Origin: Halococcus agarilyticus | GTDB taxonomy: Archaea; Halobacteriota; Halobacteria; Halobacteriales; Halococcaceae | Direction: 5' to 3' | Assembly: GCF_000334895.1 (NCBI RefSeq) | Contig: NZ_BAFM01000002.1 | Coordinates: 62,001 to 126,000, forward strand | Length of the DNA stretch: 64,000 nt | Shown: piece after piece, positions 1 to 64,000 of the stretch | Position numbering within the stretch: the stretch's first letter is position 1 | Layout of the letters: every line of letters starts with the position of its first letter | Made by a program: the position numbers and the translations under genes | Notes under the pieces: generated by a model | Told to the model about the DNA's origin: nothing | Databases searched by the model: none | The model's input: the letters and a program-made list of their open reading frames with translations, nothing else

Positions 1-2552
1 ACCGCGTCGCCGTCGAGCGTGACCGCCTCACCCTCGATGTCGAGTTCGATCGTGCCGTTCTCGTTCCTCTGGCGTTCGATTGCAGCAGGGTCGGCGGCTT
101 CGAGTGCGCCCACGACCGCACCCGCTCGATCGCGGAACTCGGGGCCGATCGTGCTGTGGTCGGGATCGACGCCGACGGCGACCATCTCGACGTCCGGCTC
201 GCCTGTCTCGATCTTCACCGGGGCGTTCACCGTCGCACTCAGGTCGCCGGTGTCGAGTTCGGCGATCCCGTCGGCGTAGACCTCGATCCGGTCGAGATCG
301 GCGTTGAGCGCCATTCCCTCGTCGGACTTCCACGCCCGGACCGCGCTCGCGACCGCGGCGATGCGTTCGCCGCGCGCCTCCGCGGCGTCGTCGGCGACGT
401 CGAGCGCGGGCCACGCGGCAGCGTGGACGCTGCCCGACGGGTCGGGCAGGTGGTGGTACGCCTCCTCGACGAGGAACGGCGAGAACGGCGCGAGCATCCG
501 GAGCGACGCCGAGAGCGTCGCCGAGAGCGCGTGGCGTGCGGCGTCGCGCTCGGCGTCGCTGCCCTCGTAGAGGCGGCCCTTGATGAGTTCGACGTAGTCG
601 TCGGCGAGGTCGTGCCAGACGAACTCCCGGAGCTTCCGGAGCGCGCGATCGAAGCGGTACTCGTCCATGTCGGCGGCGACCTCGTCGGCGACCCGCGCGC
701 ACCGCGAGAGGATCCAGCGGTCGGCGTCGGTGGCAGCCTCGTCGATCGCCCCCCCGTCGGCGGCCGTTGCAGCGGCGGTTTCGGCGTCGAGATGCCCGCT
801 CGCGAAGCGCGTGATGTTCCAGAGCTTCGTCAGGAAGCGCGACGCGCTCGTGACCTCCTTCGGCTGGAACTGGATGTCGCTCCCCGGCTGGCCGCCGAGG
901 GCGAGCGCCTGTCGAAAGGCGTCGGCGGAGTGCTCCTCGACGACCTCCTCGGGGGCGACCGAGTTGTCCTTCGACTTGCTCATCTTGTTGCCGTCAGCGC
1001 CCAGCACCATCCCGTTGATGAGCGCCTCGTCCCACGGTTTCTGGTCTTCGAGCGCGGCCGTTCGCAGGAGCGTGTAGAACGCCCACGTCCGGATGATCTC
1101 GTGGCCCTGCTCGCGGAGCTGCACGGGAGTGAAGTCGGCCTCGGGCCAGCCAGCGACGTGGAGCGCCGAGATCGACGAGTCCATCCAGGTGTCCATCACG
1201 TCGGTCTCGCCGGTCCACGCGTCCGCGCCGCAGTCGGGACAGTCACTTTGGGGTTCGTCCTCGGTCGGATCGGCCGGGAGCTCGTCCAGCTCGGCGACGT
1301 GCCAGTGGCCGCACTCCTCGCACGACCACGCCGGAATCGGGGTGGCGAACACGCGCTGGCGCGAAATCACCCAGTCCCACTCCATTCCCTCGGTCCACTC
1401 CTTGAGGCGGCCGTACATATGCTCGGGAATCCAGTCGACCTCCCGGGCTTTATCGAGGATTTCGTTCTGATCGACCCGGACGAACCACTGCTCCTTCGAG
1501 AGGATCTCGATCGGCGTGTCACACCGCCAGCACGCCCCGACCGACTGCTCGATCGGTTCCTCGTCCTGAAGGTACCCCTCCTTCTGGAGCGCGGTGCTGA
1601 TCTCCTCTTTGGCGTCGTCGATCGCGAGCCCGCCGAACTCCGGGACGCTCTCGTCGAGTCGGCCGTCCTCGGTCACGACGGCCCGAAGGTCGAGGTCGTA
1701 CTCCGCCCACCAGTCGACGTCCTGCTTGTCGCCGAAGGTGCAGATCATCACCGCGCCGGTGCCGAAGTCGCCGTCGACGTCCTCGCTCGCGACGAGTTCG
1801 ACCTCGTGGCCGAACAGCGGGACCTCGAAGGTGTCGCCAACCCGGCCCGCGTAGCGCTCGTCGTCGGGGTCGACCGCCATCCCGACGCAGGCCGCGAGCA
1901 GTTCGGGGCGGGTGGTGGCGATCTCGATCGCGTCGTTGTCGACACCCGGGAATCGGACCGTCGAGAGCGTTCCCTCGGCATCGACGTTCTCGACTTCGGC
2001 GTCGGCGATCGCGGTCTCACACCGCGGACACCAGTTCACGGGATGCTCGTCGCGGTGGACGTAGCCATTACTATGCATCTCGACGAACGAACGCTGGGTC
2101 TTCGCCCAGTACTCGGGGTCCATCGTGCGGTACTCCTGGGACCAGTCCTGGGAGAAGCCGAGCCACTGCATCGTCCCCTTCATCCCGTCGATCTTCCGTT
2201 CGGTGTGCTCGACGCACAGCTCCCGGAACTCCTCGCGCGGCACGTCCGTCCGCCGGATGTCGTGGTTCTCCTCGACTTTGACCTCCGTCGGGAGGCCGTG
2301 ACAGTCCCATCCCTGCGGGAAGGAGACGTTCTTGCCCTGCATTCGGTGGTAGCGCGCGGCGAAGTCCATGTAACTCCAGCCGAGCGCGTGCCCGATGTGG
2401 AGGTCGCCCGTCGGGTAGGGCGGGGGGGTGTCGATGACGTACTCGGTTGCGCCGTCGTCGTCATCGTAGCGGTACAGGTCGGACTCGTGCCACTCCTCGC
2501 GCCACTTGGCTTCGAGCGCGTCGGGATCGTAGGTTTCAGCTAGCTCTGTCAT
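1..2552 (-). CDS. valS: Valyl-tRNA synthetase, 3'-truncated by window edge
   Basis: Cytoplasmic class I aminoacyl-tRNA synthetase that charges tRNA-Val. The 850 codons present are the N-terminal and central parts; the C-terminal end of the anticodon-binding region lies before position 1. Translation from the ATG at 2552 gives the HIGH signature (HIGH, residues 52-55) and the KMSKS loop (residues 523-527, bases 972-986), both intact. Several CxxC pairs in the middle match zinc-binding insertions of archaeal ValRS. The opposite strand is also open for about 795 codons, but that is a GC-skew shadow. No obvious TATA box was found at the expected spacing. Confidence 0.97.
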
Positions 2553-2797
2553 GGGTCGTCTTTTCCGAATGCCTGCGGCTGGGTGAGTAACGGTGCCGAG
2601 AACGTGCAAGTCGGTGGTTCAGCGACGTACTACCGACGACATCACGCTCATGGCACCACTCATGCGAGTCCGTCTGATAAACGTTCGTGTTGGGCGACAC
2701 CGCTCCGATGTGCTCGTGAACGCTCGACGACTGCCGGCGCTCGTGTCGAGAGAGTGAGGGGCGTCAACGATTAGTACGCCAAGCGCTACCACTATTC

Positions 2798-3100
2798 ATG
2801 AACCTCCTGTTCCGCGTGCTGGTCGGCGCGTTCGTCTGCGTCGCGCCGACGGCGCTGTTCCTCGGCCTCTGGCACGGCCTTCAGCGGATGCAAGACGGCG
2901 AACTCGTCGAGCGGGTCGCGAGGAATCAGGGGGCGACCGTCGAGGATCTCGTGCCGGGCACGCAGTCGAGCGGGGAACACGACCTCGATTCGCGCGAGCG
3001 CCGCGCGCTGGAGCGGTCGCTCGCCGAGGGAACGTCGCCGTCGGTCGGGTCGCCCGCGAGTGACGAACGCCGGTCGAACCGCGGGCGAAATCCACCCTGA
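2798..3100 (+). CDS. Small haloarchaeal membrane protein
   Basis: A 100-residue protein of unknown function. It has one hydrophobic segment at about residues 4-25 followed by a charged, Arg/Glu-rich tail that is probably cytoplasmic. The helix-plus-acidic-tail layout and the position of the ATG suggest a real gene. It ends 44 nt before the 6-phosphogluconate dehydrogenase gene on the same strand, so co-transcription is possible. I do not recognise a named domain. Confidence 0.6.
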   Translation: MNLLFRVLVGAFVCVAPTALFLGLWHGLQRMQDGELVERVARNQGATVEDLVPGTQSSGEHDLDSRERRALERSLAEGTSPSVGSPASDERRSNRGRNPP

Positions 3101-3144
3101 CGCACAACCACAACCCCTACCTGCGCGCCCGCGGAGGGGCGGGT

Positions 3145-4041
3145 ATGCAACTGGGCGTCGTCGGACTCGGGCGGATGGGACGGATCGTGACCGAGCGCGT
3201 GCTCGCTGCGGGCCACGACGTGGTCGCCTTCGACGTGAACGAGGAGGCTGTCGCGACCGCCACAGCGGCGGGAGCCGAGCCGGCCGACTCCATCGGGGAC
3301 CTCGCCGACCGACTCGGGAGCGAGAAGCGGATCTGGCTGATGGTGCCCGCGGGCGACGCCATCGACGCCGCGCTCGGCGATCTCGAAACCCATCTCGACG
3401 AGGACGACGTGGTGATCGACGGTGGCAACTCACACTTCGAGGAATCTGTGCGGCGGGCCGACGCGACGCCGGCGGCGTACCTCGACTGTGGGACATCCGG
3501 GGGTCCCGCTGGCGCGGAACTCGGTTTCTCGCTGATGATCGGCGGGCCCGGATGGGCCTACGACGAGCTGACTCCGGTGTTCGACGCCGTGGCGACCGGG
3601 CCCGCAGGACACGCGAGGATGGGGCCCGCAGGTTCGGGCCACTACGTCAAGATGGTCCACAACGGCGTGGAGTACGCGCTGATGGAGGCCTACGGTGAGG
3701 GGTTCGAACTCCTCCACGACGGGCGGTACGATCTCGACCTCGAATCGGTCGCCCGGACCTGGAACAACGGCGCAGTCATCCGGTCGTGGCTGCTCGAACT
3801 CTGTGAGGAGGCGTTCCGCGAGGAGGGCGGTGATCTGGGGAGTGTGGCCGACCGCGTTGCGGGCGGTTCGACGGGAACGTGGACCGTCGAGGAGGCGCTC
3901 GCTCAGGAGATTCCGGTACCGCTGATCTACACCGCGCTCGCCGAGCGGTTCGGCTCGCGGGCCGACGAGGGTCGGTTCGCGCGGCGGCTCGCCAACCGTC
4001 TGCGATACGGGTTCGGTCGCCACGAGGTCGCCAGGCGGTAG
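3145..4041 (+). CDS. gnd: 6-phosphogluconate dehydrogenase (decarboxylating), short GndA type
   Basis: Oxidises 6-phosphogluconate to ribulose 5-phosphate with loss of CO2, supplying pentoses and reduced cofactor in the haloarchaeal oxidative pentose phosphate pathway. The 298-residue protein starts with a dinucleotide-binding GLGRMG loop (residues 7-12). It then has the DGGNS substrate segment, the SGGPAGAELG block and a KMVHNG stretch carrying the catalytic lysine. The length matches the short, usually NAD-linked GndA/YqeC branch rather than the 470-residue enzymes; cofactor choice is inferred from the family. A GT-rich repeat begins two bases after the stop codon. Confidence 0.93.
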   Translation: MQLGVVGLGRMGRIVTERVLAAGHDVVAFDVNEEAVATATAAGAEPADSIGDLADRLGSEKRIWLMVPAGDAIDAALGDLETHLDEDDVVIDGGNSHFEESVRRADATPAAYLDCGTSGGPAGAELGFSLMIGGPGWAYDELTPVFDAVATGPAGHARMGPAGSGHYVKMVHNGVEYALMEAYGEGFELLHDGRYDLDLESVARTWNNGAVIRSWLLELCEEAFREEGGDLGSVADRVAGGSTGTWTVEEALAQEIPVPLIYTALAERFGSRADEGRFARRLANRLRYGFGRHEVARR

Positions 4042-4043
4042 AC

Positions 4044-4137
4044 GGTCGCGGTGCAGTGGTGGTTGCGGTGTGGTGGCGGTGGCGGTTGCGGTGCAGTGGT
4101 GGTTGCGGTGGCGGTGGCGGTGGCGGTTGCGGTGCCT
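4044..4137 (+). repeat. GGTGG/GCGGT-rich simple repeat
   Basis: Degenerate G/T-rich tract directly after gnd. A 23-nt segment recurs at 4048-4070 and 4088-4110, followed by several GGTGGC triplet-like units. It has many G-runs of two and could form G-quadruplex-like structure. It abuts the dispersed repeat element that begins at 4136; similar tracts lie beside the copies near 33.5 and 36.9 kb. Confidence 0.75.
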
Positions 4138-4313
4138 GGCGGATGAAGGGCGAGGCGCGCGAGCGAACGGAGTGAGCGCGCGCCGTCGTTCCGCTTCGCT
4201 CCACGACGAGCCTCACGCTCGTTCCACTCGCGTGAGACGCCGAGGGCTTCGGCGTGCTGTGTGGTTGCGGAGGTGTTGGTGATCGACCGCGAGCGAACGC
4301 AGTGAGCGAGCGG
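4136..4313 (+). repeat. Dispersed intergenic element, copy D (diverged)
   Basis: This shares, in order, blocks of the element whose best copies are at 33292-33473 and 36992-37174: a CTGGCGGATGAAGGGCGAGG block, a CGAGGGCTTCGGCG block, GTGCTGTG, CGCGAGCGAACG and GTGAGCGAGCGGG. Between the blocks it is filled by other hairpins, including one with stem 4212-4218/4230-4236 and an 11-nt loop. It occupies most of the gene-free 4042-4530 interval, which otherwise holds more hairpins (stems 4331-4338/4358-4365, and CTTCCG-type at 4370-4388) and no supportable gene. Confidence 0.6.
4212..4236. repeat. Hairpin with conserved 11-nt loop
   Basis: Perfect 7-bp stem (4212-4218 with 4230-4236) around an 11-nt loop. 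On the minus strand the loop reads GAGTGGAACGA, fitting the loop consensus GARYGRARYGA seen at several other sites in this window with unrelated stems. Confidence 0.7.
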
Positions 4314-4502
4314 GCCGACGACTGACCGGAGTTCTCGTGAGCGACCGTAGGGAGCGAACGAGAGCACGGAAGAGCTTCGCTCTTCCGGAGGGAAGGAGGA
4401 GGCTTTTGATCCACGTTTTGCCAGCGAGCGAGTCGGCGAAGCCGATGAGCGAGCGCAGCAAAAGGTGGGCAGGCGAAAAGGTGGGTGGGGAGACCGATAG
4501 CT

Positions 4503-4511
4503 AGTTAAACG
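4503..4511 (+). promoter_or_regulatory. TATA-like box of the ferredoxin gene
   Basis: An AGTTAAAC sequence centred about 24 nt before the ATG at 4531, the spacing expected for a leaderless or near-leaderless haloarchaeal transcript. It stands out against the GC-rich surroundings. Confidence 0.5.
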
Positions 4512-4530
4512 GCGATTCCATAGCGCGGTC

Positions 4531-5115
4531 ATGGTCGAGGTGATCGGTCTCTCCATTGGGCTTTTGGCTGTGCTCGTCATGGTCGCACTACATTTCTCGC
4601 CAGGCACCGAACGGATCATCCCGGACGACATCTCCCAGGACGTGCTCGAACACCGTGCCGAGAGCGTCCCAGAGACCGACTTCCCCGAGCCGATGAACCG
4701 ATCGATCGGCGGCGGGGCCGCCCCGGCCGGCGCGGTCGGCGGTGGCGGCGAGGCGGAGGGCGAGCTCGCGGAGGGTGAAGCCGAAGCGGAGGAGCCGAGT
4801 CCGGCCGAGATTCCCGACGACGAGGCCGAGAGCTTCGAGGTCGAGTACGTGAAGGAGGGCGAGACGATCGAGGTCAAGGAGAACGAGACCCTCCTCGACG
4901 CCGGCGAGGACGAGGGCTGGGACCTGCCCTACGCCTGCCGACAGGGCCAGTGTGTCTCGTGTGGCGGCCAGGTCACGGACGGTCCCTCCGAGGACTATCT
5001 GGTCCACGACGGTCAGGAGATGCTCGACGAGAACGAACTCGGCGACGGCTACACGCTGACCTGCGTCGCGTACCCCACTGCCGACCTCTCGCTCGAAACC
5101 AGCGAGACACCCTGA
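4531..5115 (+). CDS. Membrane-anchored plant-type 2Fe-2S ferredoxin
   Basis: A 194-residue electron carrier. Residues 4-22 form a single hydrophobic anchor. Residues 55-100 are a low-complexity Gly/Ala then Glu/Pro linker, and residues 101-190 are a chloroplast-type ferredoxin domain. The cluster ligands are visible as Cys136, Cys141 and Cys144 (CxxxxCxxC) plus Cys178. Unlike the soluble halophilic ferredoxins of about 128 residues, this one should be tethered to the membrane with its cluster on a flexible acidic arm. Its redox partner is not evident from neighbours, which are tRNA-Arg downstream and non-coding repeats upstream. Confidence 0.9.
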   Translation: MVEVIGLSIGLLAVLVMVALHFSPGTERIIPDDISQDVLEHRAESVPETDFPEPMNRSIGGGAAPAGAVGGGGEAEGELAEGEAEAEEPSPAEIPDDEAESFEVEYVKEGETIEVKENETLLDAGEDEGWDLPYACRQGQCVSCGGQVTDGPSEDYLVHDGQEMLDENELGDGYTLTCVAYPTADLSLETSETP

Positions 5116-5139
5116 CCGACGCGAGCGACTTTCACAACG

Positions 5140-5147
5140 ACTATACC
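5140..5147 (+). promoter_or_regulatory. TATA-like box of tRNA-Arg
   Basis: ACTATACC centred about 28 nt before the first base of the mature tRNA at 5172. It lies just downstream of the ferredoxin stop codon. Confidence 0.55.
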
Positions 5148-5171
5148 GGTATCGTGGTTAGCGATGATCGT

Positions 5172-5244
5172 GGGCGCGTAGCTCAGTGGATAGAGTTCTT
5201 GGTTCCGGACCAAGACGTCGCGGGTTCAAATCCCGTCGCGCCCG
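5172..5244 (+). tRNA. tRNA-Arg (anticodon CCG)
   Basis: A 73-nt cloverleaf with no intron. The 7-bp acceptor stem GGGCGCG pairs with CGCGCCC, and the discriminator base is G at 5244. The anticodon stem CTTGG/CCAAG holds the loop TTCCGGA, so the anticodon is CCG (Arg, codon CGG). The T-arm is GCGGG/CCCGT with loop TTCAAAT. The CCA end is not encoded. Its last 22 nt are repeated exactly at 5400-5421. Confidence 0.97.
5223..5244 (+). repeat. Attachment-like repeat, left copy (tRNA-Arg 3' end)
   Basis: The final 22 nt of tRNA-Arg (T-loop through discriminator) recur perfectly at 5400-5421, 177 nt away in the same orientation. Direct repeats of a tRNA 3' end are the usual scar of tyrosine-recombinase integration. 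No integrase lies nearby, so any element has been lost or this is a remnant. Confidence 0.6.
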
Positions 5245-5322
5245 CTTCGTTTGCGACGAACGGACGTGAGGAGCAACGCGAGGACCGCGCTGGATTTGAA
5301 TCAGGAAGTGAAGCGAGCGGCG

Positions 5323-5349
5323 GGAGGCGCGAGCGAGGCGAGCGCCTCC
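5323..5349. repeat. Hairpin with conserved 11-nt loop
   Basis: Perfect 8-bp stem (GGAGGCGC with GCGCCTCC) around the loop GAGCGAGGCGA. A weaker relative with a 5-bp stem and loop GAGCAAGGCGA follows at 5357-5377. It lies between the two copies of the tRNA-Arg 3' end. Confidence 0.75.
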
Positions 5350-5399
5350 GAAGCGAACGGCGAGCAAGGCGAGCCGTGAGCAGCGGGCGAAACGACCGT

Positions 5400-5421
5400 G
5401 GTTCAAATCCCGTCGCGCCCG
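5400..5421 (+). repeat. Attachment-like repeat, right copy
   Basis: Exact 22-nt duplicate of the tRNA-Arg 3' end. No other tRNA arms precede it, so it is not a second tRNA gene. A T-run follows six bases later. Confidence 0.65.
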
Positions 5422-5425
5422 AGTA

Positions 5426-5434
5426 CCTTTTTAC
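5426..5434 (+). terminator. T-run, possible archaeal terminator
   Basis: Five consecutive T residues (5428-5432) after the duplicated tRNA end. Short T-runs terminate archaeal transcription. If the duplication moved the original 3' flank of the tRNA, this would be its terminator. Confidence 0.35.
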
Positions 5435-5588
5435 TTCGTCGGGTGCGCTCGCTCGTTTCACTCGCTCGCCCACCACTCTCTGCTCACGGGCGGCGCGAGG
5501 CGGCTTCGCCGCCTCGAACTCGCGGCGCGTAGCGCCGCACATGGCCCGTTCGCACGGTACGAGGGACGCGGAGCGTCCCTCGCTCCTC

Positions 5589-5723
5589 GCAAAAAACTAC
5601 GCTGAAAACTTCCCGCTCGTTCGCTCCCTACGGTCGCTCACTCACGATACAGTTGCTTGCCCGCCGCAACCGCACCGCCGAAGCCCTCGGCCCGCCCCGC
5701 GGGCCTCGCCCTTCATCCGCCAG
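5589..5723 (-). repeat. Dispersed intergenic element, copy C (diverged)
   Basis: Same block order as the 33292-33473 copy: GCAAAAAACT, a CCCGCTCGTTCGCTC/CTACGG block, CACCGCCGAAGCCCTCGGCCCG, then GGGCCTCGCCCTTCATCCGCCAG. The middle has diverged. It lies opposite in orientation to copy D, so the two bracket the ferredoxin-tRNA segment. Confidence 0.6.
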
Positions 5724-5861
5724 GAAAACAAAGCTCTCGTAGGCCTTGCTCCGTGGTTCGAAACACGTAGGTCGTCTTTCGTCACTACAACACGACTTTC
5801 CCGTTTCGAGTGACTCCGTTCACCAAGGCATCAGGCACCGCCGCCGAATCGCGCTGCGAAC

Positions 5862-7787
5862 TCAGTCGAGAAACGCCGGCGCGGTCAGCTTCTCGTCGCG
5901 CTCGGCTTCGAGCGCCGCCCGGAACTCGTCGAGTTCGACGCCGTCACGCTCACGTTCCTCGCGATCACGCACCGAGACGGTGCCCGCCTCCGCCTCGGTG
6001 TCGCCGACGATCAGCATGTACGGCACCCGGTCGTCGTGGCCCGCCCGGATCTTCCGCCCGACCGTCCACGAGCGGGTTTCGACCTCGGTCCGGAACCCGT
6101 CGAGTTCTGCGGCGACCGACTCGGCGTACTCGAGGTTGTCGTCGCTCACCGGCAGCACGCGGACCTGTTCGGGCGCGAGCCAGAGCGGGAAGTTACCCTT
6201 GTAGTGTTCGATCAAAACACCCATGAACCGCTCGAAGCTCCCCAACAGCGCGCGGTGGATCGTCACCGGGCGGTGCTCCTCGTTGTCCTCGCCGACGTAG
6301 GCCAGATCAAGGCGCTCGGGGATGTTGAAGTCTACCTGTACCGTTCCGATCGTCCACTCGCGATCGAGTGCGTCTCGGGCGTCGAGACCGATCTTCGGTC
6401 CGTAGAAGGCCGCCTCACCGTCCTCGATTTCGTAGTCGAGACCTTCGGCTTCGAGTGCATCCACCAGTGCGTCGGTGGCCTGGTCCCAGATCTCGTCACT
6501 CCCGATGGCGTTGTCACCCTGGGTTTCGAGTTTGTAGAGCACTTCGAGGTCGAACTGGCTGTAGATCTCCTCGATCACCCGGAGGGTCTGGGTGATCTCG
6601 TCTTCGAGTTGGTCGGGACGAACGAACGCGTGGCCGTCGTCCTGGGTCATACCCCTGACCCGGAGCATCCCCGAGAGTTCGCCCGACTGCTCGTTGCGAT
6701 AGACGGTACCGAACTCCGAGTACCGCATCGGGAGGTCACGGTACGACCACCGCTCGCGGTCGTAGAGATGGGCGTGGTTCGCGCAGTTCATCGGTTTCAG
6801 GCCGTACTCGAAGTCGTCCTGCTCCCACGCGAACATCTCGCCCTCGGCCGTGAAGTTGTCGTAGTGCCCCGTCGGTTTCCAGATCTCAGTCTTGTTGAGC
6901 TCGGGCGTCCAGACCTCCTCATACCCGAGTTCGTCGTTCATCTCTCTGATGTACTCCTCCAGCTCGCGGCGGATCGTCATTCCGTTAGGATGGTAGTGGA
7001 CGCTGCCTGGCGAGTGGTCGGGCACGCTGAAGAGATCCATCTCCTGACCGATCTTGCGGTGGTCGCGTTCCTTTGCCTCCTCTCGCCGGTCGAGGAACGC
7101 CTCCAAGTCGTCCTCGCTCGGGAAGGCCGTCCCGTAGACCCGCGTGAGCGATTCGTTGTCCTCCTCGCCGCGCCAGTACGCCGCGGAGGTTTCGAGCAGC
7201 GCGAACCCGCCGATCTCGCCGGTCGAGTCGATGTGTGGTCCCTGACAGAGATCGAAGAAGTCACCCTGTTCGTAGAAACTCACGGGGTCCTCGCCCGCCG
7301 CCTCCGCTTCGAGGATGTCGCGCTTGAACCGATTGTCGGCGTAGATCTCGAAGGCTTCATCCCTGGGATATTCGATCCGTTCGATCGGGAGGTCCGCGTC
7401 GATGATGGTCTGGGCCTCCTCGGCGATCGCCGCCAGGTCCTCGCTGTCGAGATCGACGTTCGCGATATCGTAGTAGAATCCCTCGTCGGTCCACGGCCCG
7501 ATGGTGAGCTTCGCCTCCGGATGGAGCCGTCCGAGTGCCTGGGCGAAGACGTGAGCCGCTGAGTGCCGGAGCACGTCGAGATACTCCGCCGAGTCCTCGG
7601 TGACGATCTCCAATCGACTGTCCTCGGTGATCGGTTCGGCGGCGGCGACGAGATCGCCGTCCACGACCCCGGCGATCGTGTCGTTCCCGAGCCCCGGGCC
7701 GATCTCGTAGGCCACGTCCTCGACCGTCGAACCGGGCTCCATCGGGAGTTCGGAACCGTCCGGCAGCGTCACGACGACATCGCTCAT
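5862..7787 (-). CDS. thrS: Threonyl-tRNA synthetase, bacterial-type architecture
   Basis: Class II synthetase that charges tRNA-Thr, 641 residues. A TGS domain fills residues 1-62. The editing (SAD) domain follows, with its HSAAH zinc/editing motif at 75-79, and then the class II catalytic core and C-terminal anticodon-binding domain. This bacterial-type N-terminus is typical of haloarchaea; many other archaea have a different, DTD-like editing domain. The ATG at 7787 was preferred over an upstream in-frame extension of 107 codons, because it starts the TGS domain exactly and lies 27 nt from a TATA-like box. Confidence 0.97.
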
Positions 7788-7810
7788 GGGTTGGGTAGGT
7801 GCCACGCCCG

Positions 7811-7818
7811 GGATAAGC
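7811..7818 (-). promoter_or_regulatory. TATA-like box of thrS
   Basis: GCTTATCC on the minus strand, centred 27 nt from the ATG at 7787, consistent with a leaderless transcript. It supports the short start of thrS. Confidence 0.6.
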
Positions 7819-7953
7819 CTGTTGAGACGACCGAACCCCGACGCCGGCTGCTGCCCTCGGTGTCGATGGGCAGAGCCGGCACCCGCAGAACAGACTCGGT
7901 CGCCACGTCGTGTTCGGGGGTCGTGACGCTGGTGTCGTGCGCGAGGCGACCGC

Positions 7954-8304
7954 TCAGACTGCCGTTCCCGACAGGCGGAGCAGCTGGGCGGCGCGGTCCG
8001 CCGTGGCGAGCAACACCTCCTGAAGGGTGGGGGGCGCGTCGATCCGGAGCTCCGCGAGCACCGACTCCGGCAGCCACAGCGTGTCCTCGGGCACGCCATC
8101 GTCCCCACCGACCGCGAGGTGGCTGGTCGAGACCTTCATCACGAGCGGGAGATCGGTGCGCTCGATCCCTTCGCCCTCGGCGTACAGCGCCGCGTTGAGC
8201 CGCTCGTGAGTCGCCCGCTGGATGAGCGCGCGCGACCCGTCGCGTGGGTGGGGTTCGATGGAGAGCCGACCAAGGTAGTAGCCGCGCGAGAACCGTTCGA
8301 ACAT
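7954..8304 (-). CDS. Haloarchaeal protein, DUF5802-like
   Basis: A 116-residue soluble protein starting [14 protein letters not shown]. The start resembles what I recall of the haloarchaeal family DUF5802; the family name is from memory and uncertain. The first 25 residues are aromatic and basic, followed by a small alpha/beta-looking domain. An in-frame ATG five codons upstream (8319) is possible, but a TTATTA box at 8335-8340 places the transcription start near 8310, which favours 8304. No function can be assigned. Confidence 0.65.
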
Positions 8305-8392
8305 GCTATCCGTTTGCATGTACCACGCTGTCGGTAATAAGCCTTCCCCGGCAGCGGTCGGCGGATCCGGCAACCGCGGCGGTGTCGGTTCG

Positions 8393-8536
8393 TTACTGGG
8401 ATCCCCAATCCGAGATGCCGATCACCACGTCACACTCCGGACACGTCCAGACTTTGGGAGTGCTCGCCGCACTCGCCTGTTCGAGTCGTTCGGCCCACGC
8501 CGTGATATCGGCCTCGCAGTTGGGGCACAGTGCCAT
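8393..8536 (-). CDS. Small CPxC zinc-ribbon protein
   Basis: A 47-residue protein with two cysteine knuckles, CPNC near residue 4 and CPEC near residue 34, which should bind one zinc ion. Haloarchaea carry many such micro-zinc-finger proteins (under 70 residues), most of unknown role. An upstream in-frame start would add 25 residues without a recognisable motif, so the ATG at 8536 is preferred. Confidence 0.6.
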   Translation of the reverse strand: MALCPNCEADITAWAERLEQASAASTPKVWTCPECDVVIGISDWGSQ

Positions 8537-8773
8537 GACTCGCGATACCACGTGTCGACACTTGTAGGTTCGGGCCCCTGCGGTTTTCACCGTCGGTTCG
8601 TGCCGGAGCACGCGGAGCCACCGTGAACGCGCTTCGCCGGAACGTCGAATCGCGCTGGGACGAGCGAAGTGCTCACGCCACCGAATGAACGATCTCCGTC
8701 GTTCTGGTACAGTCGTTTCGCGGTGGTGCAGACGGTGTGAGGCTGTTACTGAACGGAGCGAACGGCCGTCGGG

Positions 8774-8782
8774 CTTTTATCC
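8774..8782 (+). promoter_or_regulatory. TATA-like box deciding a GTG start
   Basis: CTTTTATCC centred 27 nt before the GTG at 8805. It argues for leaderless initiation at that GTG and against the longer reading frame starting at 8685. Confidence 0.6.
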
Positions 8783-8804
8783 CGGTCCGCCGAACGGATG
8801 CGTA

Positions 8805-9404
8805 GTGAACGCGAACGTCGTCACGATACTGCTGATTCCGATACTGCTTGGCGGGGTGATGGGGGCGAGCGCCGGTTCACCGGCCGAGACCACGACGGGA
8901 GCCGACCAGACGACCGCGGGAGAGGCACTCGGTGGGGAGATCACGGTGTTCATGCAGCAACGCACCGCCGCGACCAACGGTGCGGTCGATTCGGGGATGT
9001 GGCGCGCCGGGTTCGAGCGTGCCGAGAGCCAGTCCGAAAAGCAGACGCTCGTCGAACAGCGAGCCGCGACGCTTCGCGGCCGGCTCGATCGTACCGAAGA
9101 GCAGGTACAGACGTTTACCCCGACGGCTGTCAACCGTTCGGTTCACCACCGGGCGAAGTGGGCGCGGATCGCGGCCGACGTCGAGGCGCTCAGAGCGGCG
9201 ATCAGCGACGCCAAGACCCTCGCGGCGAGCGAGGGCGTGAACGCCTCCGGATTGGATCGACTCGCGAGCCGAGCCGCGAGCCTCTCCGTGCCGAACGGCG
9301 GATCGGGCGGCCAGGCTCGCGTCGGTGACCGCCCGAACGGGGCGGCCGAGACGCTCGATGTGCGACCGCGGCGAGGCAACGTCCGAGGGGCCGTCGCGGC
9401 GTAG
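8805..9404 (+). CDS. Secreted haloarchaeal protein of unknown function
   Basis: A 199-residue protein with an N-terminal signal peptide (hydrophobic run at about residues 5-20, then small residues), so it is likely exported. The mature part is helical and Arg/Ala/Glu-rich with a probable coiled-coil stretch around residues 65-130. It precedes an ArsR-type regulator by 100 nt on the same strand, and the two may be functionally linked. It could belong to one of the haloarchaeal DUF families found beside such regulators, but I cannot name it with certainty. Confidence 0.65.
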   Translation: MNANVVTILLIPILLGGVMGASAGSPAETTTGADQTTAGEALGGEITVFMQQRTAATNGAVDSGMWRAGFERAESQSEKQTLVEQRAATLRGRLDRTEEQVQTFTPTAVNRSVHHRAKWARIAADVEALRAAISDAKTLAASEGVNASGLDRLASRAASLSVPNGGSGGQARVGDRPNGAAETLDVRPRRGNVRGAVAA

Positions 9405-9504
9405 CGTACGTCCCTCTGGCGCTCTCAGGGCGGGAATCGTACGGTGACTGTCAGCGCTCCCCGTGGGGTCATCCTTTTGTCCACTCGGCACTAACGACAG
9501 GTGA

Positions 9505-10191
9505 ATGGACTCAGCGGCGCTGCTCGATCTCCTCGGCAACGAAAACCGCCGGCGCATCCTCCGGCTGCTCGCCCGGCGACCGTGCTACGTCACCGAGATC
9601 AGCGAGTCGCTCGGCGTGAGTCCGAAGGCGGTGATCGGCCACCTCCGGAAGCTCGAGGACGCGGGGCTCGTCGAGAGCCTCGTCGACGACGGTCGTCGGA
9701 AGTACTTCCGGATCTCGCGGAACCTCCGACTCGAAGTCAACGTCTCGCCCTACGGTTTCGGCGCGAAGAGCGCCTACCCGGCGAGTTCGAGCCTCGATCT
9801 CACGACCTGTCGGTACGTCTCGATCGACGTCTCGGCGAGCGACACCAGCGAGCTCGCCGAGCTCGCCGACGATCTCCAGCGGCTCGAACAGTTGGAGGAC
9901 GAGCTCTCGCTGGCCCAGCGGTGGGTCCAGGGTCGGCTCACGTCGCTGCGCGACGCGCTCACCGACCGGATCGAGGACGGACTCGCCGCCGACGGGCGCG
10001 GGGCGTTCGCGGACCACGGCGACGCGCGCTTCTGTGCGGAGGTCCTCGGGGCGATCGAATCGGGGGCCGAGACGGCCGACGGGATCGCCGAACACCTCGG
10101 CGTGCCGCTCCCGGTGGTCGAGGACGCGCTCGATCTGCTTTCGACCCACGATCTCGTTCGCCAGACGGATGGCCACTGGACCATCGAATGA
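9505..10191 (+). CDS. ArsR-family winged-helix transcriptional regulator
   Basis: A 228-residue DNA-binding protein. Residues 1-75 form a winged helix (LLGNENRRRILRLLARRP, then the recognition segment ISESLGVSPKAVIGHLRKL). The central part is a haloarchaea-specific region. Residues 165-228 look like a second helix-turn-helix (an EHLGVPLPVVEDAL-type segment). Two helix-turn-helix units in one chain suggest bending or bridging of DNA. Its targets are unknown; the secreted protein gene just upstream is the first candidate. Confidence 0.85.
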   Translation: MDSAALLDLLGNENRRRILRLLARRPCYVTEISESLGVSPKAVIGHLRKLEDAGLVESLVDDGRRKYFRISRNLRLEVNVSPYGFGAKSAYPASSSLDLTTCRYVSIDVSASDTSELAELADDLQRLEQLEDELSLAQRWVQGRLTSLRDALTDRIEDGLAADGRGAFADHGDARFCAEVLGAIESGAETADGIAEHLGVPLPVVEDALDLLSTHDLVRQTDGHWTIE

Positions 10192-10339
10192 AGGATCGGC
10201 GTTACTGATAGCCTGCAACCGAGGGAGTGTCTGGTGACAGAGTGGCCGGGAATGGGTCGTTTCTACGCCCTCGATGAATCACAGCAGGTCACCTGTCGGG
10301 GTCGTTTCTGACCGAACGGGCGAGAGCCTACTGGAGGAG

Positions 10340-10525
10340 CTACTGGCGCGGCCGCAGAAGCAGCGCGACGACGGCGAGCGCGACGATGACCGAGGAGCCG
10401 AGTGCGAACCCGTTTGCCGTCCCCGCGTCGAGCGAGCCGTGGAGCCCGAAGTAGACACCCGCCGGAACGCCGAGCACGGCGACAAATGCGAGCACGCTGG
10501 TTCGGATCAGTGGCTCGATCTCCAC
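10340..10525 (-). CDS. Small two-helix membrane protein
   Basis: A 61-residue hydrophobic protein with two predicted transmembrane segments (about residues 8-27 and 38-57) and a short basic tail. The start chosen is the GTG at 10525; another GTG at 10558 would add 11 polar residues. A CGTTTATCC box at about 10563-10571 fits the shorter start slightly better. It lies 64 nt beyond the stop of the membrane protein at 10590-11156 on the same strand. The function is unknown. Confidence 0.6.
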   Translation of the reverse strand: MEIEPLIRTSVLAFVAVLGVPAGVYFGLHGSLDAGTANGFALGSSVIVALAVVALLLRPRQ

Positions 10526-10589
10526 GGTGGTGTTCCCTTCCAGACCCCGTTTCGACACAGGATAAACGTGAATCCTCGCTCCCCACCGA

Positions 10590-11156
10590 CTACAGTTCGC
10601 GCGTCAGGCCATCGCGGAGGTCGCGACCGAAGTAGTGACCAGCGAGGCCGGCGACCAGGCCGATCCCGGCAGTCACGACGGGGATCGCGAGCGCCGGGAG
10701 GCCGCCGACCGCGAGGAGGGTGACGCTGCCGATCGCCGACCAGCCGCCAGCGACGATTGCGCTCGCCACACCGGCTTCGGCGTAGTAGCTCCGATCGCCG
10801 ACGAGTCCGAGCGCGAACGTCGCGACGAACACGCCGACGAACCCGAGCACGTCGCTAACGAGCGGGAGCGGGACGATCCCGCCGAGCGCCATACCGACGG
10901 CCGTGAACGCGAGTGCCACGAGAAAGGCCCGTGGCGAGAACAGCTGTCCGACACGCTCGCGTAGCCTCGATCCACCCTGGTCGGTTCCGCCGGACGCGCG
11001 CTCCCGGCTGGCGTCGCGGTCGGCCGTCACTGGGTCGGTCGTCCCGGTACTGGAGGCGGTCGTCGCATCACCGTCGTCGGCCGTGATGTCGTCGACGTCG
11101 GCGAGGAGGTCGTCGACATCGCGGGTTTTCGTGCGTTCGCCACCGCTGTCGGCCAT
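10590..11156 (-). CDS. Membrane protein, DUF456-like
   Basis: A 188-residue protein. Residues 1-75 are an acidic, Asp/Thr-rich cytoplasmic tail and residues 85-180 contain three or four Gly/Ala-rich transmembrane helices. The glycine-rich pattern resembles DUF456 proteins, an assignment from memory. It starts at an ATG (11156). The small membrane protein downstream may be co-transcribed. No enzymatic motif is visible. Confidence 0.65.
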   Translation of the reverse strand: MADSGGERTKTRDVDDLLADVDDITADDGDATTASSTGTTDPVTADRDASRERASGGTDQGGSRLRERVGQLFSPRAFLVALAFTAVGMALGGIVPLPLVSDVLGFVGVFVATFALGLVGDRSYYAEAGVASAIVAGGWSAIGSVTLLAVGGLPALAIPVVTAGIGLVAGLAGHYFGRDLRDGLTREL

Positions 11157-11263
11157 GTCGTCCCTCGGTCATCCACGGGCATGGGCCTTTCCCCAGCACG
11201 GCGGGTGTCGCCGGGGACCGGCGCGACCCAACCGCTAAGCCGGTCGGGGTCGTCTGTCGTCCC

Positions 11264-12640
11264 GTGTCGCCGGATCTCGATACGCCGGGCGAACTCGCGG
11301 GACTCGACCTCCGAAACCGGCTCTATCGCGCGCCGCTGCTCGAATGTGCCGGCGAGGGGCCCGAGGCGGTCGACCGGCTGATCGACGAGCTCGAACCCGC
11401 GGCGGCCGCGGGCGTGGGGTTGATCTGCCAGGGCGCGATGCCGGTCCGACGCGAGGGCGGCCGGGTCGCGCCCAACATGACCCACCTCGCGAGTTCCGGC
11501 CGCGCCGAGGATCTCCGACGGCTCACAGACACCGTTCACGATCACGGTGCGCGGATCGTGGCCCAGCTCGACCACGGCGGGATCCGCACGCTCGAAACCT
11601 GGCACCGGCCGTACCGTGCGGAAAATCCCGATCTTCGGCAGCTCGCGGTCTCGGAGCCACCACGGCTCCTGCGACTCGCCGCGCGGGCCGGTCTCCTCGA
11701 CTACGATTGCGACGTGCTCTCGACCGAGGCGGTGTACGACCTCGCCGCCGATTTCGGGCGTTCGGCGGAGTACGCGGCCGCGGCGGGCTACGACGGTGTC
11801 CACCTCGCGGGCGCGAACATGGGGATCGTCCAGCAGTTCCTTTCGCCCTACTACAACCGCCGATCCGACGAGTTCGGGGGATCGTTCGAGGGACGGGTGC
11901 GCTTCCTCGAACTCGTTCACGACGAGATCCGCGAGCGGGTCGGCGACTTTCCGGTGATGACGAAGGTTCCGGTCGAGACGGCCGCCCCACCCTTCGTTCG
12001 GCCCCGGCTCTCGCTCGCGGCGGGGATCCGGATCGCCGAGCGCGCCGAGCGGATCGGCTTCGACGCCGTGGCCCCAGTACGAGGATCGACGTTCTGGGAT
12101 CTGAGCCTGGTTCGCGGCGAGCATCCCGAACAGGCGTGGAGTGACGGGCGATTCCAGGCGGACTACGAGGCGGTGTTCGGGAGTCGAGTCAGGGCGCGCC
12201 TCGTCGCGCTCGCGAACCGCCTCCAGGCGAGGTTCTACGACTTCGAATCGGCGTGGAACGCCGACCTCTGCCGCCGGGTGCGCGAGGCGACCTCGCTGCC
12301 GGTGCTCTGTGAGGGTGGGATCCGCGGCCGTGCGGAGATGGACGCGCTCGTCGGATCGGCCTGCGATCTGGTCGGCGTCGGCCGGCCGTTCTACGCCGAA
12401 CCGCGCCTGCCGGCCAGGCTGCTCGATGTCGACACGAACGCGGCGTCGGAGCCCGGCGAGGACCCCCACGCAGTCTGCGAGAACTGCAACAACTGCGCGA
12501 TCCCACAGGTGACCGGCGCACGCGGCGTCTGTCGGACGCCAGCCGTCCTCGAAGCGGCTGGCGAACTCCGGCAGGCCGGGGCGTACGAGCGGTCTCGGAG
12601 CGACGAACACGATCGGTCGAACACGTCACGGACGAAGTAG
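11264..12640 (+). CDS. Old Yellow Enzyme family flavin oxidoreductase
   Basis: A 458-residue TIM-barrel FMN enzyme of the NADH:flavin oxidoreductase/2,4-dienoyl-CoA reductase group. Visible hallmarks are the QLDHGG segment, the SPYYNRRSDEFGGSFEGR signature and a C-terminal barrel end with GGIRGRAEMD. Near the C-terminus Cys405, Cys408, Cys411 and Cys423 form C-x2-C-x2-C-x11-C, close to the 4Fe-4S motif of dienoyl-CoA reductases but one residue shorter between the second and third cysteines. The FAD/NADH domain of those enzymes is absent. The substrate is unknown. It starts with GTG. Confidence 0.88.
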   Translation: MSPDLDTPGELAGLDLRNRLYRAPLLECAGEGPEAVDRLIDELEPAAAAGVGLICQGAMPVRREGGRVAPNMTHLASSGRAEDLRRLTDTVHDHGARIVAQLDHGGIRTLETWHRPYRAENPDLRQLAVSEPPRLLRLAARAGLLDYDCDVLSTEAVYDLAADFGRSAEYAAAAGYDGVHLAGANMGIVQQFLSPYYNRRSDEFGGSFEGRVRFLELVHDEIRERVGDFPVMTKVPVETAAPPFVRPRLSLAAGIRIAERAERIGFDAVAPVRGSTFWDLSLVRGEHPEQAWSDGRFQADYEAVFGSRVRARLVALANRLQARFYDFESAWNADLCRRVREATSLPVLCEGGIRGRAEMDALVGSACDLVGVGRPFYAEPRLPARLLDVDTNAASEPGEDPHAVCENCNNCAIPQVTGARGVCRTPAVLEAAGELRQAGAYERSRSDEHDRSNTSRTK

Positions 12641-12720
12641 CGTTCTCGACTGCTGATAGCGGAGATCCTGAGCAACGACCCACCCCAACCCCTATGTTAT
12701 GTCGGACACGAGACGCGTCA

Positions 12721-13014
12721 ATGAAGCGAGCACGGGTGGTTGGACTGGCGTTTACTGTCTTCGGGGTGGCCCAGACAGCGCTGACGCTTGCCTCAAGCGG
12801 GGTCGGCGGCGAGCCACTCCAGCTCACGCTCAACGTGCTACTCACCAGTATCGGAGTCGTGATGGCATGGCAGCCAGAGCGAGTTGACGGCAAGCGATCC
12901 ACCGGATATCTCCAAGAGGAAGCGGGCACGTGGTGGCTCCTGCTCGGCGGCGGCTGTGTCGTGCTCGGCATAGCCGGACTCGCCCTTGCCGTTGGGAGCA
13001 CGGTCGGTGCGTGA
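12721..13014 (+). CDS. Small membrane protein, three helices
   Basis: A 97-residue protein with hydrophobic segments at about residues 6-24, 38-54 and 74-93. It has no recognised domain. The ATG at 12721 follows a TATGTTATG-like box (about 12693-12701), so the in-frame start 27 nt further upstream is unlikely. It precedes gatD but has its own spacing of 66 nt. Confidence 0.6.
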   Translation: MKRARVVGLAFTVFGVAQTALTLASSGVGGEPLQLTLNVLLTSIGVVMAWQPERVDGKRSTGYLQEEAGTWWLLLGGGCVVLGIAGLALAVGSTVGA

Positions 13015-13080
13015 GTTCGGGATCGACACCCCCGACCGGGGAACGGATGGGTTGAAGTCCGACGCCCCGGAAGAGTGGGT

Positions 13081-14358
13081 ATGAACCCGGGAGACCGCGT
13101 CCGCCTCACGCACGACGGACGGACCCACGAGGGCGTGCTGTTGCCGTCGACGACCGACGATCACGCCGTGCTCAAGCTCAACGGCGGATACAACGTCGGG
13201 ATCGAGCGTGCGGGGACGACCGTCGAAGTCGTCGAGGCCGATGTCTACGACGTCGGTGACGACCGAGCGGAGGACGGCTCGACCGTCGAGTTCGACGACG
13301 ACCTGCCGACCGTGGCGCTCATCTCCACGGGCGGGACCATCGCCTCGACGGTCGACTACCGGACCGGTGCGGTGACCGCGCAGTTCGACGCCGAGGACGT
13401 CCTCCGGGCGGTCCCGGACCTCGCGGGGCGGGCGAACTACCGGGGCCGTGTCGTGGCGAACATCCTCTCGGAGAACATGACTCCGGACATCTGGCAGGAC
13501 CTCGCGCGCGCGGTCCACGAGGAGATCGAGGCCGGGGCGGACGGCGTGGTCGTGATGCACGGCACCGACACGATGCAGTTCTCCGCGAGCGCGCTCGCCT
13601 TCATGCTCGATACGCCCGTTCCGGTGGTCTTTACGGGGAGCCAGCGCTCGGCTGACCGCCCATCGTCGGACAACGTGATGAACGCGGTCTGTGCGGTCGA
13701 GGCTGCAAAGAGCGACTGTGCCGAGGTGCTGGTCTGTATGCACGCGAGCGAGTCCGACGATCGGTGTGCGCTCCACCGCGGGACCAGGGTCCGGAAGAAT
13801 CACACCTCCCGCCGGGATGCGTTCGAGACCGTTGGAGCCGAGCCACTCGGCACGGTCGCGTACGGCGGCGATGACGATTCCGTCGACGTGAGCTTTCGAC
13901 GGCAATACGCCGAGCGCGGCGCGGTCGGCCTCGACATCGCACCGGACCTCGCGACCGACGTCGAGCTGGTGAAGTTCACGCCCGGGACCAGCGAGGCAGT
14001 GCTCGATGGCGTCGAAGGGAGCGCAGGGCTCGTGATCGAGGGCACGGGACTCGGACACGTCCACACCGACTGGATCCCCCGGATCACGGAACTCGTCGAG
14101 GGCGGAACCGAGGTGGTGATGACGAGTCAGTGTCTCGGCGGCCGGGTCTGTGATCGGGTGTACGACACCGGGCGCGATCTCCTCGATGCGGGCGTGATCG
14201 AGGGCGAAGATCTGCTGCCTGGCACCGCGAAGGTCAAGCTGATGTGGGCGCTGGCGAACAGCGAGGACGTCGCCGCGACGATGGCCAGTCCGCTCGTGGG
14301 CGAACTCACCGAGCGGTCGGTGCCGCCCGAGAACCACACCATCGAGGAGGCGTGGTGA
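13081..14358 (+). CDS. gatD: Glutamyl-tRNA(Gln) amidotransferase subunit D
   Basis: The asparaginase-like subunit of the archaeal GatDE complex. It releases ammonia from an amide donor so that GatE can convert Glu-tRNA-Gln to Gln-tRNA-Gln. The 425-residue chain has an N-terminal beta-barrel (about 1-70), then the asparaginase domain with TGGTIAS at 83-89 and an HGTDTM block carrying the catalytic Thr-Asp pair. gatE is not in this window. The ATG at 13081 is preferred to a GTG two codons upstream. A GNAT gene starts one base after the stop, implying an operon. Confidence 0.96.
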   Translation: MNPGDRVRLTHDGRTHEGVLLPSTTDDHAVLKLNGGYNVGIERAGTTVEVVEADVYDVGDDRAEDGSTVEFDDDLPTVALISTGGTIASTVDYRTGAVTAQFDAEDVLRAVPDLAGRANYRGRVVANILSENMTPDIWQDLARAVHEEIEAGADGVVVMHGTDTMQFSASALAFMLDTPVPVVFTGSQRSADRPSSDNVMNAVCAVEAAKSDCAEVLVCMHASESDDRCALHRGTRVRKNHTSRRDAFETVGAEPLGTVAYGGDDDSVDVSFRRQYAERGAVGLDIAPDLATDVELVKFTPGTSEAVLDGVEGSAGLVIEGTGLGHVHTDWIPRITELVEGGTEVVMTSQCLGGRVCDRVYDTGRDLLDAGVIEGEDLLPGTAKVKLMWALANSEDVAATMASPLVGELTERSVPPENHTIEEAW

Positions 14359-14359
14359 C

Positions 14360-15364
14360 GTGGGCGCGACCGACATCACGATCCGCCAGGCGCGGCCCGA
14401 CGACTACGAAGGGGTCGCCAAGTTCACCCGCGAGACGTGGGCCGACCGCGAGAGCGGCGACTACATCCCCGAGATCTACCACGAGTGGATCGCGGGCGAC
14501 GGCGACCGCCAGCGAACCTTTCTCGCCGACGCGGGCGACGACGTCGCGGGGATCTGTCAAGGAGTGTGCCTCTCCGACCACGAGGCGTGGGCCCAGGGGA
14601 TGCGGGTCAACCCCGACTACCGTGGCGAGGGACTGAGCACACAGCTCAACGACGCACTCTTCAGGTGGGCGCGCGAGCGCGGTGCGACCGTCGTTCGTAA
14701 CATGGTGTTCTCCTGGAACGCCGCCGGCCTCGGCGGGTCGCGCGCCGTCGGCTTCGCACCGCTGTGTGAGTTCCGCTGGGCACATCCCGACCCCGATCCC
14801 GACGCCACCCTGCCGGAGCCGTACACGATCACGGCCGACGCGGACGCCGCGTGGAGTTTCTGGCGACGCTCGGACGCCCAGAGCGCACTCTCCGGGCTCG
14901 CGCTCGACGCCGACGAGTCGTGGGCGATGGCGGAACTGACCCGCGAAGGACTCCATCGCGCGGCCGACGAAACCCGGGTGTTCGCCGTCAGTCGCGAGGA
15001 CGACACCACAGCGGAAGGCGGAGTCTCCACGAGCGAAGCGAGTGGAGGCTCGTCGGAACAGGGTTCCGACGGTGCCGACCGCGAGGACGACGGCACACGG
15101 GCGATGGCCCACCGGGTGCGCGACTACGAGCGCGAGACCGACGGCGGGATCGAACAGTGGGCCGAGTACGGCGTCGGTGCGTGGACCGATCTCGGGGCCG
15201 CACGCGCGCTCTTTCGCGCGATCAGCGCCGACGCAGCCGCGGTCGGTGCCGATCGCACGCGCGTGCTCGTTCCGGAGACGCCACGGCACGTCTCCGACGC
15301 GGCTGCTGCCCACGTGGCGATGGGCGAGAACCCCGATTTCGTGCTCGAAGCCGCACTCGTCTGA
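14360..15364 (+). CDS. GNAT-family N-acetyltransferase with inserted hairpin-coded linker
   Basis: A 334-residue protein whose N-terminal half (1-150) is a GNAT fold with the acetyl-CoA loop at VNPDYRGEGLSTQL. The C-terminal half is a second, degenerate domain as in other two-lobed archaeal GNATs. It begins with GTG one base after gatD and is surely co-transcribed. Residues 221-237 are Ser/Gly/Glu-rich and are encoded by two adjacent DNA hairpins (15021-15051 and 15052-15070) that resemble the intergenic repeats of this genome. This suggests an in-frame insertion between domains. The substrate is unknown. Confidence 0.85.
   Translation: MGATDITIRQARPDDYEGVAKFTRETWADRESGDYIPEIYHEWIAGDGDRQRTFLADAGDDVAGICQGVCLSDHEAWAQGMRVNPDYRGEGLSTQLNDALFRWARERGATVVRNMVFSWNAAGLGGSRAVGFAPLCEFRWAHPDPDPDATLPEPYTITADADAAWSFWRRSDAQSALSGLALDADESWAMAELTREGLHRAADETRVFAVSREDDTTAEGGVSTSEASGGSSEQGSDGADREDDGTRAMAHRVRDYERETDGGIEQWAEYGVGAWTDLGAARALFRAISADAAAVGADRTRVLVPETPRHVSDAAAAHVAMGENPDFVLEAALV
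15021..15070. repeat. Double hairpin inside a coding sequence
   Basis: The first hairpin has 10-nt arms (15021-15030 with 15042-15051, one G-T wobble) around the loop GAGCGAAGCGA. The second has a perfect 8-bp stem (15052-15059 with 15063-15070) around AGG. The first carries the same 11-nt loop as the intergenic hairpins but a different stem. The module is read in frame by the GNAT gene. Confidence 0.75.
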
Positions 15365-15862
15365 GCGCGCCGGCCGCGGACGCCCCCCGTGTTCACGGAT
15401 CGAACAGCCACGGCTAGACCGTCGCCGACCGCCGATCCACCACCATCGCCTCGAACCGACGACGATCTGGCTACCGGCGAATTCGAATAGAGATACTTGT
15501 ATTTCATGACGGTGCTCCGCCATTCTCGATGACGACGTCGTTTTTCCCGTTTCAGGACCCATTCGATCGTTCTGCATCGTTTCGTCGCATCGTCGTCCGC
15601 ATCTCGCCTCTCCGTCGTTCTGTATGGAGTCTGCTCCAGCGGTCGAGCGATGATCCGTCGAAGACGCCGTTACCACGCCCTCAGTACCACTTTCTACCGT
15701 CGCTATCGGAACCGTCCGTTTCGACGGTGACTGTCCGTCCACACTAAAAAATGCAAGCACTAATATTCCGACTTTGAGGACGAAGCACGAGTCACGGCTG
15801 AGGAGACTGTCTCGCCTGGTCCGCGGCTCGCGGTTGCGGACAGCTCCTCGCCGTCGTCTCGC
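15365..15862. other. Gene-free interval between convergent genes
   Basis: About 500 nt between the stops of the GNAT gene (+) and the M24-like gene (-). It is somewhat AT-richer near 15485-15510 and 15740-15775, where A- and T-runs could terminate transcription from both sides. The open frames inside it have poor haloarchaeal amino-acid composition, and I see no gene, repeat or RNA. Confidence 0.5.
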
Positions 15863-16945
15863 CTACAGTCGGAGCACGCCGTGGCGCTCCAGTTCGACGT
15901 CGGCCCCGACCGCTTCGGCGGTTCGGGTCGGCCATTCACCGGTCGTCGTGAGTGGTTCGAACCCCTCGTCGGTCACGAGCACCGTGTCCTCGCTCTTCGC
16001 GCCCTGGACCGTCGGGTTCCACGCGTAGCCCATCGGGAGCCGGACCGGCGCGTCGAGCGTCGGCGTGGCGATCCACTCGCGGCCGGCGTAGCCCGCTGCA
16101 CCGCCCTGGTGGTGGGCGCGCCACTCGTCCGGGCGATCGAGGGCGGCGTACGCGCTCTGGATCCGCTCGAAGACGTCGCTCGCGACGCCGTCCTCGCGGC
16201 CGACCTCTCGTGTCGCCGCGAGCGCGCTCGTCTCGACCCGGGTCGCGGTCGCGTGGCGATCGTCGAGCCACGACAGCGGGTCGAACGCCACGGTTCGCGT
16301 ACAGCTCGCGTGGAGGCCGGCGCGCCTGGCGGTCACCGACACGAGGGCATATTCGCCCAGTTCCGCGTCGGAGGGCGTGTAGTGGCGGTACTGCTGAGCG
16401 CGCTCGGCACCCCCGACGAGAACGACCAGCGCGGCGATCGACCGCTCCGCGAGCACGCCGGCGAGTCGCCCGGCGACCGCCCGTTCGGTGTCCCCGGGAT
16501 CGAGGTCTCGACAGACCGACTCGACGGCCGCGGCGGTGTCGCGACCGAGCTCGCGGTAGGCCGCGACGTCCGCTTCGGTGAGCGGCTGGCGGAGGTCGCC
16601 AGCGTCGACGGATTCGAAGCCCGGAACGTCGAAGTCCGCCGCCGCGGGCGTCGGCGAGCGTTCGGCGACCGCCTCGCCGAGGTCCGCCGCGTACCAGTCG
16701 GCAGATTCGACAGCGACCCCGTCGGGCAGCTCCTCCGCACGCAGTCGCGGGGCCTCGATGTTGTCCGTCACGACCGTGAGGCCGTCGCCGTCGTACCCGA
16801 CGGCTGCGACGCCGACGGCGGCCCCGTCGCTGACGACGTTGCTCCCGCCGAGGAGCCACGCGAACGTGTTCGGCCGCCCGAACCAGACCGACGCGAGATC
16901 GCGGTCGTCGAGGAGGCGATCGAGCCGACCGAGTTTCGTTTGCAT
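15863..16945 (-). CDS. M24 (creatinase/aminopeptidase P)-like protein lacking canonical metal ligands
   Basis: A 360-residue protein with an N-terminal creatinase-like domain (about 1-135) and a C-terminal pita-bread fold. Relics of the Xaa-Pro peptidase signature remain: CTRTVAF (normally preceded by the second ligand Asp), HHQGGAAGYAGRE (the conserved His region) and GYAWNPTVQGAKSEDTVLV (the first Glu region). The positions normally holding the two metal-binding aspartates read TARRAGLHASC, without Asp. It may therefore be metal-independent like creatinase, or inactive. A start at 16945 is supported by a TATA-like box 29 nt upstream. Confidence 0.8.
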   Translation of the reverse strand: MQTKLGRLDRLLDDRDLASVWFGRPNTFAWLLGGSNVVSDGAAVGVAAVGYDGDGLTVVTDNIEAPRLRAEELPDGVAVESADWYAADLGEAVAERSPTPAAADFDVPGFESVDAGDLRQPLTEADVAAYRELGRDTAAAVESVCRDLDPGDTERAVAGRLAGVLAERSIAALVVLVGGAERAQQYRHYTPSDAELGEYALVSVTARRAGLHASCTRTVAFDPLSWLDDRHATATRVETSALAATREVGREDGVASDVFERIQSAYAALDRPDEWRAHHQGGAAGYAGREWIATPTLDAPVRLPMGYAWNPTVQGAKSEDTVLVTDEGFEPLTTTGEWPTRTAEAVGADVELERHGVLRL

Positions 16946-16970
16946 ACGATCCGTGGACGCGGCCAGGCCC

Positions 16971-16978
16971 CTATACTT
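16971..16978 (-). promoter_or_regulatory. TATA-like box of the M24-like gene
   Basis: AAGTATAG on the minus strand, centred about 29 nt before the ATG at 16945. It excludes the 32-codon upstream extension. Confidence 0.55.
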
Positions 16979-17110
16979 TCGGTTCCACGGGCCGAGCCTG
17001 GAATCACGGGATCGGCACGCTGGCGCTGCCGAGAGCGTCAAGCCGAACCGGACGAGCCGCTTTCGGGTTCGCGTAACACCCCTATCGGCGTCACGAGTCC
17101 GGGGACCGCG

Positions 17111-17758
17111 TTACGACGTCGCATCGCTCGGCTCACACCCGCAGCCACCGTCGTCGATCAGTTCCTGGACGGTCCCGTGTGTCCCGCAGTCGGTACAGGT
17201 CACCGTGACGTCCACGTAGACGTCGGGCTCGCCGAGTGCGAGCGCGCCGGACGAGCGGAGCTGATCGAGCGTGTTCTCCGTGACGGCGACTGTCCGATTC
17301 CGGAGCGCGGCGATCCGCTGGGCACCGCTATCGACGCGATCGCTGTCGGTCCGTTCGGCCGACGCACGCTCGACGCCGAGACACTCCTTCAGATGTCGGT
17401 TGACCGTCTGGTACGACACGAAGTCCCCCTCGACCGCGTCGATGTCGACGCCACGGCGGTCGAGCCGACTGTGTGCCTGCGTCCGGACCCCCTGGCTCAC
17501 CTCGTCGTCGGTGAGCAGTCGGTGGGTGTTCTCGACCTCGCCGTCGAGCGGGTTGAGTCCCTCGCGATCCATCGCGGTCCGGAGGACCGCCTGGTTGACG
17601 TAGTCGGCGAGCCCTCTGAGGCTGTAGCGCTCGTCCTCCCGCGTCCAGTACTCCTGGAGGTTCTCGGCCACCCGATCGAGTTCGTACTCGTCGATCACGC
17701 GATCGAGTTTACACGACGGGCCGCCCGCATTTCCCGATTTCGCGTCTGACTGTGCCAT
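17111..17758 (-). CDS. rdfA: Rod-determining factor RdfA
   Basis: A 215-residue cytoplasmic protein that matches, by pattern, the haloarchaeal RdfA family required for rod-cell development in Haloferax volcanii. Visible features are an N-terminal VIDEYELDR...L helix, the block LRGLADYVNQ, the block GEVENTHRLLTDDEVS, and a C-terminal zinc-ribbon-like set Cys188, Cys191, Cys206 and Cys208. The longer frame reaching 18136 overlaps the divergent SDR gene and lacks family similarity, so the ATG at 17758 is used. Identification is from memory of the family, not a search. Confidence 0.78.
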   Translation of the reverse strand: MAQSDAKSGNAGGPSCKLDRVIDEYELDRVAENLQEYWTREDERYSLRGLADYVNQAVLRTAMDREGLNPLDGEVENTHRLLTDDEVSQGVRTQAHSRLDRRGVDIDAVEGDFVSYQTVNRHLKECLGVERASAERTDSDRVDSGAQRIAALRNRTVAVTENTLDQLRSSGALALGEPDVYVDVTVTCTDCGTHGTVQELIDDGGCGCEPSDATS

Positions 17759-17936
17759 CGTGGGGCCATCTCGGGGACGAACCCGGATGAGTGTTGTGCT
17801 CGCAGCCCGCGTCGACGATCGACCCTGCTTGGGCATCGGCCGGACCCGAGTCCGTCGAGTCGGACAGCCGGAGCGATCCACCCACCACGCCGCCAACAGA
17901 ACGACTAAGTGGCGGGCGATCACGGTTTCGGTCGCT

Positions 17937-18728
17937 ATGAGTCTCGACGTGGCGGACGACGTGGCACTGGTGACGGCATCGAGCAGCGGCCTCGGGCGTG
18001 CGTCGGCCGCGGTGCTCGCCGAGGCGGACGCGAACGTGGTGCTCAACGGCCGGGACGAGGATCGACTCGACGAGGCCGTCACGGAGCTCGACGCGCTCGG
18101 TGAAGGTAACGTGGTCGGCGTCGCCGGCGACCTCACTCGGAAGGAGGACGTCGAGATCCTCGTGACGGCGACCGTCGAGGAGTTCGGCGGGCTCGACCAC
18201 CTCGTGACGAGCGCGGGCGGGCCGCCGAGCGGCCCGTTCGTGGAGACCGACGACGAGGACTGGTATCACGCGTTCGACCTCCTCGTGATGAGCGTGGTTC
18301 GACTGGTCCGCGAGGCCGCCCCCCACCTCCAAGACGGCGACGGCGGCACGATCGTGAACATCACCTCCCGAAGCGTCAAGGAGGCCATCGACTCGCTGGT
18401 GCTCTCGAACTCGGTTCGGATGGGTGTCATCGGACTCGAAAAGACGCTCTCGAAGGAGCTCGCTCCCGACGTGCGGGCGAACGCGGTGTTGCCCGGTCCA
18501 CACGAGACGAGCCGGATCGAGGAGCTCGTCGAACAGTCGGTCGAGCGCGGCGAGTACGACTCCTACGAGGAGGGGCTCGCGGCACGCGCCGAGGGGATCC
18601 CGCTCGAACGCATCGGCGAACCCCGGGAGCTCGGCGAGGTCGTCGCCTTCCTCTGTTCGCCGCGGTCGAGCTATCTGAACGGCGTCGCGATCCCGATCGA
18701 CGGCGGTGCGGGGGCCGCAAACCTCTGA
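17937..18728 (+). CDS. SDR-family protein with altered catalytic motif
   Basis: A 263-residue Rossmann protein of the short-chain dehydrogenase/reductase superfamily. The cofactor loop TASSSGLG (residues 13-20) and the SAGG segment replacing NAG are present, as is the NITS strand. The catalytic YxxxK is not: the aligned helix reads LSNSVRMGVIGLEK, with Ser at the Tyr position and Arg at the Lys position. Several FabG-like paralogues in bacteria and archaea share this LSNS-R pattern; their reaction is unclear. The start is an ATG preceded by a GACTAAGT box about 30 nt upstream. It is divergent from rdfA. Confidence 0.85.
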   Translation: MSLDVADDVALVTASSSGLGRASAAVLAEADANVVLNGRDEDRLDEAVTELDALGEGNVVGVAGDLTRKEDVEILVTATVEEFGGLDHLVTSAGGPPSGPFVETDDEDWYHAFDLLVMSVVRLVREAAPHLQDGDGGTIVNITSRSVKEAIDSLVLSNSVRMGVIGLEKTLSKELAPDVRANAVLPGPHETSRIEELVEQSVERGEYDSYEEGLAARAEGIPLERIGEPRELGEVVAFLCSPRSSYLNGVAIPIDGGAGAANL

Positions 18729-18851
18729 GCGGTCGCCGCTCGGTCGTCCGTCGATCGACGATCCCCCGAACCGAGCGCCCGAACGGCGGCCGGTATCGTG
18801 GCCGGGTCCACAATCTTCAATAGCGATAGCCGCGACACGCTGACGAGGCAC

Positions 18852-19199
18852 ATGAAACACGTTGATTTCGCCGCGGCGGAGACGTACGAGCCCGAGGAGG
18901 GCTGGCGTCGCGTCTCGCTCGCCGGCAGCGACCAGTTCACCTTCGAGTGGTTCGAGAAGCCGCCGGGCCACTCCTCGCCGATGCACGACCACGAGAACGA
19001 GCAGGTCTGCGTCGTGCTGGAGGGTGAGATCACCGTCCACACCGAGGACGATTCCGTGACGCTCGACCGCTTCGACTCGGTCCACCTCGAAGCGTGGGAG
19101 TCCCACCGGGTCGAGAACACCGGCGACGAACGGGCGGTCGCCATCGACGTCTTCGCCCCGGGTCGCGGCTTCGACTTCTGGACCGACCGCGACGGGTAA
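18852..19199 (+). CDS. Cupin-domain protein
   Basis: A 115-residue single-domain beta-barrel. The two cupin motifs are clear: HDHENEQVCVVLEGE (two His and Glu, metal ligands) around residue 42-56, and HRVENTGDE near residue 84 supplying the last His. It likely binds a divalent metal and may be a small isomerase, dioxygenase or sensor; the reaction cannot be read. The ATG at 18852 fits an AATAGCG box about 30 nt upstream. The neighbouring SDR ends 123 nt before. Confidence 0.85.
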   Translation: MKHVDFAAAETYEPEEGWRRVSLAGSDQFTFEWFEKPPGHSSPMHDHENEQVCVVLEGEITVHTEDDSVTLDRFDSVHLEAWESHRVENTGDERAVAIDVFAPGRGFDFWTDRDG

Positions 19200-19854
19200 T
19201 CCCTGTTCCCCGTGCGAGTCGTCGGTTCGGAGCGACGCTTTCGGCTCCCACGAACCGAACGCCGGTGGAAAGAGATCCGTCCGCGATTTGGCTTAGATCA
19301 AACAGCCCGATTTCGCGTGGCGACGAGCGAGATCGAGACCACTACCGAAGAGCACGTTCGATCGTCGGACGATGGTGCACGGACCAGGATTCGAGCGGAT
19401 CGGGGTCAGTCGACAGAAACAGATCCAGTTAGATTTGGATGCTGAGACAAGTACGCCCCGTAAACTGCTTCCGATCGAATACAATCGGATATTCAGGACG
19501 AAAGTGTCGAAATAGAGCCCTTCAGCGACCAAAAGTCGTTTGAGAAACGATATGTGAATCCGATGTCGATGAATCGGATCGGGCCAGGCCCATCAGTAGT
19601 CTAAACTCTTTTGCCGAATTTCGATAAAAGTTATCAGCGAGTCCAGCTCCGCTTTCGTTCGCCGTCCGCCGTGATCACTGACGACGGGAACGAGCAGACG
19701 GATTCCTTCAAGGATGTGAGTTCTCGCTTTTGAGTGTCTTCTACGTGAAGTCCATCGTGCACTCGTCGGCAGTGTGGATCACGGGTCATGCTCTGACGTG
19801 CCGAGTGCCGACGAAACCGCAAGGCACAGTATTCGGGATCGAGTCACTCGGGAT
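19200..19854. other. Gene-free, AT-richer interval
   Basis: About 655 nt between the cupin and the membrane protein at 19855. GC content drops clearly between about 19430 and 19650. The short frames within look random. I found no tRNA, transposase fragment or repeat of the hairpin family. It may be a decayed insertion. Confidence 0.5.
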
Positions 19855-20565
19855 ATGACACTCGGCGTCGCCACGGTCCTTCGCGAGTCGCTCCGGCGGC
19901 TGGCGACCGGCCCAGCGTTGCTCCTCCTCCTCGCGCTCGCCGTGATCCAGACGATCGCCGCACTCCTCGCCGGACCGGTCTATCGCGTCGCGCCCGACGC
20001 GGTACTCTCGGGGACCGGCGACCCGTTCGACCTCGCGCTCGAACCGGTTCCTCTGGTGGGGCTCGCGCTCGTCTGCGTGGTCGCGGGCTACGTCGGCCTC
20101 GTCACGATCCGCGTGTTCGCGACCCGGTGGGGGGTCGTCGAGCGCGAGCACCTGACCCACGGGGTCGCCTCGGGACTCGTGAACTGGCTCGCGGGCGCGC
20201 TCGTCGTGGCCGCGTTCGTCGCGGTCGGGCTCGCTGTCTTGGTAGTGCCGGGCGCGTTCGTCCTCGGCGCACTCCTGCTCGCGCTGCCGTTCGTCGCGGT
20301 CGAGGACGCGAACGCCGTTTCGGCGCTCGCGCGGAGCTGGCGGGCCACCGACGGCCACCGGACGACGCTGCTCGCGCTCGCCGTCGCCGTGCTGCTGATC
20401 GACGCGGTCCTGTTCGTCGTCTCGGTTGCCCTCGCGACCGCGCTCGCGGGCTCGCTCGCGCCCCTCGGGCTGTTCGCCGGGATGTTCGCGGTCGCGATCG
20501 CGTTCGTCTTCCTCTGGATCGCGATGGCACGGACCTACGCGGGCCTCGACGACACCGCAGCCTGA
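19855..20565 (+). CDS. Integral membrane protein, DUF7847-like
   Basis: A 236-residue, strongly hydrophobic protein with about six transmembrane segments rich in Ala, Val, Leu and Gly. The conserved-looking polar stretch FVAVEDANAVSALARSWRATDG lies between helices four and five, a pattern seen in a haloarchaeal family of multi-pass proteins (DUF7847 from memory). An ATG at 19855 lies 24-30 nt after a CAGTATTCG box. The 27-codon upstream extension adds only polar residues. The function is unknown. Confidence 0.75.
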   Translation: MTLGVATVLRESLRRLATGPALLLLLALAVIQTIAALLAGPVYRVAPDAVLSGTGDPFDLALEPVPLVGLALVCVVAGYVGLVTIRVFATRWGVVEREHLTHGVASGLVNWLAGALVVAAFVAVGLAVLVVPGAFVLGALLLALPFVAVEDANAVSALARSWRATDGHRTTLLALAVAVLLIDAVLFVVSVALATALAGSLAPLGLFAGMFAVAIAFVFLWIAMARTYAGLDDTAA

Positions 20566-20645
20566 GGGCACCGCTGCGAACGGGAGCACGGGTCGATGGC
20601 TTCCGCAAGCCCGTCGTTTAGGTCGCTCCCGACCGATGAACCGGT

Positions 20646-21359
20646 ATGCCGTTCGACGCGACCATCACGTCGATCCACCGGATGACCCCGCGGGTGAAGC
20701 AGTTCGTGATCGAGGCCGACGAGGCGTTCGAGTTCGAGCCCGGCCAGCATACAACAGTACGATTCGAGCGCGACGATCCCGACGACGAGGAGGACGAACA
20801 GGTCGTCCGGCCGTACACGGCGACCAACACGCCCGGCAACGAGCGGCTCACGCTCGCGATCAAGCGCTACGACGACGGCACCGCGTCGGTGTACATGCAC
20901 GAGCGCGAGGTCGGCGACGTCGTGACCCTCGGCGACCTCGGCGGCAATCTCACCCTCCGCAACGCCGACGAGGACGTGGCCTTTGTCTCCACGGGGACGG
21001 GCATCACGCCGATGATCGCGATGCTCAAGGAGTACCTCGAGGTCGGCACCGGCGAAGTCGACTTCTTCTACGGCGAGAAAAGCCAGGAGAACGTCATGTA
21101 TCGCGAGACTCTCGACCAGCTCGCGGCCGAACACGACGAACTGTCGGTGATATACTCGCTTTCTGACGAGGAGTGGGCCGGTCCGACCGGCCACGTCCAG
21201 GACCACCTCGACGACCGCCTCGACGGGCTCGACAGGGATTTCTACGTCTGTGGCGTCCCGGGGATGGTCGTCGACACCAAGGAGCGCCTCGCCGACCTCG
21301 GCGTCGACGACGATCGGGTGTTCTCCGAGGGGTGGGAGGACGGCGAGGTCGAGGACTGA
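20646..21359 (+). CDS. FAD/NAD(P)-binding ferredoxin reductase-like oxidoreductase
   Basis: A 237-residue flavoprotein reductase of the FNR superfamily. The N-terminal barrel carries the FAD-binding RPYTATN motif, followed by the GDLGG turn. The C-terminal Rossmann half has STGTGITPM and the final CGVPGM motif, both NAD(P)-binding. It is a stand-alone reductase without a fused iron-sulfur domain, so it probably passes electrons to a separate ferredoxin. The VOC gene starts four bases after its stop codon, which suggests a shared transcript. A CGTCGTTTA box lies about 29 nt before the ATG. Confidence 0.9.
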   Translation: MPFDATITSIHRMTPRVKQFVIEADEAFEFEPGQHTTVRFERDDPDDEEDEQVVRPYTATNTPGNERLTLAIKRYDDGTASVYMHEREVGDVVTLGDLGGNLTLRNADEDVAFVSTGTGITPMIAMLKEYLEVGTGEVDFFYGEKSQENVMYRETLDQLAAEHDELSVIYSLSDEEWAGPTGHVQDHLDDRLDGLDRDFYVCGVPGMVVDTKERLADLGVDDDRVFSEGWEDGEVED

Positions 21360-21362
21360 CCG

Positions 21363-21764
21363 ATGGACGCCACCGCGATCGACCATCTCAACCTGCGCGT
21401 TCCGGCGGACGGTCCCGAGGAAGCGGTCGAGTTCTACGGCGACCGGCTCGGGTTCACCATCGAGGGGATGGACCGGTACGAGGCCGACGAGAAGCCGTTC
21501 TTCGACGTTCGGCTCGCCCCGGCACACGTGCTCCATCTCTGGCCGACCGAGGAGTTCGAACCCCCATCCGGGAACGGGTTCAACCACGTGGCGATCCTGA
21601 TCGACGACGAGGTCGCGACGGTCGAACGTCAGCTCGACGAAGCGGGCGTGACGATCGAGAACCGACACGATTCGCCGCTCGGGGCGACCGGGCGTGCGCC
21701 GGCGGTGTACGTCGAGGACCCCTTCGGCTACCGGATCGAACTGAAGGCAACGATCGAGGAGTAG
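21363..21764 (+). CDS. VOC (glyoxalase/dioxygenase) superfamily protein
   Basis: A 133-residue metalloprotein with two beta-alpha-beta-beta-beta repeats. Ligand positions are visible as DHLNLRV near the start, HVLHLW near residue 56, FNHVAI near residue 75 and the closing RIEL with its Glu near residue 127. It could be a glyoxalase I or an extradiol dioxygenase; the sequence does not decide. It is coupled to the upstream FAD reductase gene. Confidence 0.88.
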   Translation: MDATAIDHLNLRVPADGPEEAVEFYGDRLGFTIEGMDRYEADEKPFFDVRLAPAHVLHLWPTEEFEPPSGNGFNHVAILIDDEVATVERQLDEAGVTIENRHDSPLGATGRAPAVYVEDPFGYRIELKATIEE

Positions 21765-21825
21765 CGAGACCGGCGTCGTCGAATCGGTCGTCGTCGCCCG
21801 GTCGGTCACGATCCGAAACGGTGGT

Positions 21826-22926
21826 TCACAACACCGCGTCGTACACCGCCGCGAGCGCGTCGACCGCGCGCTCGACACCCATCGACTCGCGCCGCGAGAG
21901 GCAGGTCTCGGCGAGCCGGTCACGTTCGGCGAGCGCCCGGTCGAGCGCGGCGCGAAAGCCTGCGACGTCGCCGGGATCGTAGTGATAGCCCGTCGCGTCC
22001 TCGTCGATGGTTTCGACGAGCGCGCCCGCCTCGACGCCCACGACCGGTGTCCCACAGGCCATCGCTTCGAGCGCGACGAGGCCCTGGGTCTCCACCGGGC
22101 TCGGAAAGGCGAAAACGTCGAGCGCGGAGTAGAACGCGGGGAGTTCCTCACGATCGAGAAAGCCGAGGAAGCGAACGTCGGCGTCGCTCCCCGCGACCTG
22201 CTCCTCCAAGGTTTTGCGCGCTGGACCGTCGCCACCGAAGAGCAGGACGGCGTCGGTGCCGTCGATCGCCCGAACGAGGTCCGAGAGTTGTTTTTCGAAG
22301 CCGTGACGGCCGGTGTAGCCGACGAGGGGGCGCTCGCCCCTCCCGGGGAGATCGTGGCGCGCACGGAACGCCGCGGCGTCGGTCGGCGCGAACCGATCGA
22401 CGTCGATCCCGTTGGCGACCGTCGAAACGGGGCCGACACCGCGAGCTTCGAGGTCGGCCTTCGCGGTGTCGCTCGGCGCGATCACGTGGTCGGCGCGGTC
22501 GAGGAACCACCGCTCGTAGGCGTTGCCGGCGCGGGCGACGCCGTTCATCAGCCAGCCCTCCGCGAGATAGCCGGCGTACTCCGCGGCCGGGGTGTGATAC
22601 GAAGCGACCAGCGGCCGGTCGGTCCGGCGGGCGAGTCGGAGCCCCGCGAGCCCCACCCCGAACGGCGAGTGGGCGTGGACGATGTCGATGTCCCGAACCG
22701 CGTCCGGAACGGTGGGTGCGCCGAGTCGGAACCCCTCGTAGAACGGGAACGGGAGGCTTCTGACCGGGTGTTCGCCGGTGTCGGGGTCGTGCGAACTCCC
22801 CGGGTACACCACGTCCATCCGGCCGCCGCGACCGAGCCAGCGTTCGCGCCACGTCCGGATGGTGTACGTGGCGCCGTTCACCGTCGGGAGGTAGGTGTCG
22901 GTGAACGCGGCGACGTCTGGTGGCAT
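21826..22926 (-). CDS. GT4-family glycosyltransferase (possible diacylglycerol glycosyltransferase)
   Basis: A 366-residue GT-B glycosyltransferase. The N-terminal acceptor lobe starts with FTDTYLPTVNGATYTI, typical of lipid glucosyltransferases. The C-terminal donor lobe holds the E-x7-E motif in ETQGLVALEAMACG and the sugar-nucleotide loop YTGRHGFEKQ. It probably works at the inner membrane face on a glycolipid or glycan. A second GT4 gene lies 24 nt upstream on the same strand, so the pair likely builds one glycoconjugate. It starts at ATG 22926. Confidence 0.88.
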   Translation of the reverse strand: MPPDVAAFTDTYLPTVNGATYTIRTWRERWLGRGGRMDVVYPGSSHDPDTGEHPVRSLPFPFYEGFRLGAPTVPDAVRDIDIVHAHSPFGVGLAGLRLARRTDRPLVASYHTPAAEYAGYLAEGWLMNGVARAGNAYERWFLDRADHVIAPSDTAKADLEARGVGPVSTVANGIDVDRFAPTDAAAFRARHDLPGRGERPLVGYTGRHGFEKQLSDLVRAIDGTDAVLLFGGDGPARKTLEEQVAGSDADVRFLGFLDREELPAFYSALDVFAFPSPVETQGLVALEAMACGTPVVGVEAGALVETIDEDATGYHYDPGDVAGFRAALDRALAERDRLAETCLSRRESMGVERAVDALAAVYDAVL

Positions 22927-22950
22927 CGGCGGTGGTTCACGCAGGACGGA

Positions 22951-24003
22951 TTAAGCCGTTGTGACTTCGCGGTAGATCGCCGACAGCTCCGCACCCACCC
23001 GTTTCAGTCCGTGTTCGGCCGCGGTTTCGCGTGCGTTCGCCCCGAGACGCTCGCGGAGTGCGGGGTCGTCGGCGAGTCGATCGAGTGCCGCGCGGAACTC
23101 GCTCGCCGAGGCACACTTCAGGCAGTCCTCGCCGTGGGTGAAGAACTCCTCGAACACCGGAATGTCGCTGATGACGACCGGTTTGCCACAGGCCATCGCC
23201 TCCAGCACGACGAGACCCTGGTTCTCGTCCTTCGTCGGGAAGCAGAACACGTCGCCAGCGCCGAACGCGCCGCGCTTGTCGTCGATCCACCCGGTGAAGG
23301 TGACGTTTTCGGGAGGGTCGCTCGTCCAGCGTTTCACCACCGACGAGCCGTGCGGGCCGGTGTCGTACGCCCCGAACCATGCGAACTCGTGGTCGGTCGC
23401 CTCGGCCAGCCGGCAGAACGTCGTGAGACCCTTGCGCTCGAAGACGCTGCCGACCGCGAACACGACCGTGCCGTCGAGATCGTATCGATCGCGGTACTCG
23501 CCGCGAAGCGACTCGTGGCCCGCGAGCGCATCGCGATCGACGCCGTTGGTGATCGTCCTGATGGGGGCGTCGACGGGGTAGCCTTCGAGCAGTCCCTTCG
23601 TGTACTGGCTCGGACACAGCACGAGATCGGCCAGGGAGTAAAACCACCGGAGGTATCGGCCGAGCGCGGGGGCCACTTGTGAGGAAAACCGGAACGACTC
23701 GCCGAAGTCCTCGGCGGTCATGTGGGCGTGGAGGACGAGCGGAATTTCATACCTGCGAGCGTGGCGGGCGACCGCGAGGCTCCCCGGACCGGGCGCATGA
23801 CAGTGCGCGAGGTCGTACTCGGCGAAAGGACCCTCACCCGACGCGAGCGACCTGGCGGCTGTGGGGAGGTCGCCGCCGCGCCACGGCGACGTCACGACCC
23901 CGATATCGGTGGCGGCGAGCGCCTGGCGCTGCTGGGCGGCGGCGGTGGCCCAGCCGCTGCGTTCGAGCACGCCTTCGAGTTCGAGGTAGTTGAGCGCGCG
24001 CAC
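22951..24003 (-). CDS. GT4-family glycosyltransferase, second of pair
   Basis: A 350-residue GT-B glycosyltransferase. The donor-binding lobe shows GSVFERKGL and the E-x7-E motif in ENQGLVVLEAMACG. The acceptor lobe includes HCHAPGPGSLAVARHARR and LVLHAHMT. The start is read as the GTG at 24003, which follows a GTTATTCGG box by about 25 nt. The frame stays open to 24468 but runs across the divergent rnp4 gene. It is paired with the next glycosyltransferase gene downstream. Confidence 0.85.
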   Translation of the reverse strand: MRALNYLELEGVLERSGWATAAAQQRQALAATDIGVVTSPWRGGDLPTAARSLASGEGPFAEYDLAHCHAPGPGSLAVARHARRYEIPLVLHAHMTAEDFGESFRFSSQVAPALGRYLRWFYSLADLVLCPSQYTKGLLEGYPVDAPIRTITNGVDRDALAGHESLRGEYRDRYDLDGTVVFAVGSVFERKGLTTFCRLAEATDHEFAWFGAYDTGPHGSSVVKRWTSDPPENVTFTGWIDDKRGAFGAGDVFCFPTKDENQGLVVLEAMACGKPVVISDIPVFEEFFTHGEDCLKCASASEFRAALDRLADDPALRERLGANARETAAEHGLKRVGAELSAIYREVTTA

Positions 24004-24023
24004 ATCCGATCCGCGACGGCGGG

Positions 24024-24032
24024 CCGAATAAC
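24024..24032 (-). promoter_or_regulatory. TATA-like box of the glycosyltransferase pair
   Basis: GTTATTCGG on the minus strand, about 25 nt before the GTG start at 24003. It lies in the 105-nt divergent region shared with rnp4. Confidence 0.5.
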
Positions 24033-24108
24033 TCCACCGGAACGCGAAGGCAAGACCGATGTACGCCGGCGGTGAACCACCGTCGAACGGCTCCGGCCGA
24101 CCGCAACG

Positions 24109-24384
24109 ATGACCCTCGCCGACGAACGCATCGAACGCCTCCACGCGCTCGCCGCCGACGCCGCGAGCGCGGGCCACGACGATCGCGCGAAGGAGTACGT
24201 CCGGATCGCGCGCCGGGTCGCCGAACGGAACCGCCGGTCGCTGCCGCGTCGGTTCAAACGCTTCTCGTGTGACGTCTGCGACGCCTACCTCCGACCGGGC
24301 CGGAACTGTCGGGTTCGGACCCGGGACGGCCACGTTGTCATCACGTGTGAGTGCGGTTCGCAGGCGCGCTACCCGTATAGGTAG
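24109..24384 (+). CDS. rnp4: Ribonuclease P protein component 4 (Rpp21/Rpr2 family)
   Basis: A 91-residue RNA-binding subunit of archaeal RNase P, which trims the 5' leader of pre-tRNAs. The N-terminal half is two helices rich in Arg (residues 1-50). The zinc ribbon uses Cys54, Cys57, Cys80 and Cys82; an extra Cys67 lies between. It heads a likely operon with the YhbY-type RNA-binding protein (31 nt downstream) and an MscS channel. Confidence 0.94.
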   Translation: MTLADERIERLHALAADAASAGHDDRAKEYVRIARRVAERNRRSLPRRFKRFSCDVCDAYLRPGRNCRVRTRDGHVVITCECGSQARYPYR

Positions 24385-24415
24385 GCTTACGTCCGACCGG
24401 CGACGACGGCGGAGC

Positions 24416-24667
24416 ATGACAAAGGACGAGCGAACGCTCAGAGAGCGTGCCCACGAGGTCGATGCCACGCTCCGGGTCGGGAAAGGCGGCGTCGACGCGG
24501 TCGCCGGAGAACTCGAAAGTCAGCTCCGCGATCGCGACCTCGTGAAGGTGAAGTTCCTCCGGGCGGCGCGCGGCGGGACGACGACCGACGAGTTGGCCGA
24601 GCGGCTGGCGGAGCAGGCTGCGGCCGACGTGATCGAAACCCGGGGCAACACCGCCACGTACCACTGA
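24416..24667 (+). CDS. YhbY/CRM-domain RNA-binding protein
   Basis: An 83-residue single CRM (CRS1-YhbY) domain protein. The family GxxG loop appears as RVGKGGVDA, and the strand LVKVKFL follows. Such proteins associate with ribosomal precursors, and its place after rnp4 fits RNA maturation. Its stop codon TGA (24665-24667) overlaps the ATG of the mscS-like gene by one base, so translation is probably coupled. Confidence 0.88.
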   Translation: MTKDERTLRERAHEVDATLRVGKGGVDAVAGELESQLRDRDLVKVKFLRAARGGTTTDELAERLAEQAAADVIETRGNTATYH

Positions 24668-25650
24668 TGGAGACCGGTATACTGTCGGGGTTGGTGTTGC
24701 AGCTTGGACAATCGACGGGCAACGGGACCGACGGGAACGAGACCGGGAACGTCACCGTCGAGGGGATCGGGCCGGTCGGCCGGACGCTGCGTGAGTTCGG
24801 CGTCCCGTATCCGAAACTCCTCGGCGCGGCGATCTCGTTCGTGGTCGCGCTGATCGTGGCCTACGCGCTCGGCCGGGCGATCGTCGTCCCGCTGTTCGGC
24901 CGGGCGCTCGACCGTCGTGGTCTCGATGCCCACGAGAAAAAGCCGATTCAGCGGCTTCTGAAGGTCCTGCTCTTTTTCGTCGCACTCGCGGTCGCGTTCA
25001 AGGCCGCCCGTCTCAGTGGGTTTTTCACCTCGATCGCAGCGATCGCCGCGGCCGCGACGCTCGCGATCGGGCTCGCGCTCCAAGACACCCTCTCGAACTT
25101 CGTCGCGGGCGCGTTCATCTACGCCGACCGGCCGTTCCGGATCGGCGACTGGATCGAGTGGCCGGGCGGGAGCGGGACCTACGCCGGCGTGGTCGAGGAC
25201 ATCACGTTCCGGGTCACCCGCGTGCGCACCTTCGACAACGAACTCCTCACGGTGCCGAACGCCGTGCTGACCGGGGGTGTCATCAAGAACCCGGTGGCGA
25301 ACGACGAGCTTCGGATCACGTTCACCTTCGGGATCGGCTACGAGGACGACATCGAGCAGGCGACCGACATCATCCTCGACGAGGCCAAGAAACATCCCGA
25401 CATCCTCGACGACCCGGTCCCCACGGTTCGGATGAGCGACGCCGCGCTCGCGGACTCCTACGTGGGCCTGGTCTCGCGCTTCTGGATCGCGAACCCCAAC
25501 CGGGCCGACTTCCTCCAGATACGGGGCGAATACGTGAAAAACGTCAAGCAGCGCTTCGACGAGGCCGGCATCGACATCCCCTACCCGCAGGTCGACCTCT
25601 CGGGCGGTGTCGCCGTCGAGAGCCAGTCACGGATCGAACAGCTCGAGTGA
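24667..25650 (+). CDS. MscS-family mechanosensitive channel
   Basis: A 327-residue membrane channel that opens under tension to release solutes on osmotic downshift. There are three N-terminal helices (about 43-66, 92-112 and 118-142). The last is the Gly/Ala-rich pore helix ending in ALQDTLSNFVAGAFI, followed by the beta domain (GDWIEW, VPNAVL) and an alpha/beta cytoplasmic cage. The first 40 residues are Asn/Gly/Thr-rich and probably lie outside the cell. It is translationally coupled to the YhbY gene, although their functions look unrelated. Confidence 0.93.
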   Translation: METGILSGLVLQLGQSTGNGTDGNETGNVTVEGIGPVGRTLREFGVPYPKLLGAAISFVVALIVAYALGRAIVVPLFGRALDRRGLDAHEKKPIQRLLKVLLFFVALAVAFKAARLSGFFTSIAAIAAAATLAIGLALQDTLSNFVAGAFIYADRPFRIGDWIEWPGGSGTYAGVVEDITFRVTRVRTFDNELLTVPNAVLTGGVIKNPVANDELRITFTFGIGYEDDIEQATDIILDEAKKHPDILDDPVPTVRMSDAALADSYVGLVSRFWIANPNRADFLQIRGEYVKNVKQRFDEAGIDIPYPQVDLSGGVAVESQSRIEQLE

Positions 25651-25671
25651 TCGGTCGCGTCGGCCGTCCCG

Positions 25672-25947
25672 TCAATCGTCGCAGACCACCGGTTCGGCGC
25701 TGGCTTCCGGTTCGGCCTCGGGCGTGATCTCGTAGAGGTTCTGTCGCGCGTCGGCGAAGTAGACGTCCTCGTCGACCGCCTCGATCCCCTCCAGGCGTTC
25801 GAGGGCGTACCGGACGGTGCGGGCGGAGAGCATCGACTCCTCGACGATCCCCTTCTGGGTCAGCGCGCCGTTGTACTCGAGCACCTTGTAGACCAGTTTC
25901 GCGCTCGGCGGGAGGTCGACGAGCCCCTCCGTGTCGGTTTCGCTCAT
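25672..25947 (-). CDS. MarR-like helix-turn-helix regulator
   Basis: A 91-residue winged-helix protein. The DNA-binding part (residues 10-75) reads LPPSAKLVYKVLEYNG, then LTQKGIVEESMLSARTVRYALERL with the recognition helix at SARTVRYA, and a wing DVYFADARQNLYEI. The C-terminal acidic tail is short. It is convergent with the MscS gene (22 nt between stops). Its targets are unknown. The ATG at 25947 is leaderless behind a clear TATA box. Confidence 0.8.
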   Translation of the reverse strand: MSETDTEGLVDLPPSAKLVYKVLEYNGALTQKGIVEESMLSARTVRYALERLEGIEAVDEDVYFADARQNLYEITPEAEPEASAEPVVCDD

Positions 25948-25971
25948 TGGCGAAACGCACGAACGCGACGT

Positions 25972-25979
25972 GCATAAAG
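25972..25979 (-). promoter_or_regulatory. TATA-like box of the MarR-like gene
   Basis: CTTTATGC on the minus strand, centred 28 nt before the ATG at 25947. Confidence 0.6.
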
Positions 25980-26042
25980 GTGCGGTCCGGGCGGGACCGA
26001 ACCCGGACTCACGGACGGGTTCGGGGCCCGACGAGAGCGAAC

Positions 26043-26051
26043 GGCTTTTGA
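26043..26051 (+). promoter_or_regulatory. TATA-like box of the EMC6-like/RLI operon
   Basis: GGCTTTTGA centred 27 nt before the ATG at 26074. Confidence 0.5.
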
Positions 26052-26073
26052 GCGCGGGTCGCCGAGTCGGTGT

Positions 26074-26376
26074 ATGTCGACCGAGACCGTAGACGAGCGG
26101 GCCGGTCACCGCCGGAGTCTGACGGTCGTCTCCCTCACGACGCTTTCCGGTATCGCGGCCGCGCTCGTCTCGACGATGCTTGCGAGCGGCGCGACGGACA
26201 CCATCGGACTCTACCCGCTCGCCGGTGCGATCATCATTCAGCTGCCGGTGCTCCGGCTGCTCGGCGTCGACGTCGAGGACTTCGGCATCAAGGACAACCT
26301 CTACGTCGCGTTCATGACGTTCGCGCTCTGGTTCGTGACCTGGACGATCCTCCTCACCACCGAGGCCACGCTGTAA
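26074..26376 (+). CDS. EMC6-like small membrane protein
   Basis: A 100-residue protein with three predicted transmembrane helices (about 19-38, 43-62 and 76-95) and a short cytosolic N-terminus. The layout resembles archaeal EMC6 homologues, small partners in membrane-protein insertion; this is a family-level guess. Its stop codon TAA (26374-26376) overlaps the ATG of the RLI gene by one base, indicating coupled translation with a ribosome-recycling factor. Confidence 0.65.
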   Translation: MSTETVDERAGHRRSLTVVSLTTLSGIAAALVSTMLASGATDTIGLYPLAGAIIIQLPVLRLLGVDVEDFGIKDNLYVAFMTFALWFVTWTILLTTEATL

Positions 26377-28184
26377 TGGCCGACGACTCGATCGCGGTGG
26401 TCGACCTCGATAGCTGCCAGCCGGACAGATGTAACTACGAGTGTGCGAACTACTGCCCGCCGAATCGCACCGGCAAGGAGTGTATCACCACCCGGGGCGA
26501 GGACGCCGACGAGGGCGATCCCGACCAGATCCGGATCTCCGAGGAGATCTGTCTCGGCGAGACCTGCGGGATCTGCGTCGAGAAGTGTCCCTTCGACGCG
26601 ATCGAGATAATCAACCTCCCGCAGGAACTTGAGGACGATCCCGTCCACCGCTACGGCGACAACGCCTTCTCGCTCTACGGGCTGCCCGCCCCCCAGGAGG
26701 GCCGCGTTACCGGGATCCTCGGCCCGAACGGGATCGGGAAGACCACGGCCGTCCGCATCCTCGCCGACGAGATCACCCCGAACCTCGGACAGTGGGACGA
26801 GGAACCCGACTGGGAGGGAGTGATGGACGAGTATCGCGGCACCGAACTCCAGAGCTACCTCGAAGATCTTCAAGAAGGGTCCGTGACGGTCGCGCGAAAA
26901 CCCCAGTACGTCGATCGGATCCCCGATCGCTTCGACGGCAACACCAGGGAACTCCTCGAACGGACCGACGAGCGTGGCGTGCTCGACGAGCTCGTCGAAC
27001 GGCTCTCGATCGGGCCGGTGATGGACCAGCCGATCGATTCGATCTCGGGGGGCGAGCTCCAGCGGGTCGCGCTCGCGGCGACGCTCGCGCGCGAGGCCGA
27101 CTTCTACTTCCTCGACGAGATCACGCCGTACCTCGACATCGGCCAGCGGATGGCCGCCGCGCGGCTGATCGGCAACCTGGGCGAGGATCGGTCGGTGCTC
27201 GTGGTCGAACACGACCTCGCGATCCTCGATCTCCTCGCGGACTCGCTCCACGTCGCCTACGGCGAGCCCGGAGCCTACGGCGTCGTCACCGGGCCGAAGT
27301 CGGTGAAAAACGGGATCAACGAGTACCTCGCGGGCTATCTCGAAAACGAAAACATGCGGATTCGCCCGAACGCCATCGAGTTCGAGGAACACGCCCCGCG
27401 GACCGCGGCGGCGAGTTCCCCGCTGGTCGAGTATCCCGATCTCACGAAGTCCTACGGCGACGGCGAGTTCTCCTTGACTGTCGAGGGCGGCACGATCAAC
27501 GAGAACGAGGTGCTCGGCGTCGTTGGTCCCAACGGTATCGGGAAGTCGACGTTCGCGGAGCTTCTCGCGGGAGAGCTCGATCCCGACGAGGGCAGCGTCG
27601 GGACCGCACTCGACGTCGCGTACAAACCCCAGTACATCGAGATCGACCAGCCGATGCGGGTCGATGCCTTCCTCTCGTCGATCACGAACGACTTCGGGAG
27701 CTCCTACTGGAACACCGAGATCGCCCAACCCCTCCAGCTCGAACGCATCATGGAGCAGAACCTCACTGATCTCTCCGGCGGTGAGCGCCAGCGGGTCGCC
27801 ATCGCGGCCTGCCTTTCGGAGGACGCCGACCTCTACGTGCTCGACGAGCCCTCGGCCCACATGGACGTTGAGCAACGCGTCCAGGCCACCTCGGCCATCC
27901 GGCGGTACACCGAGAACCACGACGCGACCGCGCTCGTGATCGATCACGACATCTACATGATCGACCTGCTGGCCGATCGCCTGCTGGTGTTCGACGGCGA
28001 ACCAGCACAGTCCGGCCACGCCGGCACGCCAGTGGGGATGCGCGAAGGGATGAACCAGTTCCTCGCGGATCTCGACGTCACCTTCCGGCGCGACGAGCGC
28101 GTCGGCCGGCCGCGGATCAACAAGCCCGGCAGCCAGCTCGACCGCGAGCAGAAAGACCAGGGCGAGTACTACTACGCGCCCTGA
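26376..28184 (+). CDS. Ribosome recycling ATPase RLI/ABCE1
   Basis: A 602-residue soluble ATPase that splits ribosomes after termination. Residues 1-85 hold two 4Fe-4S clusters (CNYECANYC and CGICVEKCP). Two ABC cassettes follow, with Walker A loops GPNGIGKTT and GPNGIGKST, signatures SGGELQRVA and SGGERQRVA, and Walker B/Glu segments FLDEITPYLD and VLDEPSAHMD. A hinge and C-terminal tail match the family. It overlaps the EMC6-like gene by one base. Confidence 0.97.
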   Translation: MADDSIAVVDLDSCQPDRCNYECANYCPPNRTGKECITTRGEDADEGDPDQIRISEEICLGETCGICVEKCPFDAIEIINLPQELEDDPVHRYGDNAFSLYGLPAPQEGRVTGILGPNGIGKTTAVRILADEITPNLGQWDEEPDWEGVMDEYRGTELQSYLEDLQEGSVTVARKPQYVDRIPDRFDGNTRELLERTDERGVLDELVERLSIGPVMDQPIDSISGGELQRVALAATLAREADFYFLDEITPYLDIGQRMAAARLIGNLGEDRSVLVVEHDLAILDLLADSLHVAYGEPGAYGVVTGPKSVKNGINEYLAGYLENENMRIRPNAIEFEEHAPRTAAASSPLVEYPDLTKSYGDGEFSLTVEGGTINENEVLGVVGPNGIGKSTFAELLAGELDPDEGSVGTALDVAYKPQYIEIDQPMRVDAFLSSITNDFGSSYWNTEIAQPLQLERIMEQNLTDLSGGERQRVAIAACLSEDADLYVLDEPSAHMDVEQRVQATSAIRRYTENHDATALVIDHDIYMIDLLADRLLVFDGEPAQSGHAGTPVGMREGMNQFLADLDVTFRRDERVGRPRINKPGSQLDREQKDQGEYYYAP

Positions 28185-28355
28185 AATCCCCGAAACACAG
28201 CTCGAACAGCACTGTCGGGCAGGGATAGGTGCGATACGGATTCTCGGCACACTCCGTCGTTTCGTGCAACTCCTCCCAGCAGTTGGGGATCGACTGCGTG
28301 TGGCGGCGCACCGAACGCGCACAATATTGATACTGCGTGCGGATGACGGCGATCC

Positions 28356-29126
28356 ATGGCCGAGCACAAGCGGGAAAACCGACGACTCTGGAACGAGTGG
28401 AGCGAAGACTTCCAGGCGCTGTGGAACGCGAACACGGCGGAGGGGGAACTCCCACCGGCTCCGTCCCCGTTCGATCCGGATGCGCCAGGAACCCCTCAAC
28501 CCGACATACTCGCCTCCGTTGACGACAAAGAGTACGTCGAACTGGGGTGTGGTGGCGGTCAAGGAACCGTCGGCACGGCCGATTTGGGGGCTGAGACCGC
28601 CGTTGGGATCGATTTCTCCGGCGAGCAGTTGCGACACGCACGGCAGCTGCGGGATTTCTACGGTGTCGATGCGCAGTTCGTCAGCGGCGACGTGACGAGC
28701 CTGCCGTTCGGCGACGACAGGTTCGATATCGCGTCCTCCGAGGCGGCGTTCCAGATGGTCGAACATCTCGACCAGGCGCTCGGCGAAGCCCATCGCGTCC
28801 TGCGGGATGGCGGTGTCTTCGTGCTCAGCGTCCCGCATCCCCTCTACGAGAACCTCGATAACGAGACGAGGACCCTCGAGGGGAGCTACTTCGACGCCGA
28901 TTCCCGGGAGATCACGGTCGACGAGGACTACGAATCGACGTTGTTCGTGTTCGATCGAACGGTTGCCGACCTCCACAACGCCCTCGTCGACGCTGGATTC
29001 GAGGTGCGACGGCTCATCGAACATCAGCGCCACGAGGTCGAGGAGGACGACCCAGCAGAGAGCGATCTCCCCGAGATACTGTGGGACGTCCCACAGAGCG
29101 TTCGGTTTTGGGCGGTCTCGTCGTGA
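28356..29126 (+). CDS. Class I SAM-dependent methyltransferase
   Basis: A 256-residue methyltransferase with a short helical N-terminus (WNEWSEDFQALW) and motif I VELGCGGGQGTVG, followed by GIDFSGEQL (ribose-binding Asp) and the post-I segment. It resembles the UbiE/small-molecule group; the substrate is not readable. The ATG follows a CAATATTG box by about 30 nt. The gene stands alone between RLI and tryptophanase and is slightly less GC-rich than its neighbours. Confidence 0.85.
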   Translation: MAEHKRENRRLWNEWSEDFQALWNANTAEGELPPAPSPFDPDAPGTPQPDILASVDDKEYVELGCGGGQGTVGTADLGAETAVGIDFSGEQLRHARQLRDFYGVDAQFVSGDVTSLPFGDDRFDIASSEAAFQMVEHLDQALGEAHRVLRDGGVFVLSVPHPLYENLDNETRTLEGSYFDADSREITVDEDYESTLFVFDRTVADLHNALVDAGFEVRRLIEHQRHEVEEDDPAESDLPEILWDVPQSVRFWAVSS

Positions 29127-29258
29127 ATTGGATGTCGATCCCAGTCAGCGATCACCGACCGCACCGATAGCCAGGAATGACCACTGAGGGCCGGAAGCGC
29201 CCGCTGTTCCACGTCTCTCCTCGGATAGTGTTTTCACGTTTTCGGCTGTAGATGCGGT

Positions 29259-30596
29259 ATGCGAGCGTACAAAGCGAAAGCGGTCGAGCGGATCGAACTC
29301 CCCGAGCGCGAGGCGCGCGAACGCCACCTCCGCGAGGCGGGCTACAACGCCTTCGAACTCGACGCCGACGCGGTGTTCGTCGACCTTCTGACCGACAGCG
29401 GCACCGGGACGATGAGCGACGAGCAGTGGGCGGCGCTGCACCGCGGCGACGAATCGTACGCCGGCAGCGAGAGCTTCCAGCGCCTCGAATCCGCGGCCGC
29501 GGACGTGATGGGATTCGAGCGCATCGTCCCCGCCCACCAGGGCCGCGGCGCGGAGAACGTCCTCTACGGGTCGCTGCTCTCGGAGGGCGATTACGTTCCG
29601 AACAACACCCACTTCGACACGACCCGGGCGCACATCACGAACAACGGCGGCGAGCCCGTCGACTGCCCGATCGAAAGCGATCTGAACCACTCGTTTCAGG
29701 GGAATCTCGACGTCGATGCGGTCCGCGATCTCGCGAGCGAGGTCGGCGCGGAACGGATCCCCGCGGTGGTCGTCACGATCACGAACAACTCCCTCGCCGG
29801 CCAGCCCGTCAGCATCGAGAACCTCCGCGAAGCGCGCACGGTCGCGAACGACCTCGACGCAAAGTTCGTCATCGACGCCTGCCGGTTCGCGGAGAACGCC
29901 TACTTCGTCACCCAGCGCGAGACCGAGTTCGCCGGCGAGAGCGTCGCCGACGTCGCGCGCGAGCAGCTCGCGGTCGCCGACGCGATCGTGATGAGCGGGA
30001 AGAAAGACGGCCTCGCGAACGTCGGCGGGTTCGTCGGCGTACGCGCTGACGACGACGAACTGTACGAACAGGCCCGCCAGCGCGCGATCCTGTTCGAGGG
30101 GTTCACCACCTACGGCGGGATGGCGGGCCGCGATCTCGAAGCGATGGCGGTCGGGCTGCGCGAGGCAGTCGAGGAGGCCTACATCGAATCGCGCGTCGAG
30201 CAGGTCGCCGAGCTCGGCGAACTCCTCCAGGAGGTCGGCGTGCCGATCCGCACCCCGACCGGCGGTCACGCGGTCTACGTCGACGCTGGCGAGTTCCTGC
30301 CGTCGATTCCCCGCGAGGAGTTCCCGGGCCAGGCGCTCGTCTGTGCGCTCTATCGTGAGGGCGGCGTGCGCGGGGTCGAACTCGGCGAACTCGCCTTCCC
30401 CGGCACCGAGCGAGACCAGCTCGTCCGGCTCTGTCTCCCCCGGCGGACGTACTTCCGAGATCATCTCGAACACGTCGCCGAGACGTTCGCGGCGGTCGCG
30501 GAGCGCCGCGAGGACCTCCAGGGATACGAGATCGTCGACGAACCCGCGATGGAGGAACTGCGTCACTTCAGCGCCGAACTCCGGCCGGTCGAGTGA
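29259..30596 (+). CDS. tnaA: Tryptophanase (or tyrosine phenol-lyase)
   Basis: A 445-residue PLP enzyme of the beta-eliminating lyase family; it splits tryptophan into indole, pyruvate and ammonia. The PLP lysine sits in SGKKDG (the lysines are residues 248 and 249). SYAGSESFQRLE, PAHQGRGAEN and DACRFAENAYF match family blocks. Tyrosine phenol-lyase shares these blocks and cannot be excluded. No tryptophan permease or leader peptide is visible next to it. Confidence 0.92.
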   Translation: MRAYKAKAVERIELPEREARERHLREAGYNAFELDADAVFVDLLTDSGTGTMSDEQWAALHRGDESYAGSESFQRLESAAADVMGFERIVPAHQGRGAENVLYGSLLSEGDYVPNNTHFDTTRAHITNNGGEPVDCPIESDLNHSFQGNLDVDAVRDLASEVGAERIPAVVVTITNNSLAGQPVSIENLREARTVANDLDAKFVIDACRFAENAYFVTQRETEFAGESVADVAREQLAVADAIVMSGKKDGLANVGGFVGVRADDDELYEQARQRAILFEGFTTYGGMAGRDLEAMAVGLREAVEEAYIESRVEQVAELGELLQEVGVPIRTPTGGHAVYVDAGEFLPSIPREEFPGQALVCALYREGGVRGVELGELAFPGTERDQLVRLCLPRRTYFRDHLEHVAETFAAVAERREDLQGYEIVDEPAMEELRHFSAELRPVE

Positions 30597-30629
30597 GGAA
30601 TTGGGTGGGTGAGTCGTCGGTCCGGGCGG

Positions 30630-31151
30630 TCAGTCGACGACCTGCTGGCAGTCGCCACAGAGGCGCTGTCGTTTGACGTCGACTTCGCGCACCGTCGGCG
30701 AGAAGTTCATCACGCACTGGTCGTCGTCGCAGTGTTCGAGGCCGAGCGTGTGGCCGATCTCGTGGACGACCTCCTTCCGGACGCGTTCGTTGAAGACGTC
30801 GTCCTCGGTGCGCTCGGAGCGGCCGCCGTCGGCGGGCGTCTGGAGCCGGTAGGTCGAGACCACGCTACCGTTGCCCGAGAGGTAGGCGAGGCCGAACACG
30901 TAGTTGCGCCGGCGGTAGAAGAGATCCTGGGTAGTGAGCGCGATGTTCTTCTCGGCCGCACCGACCCGGCCGGCGAGCTCGATGAACGCCTCGGCGCGGT
31001 ACTGGCCGCGACCCTCGTCGTAGGCGTCGTCGGGGAGCGCACGGGCGTCGTGGAGCGTGGCGTCGCAGTCGTAGACCGATCGGAGCCCGGCCGAGGCCGC
31101 GCGCGTGATCGGTGCGGGGACGTCGCCGACCGGCACGATGTCGACGTGCAT
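30630..31151 (-). CDS. amzA: Archaemetzincin zinc protease
   Basis: A 173-residue predicted metalloprotease. The zinc motif HEIGHTLGLEH spans residues 130-140, followed by the archaemetzincin CxxxxCxMxF segment (Cys141, Cys146, Met148) and the structural pair CGDC (Cys165, Cys168). It is intracellular, with no signal peptide. Its substrates are unknown. It is convergent with tryptophanase (33 nt between stops) and divergent from the UPF0146 gene. Confidence 0.94.
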   Translation of the reverse strand: MHVDIVPVGDVPAPITRAASAGLRSVYDCDATLHDARALPDDAYDEGRGQYRAEAFIELAGRVGAAEKNIALTTQDLFYRRRNYVFGLAYLSGNGSVVSTYRLQTPADGGRSERTEDDVFNERVRKEVVHEIGHTLGLEHCDDDQCVMNFSPTVREVDVKRQRLCGDCQQVVD

Positions 31152-31174
31152 GCGAAGGGGTTAGGACTCCCCGA

Positions 31175-31183
31175 TCATAAACG
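31175..31183 (-). promoter_or_regulatory. TATA-like box of amzA
   Basis: CGTTTATGA on the minus strand, centred 28 nt before the ATG at 31151. It lies in the 39-nt divergent gap with the UPF0146 gene, so the two promoters must overlap. Confidence 0.6.
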
Positions 31184-31190
31184 CCCCGTC

Positions 31191-31658
31191 GTGAACCCCC
31201 TCACTCGCGCCCTCGCCGCACGCCTCGACGGGTTCGATCGGCTCGTCGAGATCGGCATCGGCGCGCGATCCGGACTCGCCGGCGCGCTCGCCGACGCCGG
31301 GGCGACCGTCACGGCCACCGACGTTCGTTCCTGCGCCGTGCCCGACGGCGTCGCGTTCGTCCGCGACGACGTGACCGATCCCGTACTCGAAATCTACGCC
31401 GACGCGGGCGCGATCTACGCCCGCAATCTCCCGCCCGAACTCCATCGACCGGCGCGCGATCTCGCACGGCAGGCGGATGCCGCTTTTCTGTTCACCACGC
31501 TCGGCGGCGAGTTCCCGACCGTGCCGACCACGACCGAGACGCTCCCCGGCGGCACGCTATACCGAGCGACCGAGCGTGGCCAGGCCGAGCGTGATCGAGT
31601 CGACCGCAGAGCACGGACCGGGCGCAACGACGCGGGGCAACGGGGTGAGCGCGCGTGA
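31191..31658 (+). CDS. UPF0146 family protein (methyltransferase-like fold)
   Basis: A 155-residue protein starting with GTG. It has a truncated Rossmann-like core: [20 protein letters not shown] resembles a SAM-binding loop, then ATDVRSC and the [11 protein letters not shown] block typical of UPF0146. The function is uncharacterised. Its TGA (31656-31658) overlaps the GTG of the HAD gene (31655), so both are translated together. Confidence 0.85.
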
Positions 31659-32557
31659 AGGGCGATGCGGTCGTGCTCGACGTCGACGGCGTGCTCGTGG
31701 ACGTCGCCGACTCGTATCGCCGGACGATCGTCGAGTCGGTCGCAACGGTGTACGACGAGACGATCGCAAAGAGCGAACTCCAGGCGTTCAAGGACGCCGG
31801 TGGGTTCAACGACGACTGGGAGCTCACGGGCGCGGTCGCGCTCTACGTCCTCGCGTCGCGCGAGGGCCTCGATATGACGACCGAGGAGTTCACCGACCAC
31901 ATCGCGGGGACGGGCGGCGGGCTCGACGCCGCAGAGACGGTGGTCGCGGACACGCTCGCACCCGACGAACGAGAGCGCGTGCTCGCGGCGTGGGATCGCG
32001 ATCGACTCCGCGACGTCTTCCAGCAGCGCTATCTCGGGCGCGAGCTCTACCGCGAACTCGAAGGCGGCGAGCCGGAGCCCGAGCTCGCTGGCGAGGGGTT
32101 GATCAACGACGAACCGACGCTCGTCGATCCGGCGACGATCGACCGGCTGACGAGCGAGTTTTCGGTCGGCGTTCTTACTGGGCGTCCGGCCGCCGAGGCC
32201 GACATCGCGCTCGACAGGGTGGGGCTCGACGTGGCCGACGACCATCGGTTCACGATGGACGATCCCGCGCCAGGCAAACCCGACCCGACGGCGCTCGTCG
32301 CACTTGCCGAGGAGTTCGACGCTCGGCAGACGGTCTTCGTCGGCGACACGCTCGACGACGTCCGGACGGCGACGAACGCGAACGAGGCCGATCCCGACCG
32401 CGAGTATCTCGGCGTGGGAGTGCTGACCGGCGGACTCACTGGCGAGCGAGGCTGCGAGAAGTTCGAGCGAGCGGGTGCGGAAGCTGTGGTCGAGACGGTG
32501 AACGATCTCGGCGCAGTACTGGAATCGGCCGAACCGGAACCCGGCGACCACGGGTGA
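31655..32557 (+). CDS. HAD-superfamily phosphatase, TIGR01548-like
   Basis: A 300-residue hydrolase. Motif I is [10 protein letters not shown] (nucleophile Asp9), motif II is LTGRP and motifs III/IV are KPDP ... [10 protein letters not shown]. The long helical cap fits the TIGR01548 group of archaeal HAD proteins, an assignment from memory. It uses a GTG start in a GTGA overlap with the UPF0146 gene. The substrate is unknown. The F420 reductase follows 40 nt later. Confidence 0.86.
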
Positions 32558-32597
32558 CGCTCGCAACGCTTATTCGCAACACTGCGAAGGGTACGTC

Positions 32598-33263
32598 ATG
32601 CGGATCGCACTCCTCGGCGGCACGGGCGACCTCGGCGAAGGCCTGGCGCTGCGACTGATGCGCGACACCGATCACGAGGTCGTCGTCGGTTCGCGCGACC
32701 CCGAGAAGGCCCGCGATCGCGCTGCGGCCTACGAGGACGAGCTCGCGGGTCGCGGGATCGACACGAAGATCAACGGGTTCGCGAACCCGATGGCGGCCGA
32801 CCGAGCGGACGTCGCGATCGCCTGCGTGCCGGCGTACCACCTCGCCGACACCATCGAAGCCGTCGCAGATTCGCTCGACGACACCCCCCTCGTGAGCCCT
32901 GCGGTCGGGATGCAGCGCGACGAGGGCGTGATGCAGTACAACCCGCCAGGCGTCGGGAGCGTGACCGCGCTCGCCGCCGACGCCGCACCAGCGGGTGTCC
33001 CCGTCGTGGGCGCGTTCCACGGCCTCGCCGCCGGTCGGCTCGCGGATCTCGATTCGGATCTCGGCTGGGACGTGCCCGTAATCGGCGACGACGATGGCGC
33101 GAAAGCCACCGTGACCGATCTCGTCGACGCCATCGACGGCCTCCGCGGGCTCGACGCCGGCCCGCTCGCGGCCGCCCCCGCAGTCGAGAGCCTCACGCCG
33201 CTACTGATCAACGTCGCCGCCAGCAACGACGATCTCGCGGATCTGGGCGTTCACTTCACCTGA
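32598..33263 (+). CDS. fno: NADPH-dependent F420 reductase
   Basis: A 221-residue Rossmann enzyme that moves hydride between F420H2 and NADP+. The glycine-rich loop is LLGGTGDLGEGLA (residues 5-17), followed by GSRDPEKA, which selects NADP through Arg, and the segment NPMAADRADVAIACVP. GAFHGLAA and the C-terminal VESLTPLLINVA fit the family. A T-run and strong hairpin follow its stop. Confidence 0.92.
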   Translation: MRIALLGGTGDLGEGLALRLMRDTDHEVVVGSRDPEKARDRAAAYEDELAGRGIDTKINGFANPMAADRADVAIACVPAYHLADTIEAVADSLDDTPLVSPAVGMQRDEGVMQYNPPGVGSVTALAADAAPAGVPVVGAFHGLAAGRLADLDSDLGWDVPVIGDDDGAKATVTDLVDAIDGLRGLDAGPLAAAPAVESLTPLLINVAASNDDLADLGVHFT

Positions 33264-33264
33264 A

Positions 33265-33299
33265 CCTTTTTACTGCGGAGGGTCGCCTGCGGCGACCCC
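33265..33299 (+). terminator. T-run plus hairpin after the F420 reductase gene
   Basis: Two bases after the stop codon come a T-run (33267-33271) and then a perfect 8-bp hairpin (33280-33287 with 33291-33298, loop TGC). It probably ends transcription here. The hairpin leads directly into the dispersed repeat. Confidence 0.55.
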
Positions 33300-33473
33300 C
33301 CCTTGCAAAAACTGGGCTAAAAACACCCGCTCGCTCACTCGCCTACGGCTCGTTCGCTCGCGGTAGAACTGCTGGCACTTCCCGCCCCGCAGACCGCGAC
33401 TGCACAGCACCGCCGAAGCCCTCGGCCCGCAGAGCGGGCCTCGCCCTTCATCCGCCAGGAGAGCAAGCTCTCC
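33292..33473 (-). repeat. Dispersed intergenic element, copy A
   Basis: About 182 bp whose reverse complement matches 36992-37174 base for base except for one-nucleotide differences in homopolymer runs. It fills the convergent gap between fno and the TSUP gene together with a palindrome at 33480-33502 and a C/A-rich tract (33512-33570), the complement of the GGTGG-type repeat. The interval 33264-33589 holds no supportable gene; a frame of 83 codons here is shared with the other copy only because the DNA is duplicated. Confidence 0.85.
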
Positions 33474-33589
33474 CGAGCGCTGCGGTCGCTCCGCGACCGC
33501 AGGACGCCAGGCCTGCACCACTACCGCTCCCGCCCCCGCACCACCACCGCACCGCTGCCGCGACCACCTAGCGTTCGGATCGAAGTGGT

Positions 33590-34369
33590 TCAGAGGCTCT
33601 GGACTCCCGTGAGCGACAGTCGCAGCCCGATCACCGTTAGCAGCACGAAGACGCCAGCGGCCTGGTATCGTTCGGGGATCACGCCGCGGACCCGTTGACC
33701 GGCGGCGACGCCAAGAAGGCTGGGGAGTGCCGCGACGGCCGAGACGACGAACAGCTCACCGGTGCCGTAGAGCCCGAGCGCGAACGCCGCCGCGACCCGC
33801 ACCGCCGAGACGCCGACGAGGATCATCGCCAGCACGCCAACGAACGTCCGCCGATCGAGCGAACGGCTGTCGAGAAAGGCGACGATCTGGACGGCGACGT
33901 TGCTCGCGCCGAAGACGGCCCCCGAGACGACTCCGAGGCCCGCCAGACGCGCCGGCCGTTCGTCGAAACACCATCCCGCGAGACGCGATTTGCCGGGAAC
34001 CGTCACCCACTCCTGGCTCAACAGCACGTAGAGCAGCGTGAACACGCCGAGCGCGAGCGACAGAAGACCAGTCGAGACCCGGCCAAGCAGCGCCATCCCG
34101 ACGAGCGTTCCGAGGGTGGCCGCGAGCACGTACGGCCAGAAACGCGTGGCACAGCGCCGGAGCCCGTCCGCGTCGAGCTCTCGAACCAGCGAGACGTTCG
34201 CCGCGAGCAGCGGGAGGATCATCACCGTGACCGCCCGCTCGGGGTCCAACACCGTGGCGATCGTCGCCGTGCTCACGATGGCCTGGCCGAACCCCGTGAT
34301 GCCGGTGACGAGTCCGCCGACGAGGACGAGCCCGAAGACCACCAGTATGACGACCGACGACCCGACCAT
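33590..34369 (-). CDS. TSUP-family (TauE/SafE) anion exporter
   Basis: A 259-residue permease with about eight transmembrane helices. The two family blocks are GGLVTGITGFGQAIVST near the N-terminus and a related VSGAVFGASNVAVQIVAF segment in the second half, the pseudo-repeat of TSUP proteins. It is thought to export sulfite, sulfonates or similar anions. It starts at ATG 34369. It is convergent with fno and stands between inverted copies of the dispersed element. Confidence 0.88.
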   Translation of the reverse strand: MVGSSVVILVVFGLVLVGGLVTGITGFGQAIVSTATIATVLDPERAVTVMILPLLAANVSLVRELDADGLRRCATRFWPYVLAATLGTLVGMALLGRVSTGLLSLALGVFTLLYVLLSQEWVTVPGKSRLAGWCFDERPARLAGLGVVSGAVFGASNVAVQIVAFLDSRSLDRRTFVGVLAMILVGVSAVRVAAAFALGLYGTGELFVVSAVAALPSLLGVAAGQRVRGVIPERYQAAGVFVLLTVIGLRLSLTGVQSL

Positions 34370-34470
34370 ACTATTCGATCGAACGAGAGCGGATTGAACC
34401 TTCGTTACCTGTGACTACCTCGCGCACAGGCGATCTCCGCGATTCGGCGCAAAAACATGGACGAAAGAGA

Positions 34471-34497
34471 CCGGGCGCTCGCTTCGCTCGCGTTCGG
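34471..34497. repeat. Hairpin with conserved 11-nt loop (minus orientation)
   Basis: An 8-bp stem (34471-34478 with 34490-34497, two G-T wobbles) around an 11-nt loop whose complement is GAGCGAAGCGA. It lies 33 nt downstream of the malic enzyme stop, where it could act in transcription termination or mRNA 3'-end stability. Confidence 0.65.
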
Positions 34498-34529
34498 GGA
34501 ACCGCGTCCGAAGGGCACGGACGTTTCCG

Positions 34530-36788
34530 CTACTCGCCGTTCTCCTGGGCGTCGACGACCGCGACGCCAGCGAGGTTCACGATGTCCTTCACCTCGTCGC
34601 CGCGCTGGAGCACGTGAACCGGCTGATCCATCCCCACCAGCATCGGGCCGATGGCGTCCGCGCCGCCGAGGCGCTGGAGGAGCTTGTACCCGATGTTGCC
34701 GGCTTCGAGGTTCGGGAACACGAGGACGTTCGCCGGCCCGTCGAGGTCCGAGAACCCGTAAGTTCCCTCCAGAATGTCCTCGACGACGGCGGTGTCGGCC
34801 TGCATCTCGCCGTCGACCGGGAACTCCACGCTGGGATCGTCGCGCAGCATCCCTGCGGCGCGGCGAGGTTTGCGAGTCCCTTCGTTGTCGACGCTGCCGA
34901 AGTTCGAGTAGGAGAGCAGGGCGGCGCGGGGTTCGACGTTGAACCGCCTGGCGAGGTCGGCGGTGTGGCGCGTGATCTCCGCGAGCACCTCCTCGTCGGG
35001 GTTCTGGTTGACGGTCGCGTCGGCGCAGAACACCACCCGGTTCTTGAACGCGAGCATGTAGACCCCGGCGGCGTACTCCGCGTCGTCGGCCGTGCCGATG
35101 AGCTGGAGCGGCGGCCGGAGCGCCGAGGGGTAGTCGTGCATCAGTCCCGTCAGCATCGCGTCGGCGTCGCCCATCTCGACCATCACGCTGCCGAGGTGGT
35201 TCTCGTCGCGCGCGAGGTCCGCGGCCTCGGTCCGGGTGACGCCCTTGCGCTTTCTGAGCTCGTGGATCCGGTCGGCGTAGGGTTCGAGGTCGTCCTCGTA
35301 GGGATCGACGATCTCGGGATCGAAGTCGAACCCCAGCGAGTCCATCGTCCGCCGGACCCGGTCGCGGTCGCCAATCAGTACTGGGATGGCGATCCCCTGC
35401 TCGTCGATCTGGTGGGCCGCGCGGATCATCTTCTCGTCGTCGCCCTCCGCGAGCACCACCCGCTTCGGATCGGCCTTCGCTTTGTTCAAAACCACACGCA
35501 TCATCTCGCGGGACTTGCCGAGCCTGGCTTCGAGCTCCTCGACGTACGCCGTGGTGTCGAGCTCGGCCCGGGCCGCGCCGCTGTCCATCGCCGCCCGCGC
35601 GACCGCGGGCGTGACCTCGAACAGCACCCGAGGATCGACGGGTTTCGGGATGATGTAGTCGGGGCCGTACTGGAGGGGCTGGTCGCCGTAGGCCTTCACC
35701 ACCGCGTCGGGCACGTCTTGGCGGGCGAGCTCCGCGAGCGCCTCGGCGGCCGCGACCTTCATCGCCTCGTTGATCTCGGTCGCGCGGACGTCGAGCGCGC
35801 CCCGGAAGATGAACGGGAACCCGAGCACGTTGTTGACCTGGTTCGGGTAGTCCGACCGCCCGGTCGCCATGATCACGGTGTCCTCGCGCGCGGCCTTCGC
35901 CTGTTCGTAGCCGATCTCGGGGTCGGGGTTCGCCATCGCGAAGATGATCGGATCGCTCGCCATCGAGCGCACCATCTCCTCGTCGACGAGCCCGCCGATC
36001 GACAGCCCCACGAACACGTCCGCGCCCGCCATCGCGTCCGCGAGATCACCTTCGGGAACGTCCCGAGCGAACTCCTGTTTGAACTCGTTGACGTCGCCAT
36101 GGTCGGCACGCTCCTGGGTGATGATCCCCGAGGAGTCACACATCGTGATGTTCTCCTTGCGCGCGCCGAGCGAAACGTAGAACCGAGCGGTGGCGATCGC
36201 GCTCGCGCCCGCGCCCGAGAAGACGATGTCGAGATCCGCGAGGTCCTTCTCGGCGATGTCGGCGGCGTTCAGGAGGGCGGCCCCGGAGATGATCGCCGTC
36301 CCGTGTTGATCGTCGTGAAAGACCGGGATCGACATCGACTCCCGGAGGCTCTCCTCGATCTCGAAGCACTCCGGCGCGCTGATGTCCTCCAGGTTGATGC
36401 CGCCGAAGGTGGGCTCCATCGCGGTCACGGTCCGAATGATCTCCTGGGGGTCGGCTTCGTCGAGCTCGATATCGAAGACGTCGATGTCGGCGAAGCGCTT
36501 GAACAGGACGCCCTTGCCCTCCATCACGGGCTTCGAGGCCTGCGCGCCGATGTCGCCGAGGCCGAGCACCGCGGAGCCGTTCGAGATCACGCCCACCATG
36601 TTGCCCTTCGCGGTGTAAGTGTAGGCGTCGTCGGGGTCCGTGGCGATCTCCTCGCACGGCGCGGCCACACCCGGCGAGTACGCGAGCGAGAGGTCGCGCT
36701 GGGTGTTCGTGGGCTTGGTGGTCGAGATCTCGATCTTGCCCGGCGGCTCGCGCTCGTGGTAGTCGAGTGAATCCTCGTCGAGTCCCAT
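34530..36788 (-). CDS. maeB: NADP-dependent malic enzyme, MaeB type with phosphotransacetylase-like domain
   Basis: A 752-residue enzyme that decarboxylates malate to pyruvate while making NADPH. The malic domain (about 1-425) contains [12 protein letters not shown], the [10 protein letters not shown] substrate block and the GAGASAIA cofactor loop. The C-terminal domain (about 435-750) resembles phosphotransacetylase ([31 protein letters not shown]) and is usually regulatory and inactive in MaeB. The ATG at 36788 fits a TATA-like box at 26 nt; the 125-codon upstream extension runs through repeat DNA. Confidence 0.95.
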
Positions 36789-36810
36789 ACCCGCCCTGTT
36801 CGGCGGAGGG

Positions 36811-36818
36811 TAAAAAGC
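36811..36818 (-). promoter_or_regulatory. TATA-like box of maeB
   Basis: GCTTTTTA on the minus strand, centred about 26 nt before the ATG at 36788. Confidence 0.6.
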
Positions 36819-36896
36819 GTATCCGAAATCGATTTTCGACGATCGACGAACTTCGTGACGTGCGGCTCGCAACGAAACACCGACGGACGGTGGAGA

Positions 36897-36960
36897 GCGG
36901 TGCGGTGGCGGGCGGGGGCAGTGGCGGTCGGCGGGGCGGTGGCGGGGCGGACGGCCCTGG
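36897..36960 (+). repeat. GGCGGTGG-rich tract
   Basis: G-rich degenerate repeat (GCGGTGGCGGGCGG-like units) immediately before the double hairpin and copy B of the dispersed element. It is the counterpart of the tract at 4044-4137. With the flanking repeats it fills the 530-nt divergent interval 36789-37318, which holds no supportable gene. Confidence 0.65.
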
Positions 36961-36961
36961 C

Positions 36962-37008
36962 GTCTCGACGAACGGAGTGAGTCGAGGCTCAGGAGAGCTT
37001 GCTCTCCT
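36962..37008. repeat. Double hairpin leading into copy B
   Basis: The first hairpin has an 8-bp stem (36962-36969 with 36981-36988, one wobble) and loop GAACGGAGTGA. The second has a perfect 8-bp stem (36991-36998 with 37001-37008) and loop TT, and overlaps the start of copy B. This is the same two-hairpin arrangement found inside the GNAT coding sequence at 15021-15070. Confidence 0.75.
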
Positions 37009-37174
37009 GGCGGATGAAGGGCGAGGCCCGCTCTGCGGGCCGAGGGCTTCGGCGGTGCTGTGCAGTCGCGGTCTGCGGGGCGGGAAGTGCCAGCAGTTCT
37101 ACCGCGAGCGAACGAGCCGTAGGCGAGTGAGCGAGCGGGTGTTTTTAGCCCAGTTTTTTGCAAAGGGGGGTCGC
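36992..37174 (+). repeat. Dispersed intergenic element, copy B
   Basis: About 183 bp, almost identical to copy A in inverted orientation. It contains CTGGCGGATGAAGGGCGAGG and CGAGGGCTTCGGCGGTGCTG blocks and ends in TTTTTAGCCCAG and a G-run. After an 85-nt insertion carrying another 11-nt-loop hairpin, the outer end CCGCAGTAAAAA shared with copy A reappears at 37260-37270. Confidence 0.85.
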
Positions 37175-37184
37175 GCGAGCGAAG

Positions 37185-37211
37185 CGAGGCGTGAACGAAG
37201 TGAACGCCTCG
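37185..37211. repeat. Hairpin with conserved 11-nt loop
   Basis: Perfect 8-bp stem CGAGGCGT/ACGCCTCG around the loop GAACGAAGTGA. It sits inside the segment that interrupts copy B relative to copy A. Confidence 0.75.
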
Positions 37212-37286
37212 TTGCGAACGGGGAGCGAAAGCGACCCGGGAGCGAAGCGAGCGCGATTCCCCCGCAGTAAAAAAAGTGGTTGGACA

Positions 37287-37295
37287 GAGATAAGT
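37287..37295 (+). promoter_or_regulatory. TATA-like box of ctaA
   Basis: GAGATAAGT centred 28 nt before the ATG at 37319, fitting a leaderless mRNA. Confidence 0.5.
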
Positions 37296-37318
37296 GCGCT
37301 CGGACCCGAACGCGACCG

Positions 37319-37825
37319 ATGGGACTTCGCTTTCGGCATCTGGCCGCCGTCACCACCGGGATGACGTTCGCACTCATCCTGCTCGGGGTGTACACCGCCG
37401 CGGCGGGCGCGGGGCTGTCGTGTGGGGCGCGCTGGCCGCTCTGTAACGGCGCGGTGTTCGGGCTGTTCCCGGCGAACTGGCCGAGCTTCATCGAGTGGTT
37501 CCACCGCCTGGTGGCGATGGTCACTGGCTTCTTCATCCTCGGAACGACCTACGTGGCGTGGCGCGATGGAAAGAGCCGGCGAACGCGGATCGCGAGCACG
37601 GTCGCGCTCGTCGTCCTGCCGGTCCAGGTCCTGCTCGGTGGAGCGACCGTGACGATCTACACCGCGCTGGTCCAGGTGACCCACCACGCCGCCGCGCTGG
37701 TGATCTTCGCCGCGCTGGTCGCCACCACCGTCTGGGCGTACGACGAGCCCGGGACGACCCGCCGCGCGACCGATGCGGACGACGCGGACGCGACCGAGTC
37801 GGGACCGGCCAGTACGGGCGACTGA
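37319..37825 (+). CDS. ctaA: Compact archaeal heme A synthase (COX15/CtaA)
   Basis: A 168-residue membrane protein with four main transmembrane helices. It converts heme O to heme A for terminal oxidases. [13 protein letters not shown] and [11 protein letters not shown] carry the conserved heme-ligand histidines, and the Cys pair (CGARWPLC) sits on the outer loop. It is half the length of bacterial CtaA, matching the compact single-bundle form described for archaea, which probably dimerises. The last 25 residues are an acidic tail. The ABC-transporter operon follows 58 nt later. Confidence 0.88.
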
Positions 37826-37883
37826 CCCCACGAGACGCGCGCTCACCGATGATTTTATCTCGCTGCCGTCTCCAGTAGGGGCC

Positions 37884-38966
37884 ATGGACAGACGCACGTA
37901 CCTGAAATCGGCTGTGGGAGCGACGGCAGGGGCAGGGCTCGCTGGCTGTTTGGGTGGCGGTGGCGACGGCAACGGCTCCGGCGGCAACGAGAGTGGCGGT
38001 GACACGACCGAGAGTAGCGGTGAGACGGCGACCGAAGGTGGCGAGGAAACGACCGAGAGCGGGGGAGAGACCACCGAAGACGGAGAAACCACCGAGAGTG
38101 GTGGGGAGACCACCGAGACGGCCGCGGGCAACGAATCGATGGACGAGACCGGCACGGAGGGAGCCGAGTCGACGGCCGGCAACGAGTCGGGCAACGCCTC
38201 GGCCGGCGACATGGAGCTGCCGGAGACGGTCACCATCGGTTCGGACATCCCGTACCGGCCGTTCGAGTTTCGGACGACGGAGGACGACGAGCTCACCGGG
38301 TTCGACGTCGACATCGCCGCAGCGGTCTTCGAGGAACAGTTGGGCATCGGCTACGAGTTCACGGATACGAGCTTCGATACGATCATCCCGTCGCTCAACA
38401 ACGGCAACTTCCGGGTCATCATGAGCGCGATGACGATCAACGACGAGCGGGACGAACAGGTCGACTTCTCCGACCCGTACTTCACCGCCTATCAGACGAT
38501 CATCGTGCTCGAAGGCAGCGACATCAGCGCGAAGTCGGACCTGCAGGGCCAGGCGGTCGGCGTCCAGAAGGGGACGACGGGCGCGAACGCTGCCGAGGGG
38601 CTGAAAGAGGAGTTCGGCGGTGACCTCGAGATCAAGCGCTACGACCAGATCCCCGCGGCGTTCGACGCGCTCAGGAACAACCAGGTGGTGGCGGTGGTCA
38701 ACGACAACACGGTCAACGCCGAGTTCGCCAACCAGGAGGGCAGCGGCGCACGGTTCCTCGAGGGCGAGGGTGCGGCGGCGAACGCGAGCTCGAACGCAAC
38801 CGGGGGCGCGAGTCCGCCGCCGTATCTCACCCTCACGGTCGAGGAGTACGGCATCGCGTTCCGCGAGGACGACGATGCCCTCCTCCAGCGCGTCAACGAG
38901 GCGCTCGCCGCGATCAGGGAAGACGGTACGTACGACGAGATCTACAGCGAGTACTTCAGCGGGTAA
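37884..38966 (+). CDS. Polar amino acid ABC transporter, Tat-exported lipoprotein binding protein
   Basis: A 360-residue solute-binding protein of SBP family 3. The N-terminus has a twin-arginine signal (DRRTYLKSA) with a lipobox LAGC near residue 21, so it is exported folded and lipid-anchored. Residues 22-110 are a Gly/Thr/Glu-rich low-complexity linker encoded by near-repeats. The binding domain follows ([19 protein letters not shown], a [11 protein letters not shown] block). It has its own permease and ATPase directly downstream. The ligand is probably glutamate, glutamine or a similar amino acid. Confidence 0.92.
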
Positions 38967-39008
38967 GGCGTACAGTTTTATGCCGACGCCCACGCCTGAT
39001 GTGTAGGG

Positions 39009-39830
39009 ATGGCGGGATCATACTCCGAGTCGGGAACGGAAACCGAGGAGCCGTTCTTGGACGATCGTGCGCTGAAACTGGTCGGCGTCGTGATCTCGGG
39101 CGCGTTCGCGCTCGCCGTGGCCGCGTTTCTGGCCGCAGTCATCGCGCTGCAGGTCGATTTCGACCTGTTCGTCCAGATCATCCGTCCCCAGTTCGTGGAC
39201 GCCTTCGTCGTCGTGCTGCGGATCGTGCTCATCAGCAGCGTTCTCTCGGTCGTCGCGGGGATATTCGTCGGTCTAGGGCGGGTCTCGGAGACACGATTCA
39301 CCCGCACCATCGCGACGGGCTACATCGAGTTCTTCCGCGGGACGCCGCTCCTCTTTCAGCTGATCGTCATTTACGTCGGTATTCCGGCGTTCTGGCCGCC
39401 GGGCGGGTTCCCGATCTCGAACTTCAGCGTTCCGGCGGCCATCATCGGGCTGACGCTGAACCACGCCGCCTACATCGGCGAGGCGATTCGCGGCGGGATC
39501 GGGGCCGTGCCGGACGGACAGATGGAGGCCGCGCGCTCGCTCGGCATGAGCTACGTCCAGTCGATGCGGGAGGTCGTGTTGCCCCAGGCGTGGCGCAACG
39601 CGCTCGCGGCCATCGGCAACGACCAGGTGATCCTCGTCAAGGACACGTCGCTGCTCTCGGTGCTCGCGGTGCCCGAACTCATCAGCACCTTCCAGGAGGT
39701 CAACAGCGCCACGTTCGACCCGTGGACGCCGATCGTGCTCGTGGCGATCCTCTATCTCGTCATCACGATCCCGCTCGGCAAGCTCGTCCGGTATCTCGAA
39801 GCGCGCGCCGATCCAGCGGGGTCCCAGTGA
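39009..39830 (+). CDS. Polar amino acid ABC transporter permease
   Basis: A 273-residue HisM/GlnP-type permease with about five to six transmembrane helices. The EAA loop that docks the ATPase is visible as [22 protein letters not shown]. The charged first 20 residues face the cytoplasm. Its TGA (39828-39830) overlaps the ATG of the ATPase gene by one base. It is probably a homodimer, since only one permease gene is present. Confidence 0.93.
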
Positions 39831-40576
39831 TGAGCCGGGCTCACGACGCGCCGCTCGTCGAGTTCGAGGGCGTGAACAAGTACTTCGGCGAGGCACACGT
39901 GCTGAAGGACGTCGATCTCGCGATCGACGATCGGGAAGTGTGTGTCGTCGTCGGCCCGAGCGGGTCGGGGAAGTCGACGCTGCTGCGGTGTGCAAACAGG
40001 TTGGAGGAGATCCAGTCGGGCGACATCCGACTGGGGGGCGAGTCGATTTCGGCCCCGGGCGCGAACGTCGACCGGCTCCGCCAGCGCATCGGGATGGTGT
40101 TCCAGAGCTTCAACCTCTTTCCCCACAAGACCGCGCTCGAAAACGTCACGCTCGGCCCGATGAAGGTACGCGGACTCTCCAAGGCCGAGGCAACCGATCG
40201 CGCCGAGGGACTGCTCGATCGCGTCGGGCTCGCGGGCCAGGCCGACTCCTACCCGAACCAGCTCTCCGGCGGGCAACAACAGCGCGTCGCGATCGCCCGC
40301 GCGCTCGCGATGGAGCCCGAGGTGATGCTGTTCGACGAGGTGACGAGCGCGCTCGATCCCGAACTCGTCGGCGAGGTGCTCGAAGTGATGCGGAGTCTCG
40401 CCGAGGAGGGCATGACGATGCTGGTCGTGAGCCACCAGATGGGGTTCGCCCGCGAGGTCGGCGATCGCGTCGTGTTGATGTCAGAAGGCCGGATCGCCGA
40501 GACCGGCGATCCCAAACGCTTCTTCGCGGATCCCGACACCGAGCGCGGTCAGCAGTTCCTCTCGCGGCTGCTCTGA
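39830..40576 (+). CDS. Polar amino acid ABC transporter ATPase (GlnQ type)
   Basis: A 248-residue ATPase. Walker A is GPSGSGKST, the signature is [15 protein letters not shown] and Walker B is [12 protein letters not shown] with the switch His in VVSHQMGF. It drives import of the amino acid delivered by the lipoprotein encoded two genes upstream. It overlaps the permease gene by one base and is convergent with the alcohol dehydrogenase (one base between stops). Confidence 0.95.
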
Positions 40577-40577
40577 G

Positions 40578-41639
40578 CTACAGTTCGGTGACGACCTCGA
40601 TCCCCCTGGTTCGGTACTCGCTCATCGCAGCGAGGCGCTCGGAAACGTCGTCGAGTCCGACCTCGCGCGTGACGAGACGGCCGGGATCGAGAACGCCGCT
40701 CTCGACCAGCCGGAGCACCTCGTCGTAGCCCGTCGGCGACAGCCCGCGCACTCCCAGAAAGTCGATCTCCCCGCGGGCGATCGCGTCGGTCGGCAGCGAA
40801 ATCTCGCCGCGCTCGGCGTCGGTCGTCAGCCCGACCTGGACGTGACGGCCGCGCCGCCGGAGGCTCTCGACCGCGTCGCGGCACGTCTCCTGCCGCCCGA
40901 GCGCGTCCATCGTGACGTGCGCGCCGCCGTCGGTGAGCGCCGCGATCGCTCCCGGTACGTCGTCGATTTCCGCCCCGTCGACCGTCTCGATCGCGCCGAC
41001 CTCGTTCGCGAGATCGAGGGTCGCGTCGTCGACGTCGACCGCGACGACCCGTGCGCCGAGCGCGCTCGCGATCTGCACCGCCGAGAGACCCACCCCGCCA
41101 CAGCCGAACACCGCGACCCACTCGCCGGCCGCGATGTCGGCGCAGCGGACGAGCGCGTTGAACGCCGTGACGTACCGACAGCCGAGCGCCGCCGCGTCGA
41201 CCGGCGCGACGCCCTCCCCGAGTTCCGTGAGGTTGTATCCGGCATGGGGGACGTGAACCCGCTCGGCGAACGCCCCTGGTGCAGCGGACTCGAACCCGAG
41301 CGCGCGGTCGTCGGGACAGACGTTCCCGTGGCCGGTCACGCACGCCCCGCAGTCGCCACACCCGAGGTTGAACGGGATCGCGACGCGCTCGCCACCCTCG
41401 AAGGCGGTAACGTGATCGCCGGTTTCGGCGATCCGGCCGACGGGCTCGTGGCCGAGGATCTGTCCGCGGGGAACCCTGTCGTCGGCCCACTCGCCGTGGC
41501 CCTGCCAGGCGTGCCAGTCGCTCCGACAGATACCGCAGGCCTCGACCGCGACCACGGCTCCATGGTTCTCGACGTCGGGCGGCGCGACCGACTCGATCGA
41601 AAGGGGTTCACCGTACTCGCGGAGAACTGCGGCGCGCAT
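40578..41639 (-). CDS. Zinc-dependent alcohol dehydrogenase
   Basis: A 353-residue medium-chain dehydrogenase. Catalytic zinc ligands are Cys38 and His64 (in GHE). The structural zinc uses Cys94, Cys97, Cys100 and Cys108. The cofactor loop is VFGCGGVGLSAVQ, followed by VDVDD (Asp, so NAD rather than NADP preferred). The substrate is unknown. A four-fold 24-bp tandem repeat begins 37 nt before its ATG, in the region expected to hold its promoter. Confidence 0.92.
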   Translation of the reverse strand: MRAAVLREYGEPLSIESVAPPDVENHGAVVAVEACGICRSDWHAWQGHGEWADDRVPRGQILGHEPVGRIAETGDHVTAFEGGERVAIPFNLGCGDCGACVTGHGNVCPDDRALGFESAAPGAFAERVHVPHAGYNLTELGEGVAPVDAAALGCRYVTAFNALVRCADIAAGEWVAVFGCGGVGLSAVQIASALGARVVAVDVDDATLDLANEVGAIETVDGAEIDDVPGAIAALTDGGAHVTMDALGRQETCRDAVESLRRRGRHVQVGLTTDAERGEISLPTDAIARGEIDFLGVRGLSPTGYDEVLRLVESGVLDPGRLVTREVGLDDVSERLAAMSEYRTRGIEVVTEL

Positions 41640-41676
41640 ACCGCGTGGGATGGTTCGTGTGATGAAAACGTCTCGG

Positions 41677-41772
41677 GGCGGTGGATACCGAGGCGGTCAG
41701 GGCGGTGGATACCGAGGCGGTCAGGGCGGTGGATACCGAGGCGGTCAGGGCGGTGGATACCGAGGCGGTGGC
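41677..41772 (+). repeat. 24-bp tandem repeat, four copies
   Basis: The unit GGCGGTGGATACCGAGGCGG plus TCAG occurs at 41677-41700, 41701-41724 and 41725-41748, and almost completely at 41749-41772. The copies are identical except the last four bases of the final one. They begin 37 nt upstream of the alcohol dehydrogenase ATG. Confidence 0.95.
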
Positions 41773-42076
41773 GGCTGGCGCGCGCTCGCGCGCGAGGGAT
41801 GAGCGAACGAGCGACCATCGGGAGCGAGCGAGCGAATCGGCTGGGGAGGTCCGTGGTGCGTTGCGGAGCGGGTTCTCGTTTGTACCGGCAGCAGCGCAGC
41901 GAAACTCGTTCGCTGTTCGAAAGGAAAACGCCTCGAACGGCCCGAAGACGCTCGTTCTTCCTCTTTTTTCCGTCCTGCCCACGACATCTCATCGAGCGTG
42001 CGATCCGAGCGGCGCGGTTGGAAGACCGACGGTGCGCCCACACCGGGCTTCGATCGTCGTCGCTCGACCCGAGCGG
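41773..42076. other. Gene-free interval upstream of the alcohol dehydrogenase
   Basis: About 300 nt between the tandem repeat and the end of rfcL. It contains a GC palindrome near 41781-41800 and GAGCGA-rich motifs (a GAGCGACCATCGGGAGCGA sequence near 41809) reminiscent of the dispersed element, but no good copy. A T-run (CTTTTTTC) near 41963 may terminate rfcL-antisense or other transcripts. No gene is supported. Confidence 0.5.
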
Positions 42077-43570
42077 TCAGTAGAAGTCCGCGAGCCCGGA
42101 CTGGGAGTCGTCGGCTGCGGAATCGTCGCCAGCGGTCTCATCCCGATCGTTCTCGTCATCCGCATCCGTCGAACCCACAGCCGTGGCGTCCGCGCTCGAC
42201 TCATCCTCCGGTTCGCCGCCGTCCGGATCGTCGCTCGTTTCGGGTTCCTCGGTGGTCCGCGTCGCGCCCTCGAACGCGCCCTCGGCGTGCGAGACCGCCT
42301 CTTCGTCGCGCAGTTCGGCGGCGTCGGCGACGATGTCCTGGACCTTGTTGGTGTCCTTCCCGCTACCGGTGATGAACGCGACGTGTTCTGCGTCGAGGTC
42401 GTATCGTGCGGCCATCGTCACCGTCAGTTCTCGATTTTTGCAGTGGTGAGTCATCGCCGAGAGGAACGGCATGACGTCGTTGCGTGCGCTCGCCATGCTC
42501 ATCCCACCGGTCTCGGCGATGTGCTGGGCGACGTAATCGCGCTTCTCACGGGTGCCCCGCGAGCGGCCGAGCTTCGACCAGTAGCTCGGCGGGCCGTACC
42601 GCGTCCAGCCACCTTTCGGCTCGCGTCGGGCGGCCGCGACGCCCGCGGTCATCGCATCGCCCGCGTAGCGCCAGTACGAGTAGTCCTGGGTCGCCCGGAC
42701 CCGGCCGAGCCACCGATCGGCGTTCGCGAGGTTGTCGTAGGCGTCCGCGAGCTCGGCTCCGTGAAAGTCCTTCGGGACGTTGTCTTCGATCCAGTTGATG
42801 AGGTCGTCGGGAGTCTCGTCGACGTCGTAGGAGGCCCGGAGCGCGCCCTCGGCGTCCTCTTCCTTGATGAGCGCGTCGAGGAAATCGAAGATTCCCGTGG
42901 TGCGGTCGCGGTCGCCGGTGACCACGGCCTCGGTGGTGAGCTTCTCGTTCGCCTCCGCGAGCGCCTGGAGGTCGTTGACCGCCCCCCGGAGATCGCCGCT
43001 GTTCGACTCGGCGATCGACTCCAGGGCTTCGGACTCGTACTCGACGTCCTCCCGCCGGCAGATGTCACGGAGCACGGGGAGGATCGAGCGCGCCGAGACG
43101 TCCCGGAACTCGATCGTCTCGCACGCGTTCCGCAGCGAGTTCGACATGTCGTAGAACTCGTTGGCGATGAGCACCATCGGCTGGTCGGCCTCCTTCACGA
43201 GGCTCGTGATCGCGCGCGAGCCACCACGGTCGACGTTCCCGTGAAGATTGTCGGCCTCGTCCATGACGACGAGCCGCCGACCCGTCCCGCCCTCGGTGAG
43301 GGTGCCCGATTTCGCGGCCTCGCCCGCGATCCGTTCGACGACCGCCTTCGTGCGCTGGTCGGAAGCGTTGAGCTCGATCGTCGGCCAGTCCATGTCGGCC
43401 GCGAGCGCGTGGGCCGCGGAGGTCTTGCCGACGCCCGGCGCACCGTGGAGAATGACGGCTTCTCCATGTGAGTCCCACGTCTCGGCCCACTCCGCGAGTG
43501 CGTCCCGGGCCTTGTTGTTGCCCCGGACTTCCGACAGCGTCGACGGACGATACTTCTCCGTCCAATCCAT
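42077..43570 (-). CDS. rfcL: Replication factor C large subunit
   Basis: A 497-residue clamp-loader subunit that opens the PCNA ring and loads it on DNA with RFC small subunits. Walker A is HGAPGVGKTS and Walker B is VVMDEADN; sensor and arginine motifs follow. The acidic C-terminal tail (about residues 425-490) ends with QSGLADFY at residues 490-497, a textbook PCNA-interacting (PIP) box. The ATG at 43570 is chosen because the core begins MDWTEKYRP; longer frames are antisense noise. It lies next to mutL and mutS. Confidence 0.95.
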   Translation of the reverse strand: MDWTEKYRPSTLSEVRGNNKARDALAEWAETWDSHGEAVILHGAPGVGKTSAAHALAADMDWPTIELNASDQRTKAVVERIAGEAAKSGTLTEGGTGRRLVVMDEADNLHGNVDRGGSRAITSLVKEADQPMVLIANEFYDMSNSLRNACETIEFRDVSARSILPVLRDICRREDVEYESEALESIAESNSGDLRGAVNDLQALAEANEKLTTEAVVTGDRDRTTGIFDFLDALIKEEDAEGALRASYDVDETPDDLINWIEDNVPKDFHGAELADAYDNLANADRWLGRVRATQDYSYWRYAGDAMTAGVAAARREPKGGWTRYGPPSYWSKLGRSRGTREKRDYVAQHIAETGGMSMASARNDVMPFLSAMTHHCKNRELTVTMAARYDLDAEHVAFITGSGKDTNKVQDIVADAAELRDEEAVSHAEGAFEGATRTTEEPETSDDPDGGEPEDESSADATAVGSTDADDENDRDETAGDDSAADDSQSGLADFY

Positions 43571-43596
43571 TACGAGCGAGTAACACCGAGTCGCGT

Positions 43597-43884
43597 TTAG
43601 TGGTTGCGAACGGGTTCGCCAACGAACTCCCTGGTTCGGCGCTCGCCGTCGCGGCGGGCCGCCGCGGCCTCGCGTTCGCGCTTCACGAACTCGTCGCGGT
43701 GGTCGTCGTAGTACGCGAGCGCACGGAAGAGGTCGGCCATCGGGATGTCGTACTCGCCGGCGACGACGTGTGCGTTCTCGCCAGCGTCGATGACGCGGCG
43801 CTTGACGTCGAGGACGGTGATCCTGGTGTCCTCGATCCGTGGATCGCCCGAGCGAACCGCGTCGTCGCTGACGATCACAGTCAT
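43597..43884 (-). CDS. DUF433 protein (antitoxin-like)
   Basis: A 95-residue protein whose core matches the DUF433 helix-turn-helix-like domain: GDPRIEDTRITVLDVKRRVIDAGE, then VAGEYDIPMADLFRALAYYDDHRDE. DUF433 proteins are often antitoxins of VapC-type PIN toxins, but no PIN gene adjoins it: rfcL and mutL are its neighbours. It may be an orphan or use a distant partner. The ATG at 43884 sits 27 nt from a TATA-like box. Confidence 0.82.
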   Translation of the reverse strand: MTVIVSDDAVRSGDPRIEDTRITVLDVKRRVIDAGENAHVVAGEYDIPMADLFRALAYYDDHRDEFVKREREAAAARRDGERRTREFVGEPVRNH

Positions 43885-43907
43885 CACCCATCGTATCGGT
43901 CGTACAG

Positions 43908-43915
43908 TAGTAAGG
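43908..43915 (-). promoter_or_regulatory. TATA-like box of the DUF433 gene
   Basis: CCTTACTA on the minus strand, centred 27 nt before the ATG at 43884. It overlaps the 42-nt gap behind mutL, implying separate transcription from the mutSL operon. Confidence 0.55.
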
Positions 43916-43926
43916 TTTGGCTCTCG

Positions 43927-45585
43927 TCAGTCGAATCGGGTGTTCGGCCGTTCGAACCCCCGAGCGAACGTCTCCTCGTCGATCGTCAGCACCGTCGGCC
44001 GGCCGTGCGGACACGCAAAGGGCTGCTCGCACGCGCCGAGGCGTTCGACGAGTCTGGTGGCGTCCTCGCCGGCGAGGGACTCGCCGGCTTTGAGTGAGGG
44101 GTGACACGCGATCTCCTTCAGGAGTTCCTCGCGTGGGTTCTCCGGTTCGTCGCCGGCGAGGAACGTGTCGAGCACGTCGTGAACGGCCGATGGCTCCGCG
44201 ACGCGACCGAGCGGCGCGGGCAGGCCCGTCGCTCGATACGTTCCGCCATCGGCCTCGATTCGGAAGCCGAGCGACGCGATGGCGTCGGAGTGCGCATCGA
44301 CCATCGCCGCCTCGGTGGCCGTCAGCGAGAGTGCGGTCGGCTCGATTCCGATCGAGCTGATCCCGTCGTCGAGCGCATCCCGAAGCCGCTCGAAGTTGAT
44401 CCGCTCGTGGGCAGCGTGCTGATCGACCACGAGGAGGTCGTCGTCGGCCTCACACAGGAGGTAGAGGTCACGAAACTGGCCGATAATATTGATCGCGTCG
44501 AAGGTCGACTCGCCCGCGGGTTCGCCGAGCGACGAGTCGAGATCGAACGCGATTTCGCCTGTGTGTGCGAGGTCCTGGGTCGCGAGCGCCGCCGAGACGG
44601 CCTGCTCGACCGCTGCGGCGACTTCACCCGGATCGGCGAACGCGACTTCGTCCTTCGAGGGATGGACATTGACGTCGACCTTCTCCGGTGGGAGAGCGAC
44701 ATCGATCACGGCGATCGGATACCGGTCGTCGGGCAGCAGACTGCCGTATCCCCGCGTCACGGCGTTTCTGACGGTCTGGTCGTCGAGCGCGCGGCCGTTG
44801 ATCGCGGTGGTGACGTGTGCCGGCGTCGCCCGAGTGATGGAAGGATAGACGACGAGCCCGCTCACGCTGACCCCGTCGGACGACTGATCGTTGCCGCTCC
44901 CGTTCTCCGAGCCGAACTCGGTGCTCTGACCCGCCACTTCCCGGTCGTACACCCCGAGTACCGCGTCGGTGTAGCTCGCCGAGCCGGGCGTCGAGAGCAC
45001 GGTTCGATCGTCGTGGGTGAGCGAGAACCGCACATCCGGATGGGTCAGCGCGTAGTTCGAGACCGCCTCGCTGATCCGGGCGAACTCGCGTTTCGGCGTG
45101 GCGAGTGATTTTCGTCGTACTGGCGTGTTGGCGAACAGGTCAGTGACCGAGACCGTGGTGCCGACCGCCCGCCCCGCCGGTCCCGTCGTTTTCTCCCCGC
45201 CGTCGACGACGACCTGCGTGCCGGCAGCTCCGCTCTCTGCCGCCTTCGTGGTGAGTTCGAGGCGTGCGACCTGTGCGATGCTCGGCAGCGCCTCGCCACG
45301 GAAGCCAAGCGTCGCAACGCGCTCGACGTCCTCTACATCGTGAATCTTGCTCGTTGCGTGGCGCTCGACGGCGAGACGAGCGTCGGCCTCGGTCATCCCG
45401 TGGCCGTCGTCCGTGACTCGAACGAGATCGAGGCCCGCGTTCTCGACGGCGATCTCGACGCTCGACGCGCCGGCGTCGAGGCTGTTCTCCACGAGCTCGG
45501 TGACGACGCTCGCGGGCCTGGTGACGACCTCGCCGGCCGCGATGCGTTCGACGGTTTCGGGATCGAGTTCAGTGATTCTCGTCAT
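43927..45585 (-). CDS. mutL: DNA mismatch repair protein MutL
   Basis: A 552-residue protein. The GHKL ATPase domain shows the ENSLDAGA, DDGHGM and TLGFRGEALPSI motifs. The C-terminal dimerisation domain carries DQHAAHERINFE, the D-Q-H-A-x2-E-x4-E endonuclease motif, together with ACHPSLKAG and FACPHGRP, the accessory metal motifs. It should therefore nick DNA itself rather than rely on MutH. Its first 17 bases overlap the end of mutS, so the pair is one operon read mutS then mutL. Confidence 0.96.
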   Translation of the reverse strand: MTRITELDPETVERIAAGEVVTRPASVVTELVENSLDAGASSVEIAVENAGLDLVRVTDDGHGMTEADARLAVERHATSKIHDVEDVERVATLGFRGEALPSIAQVARLELTTKAAESGAAGTQVVVDGGEKTTGPAGRAVGTTVSVTDLFANTPVRRKSLATPKREFARISEAVSNYALTHPDVRFSLTHDDRTVLSTPGSASYTDAVLGVYDREVAGQSTEFGSENGSGNDQSSDGVSVSGLVVYPSITRATPAHVTTAINGRALDDQTVRNAVTRGYGSLLPDDRYPIAVIDVALPPEKVDVNVHPSKDEVAFADPGEVAAAVEQAVSAALATQDLAHTGEIAFDLDSSLGEPAGESTFDAINIIGQFRDLYLLCEADDDLLVVDQHAAHERINFERLRDALDDGISSIGIEPTALSLTATEAAMVDAHSDAIASLGFRIEADGGTYRATGLPAPLGRVAEPSAVHDVLDTFLAGDEPENPREELLKEIACHPSLKAGESLAGEDATRLVERLGACEQPFACPHGRPTVLTIDEETFARGFERPNTRFD

Positions 45586-48310
45586 CGAGTCGGCGTTTGA
45601 GCCCGTCGAGCCGGACGAGCGCCTCCACGGGCGTCGTCTCGGCGATCCGCAGGCTCCGTAGTTCGGCTACGATCTCGTCGGGGATAGCCGCTTCGTCCGG
45701 GTCGGTTTCGGCCGCGGGATCGTCGTCGGGACGACCGCTATCGTCGTCTGCTTCACTGCTGTCGTCGTCCCTGTTTCGGTCGCCGTGAGCGTGTTCGGCG
45801 GCCCCCACAGCCACGAGTTCGCGCGAGCGCTCGACCACCGGCTCGGGAACGCCGGCCAGACGCGCGACATCGACGCCGTACGAGGCCGAGGCAGCCCCGT
45901 CGGCCACCGTGTGAAGGAAGGTCACCTCGCCGTCGGTCCGGTCGGCCGCGAACTGGAGGGTCTGGACGCCGTCGAGTTTCTCGGCGAGGTCGGTGAGACC
46001 GTGGTAGTGGGTCGCGAAGAGTGTCGTCGCGCCGATCTCGTCGTGAATGAACTCCGTCACCGCTCGGGCGATCGCTTCGCCGTCGGTGGTGCTGGTCCCC
46101 CGACCCACCTCGTCGAGGAGAACAAGTGAGCTTTCGGTCGCGCCGTGGAGGATGTCGGTGAGTTCTGCCATCTCGCGCATGAACGTCGACTGGCCGCCCG
46201 CGATGTCGTCGCTCGCGCCGACCCGGGTGAACACCCGATCGACGATCGGGAGGCGTGCCTCCTGGGCCGGCACGAAACTTCCCATCTGGGCGAGGATCGC
46301 GATCAGCGCGATCTGGCGCATGTACGTCGATTTGCCCGCCATGTTCGGCCCGGTGATGATAGCGAAGCGCTCCCCACACAGATCGGCGTCGTTCGGCACG
46401 AACTCGGCGTGGCGTTCGACCACCGGGTGTCGCCCCTCGCGGATCTCGATGCCGTCCTTGCCGAACGCGGGACGGGCGTAGTCGTTCTCGACGGCGACGC
46501 CCGCGAGGGTACGGAGCACGTCGAGGCTCGCGAGATGGTCCGCGAGCCTCTGGATGCGGCCGGTTTCGGCCGCGATCTCGCTTCGGATGTCGGTAAACAA
46601 CTGGTGTTCGCGCGCATCGGCGCGCTCGGCCGCGCCGAGGATCTCGTCCTCGCGGCGCTCCAGTTCGGGCGTATAGAATCGCTCGGAGTTCTTCAGCGTC
46701 TGTCGCCTGGTGTATTCCTCGGGAACCCTATCGAGGTTCGGGTTCGTGACCTCGATGTAGTAGCCGTGGACTTCGGTGTGGCCCACCGACAGCGAGTCGA
46801 TCCCCGTCCGCTCGCGCTCGCGGTCTTCGAGGCTCGCCACCCACTCGCGGCCCTCGCGCGCGGTCGTCCGGAGGTCGTCGAGGTCGTCGTCGAACCCCGG
46901 CGCGATGACACCGCCCTCGGTGATCTCGGCCGGCGGCTCGGCCTGGATCGCGCGACCGATCAGCCCCCGCACGTCGTCAAGCGCGTCGAATCCCTCGCGA
47001 CACTCGACGAGCAGGTCGGATTCGGCGTCCGCCAGGGTCTCCCGAAGGCGTGGAACGACATCGAGCGTCGCCTTCAGCGCGCGCAGGTCGCGGGCGTTCG
47101 CCCGGCCGCGCGAGACGCGCGCGGCGAGCCGCTCGACGTCGTACACTTCTCGAAGGAGTTCGCGGGCTTCCTCGCGGACCAACGAATCGCGCGTCAGCTC
47201 CTCGACGGCGTCGAGACGGGCTTCGATCGCCGCACGATCGAGCAGCGGGCGTCGGAGCCACCGGTCGAGCTCCCGGCGGCCGAGCGCACAGGAGGTTTCG
47301 TCGAGCACCGCCACGAGGGTGTGCTCGTCGTCTGACGGGTTCTCGAACACGTCGAGGCTCCGGAGCGCGGTCGCGCCGAGACCCATCCGGTCGCGCGGGT
47401 CGTATCTGGTGAGCCGCGTGACGTGGCCGAGCTCGCCATCTGTGGCCTGGGTATGTTCCGCGTAGGCGAGCAGCGCGCCCGCGGCACGGATCTCGGCCTC
47501 GCACTCGAACACCGCGTCCGGGCGCGGTGCGTACGACGCGATGCGCTCGCGGGCGGCCTCGGGCTCGAATGCCGCCGCGTCGTGCGGCGTCACCATGCAG
47601 TCGACATCGAAGTTCTCCCTCGAAACCTCGGGCGCGAGAACGATCTCGGCGGGGGCGAGCCTGTCGAGCTCGTCCTGAATCACCCCCCGTGAATCGGCGC
47701 TCGTGGCGCGGAACTCGCCGGTCGAGACGTCGACGAACGCGACGGCGTAGGTCGTTCCCGACGGTTCCGCGCCTGGCTCCGTGCTCGATTTCGCGCTGGT
47801 TCCGCCGTCCGTTTCGGCGTCGGTTGCTTCGTCCACTGCGGGCTCGATGGTCGTGTCGTGTGTCTCGCCCGCCACGTCCGCCGCGAGACAGGCGACGTAG
47901 TTGTTGGCGGGCGCAAGCAGTTCGTCCTCGACGACCGTCCCGGGCGTCACGACGCGGGTGACAGCCCGATCGACGACGCCGGTGGCTTCGTCGGCGTCCT
48001 CGACCTGCTCGGCGATCGCGATCCGGTAGCCCGCATCGAGCAGGGTTTCGACGTAGGTGGCTGCGTTGTCGATCGGGATCCCCGCCATCGGGTAGGTCCC
48101 AGTACTATCCTCGCGCTGGGTGAGGGTGATCTCGAGCTCGCGCGAAATCGTTTCGGCCGCCCCGCAGAACGCCTCGTAGAAGTCGCCCATCTGAAAGAGG
48201 AGGAGCGCGTCGTCGTACGCCGCACAGAGTTCGACGTACTGGCTCATCATCGGCGTGAGGTCCTCGCGGTTCGCCGCCAGCCCCTCTGGCGGCCCGAGCG
48301 CGGCGTCCAT
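45569..48310 (-). CDS. mutS: DNA mismatch recognition ATPase MutS (MutS1 type)
   Basis: A 913-residue protein. The N-terminal mismatch domain has the F-x-E wedge in QMGDFYEAF. Connector, lever and clamp domains follow. The ATPase domain contains Walker A GPNMAGKST, MGSFVPA and Walker B LLDEVGRGTSTTDG. The C-terminal tail (about 825-885) is acidic and Asp-rich. An Asp/Ser/Glu-rich insertion occurs near residues 155-190. It overlaps mutL by 17 nt. Confidence 0.97.
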   Translation of the reverse strand: MDAALGPPEGLAANREDLTPMMSQYVELCAAYDDALLLFQMGDFYEAFCGAAETISRELEITLTQREDSTGTYPMAGIPIDNAATYVETLLDAGYRIAIAEQVEDADEATGVVDRAVTRVVTPGTVVEDELLAPANNYVACLAADVAGETHDTTIEPAVDEATDAETDGGTSAKSSTEPGAEPSGTTYAVAFVDVSTGEFRATSADSRGVIQDELDRLAPAEIVLAPEVSRENFDVDCMVTPHDAAAFEPEAARERIASYAPRPDAVFECEAEIRAAGALLAYAEHTQATDGELGHVTRLTRYDPRDRMGLGATALRSLDVFENPSDDEHTLVAVLDETSCALGRRELDRWLRRPLLDRAAIEARLDAVEELTRDSLVREEARELLREVYDVERLAARVSRGRANARDLRALKATLDVVPRLRETLADAESDLLVECREGFDALDDVRGLIGRAIQAEPPAEITEGGVIAPGFDDDLDDLRTTAREGREWVASLEDRERERTGIDSLSVGHTEVHGYYIEVTNPNLDRVPEEYTRRQTLKNSERFYTPELERREDEILGAAERADAREHQLFTDIRSEIAAETGRIQRLADHLASLDVLRTLAGVAVENDYARPAFGKDGIEIREGRHPVVERHAEFVPNDADLCGERFAIITGPNMAGKSTYMRQIALIAILAQMGSFVPAQEARLPIVDRVFTRVGASDDIAGGQSTFMREMAELTDILHGATESSLVLLDEVGRGTSTTDGEAIARAVTEFIHDEIGATTLFATHYHGLTDLAEKLDGVQTLQFAADRTDGEVTFLHTVADGAASASYGVDVARLAGVPEPVVERSRELVAVGAAEHAHGDRNRDDDSSEADDDSGRPDDDPAAETDPDEAAIPDEIVAELRSLRIAETTPVEALVRLDGLKRRLDDENH

Positions 48311-48362
48311 ACCCGCCCGCGGAACGGCATCCTACAAAGACTTGCGGGTGGTCGTCCGGAAC

Positions 48363-48370
48363 GGTTTTGT
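48363..48370 (+). promoter_or_regulatory. TATA-like box of the RimJ-type acetyltransferase gene
   Basis: GGTTTTGT centred about 26 nt before the ATG at 48393. It is divergent from mutS. Confidence 0.5.
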
Positions 48371-48392
48371 TTCGTCGTCGACACTCCGATCC

Positions 48393-48995
48393 ATGTTCCC
48401 CGAGCGCATCGAGACCGATCGCCTGGTGCTCGAACGCCTCTGTCACGAGCACGTCGACCTTCAGGAGTTCTATCGGATCTGTTCGGACGGCGACGGGAGC
48501 GAGGAGATGGACGAGGTCACGCGCTACATGCCGTGGGATCCTCACGCGACGATCAACGACTCGAAGGAGTTCGTCGACCGCTGTGAAAAGCAGTGGGACG
48601 ACGCCGAGGCAGCGACGTATTTCATCCGACCGCGTGAGGGCGAAGGCGGCGCGGGCGAGTTCGCGGGCAACGCCGGTCTGAGTATCGACTGGGATCGACG
48701 TACCGGCACGCTGGGAACCTGGCTCCGCAAGCGCTTCTGGGGCCGTGGCTACTCGGGCGAGCGCGCGGCGGCGCTGATGGACCTCGCCTTCGAACGCCTC
48801 GATCTCGACTGCGTCGCGGTCACCCACCACGCCGACAACGAGAAATCGCGGCGGGCGATCGAGAAGTACGTCGAGGCCCACGGCGGCCGCTGCGACGGTC
48901 GTCTGCGGAACTGGGTTCCCTACGGCGACGAGATCGCCGACGAGTACCGGTACACCGTGACCCAGGCGGAGTACCGCGACGCGACCGAAGACTGA
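48393..48995 (+). CDS. RimJ/RimL-type GNAT acetyltransferase
   Basis: A 200-residue protein of the ribosomal-protein acetyltransferase-like branch: IETDRLVLERL at the start, then GNAGLSIDW, GTWLRKRFWGRGYSGE (acetyl-CoA loop) and HADNEKSRRAIEKY. The substrate may be a protein N-terminus or a small amine; this cannot be decided. It is transcribed divergently from mutS and convergent with the next GNAT gene. Confidence 0.9.
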   Translation: MFPERIETDRLVLERLCHEHVDLQEFYRICSDGDGSEEMDEVTRYMPWDPHATINDSKEFVDRCEKQWDDAEAATYFIRPREGEGGAGEFAGNAGLSIDWDRRTGTLGTWLRKRFWGRGYSGERAAALMDLAFERLDLDCVAVTHHADNEKSRRAIEKYVEAHGGRCDGRLRNWVPYGDEIADEYRYTVTQAEYRDATED

Positions 48996-49004
48996 GAGCG
49001 CGAA

Positions 49005-49499
49005 CTAATCGAGGTCGCGCGCGACCAGCTCGCCCCACGGCTCGAACCCCTCGCGTCGGTAGACGCTCGCGGCCCGGCCGTTCTCGCGACCGACATCGAG
49101 CGCGATCCGGTCGACGGGGAGGTCCTGATCGCGAGCGCACTCGTACGCCGCCGCGAGAAGATCGTCCGCGAGCCCCGTCCCGCGGGCAGACTCGCGGACG
49201 TAGAGCTCGTTCAACACCGCGGCGTCCCAGATCATCGCGAACTCTTCGGGGAGGACGAAGACGTAGCCCGCGAGTCCGTCCTCGTCGCTCGATTCGGCGA
49301 CGGTCACACAGTCGGCGTCGTGCTCGACACATCGCTCGACCCACGCGAGGTAGCGCTCGCGGTAGTCGTCAGTGAGTTTTCCGTCGTACGTATCGGCTTT
49401 CTCGCCCTCGCCCAAACGACCGAGCTCGTGCTCGAACCGTGCCTTTAGTTCCCAGAGCGCTGCCGCGTCCCCTTCGGGGTCATACGATCTGTGTTCCAT
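49005..49499 (-). CDS. GNAT-family acetyltransferase
   Basis: A 164-residue single GNAT domain. The acetyl-CoA loop is VRESARGTGLADDLL (about residues 100-114) and the closing motif is NGRAASVYRREGFEPWG. It opens with EHRSYDPEGDAAALWELKAR, a segment whose decayed copy lies at 50701-50808. The substrate is unknown. It starts at ATG 49499. Confidence 0.9.
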   Translation of the reverse strand: MEHRSYDPEGDAAALWELKARFEHELGRLGEGEKADTYDGKLTDDYRERYLAWVERCVEHDADCVTVAESSDEDGLAGYVFVLPEEFAMIWDAAVLNELYVRESARGTGLADDLLAAAYECARDQDLPVDRIALDVGRENGRAASVYRREGFEPWGELVARDLD

Positions 49500-49589
49500 G
49501 CGCGGCGTTCGTCGGTCGAGGGGATACGGATTCCGGCAGCGCGGCTGCACAGTAGTCCACGAAATCAGCACCCGTGTTGGATGGATCGG

Positions 49590-50663
49590 TCATTCGTTTC
49601 CGGCGTCGTCTCCCCACCGACTGAGTCGGCCCCACTCCTCCTGCGGACGATTGAGCGCGCGGTAGATCGACGTGATCCGGGATGGGTGGTGCCAGTCCGG
49701 ATCGTTGAACTCGAGATCGTGGTCCAGCACGGTGGCCCCGTAGTTCTCGGCGGCCAGCTGTGTCTGGTGGGCCGCAGTCAGTATCGGCACGTAGGTGTTC
49801 GAGGCGTGGGCGATGGCGAGCGCGTAGCTCGGGTCCTTCGCCCAGTCGGAGGTCCGCATCCTGGTGTGGGTGCCCCGATCGTCGACTCGAAATCCTCGAT
49901 CCTCGGGATCGTGTCCATCGGCGTCGGTAGCTCGCTCGAACCCCTCGGACGACGGGTACCCGGTGCCGAAGTACGACCCAGGGATGTCCCATTCGAGCAG
50001 GTCGACGACACGCTCGGGATCGACACCGTTCTGCGTGAGGAACTCAGTCACCTCGGCGGCGATGGCCGCCAGACACGTCGCGCGCAGGACGTTGGCCGCC
50101 TTGACGACGTGGCCGTTGCCGATCCCCTCGAAGAACTCGTGGCGGTGGGCCAGGATCTCGATGACGGGTCGCACCTGTTCGTAGTCCTCGGGCGTCCCAC
50201 CCGCGAACATCGTGTACGCGGGACCGAGATCGTCGTCGGACTCGCCCGGGCCTTGGTGGGTGATCCCGCAGTCCACGTAGCCAGCGCCGCGCTCGTGACA
50301 GATCGCCTGGTATCGAACGTCGAGGTTCGGCGGTGTCGTCCCCGTATCGAGCACGACCTGCCCCGAGCCGAGCGTTTCGAGAACGCCGTCTTCCCCTTCC
50401 ATCGCGGTTTCGACGGCTTCCCGATCCGGGAGGGAGAGCACGATGACCTCAGTCTCGCTCGCCACGTCCGCGGGACTCTCCGCAGCGTCCGCACCCGACT
50501 CGACGGCCGCTGCGACCGCTTCCGGATCCACGTCGAAGACGACAGGTTCGTAGCCCGCTTCCGAGAGGTTGATCGCGAACCACCGGCCGACGCGACCGGT
50601 ACCGATCAGCCCGACGCCGTCGACACGTCGCTCGTCACGACTGCTGTCGCTGTCCGCTGTCAT
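49590..50663 (-). CDS. NAD(P)-dependent beta-hydroxyacid dehydrogenase family protein
   Basis: A 357-residue protein related to 3-hydroxyisobutyrate/6-phosphogluconate dehydrogenases. The cofactor loop is GLIGTGRVGRW and the catalytic lysine is probably in NGHVVKAANVLRA. The substrate-binding segment DCGITHQGPGES replaces the usual SGG, so the substrate may differ from hydroxyisobutyrate. The ATG at 50663 is preferred over a start 11 codons upstream. It lies between an intact GNAT gene and its decayed copy. Confidence 0.87.
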   Translation of the reverse strand: MTADSDSSRDERRVDGVGLIGTGRVGRWFAINLSEAGYEPVVFDVDPEAVAAAVESGADAAESPADVASETEVIVLSLPDREAVETAMEGEDGVLETLGSGQVVLDTGTTPPNLDVRYQAICHERGAGYVDCGITHQGPGESDDDLGPAYTMFAGGTPEDYEQVRPVIEILAHRHEFFEGIGNGHVVKAANVLRATCLAAIAAEVTEFLTQNGVDPERVVDLLEWDIPGSYFGTGYPSSEGFERATDADGHDPEDRGFRVDDRGTHTRMRTSDWAKDPSYALAIAHASNTYVPILTAAHQTQLAAENYGATVLDHDLEFNDPDWHHPSRITSIYRALNRPQEEWGRLSRWGDDAGNE

Positions 50664-50700
50664 ATCGGTGGACTGGCCGTCGAACAGGACGGGCAAAAGT

Positions 50701-50808
50701 CTACTGACGAGTTCTCAGTCCGAGGTCGTCGGGACCGCGCTCGAATCGTTCCTTCGACCCCCACAGCGCCGCCGCATCGCGTTCGGGATCGTACGGTCTG
50801 CGTTCTAT
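50701..50808 (-). pseudogene. Decayed 5' fragment of a GNAT acetyltransferase
   Basis: Thirty-five codons that match the first 24 or so residues of the intact gene at 49005-49499: ERRPYDPERDAAALWGSKER against EHRSYDPEGDAAALWELKAR. The start codon has become ATA, and after the shared segment the frame runs into TAG at 50701-50703. The similarity continues upstream of the start (GCGGTGTTCGTCGATCG versus GCGGCGTTCGTCGGTCG), so DNA including the 5' flank was duplicated and then lost. Confidence 0.8.
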
Positions 50809-50878
50809 GTGCGGTGTTCGTCGATCGCGTAGTTACACGTATCGGAACCACTATTCCGACCTCGATCGATCGTGAAGC

Positions 50879-51277
50879 GTGTCACGAGCGAAGCTCGCCC
50901 TCCGATTCGTCGTGGCGCTCGTCGCGTTCACCGCTCTCGTCCAGCCGCTTCTGGCCCTCTTCACCCCGCCGGACGCCTACCTCACGCTCGTCGCCGCCGG
51001 AATCGCCGGTCTCGTCGCCGTTCCGACGGCAATCGTCTTCGTCCGCCAGTCACGGTCGCTCGAACGGTTGGGCAAGTACTTTCTGGCGGTGAACGTCCTC
51101 GTCGTTCTCACCGCACTCGTGGCCGGCGGTCTTCGGGTCGTCGCTCGACCGCTCGTCGGCCACGGTTGGACGGCACAAACGCTGTTCAACCTCACGGCTA
51201 TCGTTCCGGCGTACGCTCTCGCCTTCCATCTCGTCTACCGTGGCGGATACAATCGGCTGAAAGCCCGATTCGCTTAA
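50879..51277 (+). CDS. Four-helix membrane protein of unknown function
   Basis: A 132-residue hydrophobic protein with four predicted transmembrane segments (about 8-28, 33-51, 67-88 and 100-120) and a basic C-terminus. It starts with GTG; an ACTATTCC box centred about 26 nt upstream supports this. No family is recognised. Its stop overlaps the stop of the convergent membrane hydrolase gene. Confidence 0.65.
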   Translation: MSRAKLALRFVVALVAFTALVQPLLALFTPPDAYLTLVAAGIAGLVAVPTAIVFVRQSRSLERLGKYFLAVNVLVVLTALVAGGLRVVARPLVGHGWTAQTLFNLTAIVPAYALAFHLVYRGGYNRLKARFA

Positions 51278-51903
51278 CGATCGTCCCACAACCGGACCCC
51301 GAGAACGAACACGCTCGTGAGGATCAACAGGAGCTGCCAGCCCGACTGGGCCACCGGGAAGACCCGCTCGACGTTTTCGGGTTCGGCTCCCCGCGTGGGA
51401 TCGACCCCGCTATTGATGTGGACCTGCTCGGTGGAGCCGCGTGCGGCCCCGCTCTCCCCGCCGCCGAGTTCGACGAACGTCTGGACGAGTCCACGGTTGT
51501 TCGAGAACAGCAACTCGCCCGAGAGCGCGTAGAACTGGTCGTGGATCGGGTAGAGGAGGTTCACGCCGCCGGCGACCAGGTCGAGACCGATGGCGGCGAA
51601 CGCGACCGCCGCAACACTGACCCACGCGATCCGGACGCCGCGGGCACGCCACCGCCCTCGGACGAACGAGCGATCGCGGAGGCGGGTGTCGGCGTAGAGC
51701 AGCGCCGCCGCCCCGAGCGGAAGGAGGAGGGTGTGGAGCACCGAGCGATGACCGCCGTCGATGAAGAATCCAGCGAAGGCGTCGAGATCGGGGAGGATCG
51801 TCACCCCGAGCACGACCGCGACCGCACGGGCGTCGAAGACGTCTCCCAGCAGACTGGCGGCGAGCAGCCCCGCGAGCGCGCAGTGGACGACCGTCGATGG
51901 CAC
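51274..51903 (-). CDS. Membrane-bound metal-dependent hydrolase, YdjM-like
   Basis: A 209-residue integral membrane protein with about four helices. The family pattern appears as HCALAGLL near the N-terminus, ILPDLDAF, and HRSVLHTLLLP, supplying His and Asp residues that could bind metal. The second half includes a large outside loop and a C-terminal helix (QLLLILTSVFVLGVRLW). Start is GTG at 51903, with a GGCTATCGG box about 28 nt upstream. The biochemical role is unproven for the family. Confidence 0.82.
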   Translation of the reverse strand: MPSTVVHCALAGLLAASLLGDVFDARAVAVVLGVTILPDLDAFAGFFIDGGHRSVLHTLLLPLGAAALLYADTRLRDRSFVRGRWRARGVRIAWVSVAAVAFAAIGLDLVAGGVNLLYPIHDQFYALSGELLFSNNRGLVQTFVELGGGESGAARGSTEQVHINSGVDPTRGAEPENVERVFPVAQSGWQLLLILTSVFVLGVRLWDDR

Positions 51904-52027
51904 AGTCGGGCGTCGGTCCGCCCGCCGATAGCCCTTCCGGCGGCGGTTGGCGGTCACGTCGATGGTCGGGACGGCGTCTCGTCGTCGAGCCAGCGTCTCG
52001 CGGGCGACGATCGCGTTCGGTCGGCAG

Positions 52028-52035
52028 GCTTTTCC
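52028..52035 (+). promoter_or_regulatory. TATA-like box of the XRE regulator
   Basis: GCTTTTCC centred 28 nt before the ATG at 52060. It supports that start within a much longer open frame. Confidence 0.5.
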
Positions 52036-52059
52036 CGGAACGCTCTGGAGGTGGGCGGT

Positions 52060-52770
52060 ATGGATGGGGGTGGGCCGCGGCGCGAACTCGCCGGGAAGAT
52101 CGCGGGCGACGTGGTGTTGAGCGACGACCCCGGCGCGACGATCCGCAAGTGGCGAACGGACTTCGACGTCTCTCAGACCGCGCTCGCCGACCAGCTCGAC
52201 GTCTCGGCGTCGGTGGTCTCCGATTACGAGAGCGGCCGGCGGGCGAGTCCCGGCATCAGCATCGTTCGCCGCGTGATCGAGGCGCTGCTCGATGTCGACG
52301 AGGCCCGCGGCGGCGAGCATCTCCGCCAGTACGCCCGCGTGCTCTCGGCGGGCTTCGAGGGCGACATCGTGCGCGACCTTCGCGAGTATCCGACCGCCGT
52401 CGGGTTGGAGCGGTTCTACCGCACGATCGGCGCGACCGAAGTCGTCGCGGGCAGCCACGACACCGTCGCGGGCCACACCGTGATCGACTCGATCGAGGCG
52501 ATCACCCGACTCTCCTCCGAGGAGTTCTACCGCCTCTACGGCCAGAGCACGAACCGTGCCCTGGTGTTCACCGGCGTCACCCGGGGCGAGTCGCCGCTGG
52601 TCGCGCTCCGGGTGGTGACCCCCACCCCGAACGCGGTCGTGCTCCACGGACTCGGTGAGGACGACCTCTGGGAGCACGCGCCCGCGCTCGCCCGCGCCGA
52701 CGGGTTCTCGCTCGCGGTGTGTGACGGGGCTCTCGACGGGGTGCTCGACACGCTCGCCGAGTTCCCGTAG
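52060..52770 (+). CDS. XRE-family transcriptional regulator with C-terminal sensor-like domain
   Basis: A 236-residue protein. Residues 25-85 are a helix-turn-helix: IRKWRTDFDVSQTALADQL, then recognition helix SASVVSDYESGRRASP. Residues 110-236 form a haloarchaeal/archaeal domain with no known ligand (RFYRTIGATEVVAG; NRALVFTGVTRGESPLVAL). The overall layout is shared by a conserved archaeal regulator group. It lies divergent from the membrane hydrolase gene. Its target genes are unknown. Confidence 0.85.
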   Translation: MDGGGPRRELAGKIAGDVVLSDDPGATIRKWRTDFDVSQTALADQLDVSASVVSDYESGRRASPGISIVRRVIEALLDVDEARGGEHLRQYARVLSAGFEGDIVRDLREYPTAVGLERFYRTIGATEVVAGSHDTVAGHTVIDSIEAITRLSSEEFYRLYGQSTNRALVFTGVTRGESPLVALRVVTPTPNAVVLHGLGEDDLWEHAPALARADGFSLAVCDGALDGVLDTLAEFP

Positions 52771-52923
52771 CTGTCGGGAGCGGCGGGAATCTTCGGAGTT
52801 CTCATATCACGGATCGGCGACTCGTCGAGCTCGGCGTGGGAGATACAGGGCGCGTCTCAGTCACCAACTTTCCGTCAAGTAGCGAGAGTGTAATCGATCA
52901 ATACAGAACGTGAGATGAACAGG

Positions 52924-53415
52924 TCACTCCTGATTGCTGTAGGTCTGCTGGTAGCCGTGTGTATAGATCTCGATGAGGTTCCCCCATGGGTCCTTGCAGT
53001 AGGTCATTTGGTATTCTTGATCCGGAAACAGGTGCCAGATATCTGTATGGTGGCTTCCTCCAGCGTCCTCGATATCCGCAGCGAGTTCTTCGATGTCGGG
53101 ATCGACGACACAGATGTGAAAGAATCCTTCGTCGTGCGGATCGGGGTCCTGAGGAGTGACGTCGTCGAATTCGAAGAACTCGATACCAGTTCCATTCCCA
53201 GTCGCTGTGTGCGCGATTCTGACCGTCTCGAACTCACCGAGGACGTCTCGACAAAGCTCGGCCATCTGTGAGTTGTCGTCACCGCCAACCTCCATCGGAC
53301 CGAGGAGACGCTGGAAACCGAGAACATTCTCGTACCAATCAAGCGCAGCATCGATATCCGGTACTGTTACTCCGACGTGCGCCATCGGACGAGGCTGGGG
53401 CATCTGAGTATTCAT
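52924..53415 (-). CDS. VOC superfamily (glyoxalase/dioxygenase) protein, low-GC
   Basis: A 163-residue protein. Metal-ligand segments are visible: HVGVTVPDIDAALDWYENVLGF, RIAHTATG, FFHICVVDPD and LIEIYTH. It looks like a lactoylglutathione lyase or extradiol dioxygenase relative. Its codons are clearly less GC-rich than the surrounding genes, and it lies in an AT-richer patch (52770-53770) next to a large inverted repeat, so it may be a recent arrival. Confidence 0.87.
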   Translation of the reverse strand: MNTQMPQPRPMAHVGVTVPDIDAALDWYENVLGFQRLLGPMEVGGDDNSQMAELCRDVLGEFETVRIAHTATGNGTGIEFFEFDDVTPQDPDPHDEGFFHICVVDPDIEELAADIEDAGGSHHTDIWHLFPDQEYQMTYCKDPWGNLIEIYTHGYQQTYSNQE

Positions 53416-53772
53416 TTGATCGAGGACGGGTTAAGTTTGGCGACGCTCTGAAACCATCAGAGTTAGAGTTGTCTTTAGCCAGCGGACAAGCTGGTATAGC
53501 CAATCTCAGATACTAGAAAATCGAAGGTTTCAGATAAACCTCATACAAATATCTATAATCGACTTATACGTTGCTTTGCATACTTTCTACCGACTATCAG
53601 AAATCCCCTGCAAGATACAGCCTCTGTATCTTGCACGGCACTTCTGACAGCCGTCGGAGAGTACGCGAGACAGGACTGTGGATTCCACTGCTGATCTCGC
53701 CATCGATTCCGGCGATCGTCGCAGCCAGTTCGCCCAGCTATTTCCGGCACGGCAGAGAACGAACGACGACCC
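53416..53772. other. AT-richer gene-free interval
   Basis: About 357 nt between the VOC gene and the acetyltransferase. It holds a 43-bp-arm inverted repeat (53578-53666) and no supportable gene. The promoters of both divergent flanking genes must lie here, although no clear TATA box was assigned. Confidence 0.5.
53578..53666. repeat. Large inverted repeat with perfect 12-bp core
   Basis: Arms 53578-53620 and 53624-53666 pair at about 33 of 43 positions around the loop CCT. The inner 12 bp (TGCAAGATACAG/CTGTATCTTGCA) pair perfectly. It is larger and less GC-rich than other hairpins here. It could be a miniature transposon, paired ends of a lost element, or a strong bidirectional terminator. 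Confidence 0.8.
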
Positions 53773-54330
53773 ATGCCCACCGAGAAAGCGAAGATGCTGA
53801 ACGGCGAGCCCTACGACGCGAGCGACCCCGAACTCGTGGCCGAACGGGAACGCGCACGAAAACGTACCCGGCAGTACAACGCGACCGACGAAACAGCCCA
53901 CGAACGGCGAAACGAACTCCTTGACGAACTCCTCGGCTCGACGGGTACAGACCCCTATGTCGAACCACCCTTCCGGTGTGACTACGGTGACAACATCCAC
54001 GTCGGCGAGGAGTTCTACGCCAACTTCGACTGTGTGATGCTCGACGTCCGCCGGATCGAGATCGGTCGCAACTGTCTCGTGGGACCAGGCGTCCACGTCT
54101 ACACCGCGACCCATCCGATCGGCGCGGCCGAGCGAGCCGAGGGACTGGAGTCCGGCGAACCGGTGACGGTCGGCGACGACGTCTGGATCGGCGGGCGTGC
54201 CGTGATCGATCCCGGCGTCACGGTCGGCGACGGTGCGGTGATCGGCTCCGGCGCGGTCGTCACCGAGGACGTTCCCGACGGTGTCGTGGTCAAAGGGAAT
54301 CCGGCGGAAATCGTGAAAGAGCTCGATTGA
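53773..54330 (+). CDS. Maltose/galactoside O-acetyltransferase family protein
   Basis: A 185-residue left-handed beta-helix acetyltransferase. The N-terminal helices (EKAKMLNGEPYDASDPELVAE shortened family start) precede hexapeptide repeats from about residue 65. The catalytic His is in TATHPIG, and VGDDVWIGGRAVI and VIGSGAVVTEDVPDGVVVKG complete the helix. It transfers acetyl groups from acetyl-CoA to a sugar hydroxyl; the exact sugar is unknown. It is convergent with the HMG-CoA synthase gene. Confidence 0.93.
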   Translation: MPTEKAKMLNGEPYDASDPELVAERERARKRTRQYNATDETAHERRNELLDELLGSTGTDPYVEPPFRCDYGDNIHVGEEFYANFDCVMLDVRRIEIGRNCLVGPGVHVYTATHPIGAAERAEGLESGEPVTVGDDVWIGGRAVIDPGVTVGDGAVIGSGAVVTEDVPDGVVVKGNPAEIVKELD

Positions 54331-54373
54331 ACGCGACAGTTCGGAGTCGACGCCCGGCCGACGAGCTGGACGG

Positions 54374-55708
54374 CTACTCGACGTACCGGTAGGTCCGCTC
54401 GTTCATCGGCCCCTGGCCGTCGCGGACGAACTCGCCGCTGGGTGTCGTAAGCGCCTCGAACTCGTCGTCCTTCGCGTGATTGTGAGCGTCGTGGATCGCC
54501 TCGTACTCCTCGAAGGAGATGTCGCGCCTGGCTTCGAGCTGGTCGTCGATGTCGAGCGCGGCGAGCTCCTCGTCCCAGTTCTCCTGAACGGTCTCGGTGT
54601 GGATCTCGGCCTGTGCGCCGCTGCCGTACGAGCCGACGAGGAGGCGCTCGCCAGCGGCGTCGAGCCTGTCCTCGCGGGCACGACGGAGCGCGCTCAGGCG
54701 GGCGACGTGGACCGAGCCGGTGTACCAGTTGCCGACGTGGCGCGCGATGTCGAGCGTCGGCTCGATCGTGCGATCGTACCACGCGCGGTACTGGTCGGTC
54801 CCCTTCAGCGCGTCCATGTACTCCCGGACGGCGTCGTGGTATGCGGATTCGTCGTCGAACTCGTCGGGGTGAGGCTGGCGGCCGAGCTCGGGTTCGAGTT
54901 CGTCCTCGATCTCCGTGTCGCGGGTCAGGTGGCGGTACGCGAGCATCGCGGCCTTGCGCACCATCCCGGGGAAGGGGGTGTGGAACGGTCCGAACCGGAA
55001 GTCGTCGGGGTGGACCCGACCCGCGACCGACTCGTAATCCTCTAAGGCCTCGCGCATCCGGGCGAGGTAGACCTGGACCGAGCGCTTGCCGTCCACACTG
55101 GGGAACTGCTGGTTCGGCTTGAGGAAGTCGGTCTCGTCGGCGCTGCCGAACCCCTGTTCGACCGAGAGTTCGACGAGGTCGGGGTCCTCGCCGATGAGCA
55201 TGGCGACCGCACCCGCACCCTGCGTTGCCTCGCCGGCGTCGCCGCGGGCGTAGAGCGCGGTGTCGGTGGCGATCACGAGCGCCGACCGACCCCGATTGCG
55301 CCCGGCACGGATCCAGTTGTACGCGTCGTCAAGGCTCTGGGTGCCCGAGATGCACGCGAACTTCCGCTCGCCCTTGTTGGCGTGGTGGAAGTCGTCCTCG
55401 AACACCTTCTCGAGACAGCCCGCGATGTACGTCGAGACGGGTTTGGAGTTGTCGAACGCGCTCTCGGTCGCGACGTCGATCCGGCCGATGTCGGCGGGCT
55501 CCAGTCCTTTGCGCTCCATCAGCTGATGGGCGGCGTTCGCCCCCATCGTGACGATGTCCTCGTGAACGTCGGGGAACGAGCTCGCGTGGAGCCCGAGACC
55601 CTCGGTGTACTTCTCGGGGGATTCGTCCATCGCTGGTGCGAACGTCTCCGCGAGGTCGAGCCGGAGCTTTCCCGCGTGAATCGCCATCGCGTCGATACCG
55701 ACAGTCAT
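54374..55708 (-). CDS. mvaS: Hydroxymethylglutaryl-CoA synthase
   Basis: A 444-residue enzyme that joins acetoacetyl-CoA and acetyl-CoA to HMG-CoA, an early step of the mevalonate route to archaeal isoprenoid lipids. The catalytic Cys lies in KFACISGTQSLDDAYNW. APFHTPFPGM-type (here FGPFHTPFPGMVRKAA) supplies the His, and GNWYTGSVHVARLSAL is also conserved. The acidic surface is typical of the halophilic enzyme. The gene is apparently monocistronic and divergent from nothing close; the TrmB-family regulator gene ends 93 nt upstream on the same strand. Confidence 0.95.
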   Translation of the reverse strand: MTVGIDAMAIHAGKLRLDLAETFAPAMDESPEKYTEGLGLHASSFPDVHEDIVTMGANAAHQLMERKGLEPADIGRIDVATESAFDNSKPVSTYIAGCLEKVFEDDFHHANKGERKFACISGTQSLDDAYNWIRAGRNRGRSALVIATDTALYARGDAGEATQGAGAVAMLIGEDPDLVELSVEQGFGSADETDFLKPNQQFPSVDGKRSVQVYLARMREALEDYESVAGRVHPDDFRFGPFHTPFPGMVRKAAMLAYRHLTRDTEIEDELEPELGRQPHPDEFDDESAYHDAVREYMDALKGTDQYRAWYDRTIEPTLDIARHVGNWYTGSVHVARLSALRRAREDRLDAAGERLLVGSYGSGAQAEIHTETVQENWDEELAALDIDDQLEARRDISFEEYEAIHDAHNHAKDDEFEALTTPSGEFVRDGQGPMNERTYRYVE

Positions 55709-55801
55709 GTCGTCGACCTGTGAGGGGCGGGTATTTGGAGCTGTCGACTCTTGTATCGACGATCGTCGATGTCGGCGGGCAGGGAGAACGGCCGACGAGG
55801 G

Positions 55802-56578
55802 TTATCGATCCACGCCGTCCCCGAGATGCATGTCGAGCCAGACGTCGAGCATGCTCACGAGCACCGCGGCGAAGCCGGTTTCGGCGCTCCAGATCGCGGC
55901 CTCGTGATCTTCGAGATTCCGACCACCGTGGACGCTGAGCAAGAGTGTGTCCGCGTCCACGACGAGGGCGCGCCCGTTGTGTTGGTCCTCGGGGGTGTCG
56001 GGCGCTGCCCGAACCGTCACGTCCGGTGTGTCGGCGAGCCGGTCGCGAACCTCCTCGTTCGCGCTCACCACCGTCACGTCGACGCCGCGGTCGGCCGCCG
56101 TGAGAAGGGCATCGAGGACCCCGTTGCTGAGCGTCGACGGGTCCCGGATGCCGTGCACCACGCGATCGTCGGCTCCTGCGACGAGCTGTTTCACTCGATC
56201 GGTGATGGTGTCCCGACCGCGCACCGTCCAGATGTCCTCCTGGGTTTCGGCCTCGGCGGTGCGTTCGTTCCGGGCGGTCTCGATGTACTCGAACGCCCGC
56301 TCCTCCTCCCGTTCGAGGCGCTCCCTGAGTCGGGTGCGTGCCTCCTCGATCCCGACCGCGCGGTACTGGATCGGGTTCGACTGCTGGATGTCGATGAGAC
56401 CACGCTCGGCGAGGTCCTCGGCCGCACCGTAGACCTGCGAGCGCGGCACCTCGGTGAGCTGGGCGACGTCGCGGACGGTTCCGGAATCGACCCGCTGGAG
56501 CGCGATGAACACCTGCGCCTCGTAGCTCGACAGGCCGAGGCGTTTGAGCGCCGCGACCGCATCGTCGTGGTCGGTCAC
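55802..56578 (-). CDS. TrmB-family transcriptional regulator
   Basis: A 258-residue protein. The N-terminal winged helix (residues 8-80) reads LGLSSYEAQVFIAL, then VPRSQVYGAAEDLAERGLI. A coiled-coil linker (about 95-125) leads to a C-terminal TrmB effector domain with HGIRDPSTLS and DADTLLLSVHGG. It starts with GTG at 56578, which overlaps the stop codon of the exporter gene (GTGA), so it is co-translated with the exporter and probably regulates this operon. The ligand is unknown. Confidence 0.88.
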   Translation of the reverse strand: MTDHDDAVAALKRLGLSSYEAQVFIALQRVDSGTVRDVAQLTEVPRSQVYGAAEDLAERGLIDIQQSNPIQYRAVGIEEARTRLRERLEREEERAFEYIETARNERTAEAETQEDIWTVRGRDTITDRVKQLVAGADDRVVHGIRDPSTLSNGVLDALLTAADRGVDVTVVSANEEVRDRLADTPDVTVRAAPDTPEDQHNGRALVVDADTLLLSVHGGRNLEDHEAAIWSAETGFAAVLVSMLDVWLDMHLGDGVDR

Positions 56579-59022
56579 GCGAAGCGCCCCCAGACCACGA
56601 CCACCGACGGCGTGACGAGGATCGACGCGACGTACGCGAAGAAGATCGTCAGCGCGAGCACGAGCCCGAACTGACCGAGGATCGGCGTGATCGCCAGCGC
56701 GAGCACGCCAATACCTGTGGTGGTCGTGAGCATGCTCCCCGTGAGCGCACCGCCGGTTCCCCGCACCGTCTCTTCGAGCGCGGGGAAGATCGCCTCGTCG
56801 TACTCGTGGTACTCGTCGGCGAAGCGGTGGACGAAGTGTGCTGAGTAGTCGATCCCGAGGCCGATCGCGATCGAGAGGATCGTTGCGGTCAGCGCGTTGA
56901 ACGGGATGCCGAAGAGGCGCATCGAGCCCGCGAGCAGCGCGACCGAGACCACGATCGGCACGAGGTTGACGATCCCGAGCGACGGGCGGCCCTCGATGAC
57001 GTAGTAGATCAGGACGAGGAAGATCGCCGTGACGACGAACGCCGCGATCAGGCTCTCGATCGCCGACGTGAGGATCGTCCCCGACACCGACTGGAGGACG
57101 AGCGTCTGGCCGGTGGCGGTCGCCGTGAACCGGTACCGATCGGCGAGCGCGCGCGCGTCGTTCGTGATCTCGTCCTGGGTGGCGCTCGACTCGGTCGTGT
57201 ACACCACCTGCGTGCTCCGATAGTCCTCGGTGATGTACTGGAGCGCCTGGGCGCGATACGGCGAGTCGAGCAGCTCGTCGTACACCGTTTCGAGGTTGTT
57301 CTCGGGCACGCCGTCGCCGTCGGGATCGTTGCGTGCGACCAGTGCGGCGAACTCGGGCGACTGCTCGGCGTAGGTCTCGATCACGCCGATGATGCTCTCG
57401 GGGTCGGCCTCGCGACCGCTCGACACGATCGCGTCGGGCGGGTCCTCGTTGGCGCGCTGGATCGCCTCCAAGGCGTAGTCCTCGCGTAACGGTCCCTCGG
57501 CGTACACGATCACCGAACTCCCTTGGGTGGTGCTGAAACGCTCTTCGAGGAAGTTGGTGGTGTCGGTCACCGTGTACTCGCCGGGGGCGAACGGCTCGGG
57601 CAGTCCCTCGACGTAGTCGGGGATGTCCTCGGGCGGCAGGAAGTCGTCCTGGGAGAAGGAGGTGTCGACGCCGGTGGCGTAAAACCCCGACGCCACCGAC
57701 ACGACGAGCGTCACGACGAGCAGCGCGTACGGCGCACGCCTGGCGGCTCCGACGCCGACGAGGAGGACGCGTCCGAGCAGCGACCCCTCCGAGCCGAGCG
57801 GCGAGAGGCCGAACTCCGGGATTCCATAGGTCGCCCGGAGCTGGTCGGCCCACACCTTCGCCGCCGGAAGGAAGATCCCGAAGATCAGGAAGGTGAACAC
57901 GATCCCGACCGCGGCGATCAGCCCGAACTGCCGGATCGGCTGGAGGTCGCTGATGCCGTTCGCGGCGAACCCCACCACGGTGGTGCCGGTGACGATGAAG
58001 AAGGCCACCAGCAGCTGGTCGGTCGCGGTCCGCATCGACCTCTCGATGTCGATCCCCTGCACCCGCTCCTCGCGATACCGGTTGATCGCGTGGATGCCGA
58101 AGTCGATCCCGACCGCGAGCAGGAGTGGCGGCACGGCGATCAGCATCTGGGAGAACGGCAGTCCCGCCAGTCCAGTAAAGCCGAACGTCCAGACGACCGC
58201 CATCACGAGCGAGAGCACACCCAGGAGGAGGTCGATCGGGTCGCGGTAGGCGAACACGAGAAAGACCAGAATCAGGAGCGCGGCCGCCGGCACCACGATG
58301 ATCAGGGAGTCGAAGATGATGCTGGTGAACTCGTCGGAGACGATCCCGCTGCCGAACACCCGGATGTCGCTGTCGACGGTGTCGACGACTTCTTGCGAGC
58401 GGGTCTGGATCGCGGTCAGCGGACTCTCGCCGCCCGTACCGGCTGCCGAGGTCGAGACGCCACCCAGCACGTCGTGCTGAACGGTCCCGATCGTCGCGGA
58501 GGCCGACGCCGACTCCCGGTTGAAGTCGTTGCTCACGAGCCCGGTGAACCCGGGTCCGGCGGCGGCTCGCTGGATCGCCGCTTCGATCGTCGACGGCGTC
58601 GCGCCTTCGAGCGTCCGGATCTGTGCGTCGAGCGTCGTCGCGGTCGGATCGATCGTCTGGGCGACGATGCTCGCGGCGCTCGACGACGACACCACCCGGA
58701 GCGACTCGGTGTTCTCGAGTCGCTGCTGGGCTTCGAGCATCGCCAACAGCTCCTCTTTGGCGAGCACGTTCGAGCCCGACTGGATGAGCTGGGTGCTGCC
58801 GTTCGCGGACTCGAACGTCGCCGAGAACTCCTGGTCAATCTCGTCGAGCGCGTCCTGTGCGGGGCTGTCCTGGGTGAACTGGCTGGTGCCGGCGTCGGTC
58901 GAGATGTTGGCGAGGCCGACCGCGAAGACGGCCGTCAAGACGAGGAACACGAGGATCACCGTGCGCGGGCGCTCGGTGATCCACTCGTCGACCCGATCGA
59001 TGTATCGCTGGTACTCGACCAT
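56575..59022 (-). CDS. RND/MMPL superfamily exporter
   Basis: An 815-residue membrane protein with two homologous halves. Each half has one helix, a large extracytoplasmic loop (about 40-235 and 440-630) and five helices. The transport motif GIDFGIHAINRYREE in the first half and GLGIDYSAHFVHRFADE in the second are the SSD/MMPL-type charged helices. It may move lipids or hydrophobic molecules across or out of the membrane. It lies 12 nt after the secreted repeat protein gene and overlaps the TrmB gene by four bases, suggesting a dedicated three-part system. Confidence 0.9.
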   Translation of the reverse strand: MVEYQRYIDRVDEWITERPRTVILVFLVLTAVFAVGLANISTDAGTSQFTQDSPAQDALDEIDQEFSATFESANGSTQLIQSGSNVLAKEELLAMLEAQQRLENTESLRVVSSSSAASIVAQTIDPTATTLDAQIRTLEGATPSTIEAAIQRAAAGPGFTGLVSNDFNRESASASATIGTVQHDVLGGVSTSAAGTGGESPLTAIQTRSQEVVDTVDSDIRVFGSGIVSDEFTSIIFDSLIIVVPAAALLILVFLVFAYRDPIDLLLGVLSLVMAVVWTFGFTGLAGLPFSQMLIAVPPLLLAVGIDFGIHAINRYREERVQGIDIERSMRTATDQLLVAFFIVTGTTVVGFAANGISDLQPIRQFGLIAAVGIVFTFLIFGIFLPAAKVWADQLRATYGIPEFGLSPLGSEGSLLGRVLLVGVGAARRAPYALLVVTLVVSVASGFYATGVDTSFSQDDFLPPEDIPDYVEGLPEPFAPGEYTVTDTTNFLEERFSTTQGSSVIVYAEGPLREDYALEAIQRANEDPPDAIVSSGREADPESIIGVIETYAEQSPEFAALVARNDPDGDGVPENNLETVYDELLDSPYRAQALQYITEDYRSTQVVYTTESSATQDEITNDARALADRYRFTATATGQTLVLQSVSGTILTSAIESLIAAFVVTAIFLVLIYYVIEGRPSLGIVNLVPIVVSVALLAGSMRLFGIPFNALTATILSIAIGLGIDYSAHFVHRFADEYHEYDEAIFPALEETVRGTGGALTGSMLTTTTGIGVLALAITPILGQFGLVLALTIFFAYVASILVTPSVVVVWGRFA

Positions 59023-59034
59023 CTCAGTCCTCGC

Positions 59035-62000
59035 TCACCGTCTCGACCAGACCCAGCCGACGCCGAGCAGTACGAGAAGCGCGGCGAGCCCGCCCATCAC
59101 CGACAGCGAGGACAGGATCCCGCCGCCGTCGGTGGCCGTGACCTCGATCGGGACGTCGTAGGTCTCCGAGAGCGCCGAGTCCCCGTCGGCCGTGTCGTAC
59201 TGGAAGTCGACCGACAGCGGGTACTGGCCCTCACCGTCGCCGCTCGCGCTCACCTCGAAGGCGATCTGCTTCGTCTCGCCCGGCCCGAGCCGCGCGATGT
59301 ACGCCTCGTCGCTCCCGAGCGAGAGCGGCGCATCGGCGAACGCCTTGGCGTTGACGTTGCTGACTGTGGTGTCGCGGTTGTTGGTCACGTCGAGCGTCAC
59401 CGTTTCCGAGGAGCCCGAGTCGACGGTCGCGTTCCGCGGTTCGACCGTGAACTCGTCGCGTCCCGGCTCGATCGCGACCTGGGCGTCGAGCGTCCCGCTC
59501 CGGCGCGGGTCGCCGTTCGCGTTGTCGTACTCCACGACGAACGAGAACTGGCGCTGGCCCGCCGCGGCACCCTCGGTGATCTCGACCGGGAAGGAGACGT
59601 TCGTTGCCTCACCCGCCGGGAGATCGCCGATCGCGACCTCGGTCTCCTGCGGTTCGAGGTTCTCACCGCGCGCGACGAGCTGCACCACCGCGTTCCGGAC
59701 GTCCTGGGGACCCCCGTTCGCGATCGTCGCGGTGACGTTGCCCTCGTCGCCCACTCGGAGCGTGCTGGCGGCGTTTTCGATCTCGAACGCCTGTTCTGGC
59801 TGTGGCGTGACGCCGATCGTGAACGGCCCGCCGCGAGCGGGATCACCGTCGGCATCGTCGTACGACACGGAGGCCCGGAACGGATAGCTCTGCACGTCGG
59901 TCGTGTTGCTCGCGGTCGCGTTGAACGTGATCGTGCGCTGTGCGCCCGTCGGCCAGTCGCCGACGAACTGGGTCGCGTTCGCGGTCCGGCCGAAGGTGAT
60001 GTCCGGGGTGAGCGACTGGAGCGAGACGGTCGCCGCGGAGGCGTTCGCGCCCGTGTTCTCGAGCGTCACCGAGATCGGTCCCTCATCGCCGATCTGGACC
60101 CCCGAGTTCGTCCCCACGACCCGGAACTCGTCGACCGATTCGCCCGGCGTGACGCCGAACGCGAGCGGTCCCGATCGTGCGGGATCGCCCTCGGCATCGT
60201 CGTAGGTCAGCGACGTCTGGAGCGGGTACGTCGTCCCGGCCGCGCTCTCGGCGGCAGTCACCTCGTACTCGAAGGTCCGCGTCTCGGTCACGTTCCACTC
60301 CTCGACGAACGCGGTGGCGTTCGCCGACCGGCCGAACAGGATCCCGCTCGAAAGCGACTGGAACGAGACCCGAGTATCGGTGACGTTCCCGCCGGTGTTG
60401 TTGATCGTGACCGCGAGCCGGCCCTGATCGCCGGCCTCGACGTCGGCATCGACCGACTCGATCTCGAAGTCGTCGCTCTCCTCGCCGATCTCGACGCGTG
60501 CGTTGAGCGTCCCGCTCCGCATCGGGTTGCCGTCGGCATCGTAGTACTGCACCGTGAGCGGGAGCTGGCGCAGTCCCGGCTCGGCCTCGCTGTCGACGAT
60601 CACCGGGAGTTCGAACGCCTCGGACTGGCCGGGATCGAGGTCGCCGAGCACGACCTGGGTCTGACGGGGCAGCACGTCGGGCGTGGCGTTCGGCGAAACG
60701 GTGAGAACCGCGTCGGTGGCGGCGTTCGGGCCCTCGTTGGTGATGACGCCCGAGACGGTGCCGGACTCGCCGACCGCGAGGTCGCCGTCGACGTTCCCGA
60801 GCGAGAACGACTGCTCGCCAGTCGGCGCGACGCCGAACGTGGCGGGGCCGAGCTGTGCCGCGTTCCCGTCGCCGTCCTCGTACGAAACGGTGGCCTGGAT
60901 CGGGTACTCGGTCGTGTCGGCGGTGGGAGCGGCCCGCATCGTCACCTCGATCGTCTTCGTCTCGCCCGCGTCCCAGTCGCCGACGAACCGACTGGTGTTC
61001 GGCGACTGACCGAACAGGAGATCGCCCGAGAGCGACTGGAGATTGACGCTCGCGTCGGTCGCGTCCTCGCCGGTGTTTTCGAGCGTCACCGAGACGGTCC
61101 CGGTGCCGCCGACCGGGACGTCCGAATCGACCGAAACCACCGAGAGGTCGCTGCTCGCCTCGTCGGGCGTGACGCCGAACGTGAGCGGGGCGGACTGGGC
61201 GGGGTTGCCGTCGTCGTCCTGATACGAAACCGTGGTCTGGATCGGGTACTCGGCGGTGTCGGCCGTCGGTGCGGCCTGCACCGCGACCTCCACGGTTTTC
61301 GACTCGCCCTCGTCCCAGTCGCCGACGAACCGGCTCGTGCTCACCGCCTGGCCGAAGGCGAGATCGCCCGAGAGCGACTGGAGGTTCACGACCGCGTCGG
61401 TCGCATCCTCGCCGGTGTTCTCGATGGTGAGCGAGACGGTGCCGGTCTCGCCGATCGTCACGTCGCTGTCGACGCCCGTGACGTTGAACTCCGCATCGGG
61501 CGAGGCAGCCTGCGCACCGCCACCGGCCCCTGCACCACCGCTGCCGGCTCCTGCGCCGCTACCGGCCCCCGCACCGCTCGCTCCGGCCGCACCGGCCCCT
61601 GCGCCGCCACCGCCAGCACCGGCGCTCCCGCTCGCACCGCTGCCGCCCGCACTCGCACCGCTACCGGCTCCTGCACCGCTTCCCGCTTGTGCGCCGCCGG
61701 CCTGACTCCCACCACGCGATTGGGTGCCGGCCTGCGCGCCGACGGTCTGCGCGCCGCTGGCTTGCGCACTGTCAGTCTGTGCGCCGCCAGCCTGTGCGCC
61801 ACCGGATCGCTGCGCACCGGCTTGGGCGGTGCTGGCTCCCTGGTCGCCCGCGCCTGCGGCCGCCTGGCTTCCGCGCGAGCCCGAAGCACCGTCCCCGGAC
61901 GGCGCGCCGTCACCCGTTGCTCCGTCGGTCGTCGCGTTCTCACTACCGGCGGCCGAGGAATCGCTGTCCGGTTCCGACGTCGCCGTCGGCGTCCGGGTCT

Positions 62001-62364
62001 CCGTGGCCGTCGGTGTCTCCGTTGACGATGACGTCTCGGTGGCCGTCGCGGTCGTCGTGGCCGTGGTCGTCGCGGCCGTGGTCGTTCCGTTGGCGTCGTC
62101 GGTGCTCGTGTTTCGCGGCGTCGTGGTCGTCAAGGAATCGTTCGATGACGAGTCGTTTGATGACGAGTCGGTCGTCGACGCGTTCATGATGGCGTCGATG
62201 TCGATCGACTCGTTGTCGTCGGTCGGGTGAACATCCGTCGTCGGTGCCGACCCCTCGGTGGTCGCGTTGGCCGAGGCGTTCGCGTCGTTCGCGACGACGC
62301 CGGCGACGCTGCCCTGGATCACGAGCAGTCCGACGAGGAGGACGAAGACGGTCGAGCGGTTCAT
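59035..62364 (-). CDS. Large secreted repeat protein with C-terminal membrane anchor (COG1361-like)
   Basis: A 1109-residue exported protein. Residues 1-25 are a signal peptide. Residues 35-150 are Thr/Ser/Asn-rich, likely glycosylated. Residues 155-288 are an almost pure Gly/Ala/Ser/Gln spacer. Residues 291-1080 are seven beta-sandwich repeats of about 112 residues, and a final helix (about 1083-1106) anchors it, followed by Arg-Arg. The repeats fall into two classes in the order A-A-B-A-A-B plus a divergent last one. They recall COG1361/CARDB S-layer-type domains. It probably stands on the cell surface as a partner of the exporter encoded next. The ATG at 62364 precedes the signal peptide exactly. 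Confidence 0.88.
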   Translation of the reverse strand: MNRSTVFVLLVGLLVIQGSVAGVVANDANASANATTEGSAPTTDVHPTDDNESIDIDAIMNASTTDSSSNDSSSNDSLTTTTPRNTSTDDANGTTTAATTTATTTATATETSSSTETPTATETRTPTATSEPDSDSSAAGSENATTDGATGDGAPSGDGASGSRGSQAAAGAGDQGASTAQAGAQRSGGAQAGGAQTDSAQASGAQTVGAQAGTQSRGGSQAGGAQAGSGAGAGSGASAGGSGASGSAGAGGGGAGAGAAGASGAGAGSGAGAGSGGAGAGGGAQAASPDAEFNVTGVDSDVTIGETGTVSLTIENTGEDATDAVVNLQSLSGDLAFGQAVSTSRFVGDWDEGESKTVEVAVQAAPTADTAEYPIQTTVSYQDDDGNPAQSAPLTFGVTPDEASSDLSVVSVDSDVPVGGTGTVSVTLENTGEDATDASVNLQSLSGDLLFGQSPNTSRFVGDWDAGETKTIEVTMRAAPTADTTEYPIQATVSYEDGDGNAAQLGPATFGVAPTGEQSFSLGNVDGDLAVGESGTVSGVITNEGPNAATDAVLTVSPNATPDVLPRQTQVVLGDLDPGQSEAFELPVIVDSEAEPGLRQLPLTVQYYDADGNPMRSGTLNARVEIGEESDDFEIESVDADVEAGDQGRLAVTINNTGGNVTDTRVSFQSLSSGILFGRSANATAFVEEWNVTETRTFEYEVTAAESAAGTTYPLQTSLTYDDAEGDPARSGPLAFGVTPGESVDEFRVVGTNSGVQIGDEGPISVTLENTGANASAATVSLQSLTPDITFGRTANATQFVGDWPTGAQRTITFNATASNTTDVQSYPFRASVSYDDADGDPARGGPFTIGVTPQPEQAFEIENAASTLRVGDEGNVTATIANGGPQDVRNAVVQLVARGENLEPQETEVAIGDLPAGEATNVSFPVEITEGAAAGQRQFSFVVEYDNANGDPRRSGTLDAQVAIEPGRDEFTVEPRNATVDSGSSETVTLDVTNNRDTTVSNVNAKAFADAPLSLGSDEAYIARLGPGETKQIAFEVSASGDGEGQYPLSVDFQYDTADGDSALSETYDVPIEVTATDGGGILSSLSVMGGLAALLVLLGVGWVWSRR

Positions 62365-62531
62365 CTGAGTCCCCACCGCCGAGGCGGAGACGCGGTGTTG
62401 GGTGGCATGTGTGGGCTGTTTCCGTCGAGTGCGACGTAGCGGCTGGCTCCCATGGAAGGCTTGTACTACTTTGCTACTAACAGCGATGAGGCATAACGGC
62501 TTCGGTGTCGAACCACCCTGCGGACGGTGCA

Positions 62532-62540
62532 CGCTTTTCC
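62532..62540 (+). promoter_or_regulatory. TATA-like box of the enolase-superfamily gene
   Basis: CGCTTTTCC centred 27 nt before the ATG at 62563. Confidence 0.5.
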
Positions 62541-62562
62541 CGGTCGGGGGCGTCGGAGCGGT

Positions 62563-63615
62563 ATGACGCTGTACGACCGGATCGGCGATCTCGACGTGAC
62601 GATCGACGGCTGGGATCTCGACCGCCGAGTCCGGGATACGTCGAGCGGGTTCGAGCGCGTGACGACGGTGATCTCGCTCCACGGCGACGGCGAGGTCGGG
62701 CGCGGCGAGGACGTCACCTACGAGGCCGACGAGCACCACAGTTTGATCGACGCAGCACCCGACGTCGTGCCGACCGGGGCGACGACTCACCGCGAGTTCG
62801 CCGCCCACGTCGGGGACACCGACCTCTTCTTCGGCCGCGACCTCGACCGCGACGCGTTCCGGGATTACCGCCGGTGGGCCTTCGAGAGCGCGGCGCTCGA
62901 CCTCGCGCTCCGCCAGGCCGACACGGACCTCGCCAGCGCGCTCGATCGGGAGTACGACGAGGTCCGGTTCGTCGCCAGCACTCGCCTCGGCGACCCGCCG
63001 ACGTTCGATCGAGTCGAGGCGTTCCTCGACCGCGATCCGGCGCTGGAGTTCAAACTCGATCCGACATCGGACTGGTCGACGGATCTGATCGAACGCCTCG
63101 CCGACACCGGCCGGGTCCGGGTGCTCGATCTCAAGGGTCAGTACCGCGGAACGAGCGTGGACCAGGCGGCCGATCCCGACCTCTACGAGCGAGTGATCGA
63201 GGGGGTCCCCGACGCGACGATCGAGGACCCCGCGCTCACCGAGGAAACCCGCCCGCTGTTCGACGGACACGAAGAACGTGTCTCGTGGGACGCCCCGATC
63301 CACGGCGTCGAGACCGTCGAGAGCCTCCCGTGGGAGCCGAGCGTGCTCAACGTCAAACCCTCCCGGTTCGGCTCGGTCGAATCGCTGTTCGAGACCATCG
63401 AGTACTGCCGCGAACACGACATCGAGTGCTACGGCGGCGGCCAGTTCGAACTCGACGTCGGCCGCGAGCACCTCCACGCGCTCGCCTCGCTGTTCTACCC
63501 CGACGCTCCCAACGACGTCGCCCCGCGGGCGTACAACGATCCCGACCTCGCCGAGGATCTCCCGACGAGCCCGCTCGCCCCGCCGTCAACGCCTACTGGA
63601 CTCGGGTGGCGCTGA
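62563..63615 (+). CDS. Enolase-superfamily-like protein
   Basis: A 350-residue protein that looks like a mandelate racemase/muconate lactonising-type barrel: an N-terminal capping region with GEVGRGEDVTYE, then a barrel with EFKLDPTSDW (Lys in the first acid/base position), VLDLKGQY, IEDPAL and WDAPIHGVE. The Asp-Glu-Glu/Asp metal set is only partly recognisable, so activity is uncertain. Some archaeal relatives carry this form with no assigned reaction. The ATG is leaderless. Confidence 0.72.
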   Translation: MTLYDRIGDLDVTIDGWDLDRRVRDTSSGFERVTTVISLHGDGEVGRGEDVTYEADEHHSLIDAAPDVVPTGATTHREFAAHVGDTDLFFGRDLDRDAFRDYRRWAFESAALDLALRQADTDLASALDREYDEVRFVASTRLGDPPTFDRVEAFLDRDPALEFKLDPTSDWSTDLIERLADTGRVRVLDLKGQYRGTSVDQAADPDLYERVIEGVPDATIEDPALTEETRPLFDGHEERVSWDAPIHGVETVESLPWEPSVLNVKPSRFGSVESLFETIEYCREHDIECYGGGQFELDVGREHLHALASLFYPDAPNDVAPRAYNDPDLAEDLPTSPLAPPSTPTGLGWR

Positions 63616-63659
63616 CTCGCGGCGTCCGTCGCGGCTCGACTCCGACCCGTTCGAACCGA

Positions 63660-64000
63660 TCAACCGATGATCGTGACCGGCACCGGGACGCCCCGCGCGA
63701 CCGTCTCGGCCACGCTCCCGAGCAGGAGCCGTTTCGGTCCCGATCGACCGTGGCTCCCGATGACGACGTGATCGACGTCGTGGCCCTCGACGTACGCGGC
63801 GATCGTCTCGCCAGGCACACCGTCCTCGATCGCCGTCGTCACCGTTCTTCCACGGGCGTCGGCCAGTTCGGTCGCCTCGGCACACACCGCCTCGCCCTCC
63901 TCGCGGGCCTCCTCGTACCAGCGCTTGCCGAGGCCGCCCTCGGTCGAGCCGTACCCCCACTCCGCGGGGTTCACCACGTGGAGCGCCGTGATCGTCGCGT
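63660..64000 (-). CDS. Universal stress protein (UspA family), 5' end beyond window
   Basis: The C-terminal 113 codons of an ATP-binding-type UspA domain. The diagnostic segment GSHGRSGPKRLLLGSVAETVARG-like (G-x2-G-x9-G-S/T) is complete: GSHGRSGPKRLLLGSV followed by the VPVTIIG end strand. The frame continues upstream through position 64000 without a start, so the N-terminal strand and first helix are missing. It is convergent with the enolase-like gene (44 nt between stops). Confidence 0.9.
   Translation of the reverse strand, partial: ATITALHVVNPAEWGYGSTEGGLGKRWYEEAREEGEAVCAEATELADARGRTVTTAIEDGVPGETIAAYVEGHDVDHVVIGSHGRSGPKRLLLGSVAETVARGVPVPVTIIG

Follow-up and report, generated by a model that had tools for sequence, protein, structure and literature searches.

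A probable tRNA-linked repeat behind tRNA-Arg(CCG) of Halococcus agarilyticus and a family of such units in haloarchaea

The window, i.e. the whole stretch of 64,000 nucleotides of Halococcus agarilyticus DNA that was analyzed, contains a tRNA-Arg(CCG) gene whose 3′ end is repeated a short distance downstream. The upstream neighbour of the tRNA gene is a gene with a Fer2 domain (PF00111, 4531-5115), and downstream of the repeat the opposite strand carries an open reading frame (5862-8108) which, judged by its translation, encodes a putative threonyl-tRNA synthetase. A mechanical open reading frame (4950-5813) spans the region of the repeat, with nothing that flags it as a gene. The tRNA gene and the parts of the unit behind it are as follows:

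5172 to 5244, plus strand: tRNA-Arg(CCG) gene, host of the unit (ARAGORN 5172-5245; Rfam RF00005, 64.7 bits, 73-nt match)
5223 to 5244, plus strand: DR1, the final 22 nt of the tRNA from the T-loop side to the discriminator (repeat search; sharp edges in 109 first units)
5245 to 5283, plus strand: HP1, a hairpin abutting the tRNA end, whose stem has tandem G.A mismatches (fold; stem covariation in 74 units)
5255 to 5274, plus strand: core of HP1, GACGAACGGACGTGAGGAGC (6 places in the Halococcus agarilyticus genome at up to three mismatches)
5286 to 5303, plus strand: IR, part of the tRNA 3′ end in inverted orientation, with a 12-nt arm at 5292-5303 (inverted-repeat pair; fold; follows the host tRNA across the family)
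5286 to 5417, plus strand: HP2, a long hairpin with IR and DR2 as its stem and the variable inner part as its top (fold of the insert)
5323 to 5349, plus strand: inner hairpin with the 11-nt loop GAGCGAGGCGA at 5331-5341 (sequence and fold)
5357 to 5377, plus strand: inner hairpin with the 11-nt loop GAGCAAGGCGA at 5362-5372 (sequence and fold)
5400 to 5421, plus strand: DR2, the second copy of the tRNA 3′ end (repeat search)
5428 to 5432, plus strand: run of five T, probable terminator shared by the tRNA and the unit (position of runs of at least four T in orthologues)

The two copies of the 22-nt repeat GGTTCAAATCCCGTCGCGCCCG (5223-5244 and 5400-5421) lie on the same strand without a mismatch, 177 nt apart from start to start and separated by 155 nt. 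Even at up to three mismatches, these are the only two occurrences in the 64-kb window, compared to an expectation of 0.01, which confirms the duplicated tRNA end reported in the first-pass annotation. The two hairpins with 11-nt loops described there between the repeats are present as well, while HP1 (5245-5283), the inverted partial copy (5292-5303) and the T-run (5428-5432) after the second copy had been overlooked.

The repeat in the window is one instance of a family, each unit of which stands behind a tRNA gene. When the region was searched in 60 genomes, matches at other tRNA genes were obtained that were confined to the final portion of the tRNA and the 60 nt following it. The anatomy common to the units, as read behind tRNA-Arg, -Ser, -Asp, -Lys and -Thr genes, comprises the tRNA end (DR1), HP1, IR, variable GA-rich inner hairpins and DR2, where IR pairs with DR2. 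Rfam finds 42 tRNA genes in Halococcus agarilyticus, 41 of which passed the script used for counting second copies. Fifteen of these 41 are followed within 230 nt by another copy of their own 3′ end (at least 18 of 22 nt), whereas only 23 of 1560 mismatched comparisons, made with the downstream region of a tRNA gene of another isotype, gave such a result. Roughly one in three tRNA genes of this genome is thus followed by a member of the family. For other genera of the Halobacteriales and for the remainder of the phylum, the sampled tRNAs were mostly high-scoring and not a random selection; second copies were detected at 11 of 38 tRNAs inside the order (74 of 1114 mismatched comparisons) and at 2 of 51 outside it (19 of 2056), both of the latter belonging to one locus with adjacent tRNA genes. 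Rates of occupancy are derived from these 41, 38 and 51 tRNAs only, unlike the enriched set of units described below. One of the 11 matches in the order, at a tRNA-Asn gene (L217), resembles a different hairpin array. Behind tRNA-Asn in this locus and behind tRNA-Asn(GTT) in two loci of Halococcus agarilyticus (L059 and L081), short, near-perfect hairpins are joined by fragments resembling the tRNA's own GC-rich end; these arrays may represent another type of tRNA-linked array.

The core of HP1 (20 nt with one degenerate base) was found exactly in 100 stretches among 84,980 bacterial and archaeal genomes, and all of the 80 stretches that bear a title are haloarchaeal. These 80 loci contain 94 HP1 matches, 60 of which start no more than 11 nt from a tRNA end and 27 more less than 1 kb away. 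The other seven lie farther off or have no upstream tRNA in the locus; they still follow a stretch resembling a tRNA end. No match was obtained for the core in 2.9 million viral contigs, nor for the whole unit of the window in phage or plasmid collections. A known Rfam family was rejected as the identity of the unit, since a scan of 20 unit loci revealed nothing but tRNA above the cut-off. Searches of an open-access library listed no description of such units in archaea.

Among 192 tRNAs, 114 bear units; the 152 units present there form an enriched set, most of them coming from loci fetched by their match to the window or to the HP1 pattern; similarity to the acceptor end was required and loci L051 to L056 were left out. 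After removal of 13 units with a repeat identity below 17 of 22 and of five duplicates, 134 distinct units (DR2 at least 17/22) remained, whose inserts measure 65 to 213 nt (median 115). They recur behind 36 tRNA labels in many genera, and none of the units read contains a protein gene. Among 109 first units, the two copies agree at a rate of 0.89 to 1.0 within the 22 nt, compared to 0.43 and 0.42 for the bases immediately flanking them. Tandem arrays of the type repeat-unit-repeat were detected in L031, L102 and L161.

The insert of the window (177 nt) yielded a folding z score of -3.35 for the tRNA-sense strand and of -1.28 for the complement; for 60 sampled units, the mean values were -3.7 and -2.3, respectively. 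In 74 of the 134 units, HP1 stems have on average 5.80 pairs, compared to 4.63 (at most 4.97) in 500 swaps of the 3′ sides, where the core of HP1, though not its outer stem, was a selection criterion for part of the set. In the middle of the tandem G.A mismatches, the pair is C-G, replaced by G-C in a few units. The longest complement to DR2 is 8.7 nt in the body of the same unit, 6.9 nt when the DR2 of another tRNA is used and 5.5 nt in shuffled bodies. For the tRNA together with its unit, the predicted minimum-energy fold pairs DR2 with the 5′ acceptor strand of the tRNA, which may follow simply from the duplication. Downstream of tRNA-Val(TAC) of Halococcus agarilyticus (L070), a short unit with an inverted HP1 was noted, the sole inverted case seen.

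With regard to transcription, the first run of at least four T at the Arg locus lies 4 nt behind the tRNA in genome G008, which has no unit there, and 5 to 7 nt behind DR2 in the three species with a unit, none of which shows such a run inside it. The position of this run just behind DR2 makes it probable that the unit is co-transcribed with the tRNA, and the sequences suggest that it is placed between tRNA-Arg(CCG) and the probable terminator of this gene. Family-wide, a similar test gave a weak signal (37 of 197 windows in the unit bodies, compared to 31 of 98 windows after DR2).

Orthologous sites differ in whether they contain a unit. At the locus of the window, G002 (L002) has a unit of 102 nt and G008 (L004) has no insert, the flanks being 94% and 89% identical; a unit of 98 nt is present in G006. 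The site behind tRNA-Leu(GAG) is occupied in three of nine species, with two identical tandem units in G000 and one unit each in G002 and G003, and empty in G001, G004, G005, G007, G008 and G009. For tRNA-His, two of nine sites are occupied (G000 and G006) and seven are empty, while for tRNA-Ile, units are present in G000, G004 and G008 and the other sites are empty or degraded. In G006, a second, apparently complete tRNA-Ile follows 102 nt behind the first in place of a unit (L300; this stretch contains N). Where orthologous sites are occupied, HP1 or the inner parts differ between them.

Taken together, the unit of the window is probably an archaeal tRNA-linked repeat, i.e. a small gene-less cassette inserted exactly at the end of tRNA-Arg(CCG) and ahead of the probable terminator of this gene. 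A possible, on the whole rather unlikely explanation is that it is a fixed functional RNA, a processing or regulatory trailer that forms part of the host gene, is maintained by selection and does not move. The conserved folding, the covariation in HP1, the complementarity of IR and DR2, the T-run behind DR2 and the occurrence throughout the order would agree with such a trailer. However, species of one genus differ in the presence of a unit at the same tRNA and, where both have one, in its HP1 or inner parts, indicating that the unit is dispensable and turns over. In the first-pass annotation, a second copy at the same distance in distant genera had been named as the sign of a fixed role; copies do exist there, but at variable distances.

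When the nearest unit was determined by HP1 and, separately, by the inner part, the acceptor ends of the two units differed in 108 of 123 cases, from which it follows that HP1 and the inner parts circulate among tRNAs. In the remaining 15 of 123 cases the acceptor end was the same, more than the 1.8% expected, and part of the similarity between units is thus due to inheritance at the same tRNA. Judged by sequence, DR2 and IR match the host tRNA, whereas HP1 and the inner parts are common to different tRNAs. Behind tRNAs with the T-loop TTCAAAT, IR contains ATTTGAA in 51 units, ATTCGAA in seven and neither of them in 22; behind those with TTCGAAT, ATTCGAA was found in 21 units, ATTTGAA in one and neither in 12. 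The part of IR that faces the acceptor stem fits its own tRNA modestly, with a mean percentile of 0.71 compared to 0.49, 0.54 and 0.56 for control stretches, and IR is unrecognisable in 20 of the 152 units. A reading of IR as a tRNA-primed, retroelement-like primer-binding site was dropped because of the weak fit to the acceptor end and the wrong orientation of HP1. At different tRNAs, DR2 carries one extra base in its T-loop part (L013, L102, L109, L117, L169 and L196, and also L156, L182 and L131). These variants (GTTCACAATCC, GTTCAATATCC and GTTCATAATCC) have an intact or nearly intact acceptor part, and the extra base would give a single bulged base in HP2.

The first-pass annotation had interpreted the duplication as an integration scar. 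In such a case, a virus or plasmid would have entered the tRNA gene by means of a tyrosine recombinase and later been deleted, leaving attL, attR and bits of its ends. Precise insertion at the tRNA 3′ end, the direct repeat and the existence of occupied and empty sites speak for this origin, and the first element of the interpretation, insertion at the tRNA gene, is borne out by the comparison of G008 with G002. The second element, a lost virus or plasmid, is improbable. According to the first-pass annotation, a relative with a virus or plasmid integrated at this locus and an integrase gene would confirm an attachment site, but G002 and G006 contain only the short units and G008 none. Random decay is not expected to result in a uniform two-hairpin anatomy or in an IR, nor does it agree with identical tandem units at the Leu-GAG site, with one HP1 behind many tRNAs and with the lack of matches in viral, phage and plasmid collections. 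Moreover, the six integrase matches in the Halococcus agarilyticus genome are located on contigs C5, C25, C29, C31 and C39, none of which harbors a unit-bearing tRNA.

On the other hand, real integrases occur next to sequences of this kind. A gene with a phage-integrase domain (Pfam) is located directly next to the partial tRNA end in front of HP1 in both L140 and L179, and in L146 (reverse strand, 2070-6650) an island of approximately 4.5 kb extends from tRNA-Thr(GGT) with its unit to a longer copy of tRNA-Thr with HP1. By eye, open reading frames of this island were assigned to metallo-beta-lactamase-fold, MATE-type and Lrp-type proteins, and no integrase was seen among them. These loci indicate that ordinary elements also target such tRNAs. 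In L102 (Halomicrococcus gelatinilyticus, reverse strand, approximately 2240-5340), three tandem units behind tRNA-Arg are followed by about 2.7 kb of other DNA and then by a copy of the tRNA end with HP1, i.e. by an insertion inside the array. As a caution for annotation, a duplicated tRNA end in haloarchaea is by itself no evidence of a lost virus or plasmid.

There is a similarly small chance that the insertion of the cassette behind the tRNA, together with the duplication of the target, is due to an integrase of the Cas1 kind, known from casposons and CRISPR systems. Both the repeat-unit-repeat arrays and a duplicated target that extends as far as the tRNA 3′ end would fit such an activity, and the part of PMC4046053 cited here mentions five euryarchaeal casposons whose target sites overlap tRNA genes at the 3′ end. 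However, in the same part of this source the targets overlap the tRNA by only 4 to 7 nt, compared to 22 nt in the haloarchaeal units, and the host-fitted IR would be left unexplained. Tandem duplication of the tRNA end through slippage or unequal crossing-over is most improbable, the identical tandem units at the Leu-GAG site notwithstanding, since HP1 and the inner part are not derived from the tRNA and are common to different tRNAs and genera.

For the tRNA-linked repeat favored here, the following course is proposed. The pre-tRNA would include the unit, which 3′ processing would release as an RNA with two hairpins. The unit would spread as a non-autonomous cassette that uses tRNA 3′ ends as insertion sites and depends on an enzyme supplied in trans. 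As points against this course, no enzyme was found, and an ordinary tyrosine recombinase would hardly yield a perfect, host-specific DR2 at many tRNAs. Insertion would duplicate the end of the host tRNA and thereby create DR2, whereupon IR might be adjusted through selection for the folding of HP2 or through correction templated by the hairpin. We propose that the need for HP2 to fold maintains the complementarity of IR and DR2. A more far-reaching model, which we regard as unlikely, sees in the unit a mobile, protein-free RNA/DNA cassette that refits itself to the tRNA gene it has entered. Direct and inverted copies of the tRNA 3′ end would be parts of a design common to haloarchaea and enterobacteria, and DR2, by competing for the 5′ acceptor strand, may serve as a switch in the maturation of the tRNA.

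Among known systems, the attachment sites of archaeal tyrosine recombinases at tRNA genes, where insertion is precise and the tRNA is kept intact according to the section of PMC8371274 used here, resemble the units in that the tRNA 3′ end is directly repeated where the precise insertion has taken place. The units differ in lacking an integrase or other element genes, in their size of only 65 to 213 nt and in possessing an inverted copy inside the unit that matches the host tRNA. Casposons likewise insert at tRNA gene ends with target duplication, as stated in the portion of PMC4046053 considered. By contrast, the haloarchaeal unit is gene-less and overlaps the tRNA over a far longer distance, and terminal inverted repeats of the casposon type were not seen. 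The 155 nt between the copies in the window are too small for Cas1-solo and PolB genes, which are thus ruled out inside this unit. Integron cassettes with an attC hairpin form arrays in which each cassette ends in a structured site mimicking the insertion site. The units may resemble them in both respects, but here the site is the end of the host tRNA itself.

The closest known kind are the tRNA-linked repeats (TLRs) of Escherichia coli (tyrT/tyrV rttR, argQZYV and rrA/rrB/rrF); Rfam includes an rtT family. According to the sections of PMC8144298 drawn upon here, 22 TLRs have been described at ten loci, with one to five per locus, and 18 to 19 bp of each are identical to the 3′ end of the upstream tRNA or rRNA gene. 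TLRs have been known in E. coli since 1978. The same sections state that they were without known function before this work, and that three of them (rrA/rrB/rrF) are transcribed, processed with the upstream RNA and bind Hfq and CsrA. In the haloarchaeal unit, too, the 3′ end equals the end of the upstream gene (22/22 in the window), and units stand behind tRNA genes at several loci (15/41) in one to several tandem copies. At tyrT/tyrV of E. coli K-12, the 19-nt copies are present, and inside each of three tandem units 10 nt are able to pair with the second copy without a mismatch (frequency in shuffled sequences 0 to 0.005); in the two remaining tyr gaps, the complement has 8 nt (0.02 and 0.035). 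In the arg cluster, three of six gaps hold a whole tRNA and are uninformative on TLRs. The three pure units of argQ-V revealed 8 nt in one case (0.025) and exact runs of 4 to 5 nt in the other two, and in the Leu stretch only neighbouring tRNA genes were seen. By analogy, the direct copy and the pairing of IR with DR2 thus appear to be a design common, at least partly, to the tyr TLRs of E. coli and the haloarchaeal units; the comparison is one of anatomy only. Differences concern the length of the direct copy (22 nt compared to 18 to 19), the haloarchaeal tRNA genes, which as read here encode no CCA, HP1 with its tandem G.A mismatches, and the occurrence at about a third of all tRNA genes and in many genera. 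With an order-wide archaeal family that comprises occupied and empty sites, arrays and an IR fitted to the host tRNA, the origin, movement and function of TLRs become testable.
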